Source: Candidatus Cloacimonadota bacterium (GTDB lineage Bacteria; Cloacimonadota; Cloacimonadia; Cloacimonadales; TCS61). Taken from it: a stretch of 33,276 nt of DNA. The stretch is from positions 1 through 33,276 of the forward strand of contig JAIPGP010000040.1 in the NCBI GenBank assembly GCA_021735645.1. Direction: 5' to 3'. This document shows, one piece after another, positions 1-33,276 of the stretch. The notes beneath the pieces are model-generated. The model made no database searches, was not told the origin of the DNA, and saw nothing but the letters and a program-made list of their open reading frames with translations. The stretch's first letter is position 1. Each line of letters starts with the position of its first letter. Position numbers and translations under genes: made by a program.

Positions 1-555
1 ACTGTTAGGTTGATCTGATTTAGTCAAATTAGTTTCAATGTTATTGTCTTCTGTTCTGTTAGCGGGATTTTCTTCCTGAAATAGGGTATTTACTGTAGAA
101 TATAGGTATTTTTCTGTAGAAAATACAAATACTTTTCGCTTTATAATGTTTCCTTTATTATCCTTTTCAGGTATCAGGGGGTTACAATTTCGTGATGAGT
201 AGAGGGTTGAAAGTGTATTGACAAAAAAAGGTGAATAGATTATTCCTTGCTCAAACAGGTTTTTGTCTAAGACCTGCTTAGTGATTAGGTAATCAATTAT
301 TTCAATAATTACTTTTTCCTCAGCAGGTCTTAGCTGATCATATAGGTCAAGCTTGTCTTCCTCAGTGGAGTATTGTAAGTAATGATGTTGAGCACTTCCC
401 AGCTTTTCCATTATCATGTAATAAATTGAATAACCGGCAAGTTTCCACTTTTTTAATATATGTCTTATGTGGGTTTCACCATCGTGATTTGTCATGTGAG
501 GGAAGTACTCAGCAGAATAAGAAGCGGGTCTTCCAGCTTTCTTTTTTTCTCCCAT
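1..555 (-). CDS. DUF4373 / Lin1244-Lin1753-type N-terminal domain protein (phage/element replisome organizer-like), partial, runs off left edge
   Basis: Manual minus-strand translation from ATG at 553-555 is open for 185 codons to the window edge: MGEKKKAGRPASYSAEYFPHMTNHDGETHIRHILKKWKLAGYSIYYMIMEKLG...; resembles the DUF4373 N-terminal pattern. Not in the ORF track because it has no stop in the window. Confidence 0.65.
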   Translation of the reverse strand, partial: MGEKKKAGRPASYSAEYFPHMTNHDGETHIRHILKKWKLAGYSIYYMIMEKLGSAQHHYLQYSTEEDKLDLYDQLRPAEEKVIIEIIDYLITKQVLDKNLFEQGIIYSPFFVNTLSTLYSSRNCNPLIPEKDNKGNIIKRKVFVFSTEKYLYSTVNTLFQEENPANRTEDNNIETNLTKSDQPNS

Positions 556-558
556 AAT

Positions 559-819
559 CTAACCTCGCTTCAAGGTGTCTTCTACTGCCTGGCTTTTGAT
601 CTCATCAACGCTTGATCTCCGGCTGCTTTCTATAAACTCCATTAACTCGGAGACCTTGAAATAAATCATCCTGCCGTTAGGCTTATAGAATGGTATTATC
701 CGCCTGTGGGTGTACTGATACATAGTTCCTGGTGACAGTCCTAAAATCTCCGCTGCTCTTTCCAGTGTGACAAAATTGCTCTGGTTTTTCATTTCCAAAA
801 CTTCTTTCTGTACTTTCAT
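559..819 (-). CDS. Excisionase-family / MerR-like helix-turn-helix DNA-binding protein
   Basis: 86 aa; LERAAEILGLSPGTMYQYTHRRIIPFYKPNGRMIYFKVSELMEFIES is a typical HTH_17/excisionase pattern; located next to an integrase. Confidence 0.8.
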   Translation of the reverse strand: MKVQKEVLEMKNQSNFVTLERAAEILGLSPGTMYQYTHRRIIPFYKPNGRMIYFKVSELMEFIESSRRSSVDEIKSQAVEDTLKRG

Positions 820-997
820 TGAAGTACCTCCTAAAATGAATTAGGCTTGCAAGCTCTGGTGGTATTATAACTAAAATGGAATAGGTCGGAATTATTAAAA
901 TAAGAAATAAATTATAAATTAACTAAACAGCTATATAATAATATAATATGATAAAATAAATATTACTAAGTCGGAATAGCTTATTTTTGTTTACAGA

Positions 998-1882
998 CTA
1001 TTCCCATACTATAACATATTCATACTGTGGTATTGATTGCATAAAAATTTCAACATTCCTTGAGTTCAAGAATTTGTACAATTCAACTGGGTGATTTATA
1101 TTATTATTTTTAAACTCGGGCATTTTTTTAAAGTATTTTAATTGAGCTTTGAAAAAATCTTTGAGTGTTGTTTCTTTTAATTGGTATTTTAGCATTTCGG
1201 TATCTTCTGAAAGTTTTTTGAAATAATTGCTTTCCCCTGGGTGTTGTTCTCTGTAATTCACTAATTCCGGTAAAAGAGGAAGTATTTTTGATTTTTTCTT
1301 ATTTCTGATATAATTTCCTTTATATTTCATAGTTGTATTTTTTTTCAGAGTTTCGTTTAGTTCATCTACAAATAATTCTAAAGCTATCATCTTCTTCTGA
1401 TTTTCAAAATAATCTTTATCAAATCTTCTGATATAGTTTTCTGATATATAAAATATGGGGGGGATTAGATACATTGAATCGGAAAGCATTTTTTTAAAAT
1501 CTTCAGTGATAGTATTCTGATCTTTAGCTTGAATTTTAATAAACATAGCTTTAATATTGTGAATATCAAATAAATAAAAGACTTCTTTAACAGATTCTAT
1601 AAATTCAAAAGTATCATTTTTAATCTTATTCTTTAGTTTCTTTTTAAAATCCCATTCAAAATCTATAAACCTAAATCTGCAATTAAAACTATCTGAAACG
1701 AAAATCAAGGGTTCAAACATCACCATTCCAATATTGTGCTCATTTGCAATAGATTTTAACATAATTTCTAAATCTTTCAATAGTGATTCTTTATCTCCAT
1801 AAGTATGGCAATTATAACCTTTCTGAGCAATGTTTTTCTTTTCTTCTTTAGTTAGCTCAATAATGTGATTCTTTGTCTCCAT
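998..1882 (-). CDS. Hypothetical protein, Lys-rich cargo of the integrative element
   Basis: 294-aa ORF between the excisionase-like gene and the integrase, same strand; no family recognised. Confidence 0.65.
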   Translation of the reverse strand: METKNHIIELTKEEKKNIAQKGYNCHTYGDKESLLKDLEIMLKSIANEHNIGMVMFEPLIFVSDSFNCRFRFIDFEWDFKKKLKNKIKNDTFEFIESVKEVFYLFDIHNIKAMFIKIQAKDQNTITEDFKKMLSDSMYLIPPIFYISENYIRRFDKDYFENQKKMIALELFVDELNETLKKNTTMKYKGNYIRNKKKSKILPLLPELVNYREQHPGESNYFKKLSEDTEMLKYQLKETTLKDFFKAQLKYFKKMPEFKNNNINHPVELYKFLNSRNVEIFMQSIPQYEYVIVWE

Positions 1883-1899
1883 TCTATCCCCCTATATCC

Positions 1900-3021
1900 T
1901 TATAATTTTGGAAAATTATCCATTGCCTTATACTTTTCCTCATCAATTAGTTTTGCGTAAATTTCAGTGGTTTTGGTGGCTGAGTGACCTAATATTTTAC
2001 TGGTAGCAAATAGAGAATTACCTCCACTAATGGATAAACAGGCTGCTGTATGTCTGGCAGTGTGAAATGTTACATGCTTTGTTATCCCTGCCTGCTCAGT
2101 CCATCTTTTGAGGTGAAGATTTATATTATTTCCCCCCTTAGGTAATCTGAAAATATATTCTCTTTCCGGGTACTCACTTTTTTGATCATCAAGTATATCT
2201 TTCGCAGTTTCATTGAGTTTGTTTTTCAGAAATCGTTTTGTCTTAGTAACCTTAATGTTAAGGAAATCTTTATCAACTACGTTTTCCCATTTAAGATTGA
2301 TAATATCAGAAATGCGGAGTCCGGTATAACAGGCGAAAAGAAAGGCTCTGATAACATCAGGACTCATAGTCTTTCGCTTTTCAATTATTTCAGTATCTTT
2401 CAACTTTCTTAATTCTTCCAGCGTGAGAAAATCCCTGTTAGTCTCCGGCTTCACATTTCTGATCTGGTGTGCAGGGGATATTATATAAATTCCCTTTGCG
2501 GTTGCAATGTTTAGCATTCTCTTAAATATGGAAAAATAAGTGCAGGTAGTATAATCATTGACCTTGGTCAGTAGATAGCTTCTAAACTCATTACAGAAAT
2601 CATTATTTATATCCTGGAAAGTGATCCCCTCTCCGGCATACTCTCGGAAATGCTTAATTGCATTATTCCATGCCTTGCGGGTGTTTTTCTCTTTATGGCT
2701 GTCCCGCCTGGATTCAAAGAAGGGAATCACCTTTGATTTTTTCTTGGTTAGATTATTCAAGCTGTCAAGCTCCTGGTTCTTATAGAGTTCATCAAAGTAT
2801 TGCTGTTTTTCTCTTGCTCTTTCAACGGCTTCTAAATCTGCTCTGGTTGGTGTAGTGTTCCCTGAAATGTGAAGTTTTGGATATTTAATGTCTCTTATTC
2901 CGTCTCTCCTGAGCTCAAAATATATGGAGTATTCCTCACCAATATCCCTTAGCCTCATTTTATAGTAACTGCCTTTGTTATAGCCTTTTATCTTAGCTTT
3001 TAGGCGTTCAAATTTATTCAT
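1900..3021 (-). CDS. Tyrosine recombinase / phage-type integrase (SAM-like N-terminal domain)
   Basis: Catalytic-domain motifs: FLFACYTGLRISDIINLKW (first Arg region), HTARHTAACLSISGG (HxxR) and LGHSATKTTEIYAKL (catalytic Tyr). Confidence 0.95.
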   Translation of the reverse strand: MNKFERLKAKIKGYNKGSYYKMRLRDIGEEYSIYFELRRDGIRDIKYPKLHISGNTTPTRADLEAVERAREKQQYFDELYKNQELDSLNNLTKKKSKVIPFFESRRDSHKEKNTRKAWNNAIKHFREYAGEGITFQDINNDFCNEFRSYLLTKVNDYTTCTYFSIFKRMLNIATAKGIYIISPAHQIRNVKPETNRDFLTLEELRKLKDTEIIEKRKTMSPDVIRAFLFACYTGLRISDIINLKWENVVDKDFLNIKVTKTKRFLKNKLNETAKDILDDQKSEYPEREYIFRLPKGGNNINLHLKRWTEQAGITKHVTFHTARHTAACLSISGGNSLFATSKILGHSATKTTEIYAKLIDEEKYKAMDNFPKL

Positions 3022-3100
3022 AATATCCCCCCTTGAATTGTTTTATTATTATAATATATCTCTAAAATATTTAGGTGGAGTTTGTGGTGGAGTTTTGGCT

Positions 3101-3120
3101 CAAAATAGAGCAAAATAGAG
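3101..3120. repeat. Tandem 10-bp direct repeat caaaatagag x2, candidate integrase arm-type sites
   Basis: caaaatagagcaaaatagag read directly between integrase start and tRNA fragment. Confidence 0.5.
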
Positions 3121-3231
3121 CAAATTAAATAAAAACTCATCATAACCTAACCTCACTGTAACTTATTGAATATAAAGACAAATACAAATAAAATAAATTA
3201 AATCAAATTGTCAATATTATTGTAGTTAATA

Positions 3232-3259
3232 AGAGGTTCGAGTCCTCTTTCCAGCACCA
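3232..3259 (+). other. 3'-terminal tRNA fragment (T-arm, acceptor 3' strand, CCA): probable att site / right boundary of integrative element
   Basis: AGAGG-TTCGAGT-CCTCT (perfect 5-bp T stem, 7-nt T loop) then TTCCAGC-A-CCA. No upstream anticodon or D-arm, so not a complete tRNA gene. Confidence 0.85.
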
Positions 3260-3514
3260 CTAATTTTATTAGCCTCTCTGAGTTCACTCTGTCCTCTTAG
3301 TCCGCTTCGTCCACGATGTCCACCTCTTTGCCTAAACACATTTTCACCATGTACTCTCATCAAAAAAGTGTAGCTGCAGAATAAATGCCCGCCCTAAGGA
3401 AACTAAACTGCAAAAGACATGACAATAAGATGTTATACTGTTTGAAGTTTAGGGGACAAGTAACCAGCTGGTACCCGATTGTTGCTCTCAAATACAAATA
3501 ATATCTCATAATAG

Positions 3515-3543
3515 AAAAGGGCAGACTTCATGTCTGCCCTTTT
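3515..3543 (-). terminator. Rho-independent-type terminator downstream of the S41 protease operon
   Basis: AAAAGGGCAGAC ttcat GTCTGCCCTTTT: 12-bp perfect stem with U-tract on either strand. Confidence 0.85.
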
Positions 3544-3569
3544 ATGTTTTTATACCTATACGTTATTAT

Positions 3570-5216
3570 TTATTCATTCGCCAGTTCATCTTTGATAGCC
3601 TGCTGTTCTACGGCATAATCAAACATCTCATCCAGATTTTTGCACTTTTCGAAAATGCCCAGTGCATCCTGCAATTGCTGATCATCTCTGATAGCTATCT
3701 TATACCCTTCCACTTCGCCGAATTTCTTGCTGACTATATTGCTGGTCAGGTTGTTAGTTATCCAGCTCATTGTACTGTCTAACTGCGTTTCTGTCCATTC
3801 CACACTATCTTCTTGAGCATATTCCAGAAATTCATCTAACAAAGGTTGATCTAATTCAAAATCAAGTTCTACTTCATCTTCATGATCTATCATATAATTC
3901 ACTGCAAACTTGAAGGTCAGGTTTTTCCGGCGCAATTCCATACCCAGACGGGTCATCTTTGCCTGTTCAATTTCCAGATCAGGATTTATTCCACCACCGC
4001 CATAGACAACTCTACCCCGCTCAGTATAATGAACATCTTTCAAATGCTCTTCGTCAGCTTCTTCACGTAATTGCCCTATTTCTTCGGTTGTCATGTCACC
4101 ATTACGAACCCGCGGGTCTTTCATTAACTGGTCATTTAGGTCTTTATGGATGCAGCGACCGGAATTTATATAATATTTAGCTGTGGTAATTTTCACGCCA
4201 TTTCCTTCGGAAAGCGGGAATAATCTTTGCACCGAACCTTTGCCATAAGAAGTTTTTCCCACGACTAAAGCTCTATCATAATCCTGCATGGAGCCGGCAA
4301 ATATCTCTGAGGCACTTGCTGAGGCTTCATTAATCATCACGATCACCGGGTAGCCAGAACGTTGCCGATTATATCTGGTGATATATTCCTGATTAGCAGC
4401 ATCACTCTTGCCTTTTGTGAATACAACCCGTTTATCTTTACCAATGAATTCGTTCACTGTGTTCACAGCTTCTGAAAGCAATCCTCCAGGATTAAACCGC
4501 AGGTCTATCAAAAGTCCACGCATCCCTTCTTCTTCCAGTTCATCCAGCACTTCCCGCAGTTCTGTAGTTGTTTTGGCATTAAACTGCCGAACTCTTAGAT
4601 AACCAATGCCATTGTCCATCACAAAAGCATAAGGAATGCTGTTAATAACTATAGTATCACGAATGATCTCGAAATCCAGTTCTTCTTTAACTCCTGGACG
4701 CTTGATAGTGATCACTACTTTAGTTCCCACATCACCACGCATTTCATTTATAGCGTCGTCTGTGGACATGCCCACTACGCTCAAACCATCAACTTTGGAG
4801 ATTTTATCTCCTGCCATTATCCCCATCTTGTAAGCGGGAGTACCCTCAATAGGTGAAACCACCGTGATATAATCACCTATCTTATTTATCGTAATACCTA
4901 ATCCGCCAAATTCACCCTTTGTGCTGGTATTGAATTTCTCAAATTCATCTGGGTCAAAAAAAGAGGTATGTGGATCAAGTTCATCCAGCATCCCTTCTAT
5001 TGCTGCGTTGATCAGATCATCGGTATTCAGTGTGTCCACATAATTCTGCTGCAGTTTGAACAGCACCTCAGTGAATAATTCCAGCTTCTTGAACATGCTC
5101 TCGCGACTGGTATCCTGAGCATCTACCCTATAACTGCTCACCAGGATCACGGCTATCAGTATCCAGCCAAATAATCCTAATGAAACAAATATTTTGCCGG
5201 TTCCTTTTAATTTCAT
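3570..5216 (-). CDS. S41 family C-terminal processing peptidase with PDZ domain
   Basis: PDZ region GGLGITINKIGDYITVVSPIEGTPAYKMGIMAGDKISKVDG; S41 region LRFNPGGLL and INEASASASEIFAGSMQDYDRALVVGKTSYGKGSVQ (catalytic Ser/Lys). Confidence 0.95.
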   Translation of the reverse strand: MKLKGTGKIFVSLGLFGWILIAVILVSSYRVDAQDTSRESMFKKLELFTEVLFKLQQNYVDTLNTDDLINAAIEGMLDELDPHTSFFDPDEFEKFNTSTKGEFGGLGITINKIGDYITVVSPIEGTPAYKMGIMAGDKISKVDGLSVVGMSTDDAINEMRGDVGTKVVITIKRPGVKEELDFEIIRDTIVINSIPYAFVMDNGIGYLRVRQFNAKTTTELREVLDELEEEGMRGLLIDLRFNPGGLLSEAVNTVNEFIGKDKRVVFTKGKSDAANQEYITRYNRQRSGYPVIVMINEASASASEIFAGSMQDYDRALVVGKTSYGKGSVQRLFPLSEGNGVKITTAKYYINSGRCIHKDLNDQLMKDPRVRNGDMTTEEIGQLREEADEEHLKDVHYTERGRVVYGGGGINPDLEIEQAKMTRLGMELRRKNLTFKFAVNYMIDHEDEVELDFELDQPLLDEFLEYAQEDSVEWTETQLDSTMSWITNNLTSNIVSKKFGEVEGYKIAIRDDQQLQDALGIFEKCKNLDEMFDYAVEQQAIKDELANE

Positions 5217-5839
5217 TTGTTCCTCGCTTTTATATATTCTTTTACTTTTTCTAATATTGTACCACTTATTTCTGCTATTGTATTTTGTCCATTGATTATT
5301 ACTATCCGTTTATATTTAGCTGCCAGATCCAGAAATCCCTGACGTACCTGCCGGTGAAAATCAAGTGATTCCTGCTCCAGACGGTCGGCTGCTTCCGGCT
5401 TAATGCGACCCAAACCTGTTTCCACATCTATATCTATCAAAAAAGTGAGGTCAGGTTCCTTCTTAAAAGCGGCAAATTCACATAAAAACTTTATGGCTGA
5501 TGCCTCTATCTGCCTGGCTGCTCCCTGATAAGCAATGGTTGAATCATAATAACGATCAGAAATGACCACTTTCCCAGATTCTATAGCCGGTAAAATCTTC
5601 TCACCGGTATGTTGACTACGACTGGCGGCGTATAGCAGCACTTCCGTTTCAGGCAGCATTTCTTTATATCTGGGGTCCAGCAGTAAATCACGCACACGCT
5701 CCGAAATATCTGTTCCACCTGGTTCACGCGTTAAGATCACTTCTCTGCCGATACTGGCAAAATAATCGCGCAGCATTTCCGACTGTGTGGACTTACCACA
5801 TCCCTCGATCCCTTCAAAAGTAATAAATAATCCTTTCAT
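5213..5839 (-). CDS. tmk: Thymidylate kinase
   Basis: MKGLFITFEGIEGCGKSTQ P-loop; TREPGGTDISERVR; VISDRYYDSTIAYQGAAR. Overlaps neighbours by 4 nt. Confidence 0.97.
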   Translation of the reverse strand: MKGLFITFEGIEGCGKSTQSEMLRDYFASIGREVILTREPGGTDISERVRDLLLDPRYKEMLPETEVLLYAASRSQHTGEKILPAIESGKVVISDRYYDSTIAYQGAARQIEASAIKFLCEFAAFKKEPDLTFLIDIDVETGLGRIKPEAADRLEQESLDFHRQVRQGFLDLAAKYKRIVIINGQNTIAEISGTILEKVKEYIKARNK

Positions 5840-7122
5840 ATATTCTCTCCAAATTCGGGCTCTGCCAGTATTTCCGAGATCGTGTATAGAGAACCTGATA
5901 TGATCACAACATCATTGCAACCAGCCAGGGCAATTGCCCGTCTGCAACCGCTTACCACGTCTCTAGCAGTTTCATAATCAGCACCGTATTTCTCGGCATA
6001 CTGCACCTGTTCTTCAATCTCGGCTGCCCGGGTGGATTTATTCTTACTGATGATCAATTTATCTGCCACTGTGCAGACGGCATTGACCATTTTCTCCAGA
6101 TTCTTATCCCTCAGGATTGCCAGCACGAATATTATTCGCCTGCCGGTATATATTTTCTGCAGATTTTTTACCAGAGCACTAATTCCTTCTTCATTGTGAG
6201 CGCCATCGATCAGCAACAGTGGCTCTTTCTGCAATATCTGCATTCTGCCAAGCCAGAGCGTATTCTTTAAAGCATCTCTTACTTGACCTTCATCAACGGT
6301 TTTGCTACGCTTTTGCATCATTTTTCGGAAAGTTCGAATTGCCACTCCCGCATTATGTGCCTGATGTTCTCCAATTAAATTAACGAAAAGTTTTTCCCAG
6401 GTTACATTTTCATCCTTATAATCAAATTCTGTTCCGTCCTCACGCAGGTTGATATTTTTTACCAAAAACTCTCTGCCAAACCGGCTGATAATGGCTGAAC
6501 GCTCCTGGCATACGCTTTCGATAACATCATAGGCTTCCTCCGGCAATTCACCTAGAACTACTTCCTGACCGGTTTTTATTATTCCGGCTTTTTCCCAGGC
6601 TATTTTCTTGATAGTATTGCCCAGACTCTTTAAATGATCAAATGATATACTGGTGATAGCAGCCACCTCTGCAGCAAAAGGATTTGTTCCATCCAGTCTG
6701 CCCCCCAGTCCCACTTCAAAAATGGCTGTGTCCACATCCTGCTCCAGAAAATAATAAAACGCCATTGCCGTGGTGATCTCAAAAAAAGACGCCTCATACT
6801 TCTGAAAAATTGACTCCCATTTCTGATATATCCGAATCAGGTTTTCTGTATCAATATTCACGCCATTCACTCTCAACCGCTCGCGGTAATCCACCAGATG
6901 CGGCGAAGTGTTTAAACCTGTCTTCTGACCATGTGCTCTGCATAATGTCTCCAGCATCGCGCAGGTGGAGCCTTTGCCATTTGTTCCGCCCACATGAATC
7001 CCAGGCAGGTGCAAATTCGGCTCGCCCATTGCTGCCAGAATACTTAGCATCCGCTCAAGTCCCAGCTTCACATTGCCGGAATGACGCTCGTAGATATATT
7101 CTAAAAATTCTTTATAATTCAT
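5836..7122 (-). CDS. folC: Bifunctional folylpolyglutamate synthase / dihydrofolate synthase
   Basis: GIHVGGTNGKGSTCAMLE, NTSPHLVDYRERLRVNG, FEVGLGGRLDGTN, LLIDGAHNEEGI. Start MNYKEF at 7122 has GGAG upstream; the track start at 7134 is less well placed. Confidence 0.95.
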   Translation of the reverse strand: MNYKEFLEYIYERHSGNVKLGLERMLSILAAMGEPNLHLPGIHVGGTNGKGSTCAMLETLCRAHGQKTGLNTSPHLVDYRERLRVNGVNIDTENLIRIYQKWESIFQKYEASFFEITTAMAFYYFLEQDVDTAIFEVGLGGRLDGTNPFAAEVAAITSISFDHLKSLGNTIKKIAWEKAGIIKTGQEVVLGELPEEAYDVIESVCQERSAIISRFGREFLVKNINLREDGTEFDYKDENVTWEKLFVNLIGEHQAHNAGVAIRTFRKMMQKRSKTVDEGQVRDALKNTLWLGRMQILQKEPLLLIDGAHNEEGISALVKNLQKIYTGRRIIFVLAILRDKNLEKMVNAVCTVADKLIISKNKSTRAAEIEEQVQYAEKYGADYETARDVVSGCRRAIALAGCNDVVIISGSLYTISEILAEPEFGENI

Positions 7123-7137
7123 CAGATTCTCCACATA

Positions 7138-7173
7138 AAAATAGCCTGTCCATGAGGACAGGCTGCTATTTTC
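7138..7173 (-). terminator. Intrinsic-terminator-like hairpin downstream of the pilin-like gene
   Basis: aaaatagcctgtcc atga ggacaggctgctatttt: stem with a small bulge flanked by A/T runs. Confidence 0.65.
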
Positions 7174-7189
7174 TATTCCGATTTTCTCA

Positions 7190-8305
7190 TTAATTTACTG
7201 CTGGAAGCCGATGATCACTGTATTGATCTACATATTTCACCAGCAGACTGGGATAGGCATCCTGCAGTAACAAGCGGTTCGTTAAGGTTATCTGAATCCT
7301 CGAATCCGGCTGCTCTTCCAGCTTGCTTATCGTCTCTCCACTCAGCTTGATCATATTGATAAATTCCTGCGTGTCAAAAGCATTCGCGGCTAGCAATTCA
7401 TTCAAATTCGCTATCAGAGCTTCCTGAAGATCATCACTTGGATAATTATACTTTGAGCCTACCTGAAATTCATAAGGAAATATTGCTTCCAGTAAAATCC
7501 GGTTAAAACGCTGCTTCTCAATCTGGTTCAGGTCGCTGTAGCCTCTTTTATGTAACTGACGGGCTTCTTTATCCAGACTTACGGAGCTTATCAAACCATC
7601 ACTGAACTCAGGCTCGATCAAGGCTCGTTTATTTATTTCATCTGTTAGTAGTATCTTCTGCTCGATCGTCAGTGGATTCTCTATCCGGTTCCATTTTTTT
7701 ACGATTCTATGGAATTCAGGACTGAACATTTCCCAGAGCTCTTTTAAAAGCGGGTCTTTGCTTCTGGTATTCAGGTTAGCTATGAATTTATCCCAGTCCA
7801 GTACAGTGCGGGTATCAAACAGTGAATTTGAATACGCCTCATGCTCAGAGAGCAGCAATTGCGTTTCTTCACTCAACAGATTATAAATATAGGCAGAAGT
7901 TGGCTTCTGATGAAACTTGATAATATTCAGGAAATAAACAAAATCTTCAAAAGAACTCGTTGTTAAATCCGGTGAACTATTCATCTCATTGATGCAGCGT
8001 ACTGTTATCTTTCCCGTCTCGGCATCAACTTTCACGTGATACTTGTCGCCTGGTGCTTCCGAAGGACATTCATAAGACTTGCTTAAATAACCCATCCGTT
8101 CCAGATCACTGGAAGTACCGCTAAAATCTTTCTGCTCAGTTCGTAAAAACTCCTCAGCTGCTCCATATACTACCCGCATATTCTTTATACACTCTTCGGT
8201 TTCCTGCTTTTTATTGATATCAAAAAAGTTAGGTAACGCTAATATAAATACCAGAGCAATAAAAGCCAAAATACTTATTAATCTGTAGATACTGAATTTC
8301 TTCAT
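7190..8305 (-). CDS. Type IV pilin/pseudopilin-like N-terminus fused to a long uncharacterised C-terminal region
   Basis: MKKFSIYRLISILAFIALVFILALPNFFD hydrophobic helix, then KKQETEECIKNMRVVYGAAEEFLRTE and YECPSEAPGDKYHVK, pseudopilin-like. AAAGGAG precedes ATG at 8305; the track start at 8320 appears to be upstream of the SD. Confidence 0.6.
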   Translation of the reverse strand: MKKFSIYRLISILAFIALVFILALPNFFDINKKQETEECIKNMRVVYGAAEEFLRTEQKDFSGTSSDLERMGYLSKSYECPSEAPGDKYHVKVDAETGKITVRCINEMNSSPDLTTSSFEDFVYFLNIIKFHQKPTSAYIYNLLSEETQLLLSEHEAYSNSLFDTRTVLDWDKFIANLNTRSKDPLLKELWEMFSPEFHRIVKKWNRIENPLTIEQKILLTDEINKRALIEPEFSDGLISSVSLDKEARQLHKRGYSDLNQIEKQRFNRILLEAIFPYEFQVGSKYNYPSDDLQEALIANLNELLAANAFDTQEFINMIKLSGETISKLEEQPDSRIQITLTNRLLLQDAYPSLLVKYVDQYSDHRLPAVN

Positions 8306-8527
8306 CTCAGCTCCTTTCATCTTATTATCTTTGTATCTACAAGCTGGTAACTCCCTTTTCCGTCAAGTATTTTGTCTCTATACCGTCCTTTTTCATTCCC
8401 GATCCCTGCTTTCTCTTCTCTAAAACCCGCCAAATCACCGCTGATCATTCTCACGCAAATCACGATATAATGACCTGGAGTCTCAACTTCTTTATCACAT
8501 TTTTTTAGTGTATTCCCACCGCTGTAA

Positions 8528-11317
8528 TTATTTGATCACAGAAAGCTTGCGCTCTATCTGACCCTTATCGCTTTTCAGACGCATTAGATATATGCCGCTG
8601 CCATATCCTGAAACATCTGGTGCTATCTCTCCTGACCCGGTAATTTTCCATTTGTTCAAACATTGACCCTTCACATTGTAAATACTGATCTCACCCGATT
8701 GCTGAGCCGGAATTGCATAGGATATCCTGCAATCCGCTCTGGTACTCTTACCAAAGATCGGATTAGGATATATTTTCAGATTCAGCATGTCATCAATCTC
8801 GTTAGGCTCTGCCGACAAAGCTTCTAACTGGTCACACGCCAGGTAAAACATATCTTCATTATATTCCCTGCCATGCAGGAATAATTGAGCTTCTACCTGA
8901 TCACTGACTTTTAGATAAATATCTTCCAGATTAAAAATATCCACTTCATAGCCATACTCATAAGTGCTTTCACCAATTTCATCAAAATCCCAGTATTCAT
9001 CTGCCCCATAAAACGTGAAATCAAGATGATAACTTTGCCGGTTTGCTGACCACATAATGCGGTCTGAATAATCATAAGAATAGCCGTAAAAATCGCTGAT
9101 AAGTAAATCTGCAAGCGGATAAAGGTTGTCATTCTGCAATTTATATATTTCAGCATCATCCTGAAAATACAATTCCTCGTTATATAACCTCAATGCCCGG
9201 ATATCGCCGGTAATATCTTCATAAGACAGCATGTGCATACTCATGCCAAAGGAGGAAGTGTCCCAGTAATCAAGCCTGTATTCCTCTAAGGTTTTATACA
9301 ATAATGCCACTAACCCATCTTCCTGCACTGTCTTCAGATCCTGAGTAAAGTATAATCCCGAACCTGCCATGTTCTGATTATATCTCTGTACAAAACTGTC
9401 TCCCCCATTTGTGGAATGCAGTATGGTGATATTATGATCAGGAGATTCCATTAAATTATTCAAGCCTGGAGGAAATTGATTCTGATACAGCAATCGCTCA
9501 TCATAATGAATATTAAGCTCATAACCGCAGGCAGCATGCGTGCCACCATACAGCCCATATTCAGGTTGCCAGGCATTGCCGGGTATATGAGCAGTACCGA
9601 CATTTCCACTACAATATACATTATGAAAGCCACGCTCGATCAAAGCTCCATAAAGCTCTATTTCACCACGATCAAATACTATATCAATACTGCTTTCAGG
9701 ATACACCGGATTATACCAGGGGAAATCTGTGCCATAAGGCGAGATAATGCCATTACCATAATCCTCATTCTCATAGGGGAATCCACAGCAGGGAAACCCG
9801 GCTGGCATCTCATTACTATGCATGATAAATCCTTCATCTCCCAGAAAATTTCCTGTATCATAATATACGAATTTATGCAAATCAGGATAAGGATGTATCT
9901 CTCCTGCCAGCTCATAAGCCGGAGTGCTGCCATGCGGATGCAAATACTCCACCTGCAGATTCCCGGCACTTAAAATGTTATTTGGGTCAGCTCCCACTTC
10001 TCCTAAAGCTGCCAGTACGCCATAAATATAAATGCCATCCAGATTGTCACTCTGCATCATCCATTCGAAAGGATTAAAATTACGGTATTTCACCACTATG
10101 CTTTTTCCAGATACCAGACCAAAATAATCATTACAATATTCCGGTTCTGTCCCAACTGGCACACTGGCATAGGTCAAATCCCCGATCACATAGATTGTAT
10201 CGGTGCTCACAATCGTCATACTGCCGTACACCTCCCCTTCAATCCATAAAGGACAAAAACAGACTACAGAGCTATTGTTCAAGGTTATATTAAAAGTTCC
10301 ATCATCCCAGTCCAGTTCTTTTATTTCCACGATATTTGTCCAGATAGAATCACCTACAGCTAATTCAGGATGCTCAGCATCAGGAAAGCTGTTATACACT
10401 GTAACTGTATCCAGTCGAGTTACGTAATTGGCATATTTACAGGTTGCTGTCGTTCCATCAATTCTTGCATACATCATATCTCTATCACTACTGCTATCCA
10501 GCAGGAAGCCATTCCAGTTTTCGGCAGCATTGGCTGGTAATGTATAGCTGGTTGAAGTGCCTTCTACATAACCTCCCCTGAAAATATCATCCATTGGAGC
10601 TGAATATACTGCCGGTGCTCCTGTTGAAGCATTCATGATGCGGTCTTCGCATACTACCAGATCATTAAAAGTGGGCCAGCCATTATTATTACCCTGAGCA
10701 GTCTGATGAATATATATATCATCCTTGCTGTAAACAGCACCATCAAGAACATCCCTGCCCGCAAATTCTCCACCATTACGATATTCATAATACAAACTGT
10801 TTATACCTGCTATTCCCACTTGATCTCCCCGCAGTAAAACCAGCACCAGTTCATCTTCTGTAAGCTCCAGGCTCATATTGATTATCTTATCATACTGGCT
10901 GCTGAATATGATTTCATTATAATTCTCCATCATATTACTGGAGTGAATTTTAAAAACCCGTAAATCTTCTATATTACTGAAGGTTTTTTTATAGAAGATA
11001 GTTACCTCTTCGCCCTGCACGGCAAAGGTGCAATCCAAATGTACTCTCACACCAACGGCAATATTCATATTGCAAAGCTGCATTACCTCAAAGCTGCCAT
11101 CCTCCTGCTCTCTTGCCAGCTTCAGATAGGTTGGTAATGGATGAATAGCTACATCATAATACAATATCCACAGCTTTCCATCCACTTCCTTCACATTCTT
11201 TTCATAATTGACAACTAATTCTCCGTTCAGATTATCATCAATCGCTACCGGTTCACTGAATGATAACAATTCTATTGCCAAAACCAAAATCATTGTCAAC
11301 ATCAGAAACTTCTTCAT
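8528..11317 (-). CDS. Large secreted protein of unknown function with Por/T9SS-type C-terminal sorting domain (A', paralogue of 23966-26872)
   Basis: Signal peptide MKKFLMLTMILVLAIELLSFS; C-term LKIYPNPIFGKS...GQISIYNVKGQCLNKWKITGSGEI...SGIYLMRLKSDKGQIERKLSVIK; extensive shared blocks with the 981-aa ORF. Confidence 0.85.
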   Translation of the reverse strand: MKKFLMLTMILVLAIELLSFSEPVAIDDNLNGELVVNYEKNVKEVDGKLWILYYDVAIHPLPTYLKLAREQEDGSFEVMQLCNMNIAVGVRVHLDCTFAVQGEEVTIFYKKTFSNIEDLRVFKIHSSNMMENYNEIIFSSQYDKIINMSLELTEDELVLVLLRGDQVGIAGINSLYYEYRNGGEFAGRDVLDGAVYSKDDIYIHQTAQGNNNGWPTFNDLVVCEDRIMNASTGAPAVYSAPMDDIFRGGYVEGTSTSYTLPANAAENWNGFLLDSSSDRDMMYARIDGTTATCKYANYVTRLDTVTVYNSFPDAEHPELAVGDSIWTNIVEIKELDWDDGTFNITLNNSSVVCFCPLWIEGEVYGSMTIVSTDTIYVIGDLTYASVPVGTEPEYCNDYFGLVSGKSIVVKYRNFNPFEWMMQSDNLDGIYIYGVLAALGEVGADPNNILSAGNLQVEYLHPHGSTPAYELAGEIHPYPDLHKFVYYDTGNFLGDEGFIMHSNEMPAGFPCCGFPYENEDYGNGIISPYGTDFPWYNPVYPESSIDIVFDRGEIELYGALIERGFHNVYCSGNVGTAHIPGNAWQPEYGLYGGTHAACGYELNIHYDERLLYQNQFPPGLNNLMESPDHNITILHSTNGGDSFVQRYNQNMAGSGLYFTQDLKTVQEDGLVALLYKTLEEYRLDYWDTSSFGMSMHMLSYEDITGDIRALRLYNEELYFQDDAEIYKLQNDNLYPLADLLISDFYGYSYDYSDRIMWSANRQSYHLDFTFYGADEYWDFDEIGESTYEYGYEVDIFNLEDIYLKVSDQVEAQLFLHGREYNEDMFYLACDQLEALSAEPNEIDDMLNLKIYPNPIFGKSTRADCRISYAIPAQQSGEISIYNVKGQCLNKWKITGSGEIAPDVSGYGSGIYLMRLKSDKGQIERKLSVIK

Positions 11318-11336
11318 CTGTGCCCCCTTTTTTACA

Positions 11337-14300
11337 CTATTTCAATAATAACATCCTCCGAATATAGACTTCGCTCCCTGTCTGCAATCTATAGAAATAA
11401 ATACCTGATGAAGCAGCCTGGTCATCCTCCATCCTGCCATCCCAGCTAACTTCAAATGTCCCTGCTGGCTTGTATTCATCCACCAGCGTCTTCACCTTTT
11501 GTCCCCTGATATTATATACTTCCAGATGCACTATTCCGGTACTTGCAAGTTCATACCTGATCATTGTCTCCGGATTAAAAGGATTTGGGTAATTCTGTGA
11601 TAATTTTGCTCCAACTGCTAATTCTATTTCTTCATTTTCATTATTAATAGGAGTGAGTTCCACTGGTATGGTTTTTGAGTCCCAGCTATCGGAAGTGATC
11701 ACGATCCGGCAAAAATGAGTACTCTCCTCAATATCACTGGTATCAAAATTAACTGTGATTTCACGAGCACTTTCAGCTTCTATATTTCCAGAAGAAGTGT
11801 CAAGATTGATCCATCTCAAAGGATATAACAGATAGATATCTCCTGTCACAAAATGAGGGTCTGCTCCATAAGTATCACCCCATATCTCCCAGCCAATTGT
11901 CATATCACCAGCAAATTCCGTACTTAATAGCACATCAACCTCCCAGACCGCTGTTTCATGGCTTTGCAATACTCCCCATTCATTAACCGTCAGTCCATGC
12001 CAGTTCACCCTTTGCCCCGCTCCTGTTGTGCCGTCCCAGATCATATCTCCACCTGAACCACCAGTTACATCACTGGCACTTAAAACTGTAACACCCAATG
12101 GAAAATCCAGCCAGACATCAGATACCCATTCATTGTCAGGCGAACCGTTATACACTGTAAATGTCCAGGTTGTTTCTTCTCCGGGAGTAAAAGAGTCCGT
12201 ATCGCAGGTAATATTTGAGCCGCTTATATCTCGCTCAGGCAGGAATAACTCATCAACTCTGACATAAAAATTCGCGGGTATTTCCCCCATATTCGAAAGG
12301 TTGAAACTCCGGCTCGTCTGTTCGCCCCACAATAATTCCACCTCAATACTATCAACATCAACCGAAAAAATATTGGCATGATAGGCTGTGAAACTGAGCA
12401 GCTGACTCCAGGAATCCTCCTGCGATTCCATGGCAACTTCCAGGGCAAAAACATAGAAATCAGGCACATTCTCACTTACTGAAATACTGAAAGCGTTCGA
12501 TAATTCAATCATTTCATCCGCTTCTACCTGCTCACAAATAGCTGTCGCTTCGATTATTTCAATATATGGGTCATTTTCGCTGATACTTAGATTGATAGCA
12601 TTTGCACTCTCCCCACCAATGTTTTCCAGAAAAATATCAATTACTGCATCTTCCCCGGATTCTATAAATTCATCATCTCCCGCCGTAACACTATAATCTG
12701 CTATTCGTAGATAAGGTACTAACCCTGTAATAGGCTGACAGGTAAATAGTATGGCAGAACCATCTTCCAGGGGTTTGGCAGCAGTAGGGTAAGTGTTATT
12801 AAAAGTATATTGCAACCCGATTAGTCCAGTATGGTCTTCTAATCCAACCGTACAATACTGCCCGTGCGTTGCACTATGCCAATAGTACTGTCCCACATCC
12901 ACATTATTAAATACCTGATACTGCATCTTTATATTACTGTCTCCGGTTATAGAAGGATAATATTCCGAGTCATATAAAATGATCTGAAAAGTTTCTGTGG
13001 CAGAATTGAAATAATTTCGCATATTATCCCATTCGATAATAAAATAATGCATGCTCTCATTATAATCTGTATAAATCCCACCATACTGCGTAACTAGATC
13101 ATCCCAGAATGCAGCAATTATTGGACTGGGACCCTGCGCCCCCGGGACTATCCAATTCATAAATGATGCTACATCACTGCCTCCAGGACTTATCCAGCCC
13201 GAGGTTGCTACTGTGAGCAGATCATATTCCACTCCATAATACACAAATGTGAATCCTGACGGTAGATCTACATCTATTATACTTGCTGAACTGCCCCAGG
13301 AATTTATTTGCAGCTCCTCTCCGGTTTCATTTATCTCTATCCAGTCATATACCGGGCAGTCTAAATAAGATACATCACCATCGTCATAGCAGTAATATCC
13401 ATAGGCGTCTGCCCCCAAAGGATCGCTTTGCGTCACTATGCCAATCTCCAGTAAATATGATGCAGTATTATCATATCCTGCCGCATTTGTAAAATGAATG
13501 CTCACCGGTATCTGGTTGCCGGGGAGAATAGTACTGCTGGCTGTTATCGTATATCTGTCCAGATTATTTGTAACTTCCTCTCCTGGTAATACCGAGCCAA
13601 ATTCACCTGCACTGTCTATTATTGTTATACGGTGATTAAGGCATTCCAGCTCTCCGGTAATGTTTTGAGCTGCCAGTTCGCCCATGTTTTCAACTGAAAA
13701 ATAAATCTCACGCGTTTCTCCAGGATCAAGCACTCCATTTGCATCAGGCACGTGGCTCGCAGTAATATGTAATAATGCCCCTGATATATCCAGAAATACT
13801 GGAATTGTCCAGGTCTCTCGATCTGCTGTTAGTATTAGATCAAGTATGGCAGTGATCCCATCAGGAGTTGCTGCATCTATAGCCACTGCCAATTCAGAAT
13901 TATTGGCTGTACTGCCTGCAGTAATGTCATCTAAAGTAGTATCACCCGTAGTAACTGTCACATAATCATTGTGAGATACCAGTTCTGCACTTATACCCGT
14001 TGCAGCCATGCTGCCATGATTGGCTATTACCAGTTCCAGATTGACAGTTTCTCCTGGATTGGGAATTCCATCACCGTTATCATTGAATGTCAGCTGATCT
14101 ATAGCAAGATTCATTTCGGACTGCACTACCGTAAATTCTTCTTCAAAGGGAAGTTTATCATGGCAGGTAATAGTTAACTCATAGCTCTCCGATAATGACA
14201 CACCCTCCAGATCAAGATAATATACTCCATTGCAATCAGTATTACCTGTATGATAATAATCACTGCCCCTGGCTGTTACCCAGGCTCCCGGGATCGGCAT

Positions 14301-16094
14301 GGCATTACCTGCGTCAATCACATTAATCTGCATCCAGTTTGTTCCTTCTGCTACTTCTGACTCATAAAATACACTCATCGGCTGAGGTATTGCTGTCCAA
14401 AGCTCTACGGAAGGATCTCCCATCAGATTATTCCAGTGCGAAGCTGCATTAACCTGATTATTCGGATTCTGAGGATACTGCTGGTAAAGATTGAGTTTTC
14501 CCCGCACCACTGCCCCTCCCGGTGTAAATATCTGCTCAGCAAAGATTCCATAATATATCCCTGCCGTGATGCAGTTATTTATACAGGTAGATGTCTCACC
14601 TGTAGCTGAGCCCACACATGCCAGCCCACCTTTGGGATTTGATGGCGTCCCCGCCCTGGTAAACGCTTCGGATATACAGTTTGTATGATAATCTCCGGTA
14701 TAACACGTGATCATACTCGCAAAAGGCAGCATCCAGCCATTCGTTAAGGCATTTATATCACCTTCATACCAGCCTCCCATACCACCACCACAGCGTGCGC
14801 AAATATATCCTGCTCCGTTATTTATAGACTGACTCAGCAAATAAGGCTGATAATCTCCATAATGCTCGTCAAAGGTGAATGATTCATTATAATTCTCTAT
14901 ATAAGTTCTAACTGCCTGACAGGCGGCCTCTTTTGACTCCCCGCCATCAGAAACCAGCACCGCATTTTGAAACCAGTCTTCATCATTCATATATGGGGTT
15001 CTTTCATAGTTTATTGCTTTTGCTATCATAGTCTGCAGTTCTGAAACATTATTCACCGATAATCGCCCTATGATCACGTCTGCCAGTATATCTGTCCCAT
15101 CCAGTTGAGTATAGGGCAAGTCACCTGTGCCGCTGTATCCGCTCCAGCTTTCATACCAGGCAGGGATTGTGATAGTCCCATTGGCATCTCCCACTAATAC
15201 CACATATTCCGGCGGATTGTCCCAATTATTATAAGCGTCCTGGATATAATCCTTGATAGCCGTATTAGATGTCCCCGTTTCACCGGTATCCACGCTGCTT
15301 ACATCAAAACCCTTTTTCTCTTTCCAGTCTATCAGATATGCCAGATTATCTGCTACTGACTGATTATCAGGATGGATAAATAATATTGCCGGACGCTGAT
15401 TTTCACCACGTAAACCTGCCACTTCTGCACTATTTAATACTGCTGATTCGTAAATTTTACTAAAAGCCCGGGAAGGTTTTCGCATCCCGGTTCTGCAATT
15501 AGCTCCGCCTGCATCAGTAGTAGTAAGTTCCACACTGATGTTATGATAAATATATAGCTTATGTTCTGCTGCCTCATAGCGAAATGGGCAAAATGTTACC
15601 TTCACCAGCCGCAAGTCCCGCATTATTGCCGGCTCGCCAACCAGTACTGGCTCTGCCGGATACATTCCCCCGCTTCGATAATATTCCTCATTAATCGCAA
15701 ATGTTTCCCGCCAAACCTCATGGTCAGTCATTAGCTCTTCCTGGGGAAATATAGTTACATTTTCTATCACTTCATAATCTGAAAATGTTATATTATATAT
15801 CACCTCACCTGCATCTGCAATAGCAATCAGACGCGTGAATACCGGCACATCTGGCATACCAACCTCAAGCAGCTTGCCCTCTCCCTCATAGCTGATCCGC
15901 CTATATTCGCATCCTGATTTCTCTACTCTTTCACTTTCATAACCGTCCAGACAAAAATCCAGTCTGATATTCCCACGACCAGTCTGTTCATAAGTTACCG
16001 GCGAACCATCCCCAATTGCGGTTACCTCTACCCACTCTCCCCACAGTGTGAAACAAAACATCATTACTAATAATGCCAAAACCAGTTTCTTCAT
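11337..16094 (-). CDS. C25 (gingipain-like) family protein with FlgD-Ig/T9SS-type C-terminal tail (B')
   Basis: Propeptide-like N-terminal region, RPAILFIHPDNQSVADNLAYLIDWKEKKGFDVSSVDTGETG, PEYVVLVGDANG, ADVIIGRLSVNNVSELQTMI, LPFASMITCYTGDY; tail NYPNPFNPETMIRYELASTGIVHLEVYNIRGQKVKTLVDEYKPAG...SGIYFYRLQTG. Confidence 0.92.
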   Translation of the reverse strand: MKKLVLALLVMMFCFTLWGEWVEVTAIGDGSPVTYEQTGRGNIRLDFCLDGYESERVEKSGCEYRRISYEGEGKLLEVGMPDVPVFTRLIAIADAGEVIYNITFSDYEVIENVTIFPQEELMTDHEVWRETFAINEEYYRSGGMYPAEPVLVGEPAIMRDLRLVKVTFCPFRYEAAEHKLYIYHNISVELTTTDAGGANCRTGMRKPSRAFSKIYESAVLNSAEVAGLRGENQRPAILFIHPDNQSVADNLAYLIDWKEKKGFDVSSVDTGETGTSNTAIKDYIQDAYNNWDNPPEYVVLVGDANGTITIPAWYESWSGYSGTGDLPYTQLDGTDILADVIIGRLSVNNVSELQTMIAKAINYERTPYMNDEDWFQNAVLVSDGGESKEAACQAVRTYIENYNESFTFDEHYGDYQPYLLSQSINNGAGYICARCGGGMGGWYEGDINALTNGWMLPFASMITCYTGDYHTNCISEAFTRAGTPSNPKGGLACVGSATGETSTCINNCITAGIYYGIFAEQIFTPGGAVVRGKLNLYQQYPQNPNNQVNAASHWNNLMGDPSVELWTAIPQPMSVFYESEVAEGTNWMQINVIDAGNAMPIPGAWVTARGSDYYHTGNTDCNGVYYLDLEGVSLSESYELTITCHDKLPFEEEFTVVQSEMNLAIDQLTFNDNGDGIPNPGETVNLELVIANHGSMAATGISAELVSHNDYVTVTTGDTTLDDITAGSTANNSELAVAIDAATPDGITAILDLILTADRETWTIPVFLDISGALLHITASHVPDANGVLDPGETREIYFSVENMGELAAQNITGELECLNHRITIIDSAGEFGSVLPGEEVTNNLDRYTITASSTILPGNQIPVSIHFTNAAGYDNTASYLLEIGIVTQSDPLGADAYGYYCYDDGDVSYLDCPVYDWIEINETGEELQINSWGSSASIIDVDLPSGFTFVYYGVEYDLLTVATSGWISPGGSDVASFMNWIVPGAQGPSPIIAAFWDDLVTQYGGIYTDYNESMHYFIIEWDNMRNYFNSATETFQIILYDSEYYPSITGDSNIKMQYQVFNNVDVGQYYWHSATHGQYCTVGLEDHTGLIGLQYTFNNTYPTAAKPLEDGSAILFTCQPITGLVPYLRIADYSVTAGDDEFIESGEDAVIDIFLENIGGESANAINLSISENDPYIEIIEATAICEQVEADEMIELSNAFSISVSENVPDFYVFALEVAMESQEDSWSQLLSFTAYHANIFSVDVDSIEVELLWGEQTSRSFNLSNMGEIPANFYVRVDELFLPERDISGSNITCDTDSFTPGEETTWTFTVYNGSPDNEWVSDVWLDFPLGVTVLSASDVTGGSGGDMIWDGTTGAGQRVNWHGLTVNEWGVLQSHETAVWEVDVLLSTEFAGDMTIGWEIWGDTYGADPHFVTGDIYLLYPLRWINLDTSSGNIEAESAREITVNFDTSDIEESTHFCRIVITSDSWDSKTIPVELTPINNENEEIELAVGAKLSQNYPNPFNPETMIRYELASTGIVHLEVYNIRGQKVKTLVDEYKPAGTFEVSWDGRMEDDQAASSGIYFYRLQTGSEVYIRRMLLLK

Positions 16095-16104
16095 ATTACT
16101 CTCC

Positions 16105-19100
16105 TTATTTCAGAAGCACCATCCTGCCAGTATCACTATGTCCATTGCTGCTTATCTTATAATAATATATTCCTGATGCCAGTCCTTTGGCATTCCAGAT
16201 AACTTTTTGTGTTCCGGCTGAATATTCCATATCTACTACTGTATCCACTTTCTGACCTTTTACATTATATACTTCTATCTTTACTTCACCTGCTTCGGCA
16301 AGTCCAAATTCAATCGTAGTTTCAGGATTAAAAGGATTGGGAAATATTTTCATCTCAAATGAAGCAGGAGATATTTCCTGCTGACCATTTCCATCACTCA
16401 TTTTTTCAAAATATCCCATATCCGGAGCTTCACCAAAAAACTGTGTTTCATCCAGATTAACCAGTTCAATGCCATTGAACTCAAAATAATCTATGCCTGC
16501 ATCAATACACGGAGAATCATTCTGGAGTTGAAAATCATCATTATCCGGTGATACAAATTCCGGATATGCATCTATATTTCCTTCTGTGACATTAAATGGA
16601 CAAATATTACTGTGAATAATGCTTTCTTCACCATCCTCTATATCACTATATACTATACAAAAGGCATCTGTATTTTGAGTAGTTATAAAGCGGATATCTT
16701 CTTCATTATTATCCCAGAAAATACTATTTGCAATATACAGGCTTGAATTATTCCAGGAATATATTCCTGATCCGGAATCTGCCGAATTACGGGTAAAAGT
16801 AGTATTGGTGATTTTTACAATAGAATTTGTTTTAATGCCGATACATCCTCCTTTTTCATAAGAAACATTATCATAAAAAAGAGAATTTGAAATTGTGAGA
16901 TTAGATTCTTCACAATATATTCCTCCACCATCTGTCGAAGCACAGTTTCCTGAGACTGATATATTATGCAATTGAACATCTGAATTACAGTTACAAACAA
17001 TCCCTCCTCCACTTCTGATTGCCGAGTTATTCTCCACTATTACGTCTTCTAAGGTCGCATTTCCATTTAATATTGCAATACCACCACCAAAGCAGGAACT
17101 ATTATACTGAATTCTCACACTTCTGAAATATGGATAGGCTTCTTCCCCGACAAATATAGCTCCTCCATTGCAATTCGCGAAATTACTTTGAAAAGTAACA
17201 TCACTTATCACAGGACTTGATCTCGTTATATACATCCCGCCACCATCTGAACTATTACCATTAATTATCTTTAAGTTTGATATTGTATTATTCACTGATT
17301 GGTAAATTCTTACAACATTATTGACATCTTCCCCATCAAGTATCACAGTTCCCTGGTTTAAGCCACTCAAGGCAACATTGTCGGGTAAGGATATTGGAAA
17401 AAATTCACCATTATTAGAAGCACTATAAGTACCAGGTAATAGAAATATCGTATGAACATCTACACTGTCTGATTGTATAACGGAACAGGCTCGCTGGATT
17501 GTTCTTAAAGGATATTCGGCAGTCAAACCACTATTACTGTTGTCTCCATCGGGTGATACATAAAGATCAGATGCTTCCTGTTGATGCTTACAGTTCAGAA
17601 TATCAAAAGTATAAAGCTCTATTGGCATAGCATGAAAATCTGTTGGATTCATTACAGTAAAGGTATCAACTATTATTTCAATAGAAAACAAACAATAAAT
17701 ATCTGCTCCGATAGACCTCCCTTCTGTATTGTTCAGATAAATATTACAACGGTTAACCGGATCAAATTCACATTGAGTATCTGCTATATATATACCTCCC
17801 CCAGGTTCAAAACTGGAATTATAGGCAATAGTTACGTTTGACATCTCCAGTGAGTTTTGTGTCCCTGTATATATTCCTCCGGCATATCCACCTGTCGCTT
17901 GATTACCGGTTATTTCCACATTCTCCATAATAGTATTAGATTCATTATCCAGACGAATCCCACCAACACAGTAACTGGCAGTATTATTTTGAATAATGGA
18001 ATTTGTTATCACTAAATTAGTTCCAATAGATGAAATCCCTCCATTAAATACAGAATAATTATTCTCAATGATAACACTATCCATTTCTACATTTGAGCAT
18101 ATTGCAATACTCATTCCGCCACTATCGTATCCTTGATTATTTGAGATTGTAACATTATTGAGAACATATTCACCATAAGAAAGTTCAACACCTCCCATTC
18201 CACGTTCAGAATCACAATTCATTATTTCCAGATCACTCAAATTCACAGAAGAATTTAAACATTTAATTCCCCCTACATGATAATCTGACCCGTTTATTAT
18301 TCTCATTGCTGAAACATTAGATATCTCACTATTAAATATTTTTAATACAGTTCCTTCACTTTCTGCATTTAATACTGTTTCCTCAATTCCTGATCCCTGC
18401 AATGATACAAAAGGTGGAAGAAATACTGGAAAGAATTCTCCAGTACCGGAAGTACTATATGTTCCGGGTGCCAGATAGATAGTTAAGGGATTATCTTCAT
18501 CTGCTAAAATTATGGAACATGCATATTGTATTGTTTTTAAGGGTGATTCCGGGATTTCTCCGCTATTATTATTATCTCCTGCGGGAGATACATACAGGTC
18601 TGTTTCTACCTGTTGCTGTATTCCATTCAGAATATCAAATGTAAAATTATCCAAAGGATAGGCATGAAAACCAGTAGGATACATCACAGTAAATGTATCA
18701 ACATATACTGTTATTTCCGTTGCTGATTCTATTTCTGAACCACCATATCTGTTTTCTATGTTGTTAAGATATATATTGCATCGGTTTTCACTATCGAATT
18801 CCATTTCATCATCGTTATATATTGCCCCGGCACCCCAGTTCGCTGTATTGCCGGTAAAGGTTACATCTGATAGATAAACTTCAGCATTAAATGTAAATAA
18901 TCCACCCCCATAGTCAGCATAATTCCCAATTATATCTCCTCCGTAATATTCTATGGAACTGTTATTTACATAAACTCCTCCCCCTCCGGAATCTGACACA
19001 TTATTATAGAAATTTACATCATTCAATTCTGGACTACTTCCTATACAATATAATCCCCCACCTCTTTCACCATAATTATTTTCTATCACCAGATGATCCA

Positions 19101-19575
19101 TTTCAACAGCCGCATCTTCGCAATAGATACCTCCTCCCATATTGATAGCCATACTACCCGATGCAACATTATTTCTTATTACAAGATAAGATAAATCCGC
19201 TTGTGCATAATAGCAATACACTCCTCCTCCATAACCTGTCATTCCATTCTGGATCGTAAAACCGCATAAATGAACATTTAAGAGATTTTCACCCGATATT
19301 GTAACTACACTTCCTTGTGAACTCCCATCTATTATTGTCTGGGAAATATAGGTAGTATCCCCGGTAGTATAATAAAGTGAAGCTATCCTGATCGCTTTCC
19401 CCAAATAATCTATGTTCTCATAATATGTACCCGGTGATACTATGATATTATCGGCATTTTGAGCAATAAATATTGCAGCTTGAATTGTAGAATAATCTTC
19501 CGGAACATAAAAAGTAGCACTATATCCTGCTATACATAAGAATAATATCATTATAACTGTTAATATTCTATCCAT
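16105..19575 (-). CDS. Right-handed parallel beta-helix / DUF1565-like secreted protein with T9SS-type tail, internally duplicated
   Basis: Repeated GGGIYCxxS/ISDVTFxxNxA turns; DLYVSPAGDNNNSG...PLKTIQ and DLYVSPDGDNSNSG...PLRTIQ modules; tail NPFNPETTIEFGLAEAGEVKIEVYNVKGQKV. Start MDRILTV at 19575 has AAAGGAG upstream; the track start at 19626 is likely too early. Confidence 0.9.
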   Translation of the reverse strand: MDRILTVIMILFLCIAGYSATFYVPEDYSTIQAAIFIAQNADNIIVSPGTYYENIDYLGKAIRIASLYYTTGDTTYISQTIIDGSSQGSVVTISGENLLNVHLCGFTIQNGMTGYGGGVYCYYAQADLSYLVIRNNVASGSMAINMGGGIYCEDAAVEMDHLVIENNYGERGGGLYCIGSSPELNDVNFYNNVSDSGGGGVYVNNSSIEYYGGDIIGNYADYGGGLFTFNAEVYLSDVTFTGNTANWGAGAIYNDDEMEFDSENRCNIYLNNIENRYGGSEIESATEITVYVDTFTVMYPTGFHAYPLDNFTFDILNGIQQQVETDLYVSPAGDNNNSGEIPESPLKTIQYACSIILADEDNPLTIYLAPGTYSTSGTGEFFPVFLPPFVSLQGSGIEETVLNAESEGTVLKIFNSEISNVSAMRIINGSDYHVGGIKCLNSSVNLSDLEIMNCDSERGMGGVELSYGEYVLNNVTISNNQGYDSGGMSIAICSNVEMDSVIIENNYSVFNGGISSIGTNLVITNSIIQNNTASYCVGGIRLDNESNTIMENVEITGNQATGGYAGGIYTGTQNSLEMSNVTIAYNSSFEPGGGIYIADTQCEFDPVNRCNIYLNNTEGRSIGADIYCLFSIEIIVDTFTVMNPTDFHAMPIELYTFDILNCKHQQEASDLYVSPDGDNSNSGLTAEYPLRTIQRACSVIQSDSVDVHTIFLLPGTYSASNNGEFFPISLPDNVALSGLNQGTVILDGEDVNNVVRIYQSVNNTISNLKIINGNSSDGGGMYITRSSPVISDVTFQSNFANCNGGAIFVGEEAYPYFRSVRIQYNSSCFGGGIAILNGNATLEDVIVENNSAIRSGGGIVCNCNSDVQLHNISVSGNCASTDGGGIYCEESNLTISNSLFYDNVSYEKGGCIGIKTNSIVKITNTTFTRNSADSGSGIYSWNNSSLYIANSIFWDNNEEDIRFITTQNTDAFCIVYSDIEDGEESIIHSNICPFNVTEGNIDAYPEFVSPDNDDFQLQNDSPCIDAGIDYFEFNGIELVNLDETQFFGEAPDMGYFEKMSDGNGQQEISPASFEMKIFPNPFNPETTIEFGLAEAGEVKIEVYNVKGQKVDTVVDMEYSAGTQKVIWNAKGLASGIYYYKISSNGHSDTGRMVLLK

Positions 19576-19702
19576 AACTACTCCTTTTATGTTAAGCTCT
19601 TTAGTTGAGAGCCCACATTTTTCCACAATTTAAAATTATTATGTTACTCTCAAGTTAATCTTCCGGGTGCAAAATATTAACTTATAGCTCTGTTATCGGT
19701 CT

Positions 19703-22700
19703 CTATTTTAATAATAACATTCTCCGACAATAAAATTCACTACCGGTCTGCAATCTATAAAAATATATTCCGGAAGATACTTCCTGACCATTCTCTCTAA
19801 TGCCATCCCAGTTAACCTCGTATCTCCCCGCAGATTTATGCTCATCAACCAGCTTCTTCACCTTTTGACCCTTGATGTTAAACACTTCTATCTTCACATC
19901 GCAAGCCTTTGACAGCTCATACTTGATATAGGTCTCGGGATTAAAGGGATTAGGATAATTCTGCTGTAAAATTGTACTTTCAGGTAATTCACTGCCCTGA
20001 TTCCCATCTGCATAAGGCATTACTGTTATTGGAATTGTATAAATTTCCCAGTTATCTGATGAGATAATTAGTTCAGCAATATGCTCTATCTCCTCCAAGT
20101 TGCTGGTATCTATATCTATTACTATCCCAGCACTCTCCCCCACTGCCAGTCTGCCTGATGCCGGTTCTGTATCTATCCACTGTAATGGAAGTGATTGCTC
20201 TATTTCAAGGTAATAATTAATGGGTAATGTTCCGGCATTTGATATGCTGACTTCAGTGGCTGCCTGCTCACCCCAAACTATCTCTATATACATACTGTCT
20301 GTATCAGCACAAATTGCTGATTGTCTGTAAGCTGTTAACTCAATTTCACCTTCCCAATTCCCCTGCTCTGATTCCAGCCACACTTTTATTGCAAAGCTAT
20401 GCTGATCGGGGACATTATCACTGATAGCTATCATAAAAGCATCTTCCAGAAAGCCTGTCTCACCTGAATTTATCTCAGCACAATAACCACCAGCTTCTGT
20501 TAAAAAGATATACTGATCATTCACTTCTGCTTCCACATTGATTTCACTGGCACTCATGCCCCCGATATTCTCTATCAGAAGATTGATCATCACGTCTTCT
20601 CCTGCCTGCAGCATACCATTTTCATCACCGCTGACAGCGTACTCTGCTATTCTCAGCCAGGGTTCATCTTCGGGTATTCTTCCGGTTGTAAAAATTATTG
20701 CTGAATTATTCTCCAAATGTCTGGCTGCTGCTGGATAGGCATTATCATAAGTATATTGCATTCCACGTGTAGCACTGGCATCTTCCAGTCCTATTGTGCA
20801 ATATTGCCCATGATTTGAAAGTGACCAGCCATAGGTGCCGATATTCACATTATTAAATACCTGATACTGGATTTTTATTTCGCTGTCACCTGTGATTGTA
20901 GGATAAAAAGCCGCATCATAAATGATGATTTCAAATGTCTCCAGCTCATTGTTATTATCGTTATACATCCTCAGCCATTCAATTATATAGTAATGCTCAA
21001 TATCGTCATAATGCACGTATATCTGCGATTGCCCTGCACCAGACTCTGTATGAAGATCATCCCAGAACGCTGCTATCAGCGGACTTGGACCCAAAGGTCC
21101 CGGAATACTCCAGTTAGTAAATGATGTCACGTCACTGCCCCCCGGGCAGATCCAGCCTGAGGTGGCAACTGTGATCAGATCATATTCCTCTCCATAAAAC
21201 ACAAACTTAAAATCATTCGGGATATTCACATCTGCCATATCCACATCTTCTTCGGGTGTTTCTAAATCCAGTAATGTGCCCACTCCCACTAAATCCACCC
21301 ATTCATATTCGGGACAGGATTCATAACCGCTATCTTCATCATCATAACAGTAATAGCCATATTCGTCTGGTCCCAGTGGATCACTTGCACTCACTGCCCC
21401 CACATTTATCACAGTCATTACTTCATGATCGTAACCACTTGCACTGCTCAAATGCAGCCGCACGGGTATTTGCGTTCCCGGGATTATCTCACTGCCGGAT
21501 GTTATAATAAAGCTGTCATCACTGTTTCCTGCGATCTCCCCTGGTTGAATATCTCCAAATTCTGACTGTCCGCCGGTAATCATTATTCGACTGTCCCGGC
21601 AAAGCAATTCCCCTTCGATTGCCTGAGCTGCCAATCCTCCCAGGTTTTCCAGATCAAAATAACACTCAACCGTTTCCCCAGGCTCTATAAGACCATTATC
21701 ATCTAATACCGTAAAAGCACTGATACTCAAATTTGCACCCACAATTTCCAGATTGACCGGCACTGTCCAGGCTTCATCTTCATAACGCAATATCAGTCGC
21801 AGCGGAACCTTCATTCCGCCTAAGGCAGAATCATCCACTATCAGCATCAAATCAGAATCCAATACTGTCCCTCCGCTGATCATGCCATCCAGTTCGGTTT
21901 CATCACACAGCACTTCAACAGCGCTACAATCAGTTTCCAGCTCCATTATCACCTGCTCCGCATTATTATTTCCATTGTTATGAACCGCTATTCCCAAGCC
22001 AATTGTTTCTCCTGGATTAGCAATGCCGTCATCCCCGCTATCATTTAACTCAATCAATTCAAGACTAAAACTTAAATCGGCTTGCACCATGCTAAATTCT
22101 TCCAGAAATGGTATCATATTATGACTGGTAATTGTAACTTCATAGTCTTCACCCAGCATCATTCCAGTCTGTTCAAGATAATACATCCCGCACACATCAG
22201 TAAATCCTGTCTGATAAAAATCCTCGCCTCGCACAGTTACCAAAGCACCTTCTAAAGGTGCTCCATGCTCGTCTAAAATATATACCTGCCAGTTATTAGC
22301 ACCATAAGAAAACTCTTCTTCACAAAATACGTTCATCTGCTGCGGTACCCCTGTCCATAATTCCAGAGACGGATCTCCAAATAAATTATTGCAGTGCAGC
22401 CATCTATCTACATGATTATCCGGATTTTGGGGATATTGCTCATACATATTCAGCTTGCCACGCAATAATGCCCCACCCGGAGTATAGATATTATCCACAA
22501 ATATTCCATAAAATGCACCCCCTGTCATTGCATTATTAAAACAGGTGGATGTTGTTGCTGTAGATGTCCCAAGCGCTGCTATCCCGCCTTTAGGATTTGA
22601 TGAGCTGCCGGCTTTCACAAATTCCTCTGCTACACTTTCCAGACTCATCGATCCGGAATGACAGGTTACCATTGTCGCAAAAGGCAGCATCCAGCCATTC

Positions 22701-23956
22701 GTTAAGTTAGCAATATTCTCATTATTCCACCCGCTCATGGTTAATTCATCACGCATACACACATAACTGCTTCCCTGATTTAGTGCGGTGTTAAAAGGAC
22801 CTTCTAACTGACCATTATAAAGCTCAGTAAATTCAAAATTGCTGTTATGATGTAAAATATGAGATTCCACCGCTTCACAGCAGGCTATTTTTGAAGCTCC
22901 GCCAAAAACAAACATGATTGCTTTTTCATACCAGTCCAGATTGCCCAGATAAGGTTGCTTCTCATAATGTATTACTTTAGAGATCATCGTTTGCAGTTCC
23001 AGAATAGTATGCACCGAGAACCTGCCGATCATTACATCAGCTATCAGATCATCTCCTTCCAGCAGCGAGTATGGATTATCACCTTCTCCATTATCTACAA
23101 GTTCTATCCAGGTAGGTAACACTATGTCTCCATTCACATCTCCAACTAAAATCACATACTCCGGCGGATTGTCCCAATTATCATAAGCATTCTGGAGATA
23201 TGCCTTTATGGCTATATTTGTATTCCCGATATCACCGGTGTTCAACATATTTACTTCAAAGCCCTTCTGCTCCTTCCAATCCTTTAAATACTCCAGATTT
23301 GCGCTCATTCCAGGATAATCAGGATAGATGATTAAGAGCGATGGCTTTTGGTACTCGTCACGCCTGCCACCTGTTTCAGCATTGCCTGCGTAACCAGACC
23401 ATCCCTGGTCCGATTTATTCAAGATCACAGATTGATAGAGATTTTCAAAAGCCCGGGAAGATTTCCTGATTACTGTTTTACTGTTTATACCTCCACTGCC
23501 AGACACTGATATTTCCACATTGATATCATTATAGATATTAAGCTCGCCCTGCTCTGCATTATATTGAAATGGACAAAACGTAACTGCTACCAGCCGCACA
23601 TCCCGCATGATCACAGGCTCACCTATTCTCACAATCTCACCAGCAGATTCACTCTCATAGTTCAACACCAGCTTACGCGTCTCCTGCTCTGTAGCGAGAA
23701 TCTCAAAAGTTACATTGCCCTCAGCCGGAATTGCCACTAAACGGCTATACACCGGCAGCTCCTGCTCCTTAGTTTCCAGGCCTTTCACTAGCTGCTCCTC
23801 ACCATCATCAAAACTGAATTCCAAAATTATCCTGCCTGCTTCAAGCTGGTCATAATCAATTAATGATTTCCCCGATAATTCTAAAATATCATCCCTGTTT
23901 CCCCATAACCCTGCACCCAAAACCATCACCAGAATTAATTGGATAATTTTCTTCAA
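19703..23956 (-). CDS. C25 (gingipain-like) family protein with FlgD-Ig/T9SS-type C-terminal tail (B)
   Basis: KPSLLIIYPDYPGMSANLEYLKDWKEQKGFEVNMLNTGDIG, PEYVILVGDVNG, ADVMIGRFSVHTILELQTMI, LPFATMVTCHSG; tail NYPNPFNPETYIKYELSKACDVKIEVFNIKGQKVKKLVDE. Confidence 0.92.
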   Translation of the reverse strand: MKKIIQLILVMVLGAGLWGNRDDILELSGKSLIDYDQLEAGRIILEFSFDDGEEQLVKGLETKEQELPVYSRLVAIPAEGNVTFEILATEQETRKLVLNYESESAGEIVRIGEPVIMRDVRLVAVTFCPFQYNAEQGELNIYNDINVEISVSGSGGINSKTVIRKSSRAFENLYQSVILNKSDQGWSGYAGNAETGGRRDEYQKPSLLIIYPDYPGMSANLEYLKDWKEQKGFEVNMLNTGDIGNTNIAIKAYLQNAYDNWDNPPEYVILVGDVNGDIVLPTWIELVDNGEGDNPYSLLEGDDLIADVMIGRFSVHTILELQTMISKVIHYEKQPYLGNLDWYEKAIMFVFGGASKIACCEAVESHILHHNSNFEFTELYNGQLEGPFNTALNQGSSYVCMRDELTMSGWNNENIANLTNGWMLPFATMVTCHSGSMSLESVAEEFVKAGSSSNPKGGIAALGTSTATTSTCFNNAMTGGAFYGIFVDNIYTPGGALLRGKLNMYEQYPQNPDNHVDRWLHCNNLFGDPSLELWTGVPQQMNVFCEEEFSYGANNWQVYILDEHGAPLEGALVTVRGEDFYQTGFTDVCGMYYLEQTGMMLGEDYEVTITSHNMIPFLEEFSMVQADLSFSLELIELNDSGDDGIANPGETIGLGIAVHNNGNNNAEQVIMELETDCSAVEVLCDETELDGMISGGTVLDSDLMLIVDDSALGGMKVPLRLILRYEDEAWTVPVNLEIVGANLSISAFTVLDDNGLIEPGETVECYFDLENLGGLAAQAIEGELLCRDSRIMITGGQSEFGDIQPGEIAGNSDDSFIITSGSEIIPGTQIPVRLHLSSASGYDHEVMTVINVGAVSASDPLGPDEYGYYCYDDEDSGYESCPEYEWVDLVGVGTLLDLETPEEDVDMADVNIPNDFKFVFYGEEYDLITVATSGWICPGGSDVTSFTNWSIPGPLGPSPLIAAFWDDLHTESGAGQSQIYVHYDDIEHYYIIEWLRMYNDNNNELETFEIIIYDAAFYPTITGDSEIKIQYQVFNNVNIGTYGWSLSNHGQYCTIGLEDASATRGMQYTYDNAYPAAARHLENNSAIIFTTGRIPEDEPWLRIAEYAVSGDENGMLQAGEDVMINLLIENIGGMSASEINVEAEVNDQYIFLTEAGGYCAEINSGETGFLEDAFMIAISDNVPDQHSFAIKVWLESEQGNWEGEIELTAYRQSAICADTDSMYIEIVWGEQAATEVSISNAGTLPINYYLEIEQSLPLQWIDTEPASGRLAVGESAGIVIDIDTSNLEEIEHIAELIISSDNWEIYTIPITVMPYADGNQGSELPESTILQQNYPNPFNPETYIKYELSKACDVKIEVFNIKGQKVKKLVDEHKSAGRYEVNWDGIRENGQEVSSGIYFYRLQTGSEFYCRRMLLLK

Positions 23957-23965
23957 TTTTTTCTC

Positions 23966-26872
23966 CTATTTCAATAATACTGCCTTTTGCATAAATTGCT
24001 GTTCTCCCGCTCTCATCTGCACAAAATATACTCCGCTTCCACAAGGTAAATCCTGTGCATTTCTGCCATTCCAGACCTTTTGCCCTGCTCCGGCAGTCAA
24101 TACTTCATCCACAAGAGTAATCACCTTTTCTCCTCTCAGATTATATATTGCTATCTGCACTTCTTGAGTTTTCTCTATATTATAATGCACTGTCAGCTCT
24201 GGATTAAAGGGATTCGGATATATGCTCAGATCACTTGCCAGCGGTACAATGTCATCTTCGTCTGCCGGTAACATACTGATCTCACCCCGCATCTGATACA
24301 GCTTCTGATAATATTCTTCGGCATCTTTTCGCTGCAAATAATTTGCCAGTATCTCACCATTGCCCTGGCAACGATAGGCAAATTCCAGATCATCATAAAT
24401 CTCATTAAGAATCTCAGCTGAAGGCAGAGCATAATTCACCAGCTCCTCAAATTCTCCACTCTCTTCATTATATCTCTCTATATTGATTGTATTATCTCCT
24501 TCCCCTATCTTCAACAGTAGCCCGTCTCCTGCGGCATTCCATTCCACTCCATGCCAGTCCTCCGGCTCTAATATCTCTAATACTACCTCTGCAGGGTCAC
24601 TATTGCCCAACTCATGTCTGTATAGTATTTCCCGTGTCTCGATAAATATGCTGTTACCTTCCAGATATACTTCTCTTACTTCATAACCCGATTCTTCTAA
24701 ACCCACCATTTCCTTATTAATCTCACCATCTTCACTATAGACTATCTCTACAATAAAAGGTTCCTGATACATAATTGCCACATATTCTTCTCCTTCATTA
24801 TCAGCAGTCAATAATTGTACATATTCCCAGGCTTTCATCTCCATATCACCCATTTCTTCCACTTCACTCAAATCAAAATCACTTCTCTTAGAATTACTCC
24901 TGTACTGCTTGAAATAGTTATCCACCTCCACGAAATCAACCGGGTATATCTCATATCCCAGCCTATCATCATTATGATATGCCTTGCCATAACCAACAGA
25001 TTCATGCGTCCCGCCATATAGATGCTCACTATGATTAATTATATAATCATCATGATTGCATGGATCTGTTCCACTTCTATGCGAAAAACCTCCCCTTCTC
25101 TGTGCTATGGAACCAAATACTGTTATCTCACCCCGTTCATAGACGATATCTTCACTGCTCTCTGGCCACACCGGATTATAAAACGGCTTTTCCGTGCCAT
25201 ATGGCGTCACATCTGCCTGCCAGTAATCAGGGTTCTCATAAGGATATCCGCAGGCAGAATATCCTACAGCAGGATAATTGGAATGCAAAATAAATCCTGC
25301 ATCACCTGTATAGCCCTCTGCCGGTGGCATCACATATTTATGAAAATCTATATAACTGAATAATGTGTCATTGCCAGTAAAAGGACTCACTCCTGTAAAA
25401 TCCGGTGTGCTGCCATGCGGATGCTGATATTCAAAACTAAAAATGCCCTCTTCATAACCCGGATAGGCAGAATTCGGGTCAGCAACTCCTAATGCCGCAT
25501 AAGCACCATACAAAGTTATTCCATCGCAATTGGGCGATTCAATTTCCCCTGTATCCGGATCCCAGTGCTTATACTTGATCAAAATACTCTTCTCCGAGAT
25601 CAAACCAAACATGTCTGGACAATCAAAGGGAACTTCTTCACCAGATGCCACACTCTCATAGGTGATGTCATCTGTGATATAAACAGTGTCTGCACTTGCC
25701 CAGGTCACATTCCCACTCACGCTGCCCTCTATCCAAAGCTCACAATAACAGAAGGCTGAAGCGTCCATCAAAGTTACATTAAAGGTAGCATCATCCCAAT
25801 CGATATGAGGTACCTGCACTACATTAGTCCAGATTGAATCACCTATCGCCCACTCAGGATGAAGCGGATCAGGATAACTGTTATATACCGTAAATTCCAT
25901 CTCTTCATATTCAATATCAGCATATCGACAGGTTGCTGAAATGCCATCTATTTTAACAAAAAAAATGTCTCTATCCGCCGAACTATCCAGTATCAAACCA
26001 TTTTCACGCACTTCCAACGCCAACCCGGGTAATTCTATTTCTCCCATCTCTTCCACATAGTCTTCTATGTATCCTCCCCAAAAAATTTCGTCCATAGGCG
26101 CACTGTTTACTGCTGGTGCTCCCGTTGCAAAATCCATTATTGTGCCACCACTCATTACCAGTGCCTGGAACATGGGCCACCCATTATTACTACCACCACC
26201 TGCCTGTTGAATCCAAATGTCTGAATTAGTAAATACTTCACCACCAAATACATCTGGTCCCCAATACTTCAGAGCATCCCAGTTTTCCTCGCTGGCATTC
26301 ACACTGATCATCCTACCCATATAACTCTGAAAACAACATACCGGAATGGAGCTGGGCATTAAACCCAGACTCCATATTTCCTCTCCATCCTGCCATAAAA
26401 AAGGGTCATTATACATATCCGTAAATGGCGATGCCTCAATATCGAATACGCCCCAGTATTCTGCTGCACTCGCCATCATCAAAGCTCCGCTTTCCACATC
26501 TTCATAAAATATCTTCAAACTGCCAGATTCTGATGTTAATACTACCGGCTCCTGATAATAATTCTCCGGCTTCTGATACCAGTTCATATCTAATATCTCT
26601 GGTAAACTCGCCCAACTGACCAGTTCGCTCGAACTAAAACTCGCTCCTCCATCATCGGATCGATATAATTCCAGACAGCTTGTTTCATCTGTTAAATTGA
26701 TTCTCACTATCGCATAACTTACATAAGCTCCAGATAAACTGCAGCCTCCATCTCTATCAAAATAAAAACAGTCTTCGCCTGCCAGATCAATAATTGTTTG
26801 CAGCGGCTCAAACTCCGCTGACAGTAATACCGGTAACATGATAAACATTAAAACAACCATCAACACTCTCAT
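23966..26872 (-). CDS. Large secreted protein of unknown function with T9SS-type C-terminal tail (A)
   Basis: Signal peptide MRVLMVVLMFIMLPVLLSA; AGGAGGT precedes ATG at 26872; tail SIYPNPFNPELTVHYNIEKTQEVQIAIYNLRGEKVITLVDEVLTAGAGQKVWNG...SGVYFVQMRAG; paralogous to 8528-11317. Confidence 0.87.
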   Translation of the reverse strand: MRVLMVVLMFIMLPVLLSAEFEPLQTIIDLAGEDCFYFDRDGGCSLSGAYVSYAIVRINLTDETSCLELYRSDDGGASFSSSELVSWASLPEILDMNWYQKPENYYQEPVVLTSESGSLKIFYEDVESGALMMASAAEYWGVFDIEASPFTDMYNDPFLWQDGEEIWSLGLMPSSIPVCCFQSYMGRMISVNASEENWDALKYWGPDVFGGEVFTNSDIWIQQAGGGSNNGWPMFQALVMSGGTIMDFATGAPAVNSAPMDEIFWGGYIEDYVEEMGEIELPGLALEVRENGLILDSSADRDIFFVKIDGISATCRYADIEYEEMEFTVYNSYPDPLHPEWAIGDSIWTNVVQVPHIDWDDATFNVTLMDASAFCYCELWIEGSVSGNVTWASADTVYITDDITYESVASGEEVPFDCPDMFGLISEKSILIKYKHWDPDTGEIESPNCDGITLYGAYAALGVADPNSAYPGYEEGIFSFEYQHPHGSTPDFTGVSPFTGNDTLFSYIDFHKYVMPPAEGYTGDAGFILHSNYPAVGYSACGYPYENPDYWQADVTPYGTEKPFYNPVWPESSEDIVYERGEITVFGSIAQRRGGFSHRSGTDPCNHDDYIINHSEHLYGGTHESVGYGKAYHNDDRLGYEIYPVDFVEVDNYFKQYRSNSKRSDFDLSEVEEMGDMEMKAWEYVQLLTADNEGEEYVAIMYQEPFIVEIVYSEDGEINKEMVGLEESGYEVREVYLEGNSIFIETREILYRHELGNSDPAEVVLEILEPEDWHGVEWNAAGDGLLLKIGEGDNTINIERYNEESGEFEELVNYALPSAEILNEIYDDLEFAYRCQGNGEILANYLQRKDAEEYYQKLYQMRGEISMLPADEDDIVPLASDLSIYPNPFNPELTVHYNIEKTQEVQIAIYNLRGEKVITLVDEVLTAGAGQKVWNGRNAQDLPCGSGVYFVQMRAGEQQFMQKAVLLK

Positions 26873-26911
26873 CGGATACCTCCTGTATTCATAGTGTCTT
26901 CTATAAAACAA

Positions 26912-26940
26912 ATAATCTCAACTAACTATTTCTTTGTCAA
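26912..26940 (-). promoter_or_regulatory. Candidate housekeeping promoter for the secreted-protein array
   Basis: On the minus strand TTGACA - 17 nt - GATTAT, upstream of SD/ATG at 26872. Confidence 0.5.
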
Positions 26941-27240
26941 GTTTTCTTTCCATCATGTTGCTTATTCGCAGCCTTAACTTTCTCTGTCTTTTATTTCTTC
27001 TTCTATGACGTTATTTATTAATAAGCATAATTCGTTCCATATAATATGTCATCACCTGAACCCTTTATAACAGTCACTTCTCCGCCCCCCGTCACCTGAT
27101 ACCCGCTTATTTTATTTTCACCCCTGTCCACAATGTTCACAACCGGAACTACGTAAAAAAAGAAAATAATCCAGCCATGTCAGAAATTTTTAACCCATAA
27201 CCGGAATAATACTCCTGCCCCCCCCAAATTCCCAAGGTAC

Positions 27241-27276
27241 TATAAGTCCTATAGGTCCTATAGGTCCTATATGGAC
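27241..27276. repeat. 9-nt-period repeat TATARGTCC (x3 plus partial)
   Basis: TATAAGTCC TATAGGTCC TATAGGTCC TATATGGAC. Confidence 0.85.
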
Positions 27277-27307
27277 GAAACAGCAGTGCATTTTTTTATG
27301 CTTTGCT

Positions 27308-27322
27308 TTATCATAATGATAA
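27308..27322. promoter_or_regulatory. 15-bp palindromic candidate operator / upstream activator site 1
   Basis: TTATCAT-A-ATGATAA, perfect 7-1-7 dyad, ~145 bp upstream of the sigma-54-like promoter. Confidence 0.65.
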
Positions 27323-27337
27323 TGGCTTTAAGGTGAT

Positions 27338-27352
27338 TTATCATTATGATAA
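27338..27352. promoter_or_regulatory. 15-bp palindromic candidate operator / upstream activator site 2
   Basis: TTATCAT-T-ATGATAA, perfect 7-1-7 dyad, centred 30 bp from site 1. Confidence 0.65.
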
Positions 27353-27464
27353 GAAGAGACACTGCTTTTTCGGGTTTGGGAGGAGGTGAAATTATTTATT
27401 TATCTCATTTAATACCATAGATATAGGTATGCACTTTGATAAATATTAGGAGAATAATTTATGG

Positions 27465-27481
27465 TTGGCACGGAGCTTGCA
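27465..27481 (+). promoter_or_regulatory. Sigma-54 (RpoN) -24/-12 promoter
   Basis: TTGGCACG-GAGC-TTGCA; GG at 27467-27468 and GC at 27479-27480, exact 12-nt periodicity; predicted start near 27492. Confidence 0.85.
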
Positions 27482-27519
27482 ATAGAAATAAGTAAAAATA
27501 AGAACTGGGGGACAGAGAA

Positions 27520-27579
27520 ATGAGAAGAAGAGAATTTTTGAAGAAATGGAATGAACGCAAAGCTAGATTTGTGAAGTAA
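27520..27579 (+). CDS. Micro-ORF 1, 19 aa: MRRREFLKKWNERKARFVK
   Basis: ATG...TAA; preceded by GGGGGA; first ORF after the predicted sigma-54 start; aligns without gaps to micro-ORF 2. Confidence 0.6.
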   Translation: MRRREFLKKWNERKARFVK

Positions 27580-27590
27580 GGGAGACAAAG

Positions 27591-27653
27591 ATGAAGAAGC
27601 AAAATTTAATAGATATCTGGAATGGACGTCGCACTCGTTATACTCGGAGGTAG
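27591..27653 (+). CDS. Micro-ORF 2, 20 aa: MKKQNLIDIWNGRRTRYTRR
   Basis: ATG...TAG; preceded by GGGAG; shares M1, W10, N11, R13, R16 and conservative matches at 2, 3, 6, 7, 14, 17, 19 with micro-ORF 1. Confidence 0.6.
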   Translation: MKKQNLIDIWNGRRTRYTRR

Positions 27654-27662
27654 TTGAATAAG

Positions 27663-27720
27663 GGGCGACACCAGACTAAGGGTAACTAATACGGAGCCAG
27701 GCAGCCGTAGAGTTGCCCTT
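27663..27720 (+). ncRNA. Structured RNA segment between the micro-ORFs and tldD (unassigned)
   Basis: AAGGGTAACT (27678-27687) pairs with AGTTGCCCTT (27711-27720), one G-U; inner helix TACGG (27690-27694)/CCGTA (27705-27709); upstream GGGCGAC can pair with the same 3' strand. Confidence 0.5.
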
Positions 27721-27895
27721 TGCCAGCATTTGAAACAGCCATTCGGAAGGTTTTCAACCATCAATGAGGTTTTCTTACTGACAGTGTTTGTTAAGTCTCC
27801 AGAAAATATAGAGCAATCAGAAAGAATTTATTTGACGCCTTAATGAAAAATGTAGAAATTATACATGTACTAATACTAAGAAAATGGGAGCAGCT

Positions 27896-29260
27896 ATGAT
27901 TGAGAAATTAAAGAGTTTATTGCAGAGAGTAGAAGCCGATTATGCCGATATTCGCTATGAAACAAAAGACACCGGCATTCTGCAATTCAGTAATGAGGAG
28001 CTAACGGCTGTAACCAGCAGTCGTACAGACGGCTACGTTATCCGAATATTAAAGGATGGAGGTTTTGCAGCAGCTGCCTTCACCGCCTGGGAAGATGCAG
28101 AGGATGCAATCAACTCTGCGTTGCAAAGTGCAGCAGTGATGGGAGAATACCGCACCAGTCCAGTAGTTCTGGCTGAAGCGGAAATTGTGAAAGACCGCTA
28201 TAGACCGGTTTTGATCGAAGACCCGCGCCAGGTGAGTCTGGAAGAGAAGATTGCTCTTATGAAAAAATACGTCAGCATCCCTTTACAGCAGAAAGAAATC
28301 ATTAACGTCGATCTTACTTATGCTGATGTTATTAGAGAAAGGTATTTTGTTAATAGCGAAGGCAGTGAGATTTTTGAGGAACTGGTGACAACTGTCTTAT
28401 CTGGAGATATCAAGAGCAAGCGTGGTAATGTGATCCAGAATGTGCGGATATCAGCCGGAGGCAGTGATGGTTTTCAGCAAATCAGGGATCAGGAAGCGAA
28501 TTTTGAAAAGCGGACAGGCATTGCCATTGATCTGCTGAGTGCAGAACCGGTCAAAGGCGGGAAGTATAATTGCATCTTGAATCATTTAATGACGGGAGTA
28601 TTTACGCATGAGGCATTTGGACATTTTTCTGAAGCCGACCTCATAGAATCACTGCCGGCAATGCGGGAAAAGATGGAGATTGGCAATAAGCTGGGCTCTG
28701 ATCTGGTAAATATAATAGATGATGCTACGCAGCAGGGACTTTTGGGATATTATAAATATGACGATGAAGGGGTTCCGGTGCGGAAAGTGGAACTGATGAA
28801 GAACGGAGTTCTGACCGGGCGTCTGCATTCACGACGGACAGCGGCAGATTTTGCAGAACCTGTAAGTGGTCATAATATTGCAGAAGATTTCCGATATGCA
28901 CCCATAATCCGTATGGGTACCATTTATATCGATAAAGGAACAGACAGCTTTGAAGTGCTTTTGCAGAAGCTGGGTAATGGAATCTATCTTTGTGATCCCA
29001 AGGGTGGTCAAACTGCTGGTGATAGTTTCACTTTTGGAGCACAATACGGTTACGAAGTTAAAGACGGCAAGCTGGGCAAAATGCTGCGGGATATTAATGT
29101 TTCCGGTAATCTCTATGAAACATTGCAGAATATTACAGCAATTGGTGATGACCTGAAATTCACCAAACGAGGTGGCTGTGGAAAGGGACAAACCAATATT
29201 CGATCCTGCTTTGGTGGCCCGCAAATCATTGTAAATAATCTAGTGATCGGAGGTAACTAA
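27896..29260 (+). CDS. tldD: TldD metalloprotease subunit
   Basis: HEAFGHFSEADL contains the TldD HExxxH motif; GGQTAGDSFTFGAQYGYEV; C-terminal GGCGKGQ. GGGAG lies before ATG 27896 (MIEKLK); track start is 27884. Confidence 0.9.
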   Translation: MIEKLKSLLQRVEADYADIRYETKDTGILQFSNEELTAVTSSRTDGYVIRILKDGGFAAAAFTAWEDAEDAINSALQSAAVMGEYRTSPVVLAEAEIVKDRYRPVLIEDPRQVSLEEKIALMKKYVSIPLQQKEIINVDLTYADVIRERYFVNSEGSEIFEELVTTVLSGDIKSKRGNVIQNVRISAGGSDGFQQIRDQEANFEKRTGIAIDLLSAEPVKGGKYNCILNHLMTGVFTHEAFGHFSEADLIESLPAMREKMEIGNKLGSDLVNIIDDATQQGLLGYYKYDDEGVPVRKVELMKNGVLTGRLHSRRTAADFAEPVSGHNIAEDFRYAPIIRMGTIYIDKGTDSFEVLLQKLGNGIYLCDPKGGQTAGDSFTFGAQYGYEVKDGKLGKMLRDINVSGNLYETLQNITAIGDDLKFTKRGGCGKGQTNIRSCFGGPQIIVNNLVIGGN

Positions 29261-30546
29261 TGAGAAATTTATTAGATTCTGCAAAAGATAATTTTGACCA
29301 GGTGGAAACCTACCGGATCAAGGAAACTTCTACGCAAATGCAGTTACAGAATTCGGCTTTGCAAAATATTGACAACAGCATTCAATCGGCTATTAGTCTG
29401 CGGGTGATCCGTAACCAGAAACTGGGCTTTGCCTATACACGTAACCTGCAATCAAATGAAGATCTGATAAAAAACGCTGAAAACTCCTTATTGGGCGGTG
29501 TTGCTGCAGGTTACCAGTTTCCACACAGTCCCCTGGTGGAAGCGCTGGAAAGCTATAATCCCGGGATTGAACAGCTGAATGCAGGTGTGATCGCAGAAGA
29601 ATGCCAGAGAGTGAATAACTATATTAAGCAGCACACAAATGCAGAGACGGAGATTTATGCCGGCAAAAATATCAGCAGCATTGAACTGATGAATAGTCAT
29701 GGCACAAATCTTACCCATATAAACAGTACTTATTACCTCTATTTCAGTCTGATGTATCCGGGAAGTGCTTCCGGGATAAGCTATTGCCTGATGAATATGG
29801 GCTTTCGGGAATTTGATAAAGTAATCCTTGATAAATTGATTGAAAAGTATCAGGCAGGCAGGTCTGTTGTGCATCCTGAGAGTGGTGCTATGCAGGTATT
29901 ATTTACTCCTGCCACTATGTATGCTCTCACCTGGCGGATTTCACTGGGTATCAGTTCCCGCAGTTATTATGATAAGATCACACCAATTGCTGATAAGCAG
30001 GGAGTGCGGATATTTGATCAGAAATTAAACTTTCATTCTGATCCTTTGGATGAGCGTTTTCCGGGCTCTCGTCCTTTTGATGATGAAGGAGTCGTTTGTC
30101 ATCGGCATAATCTGATCCAGAATGGAGTATTTGAAAAAAGATATAATGACCTGAATTATGCTTCCCGATTAAATGAAAGGCCTACCGGACATGGCTTTCG
30201 AGCTTCTATGACATCTCTGCCGGCTCCTGCGCTGCATCATTTGCAGATGACTCCCGGGCATGACAGCTTTGAGGATATGGTGAAAGGTATGAAAAGAGGT
30301 GTGATACTGGAAAGTATTCTGGGAGCACATAGCGGAAACCTGCCTAATGGAGATTTCTCCATTGGTGTAGCTCCGGCATTGTATGTGGAAAATGGCAGGA
30401 TAATCGGCAGACTCAAGGAAGGAATGGTTTCGGGAAATATCTATCAAATCCTGAAAAAGGTTGATGCTGTGGAAGACACGCTTTATGCTACCGGCTCAAG
30501 CTGGCTCCCATCTATTCTGGTTGATGGAGTGCGGGTAGATATTTAG
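29260..30546 (+). CDS. tldE: TldE/PmbA-family partner subunit
   Basis: 428 aa, immediately follows tldD (1-nt overlap); TldD/PmbA-family similarity (GSRPFDDEGV; SGNIYQILKKVDAV). Confidence 0.85.
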   Translation: MRNLLDSAKDNFDQVETYRIKETSTQMQLQNSALQNIDNSIQSAISLRVIRNQKLGFAYTRNLQSNEDLIKNAENSLLGGVAAGYQFPHSPLVEALESYNPGIEQLNAGVIAEECQRVNNYIKQHTNAETEIYAGKNISSIELMNSHGTNLTHINSTYYLYFSLMYPGSASGISYCLMNMGFREFDKVILDKLIEKYQAGRSVVHPESGAMQVLFTPATMYALTWRISLGISSRSYYDKITPIADKQGVRIFDQKLNFHSDPLDERFPGSRPFDDEGVVCHRHNLIQNGVFEKRYNDLNYASRLNERPTGHGFRASMTSLPAPALHHLQMTPGHDSFEDMVKGMKRGVILESILGAHSGNLPNGDFSIGVAPALYVENGRIIGRLKEGMVSGNIYQILKKVDAVEDTLYATGSSWLPSILVDGVRVDI

Positions 30547-30566
30547 AGAGTTGGGTTGAGGTTTTT

Positions 30567-30606
30567 TATAAGACCTATAGGTCCTATAAGTCCTATAGGT
30601 CTTATA
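30567..30606. repeat. 9-nt-period repeat forming a perfect 15-bp inverted repeat between convergent genes
   Basis: TATAAGACCTATAGG (30567-30581) - TCCTATAAGT - CCTATAGGTCTTATA (30592-30606). Confidence 0.85.
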
Positions 30607-30623
30607 TTTATGGTGGTGACTTA

Positions 30624-32378
30624 TTACGGTTTCCGGTTCAGAAATTCATGGGCATTATATAATCTGTAATATTCACCCCTCGCAGCGAGCAGTTTTGCAT
30701 GACTGCCCTGTTCTATTATGCAGCCATCTTTGAGCACGAGTATCTCATCAGCATTCTGCACAGTGGTAAGTCGATGTGCAATTATAAAGGTAGTTCGATT
30801 TCTGGCAAGTTGATTGATCGCCTGCTGTATTTTCACTTCCGCTTCATTATCAAGTGCAGAAGTTGCTTCATCCATTAGCAAAATTGGGGCATTTTTTAGA
30901 ATCGCTCGAGCAATGGCAATCCTCTGTCTTTGACCTCCTGATAATACAACACCTCTTTCAGCCAGCGGTGTATCATAAGCATTAGGAAGCTTTTTGATAA
31001 AATCATCAGCATTAGCCATCCGGGCAGCTTCTTCTACTTCTCTATCACTGGCACCTATTCTACCATAGCGGATATTTTCCCGGATCGTGCCCCAGAATAA
31101 AAAGCCTTCCTGCATAACTAAAGATATATTCTGCCGCAGCCAGAAAATCTGCAGTTCTTTTATATTTATCCCATCCAGCAGAATTTTCCCTGCCGTAGGA
31201 TCATAAAATCTCATCAGCAGGTTAAATACAGTTGTTTTCCCACTGCCACTGGCTCCCACCAAGGCAATGGTTTTCCCAGGAGAAATGCTGATATTTAAGT
31301 CCTGCAAGGCTGCCTGATTTGTTCCTTCATAATAAAAAGTGACATTTTCAAATTGAAAAGCGCCTTCGGCAGCTCCTTTCGGAATAACGGGAAAGACAAT
31401 TTCCGGGGGCTGCGGTATGGTATCCAGCACAGCATATATTCGCTGGATGGAACTCATTCCGGCTTCGATTATTGCAGTAGTGCTGCTTAACCTGATTATG
31501 GGATTATATAGAAAACCCAGGTATGTATAAAATGCTACGATCTCTCCTGTGGTCATTGTTCCATAGCGTATCGCATAATAACTGCCCATGCTCAAAACCA
31601 GCAAAATACCAAATAAAGTCAAATATTCTGTTAACCCGCCAAAAAGAGCATTGAATGTATAAGTCTTTATCCGCAGACGCCGGTCTTCTTCGAGATATTT
31701 ATTAAATTGCTGCATTCTTTCCTGTTCAAGATTAAAGGCACGAACAACCCTGATGCCGGCAATGGAGTCATGAAACTCGCTGGATAGCTGGGCATAATTC
31801 TCTCTGATTGAGCGGTTCATTTCACCGATGTTTCGCCGGAAATATTTATGTACCAAGGCATATACGGGCAGTATCATGATGGAAATCAACGCCAGCTTGA
31901 AATTCATAAACATTAGTATTGTTCCTATGATCAGGATCAGCAGCAGGTCTTCCAGAAGATAGATGAGCGAATTAGTGGTCATCATTTCCGTATTCATCAC
32001 GTCATCCAGCATGTGATTCATGATATCTCCTGTTTTATTATCATCAAAGTAGATAAATGAGAGTAATTGAAAATGATGCATCAGCTTGTTCCGCAGATCA
32101 TATATATAATGATACCCAAAATTGAGCATCCGGTTATTTCGCCAGATAAAAGCACCCATCCGAATAAGATAAAGCCCTGCCAGAACTACTGCGCTTCTGG
32201 CTAATGGCTCAAAATCACCTTCTGGTATATAAACATCTATTATATCTCGAAAAAATCGAGGCAACATCGTCTGTATCCATACAATCACCAGCATCATTGC
32301 CAGCGCAATTGAAAGATATTTCCAGTAAGGCTGCGTGGATTTCACGTAACGTAAAAAATAGCTGCTCTGCTTTGGCAT
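30624..32378 (-). CDS. ABC exporter (fused TM and ATPase; MsbA/multidrug-like)
   Basis: Walker A GASGSGKTT, signature LSGGQRQRIAIARAILK, Walker B ILLMDEATSALD; TM domain with MTTGEIVAFYTYLGFLYNPI. Probable start MPKQSSYFLRY (32378) or MDGEK (32393) rather than 32483. Confidence 0.93.
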   Translation of the reverse strand: MPKQSSYFLRYVKSTQPYWKYLSIALAMMLVIVWIQTMLPRFFRDIIDVYIPEGDFEPLARSAVVLAGLYLIRMGAFIWRNNRMLNFGYHYIYDLRNKLMHHFQLLSFIYFDDNKTGDIMNHMLDDVMNTEMMTTNSLIYLLEDLLLILIIGTILMFMNFKLALISIMILPVYALVHKYFRRNIGEMNRSIRENYAQLSSEFHDSIAGIRVVRAFNLEQERMQQFNKYLEEDRRLRIKTYTFNALFGGLTEYLTLFGILLVLSMGSYYAIRYGTMTTGEIVAFYTYLGFLYNPIIRLSSTTAIIEAGMSSIQRIYAVLDTIPQPPEIVFPVIPKGAAEGAFQFENVTFYYEGTNQAALQDLNISISPGKTIALVGASGSGKTTVFNLLMRFYDPTAGKILLDGINIKELQIFWLRQNISLVMQEGFLFWGTIRENIRYGRIGASDREVEEAARMANADDFIKKLPNAYDTPLAERGVVLSGGQRQRIAIARAILKNAPILLMDEATSALDNEAEVKIQQAINQLARNRTTFIIAHRLTTVQNADEILVLKDGCIIEQGSHAKLLAARGEYYRLYNAHEFLNRKP

Positions 32379-32466
32379 TTTTTCCCCATCCATTATTATT
32401 ACTTGTATTTTTTGCTGACCTGATAATTCTGGCAACAAATTTAGCATATTTTTTTTACCGCTCAGG

Positions 32467-32482
32467 AATAAGCATTGCGTCA
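32467..32482. repeat. Left arm of 16-bp inverted repeat
   Basis: AATAAGCATTGCGTCA, exact reverse complement of 32697-32712. Confidence 0.85.
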
Positions 32483-32616
32483 ATCTTTAAAAAAAGCAAG
32501 ATGCAAAAAGAAAAGGTATTCCACTCACGGTATTTTTACATTTCTTCTTAAGCATTACCTCATAAATATCTGTGATTTTTAACTTGTTCTTTTAAATTCT
32601 ATCTGCGTTGTTCATC

Positions 32617-32642
32617 GCTTCAATATCAAAGGATATTGAAGC
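32617..32642. repeat. 11-bp perfect hairpin
   Basis: GCTTCAATATC aaag GATATTGAAGC. Confidence 0.8.
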
Positions 32643-32696
32643 TCTTCTCGCCGTATATAATTCAAAATTACTGCGTTAAAATGTGACACATATTTA

Positions 32697-32712
32697 TGAC
32701 GCAATGCTTATT
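32697..32712. repeat. Right arm of 16-bp inverted repeat
   Basis: TGACGCAATGCTTATT. Confidence 0.85.
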
Positions 32713-32880
32713 ATTGATTTTAGAAAATTGTCGGTCACATTTTTACACTTTTTCCCTAATACATGCCCCGTATTTTATTTTTCTTTGATATTTTTATTCA
32801 GCAAATCCAGATCAATCATCTCTTATCATTCCCTTATTCAATATTGTTCGTGTTTGTTCGCGGCTAAACAATTCTTACAT

Positions 32881-33000
32881 TTTATGTAGCTTAATCCTCC
32901 CGGATTAAGCCTTTTATTTCCATCAAACTGGAAAGTTTGATCTACATCTAACATGCTCTCGTTCTTCACATTACATTCTCCGTGTGGTCAGTGTGGTCGG
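32881..33000 (+). repeat. 120-bp direct repeat, copy 1
   Basis: tttatgtagcttaatcctcccggattaagc...ctccgtgtggtcagtgtggtcgg; ~4 mismatches to copy 2; contains two hairpins. Confidence 0.95.
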
Positions 33001-33018
33001 TGGTTAAAATTGAATTGC

Positions 33019-33138
33019 TTTATGTAGCTTAATCCTCCCGGATTAAGCCTTTTATTTCCATCAAACTGGAAAATTTGATCTACATCTAACATGCCCTCGA
33101 TCTTAACATTACATTCTCCGTGTGGTCAGTGTGGTCGG
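33019..33138 (+). repeat. 120-bp direct repeat, copy 2, interrupted by the group II intron
   Basis: Same unit at 138-bp offset; homology ends at ...gtggtcgg|gtgcg. Confidence 0.95.
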
Positions 33139-33276
33139 GTGCGTCACGAAGTGGTGTGCCTCTAACTGGTGAAAGTCCAGTCCGGTTAATTTTCTGTTCA
33201 GCCGGAAGTGAAAAAGATGGTTATCTCCAGTAATGGAATAATCAAAGCTCTTTGAATCGGTAAGTAAGCCGTAGCG
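33139..33276 (+). mobile_element. Group II intron, 5' part (domain I), truncated by window end
   Basis: GTGCG 5' end exactly at the repeat interruption; AACTGGTGAAAGTCCAGTC and GAATCGGTAAGTAAGCCGTAGCG resemble bacterial group II intron domain I. Confidence 0.85.

Follow-up and report, generated by a model that had tools for sequence, protein, structure and literature searches.

The staphylococcal phenol-soluble modulin (PSM) alpha operon and the aureocin A70-type leaderless bacteriocins are tandem operons of leaderless peptides, and genes of fewer than 27 codons are expected to be missed by annotation pipelines. The TldD/E protease is present in approximately 60% of bacteria and nearly all archaea, and its housekeeping role is unclear (PMC5810440). 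Unfolded peptides are degraded by it from the N-terminus onwards, provided that a stretch of approximately 15 residues is free (PMC5810440, PMC10885120). In NtrYX and PlrPSR systems the gene layout is DUF4390–kinase–regulator (PMC13001219), and one report describes NtrYX as acting on the cell envelope (PMC7240162).

The window considered here is the whole 33,276-nucleotide stretch of DNA, contig C34 of a 3.77 Mb draft genome (G000). An earlier note on its sequence had described two homologous tandem micro-ORFs, each with its own Shine–Dalgarno sequence, beneath a sigma-54 promoter and upstream of tldD–tldE. Each of these elements was found (Table 1); the micro-ORFs encode peptides of 19 and 20 residues, and both protease genes match the PmbA/TldD Pfam domains with scores far above the cut-off. 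Promoter, both peptides and tldDE stand in the same order in both other genomes of the genus (Candidatus Stygibacter, Cloacimonadota; G001 and G002). The gapless alignment of the two peptides given in the note is also real: M1, W10, N11, R13 and R16 are invariant in the four orthologous genus peptides as well, with the GTG start of two of the peptides written as M.

Table 1. Features of the micro-ORF locus in the window.
Feature	Position	Strand	Basis or remark
UAS 1, TTATCATAATGATAA, type A palindrome	27308–27322		Exact palindrome
UAS 2, TTATCATTATGATAA	27338–27352		Spacing to UAS 1: 30 bp in six arrays, 32 bp in two others
Sigma-54 promoter TTGGCACGGAGCTTGCAA (-24/-12)	27465–27482	+	13/13 consensus; kept in G001 and G002
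Shine–Dalgarno of micro-ORF 1, GGGGGA	27507–27512	+	Sequence
Micro-ORF 1, MRRREFLKKWNERKARFVK	27520–27579	+	Kept in G001 and G002; coding test
Shine–Dalgarno of micro-ORF 2, GGGAG	27580–27584	+	Sequence
Micro-ORF 2, MKKQNLIDIWNGRRTRYTRR	27591–27653	+	Kept in G001 and G002; coding test
Strong hairpin AAGGGTAAC...GTTGCCCTT, short T-run	27678–27721	+	Sequence; RNA fold
tldD, HExxxH present	27884–29260	+	Pfam PF19289/PF01523/PF19290
tldE/pmbA partner, without HExxxH	29260–30546	+	Pfam

The probable start of tldD is position 27896, which aligns with the MIEKLK beginning in relatives. Behind micro-ORF 2, G001 and G002 have a clear Rho-independent terminator; because it separates array and tldD, their co-transcription in these relatives would be at best partial. 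The window hairpin occupies the same position, and the folded RNA of 27640–27880 is not unusually stable (z -1.4). A short intergenic repeat, CCATTCGGAAGGTTTTCAACCATC, lies between hairpin and tldD in the window (27735–27770) and is absent from that position in G001 and G002; inverted-repeat copies occur on other contigs of G008 and G001 (L005, L006). Upstream of the UAS, tandem CCTATAGGT / TATAGGTCC repeats span 27237–27275, and similar CCTATAGGT repeats lie downstream of an array on G002:C117 (L052). Rfam searches at gathering and relaxed thresholds returned just a group II intron fragment at the window end (D1-D4-4 RNA, 33163–33276, 55.7 bits, running off the contig end) and one chance lncRNA match.

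A search profile built from six peptides, the window pair and the four genus orthologues, yielded approximately 30 further copies in the same bacterial family, tandem copies among them, which upholds the suggestion of a small basic peptide family in its own right. Across the phylum, matches were found in 11 of 125 genomes, a count that is not independent since the profile was built partly from those same sequences; one bacterial family holds all of them except one weak match. Family peptides are 18–26 residues long, leaderless and cationic (net charge +3 to +8), with the core W-[NK]-x-[RK]-[RK]-x-R-[FY], a conserved Trp and no signal peptide; they are strongly hydrophilic, with only a moderate helical moment. 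No leader/core split was recognised in them: conservation lies in the middle of the peptide, in place of the leader and variable core of a RiPP. Searches of the peptides against Pfam, NCBIfam and PDB gave no match, the best PDB profile hit (mitochondrial mL51, E 0.1) being treated as chance, and tblastn with one peptide against phage and plasmid records gave none. When contigs were scanned for a promoter plus W-N core, all matches outside Cloacimonadota were chance ones, lying out of frame or within proteins, for example in Vogesella/Aquitalea membrane proteins and at a Treponema site. By sequence criteria, the micro-ORFs are a real, conserved and previously undescribed micropeptide family within one Cloacimonadota family.

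The typical array consists of a sigma-54 promoter and one to three micro-ORFs, usually followed by a terminator. Arrays were read in context at G000:C98, G001:C37, G001:C203, G002:C117, G002:C249, G015:C131, G015:C134, G015:C95, G017:C122, G041:C22 (where the promoter falls off the contig end), G054:C81 and G055:C152. On G001:C203 (32984–34305; L051), three nearly identical arrays, every one equipped with a separate UAS, promoter and terminator, lie in direct tandem at distances of 520–680 bp. At several loci (L003, L004, L049–L054), extra basic ORFs of 7–12 codons, such as MQNRSNRRS, MLNRSNRRSYDL, MRRAQKIP and MKARKKQK, directly follow the last micro-ORF and overlap the terminator hairpin, with a possible Shine–Dalgarno sequence inside that micro-ORF; they may be a decaying additional peptide.

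For a coding test, 33 family peptides were aligned on Trp, and amino-acid similarity at differing codons was compared with expectation in BLOSUM units. The in-frame excess across these 33 members was 2.02 units, compared with 0.20 and -0.11 in the other frames. A non-redundant set of 23 sequences scored 1.94 against 1.03 ± 0.06 after shuffling, and 0 of 500 column shuffles reached 1.94. Arginine is conserved through AGA, CGT, CGC and CGG codons and through swaps with Lys codons. Because codon substitutions are conservative in the ORF frame only, the peptides are very probably translated and under selection; this in-frame conservatism and the conservation of the locus favour the idea in the earlier note that these are duplicated, translated peptide genes.

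The window promoter is the sole sigma-54 site scoring above 10/13 in the 33 kb, and sigma-54 sites are present in all array loci tested. Sigma-54 control, as read in the earlier note, is well supported. The idea that the W-N-E-R-R codons imitate a further -24/-12 element was rejected, since the GC is lost in other copies. Beyond what the earlier note had recorded, two 15-bp TTATCATNATGATAA palindromes stand 30 bp apart before the promoter and have the sequence features of putative upstream enhancer sites for an NtrC-type activator. A TTATCATNATGATAA pair at this spacing occurs once per genome, only at the tldDE locus, in all three genus genomes. UAS pairs separated by 30 or 32 bp also accompany other arrays, and the same UAS precedes an NtrX-like operon.

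A pattern of UAS, 95–125 nt and sigma-54 site (type A) was sought in 105 genomes, with the reversed pattern as control; it matched in 15 of them and the control in none. In several genera the matches precede an operon for a PDZ protein, a DUF4390-like protein, a histidine kinase, an NtrC-family regulator and an S49 peptidase (SppA), and the window genome carries such an operon on another contig (G000:C116; L255). HAMP/HisKA/HATPase kinase and REC-AAA-Fis regulator domains were found in operons of this type, and the C116 regulator is 57% identical to that of G049; the DUF4390 matches (E 2e-4 and 5e-4; 21 and 20 bits) fall below the Pfam cut-off of 27 bits. In six genomes of genus group g11, the first ORF of the operon is itself a micro-ORF, e.g. 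MKNLVIKWNEKKIEVITRSKSKTN, which by sequence places micro-ORF, kinase, regulator and SppA in one operon; these micro-ORFs scored 1.62 in frame against -0.30 and 0.48 in the other frames, on few sequences of which two are identical. The two-component system encoded here appears to be NtrYX-like and autoregulated. In Cloacimonadota, NtrYX-like systems with a DUF4390-like protein were seen at L255, L264 and relatives; the survey in PMC13001219 describes DUF4390 for proteobacteria. Of two single type A sites examined, that on G000:C22 has a sigma-54 match on the other strand, 5′ of a predicted secreted protein, and that on G002:C206 has no good sigma-54 site. No exporter was found in the type A regulon.

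A second type of UAS, the palindrome GTNCGCNNGCGNACA (type C), precedes other arrays, HlyD/MacB/FtsX operons, FtsX permeases and a secreted protein, as well as one DUF3795–tldDE operon (G007) and, in two genera, an NtrC-family regulator gene. With these two sigma-54 systems, the micropeptides are therefore placed among peptidases and exporters. At the G007 locus (G007:C62; L151), a strong sigma-54 site and the type C UAS stand before the DUF3795 gene and tldDE; the search for W-N micro-ORF arrays found none in this genome.

The link to TldD/E drawn in the earlier note finds support beyond the window locus. The tldDE pairs that micro-ORFs adjoin are three distinct paralogues and extend to further genera, and in two of these cases a TetR regulator is also present; a rough binomial estimate puts the chance of three such adjacencies among approximately 13 locus classes below 1e-6. 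The window class pairs with tldDE in three genomes. A single micro-ORF directly precedes TetR-tldE-tldD in four genomes of two genera (G000:C83, G001:C203, G002:C360 and G015:C69), where a sigma-70-like promoter and a TetR-operator-like palindrome, read by eye, take the place of sigma-54. The cluster of a third genus (G004:C35) reads TetR, micro-ORF, small membrane protein, tldD, tldE. Because the G000 and G004 TetR proteins are related (33% identity), two of the three linkages may have a common origin. The linked TldD proteins carry HExxxH and their partners do not.

The link is nevertheless not universal. No micro-ORF was found in the upstream regions of approximately 40 other tldDE pairs, which rules out a hidden micro-ORF at every tldDE, and in other genera TetR-type tldED orthologues stand without TetR and micro-ORF. 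Most micro-ORF arrays lie away from tldDE, so that an HExxxH-bearing tldDE pair beside a peptide gene, although seen in three arrangements, marks a minority of loci. At a further tldDE pair (G000:C139, G002:C259, G001:C158 and G015:C34; L147, L148, L149 and L157), GG-N10-GC sigma-54-like sites lie 49–55 nt before tldD; their position is constant, and singly they are weak, scoring 8–10/13, as do sites in 4–15% of control upstream regions. The need of TldD/E for approximately 15 free residues suits peptides of this length, and its binding of substrates with little sequence preference means that it need not explain the W-N-x-R signature. The view that the micropeptides are natural TldD/E substrates is a sound inference open to testing, not an established result.

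The evidence leans slightly towards a reading in which the micropeptides are outputs of sigma-54 two-component stress regulons, acting as short-lived effectors of a response to peptide or envelope stress and serving as natural substrates of TldD/E. It is proposed that an NtrX-type regulator, most likely that encoded on C116, binds the two TTATCATNATGATAA sites, which lie approximately 115 bp before the -24/-12 promoter, and thereby activates transcription of a short mRNA encoding both peptides, with the hairpin limiting read-through into tldDE. Envelope or peptide stress would bring bursts of peptide synthesis, and the peptides would act as cationic effectors in the cell or after export. TldD/E would thread them N-terminus first and degrade or trim them. 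The type A and type C regulons would also produce SppA, MacAB-type exporters and in places TldD/E, and at the TetR copies one operon would tie the peptide to the protease. A more pointed proposal, in which stress-induced W-N-x-R effector arrays are under autoregulated sigma-54 control and TldD/E is their dedicated degrading off-switch, is put forward tentatively, at well below even confidence.

Secreted cationic peptides resembling leaderless bacteriocins or modulins, exported by the co-regulated MacAB/HlyD pumps and trimmed by TldD/E and SppA or kept by them from harming the producer, would account for most of the same evidence; this alternative is unlikely, and it differs from the preferred explanation solely in where the peptide works. 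The tandem short ORFs without signal peptides, the positive charge and conserved Trp of their products, and the type C UAS common to arrays and HlyD-MacB-FtsX operons are all in keeping with secretion. In B. subtilis, SppA gives protection from cationic peptides (PMC7568657), and exported microcins are matured by TldD/E (PMC5810440). However, a dedicated exporter adjoins none of the arrays, and the window locus belongs to the type A regulon, which yielded no exporter. The hydrophilicity and modest helical moment of the peptides also argue against secretion, as does their limited sequence diversification, in contrast to many bacteriocins.

It is improbable that the RNA is the product and that the arrays are regulatory sRNAs in which the ORFs are incidental or serve RNA stability only. 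Short, terminator-ended sigma-54 transcripts do resemble sRNA genes, and the last micro-ORFs share CGT-CGY-NNN-CGT-TAY at the nucleotide level. Yet the conservative substitution seen in frame does not extend to frames -1 and +1, Arg is maintained across synonymous and Lys codon swaps, each ORF keeps its own Shine–Dalgarno sequence, and the ORF recurs in sigma-70/TetR and long-operon contexts; the arrays have no Rfam match.

Little likelihood attaches to a role as leader peptides, which would act by translational coupling or attenuation on the downstream tldDE or PDZ-kinase operon. The g11 micro-ORF lies immediately before the PDZ gene, a hairpin precedes tldD in the window, and the end of the micro-ORF overlaps possible start codons of TetR, all as such a leader would predict. 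Against this, most arrays terminate without a conserved gene following, a leader would not be expected in two or three consecutive copies, no codon run fits one sensed amino acid throughout, and the type A operons of G048 and G049 exist without a micro-ORF. Chance ORFs near an unrelated tldDE are very nearly out of the question: the ORFs are indeed very short, but the coding test and family recurrence already refute this explanation, and promoter and UAS are conserved with them.

If TldD/E is indeed the dedicated off-switch of these peptides, this widely conserved protease would have a native substrate of regulatory function, unrelated to antibiotics and toxins. Conserved micropeptides found repeatedly next to tldDE, and sharing regulons with SppA and MacAB-type pumps, are a concrete candidate for a native substrate, and the arrays suggest that genes of fewer than 27 codons can be main outputs of sigma-54 two-component systems.

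Compared by layout only, the arrays share with the PSM alpha and aureocin A70 operons a row of several ORFs of 20–30 residues, with their own Shine–Dalgarno sequences and no leader, and two-component control or ABC pumps nearby. Unlike those operons, they have sigma-54 promoters, belong to a Gram-negative phylum and encode an arginine-rich hydrophilic core. Like PlrP-PlrSR of Bordetella, a member of the NtrYX family (PMC13001219), the type A operon encodes a DUF4390-like protein, a kinase and an NtrX-like regulator together; unlike it, the Cloacimonadota operon adds a PDZ protein, SppA and a micropeptide gene, with a DUF4390 match below cut-off. HlyD, a MacB ATPase and FtsX/MacB_PCD permeases behind the type C UAS recall MacAB-TolC-type exporters under sigma-54 regulators, whereas this regulon also holds micropeptide arrays and one tldDE.

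The described substrates of TldD/E (MEROPS M103), namely the McbA/microcin B17 precursor, CcdA41 and the pearlin scaffold peptides, are small unfolded peptides handled by a TldD/E heterodimer, as is proposed for the micropeptides, and its metal motif, HExxxH, is found also in the TldD proteins linked to micro-ORFs. The micropeptides differ from McbA, CcdA41 and pearlin in their length of 18–26 residues and fixed W-N-x-R core, and from known TldD/E RiPP systems in that tldDE is there usually encoded elsewhere (PMC10885120). The RiPP-modifying enzymes YcaO, radical SAM, PEARL/LanB and MNIO were not recognised among those neighbouring ORFs, part of the total, that were listed or scanned. Without membership of either class being claimed, the locus resembles leaderless tandem peptide operons in its layout and the TldD/E-processed peptides in its partner enzyme.
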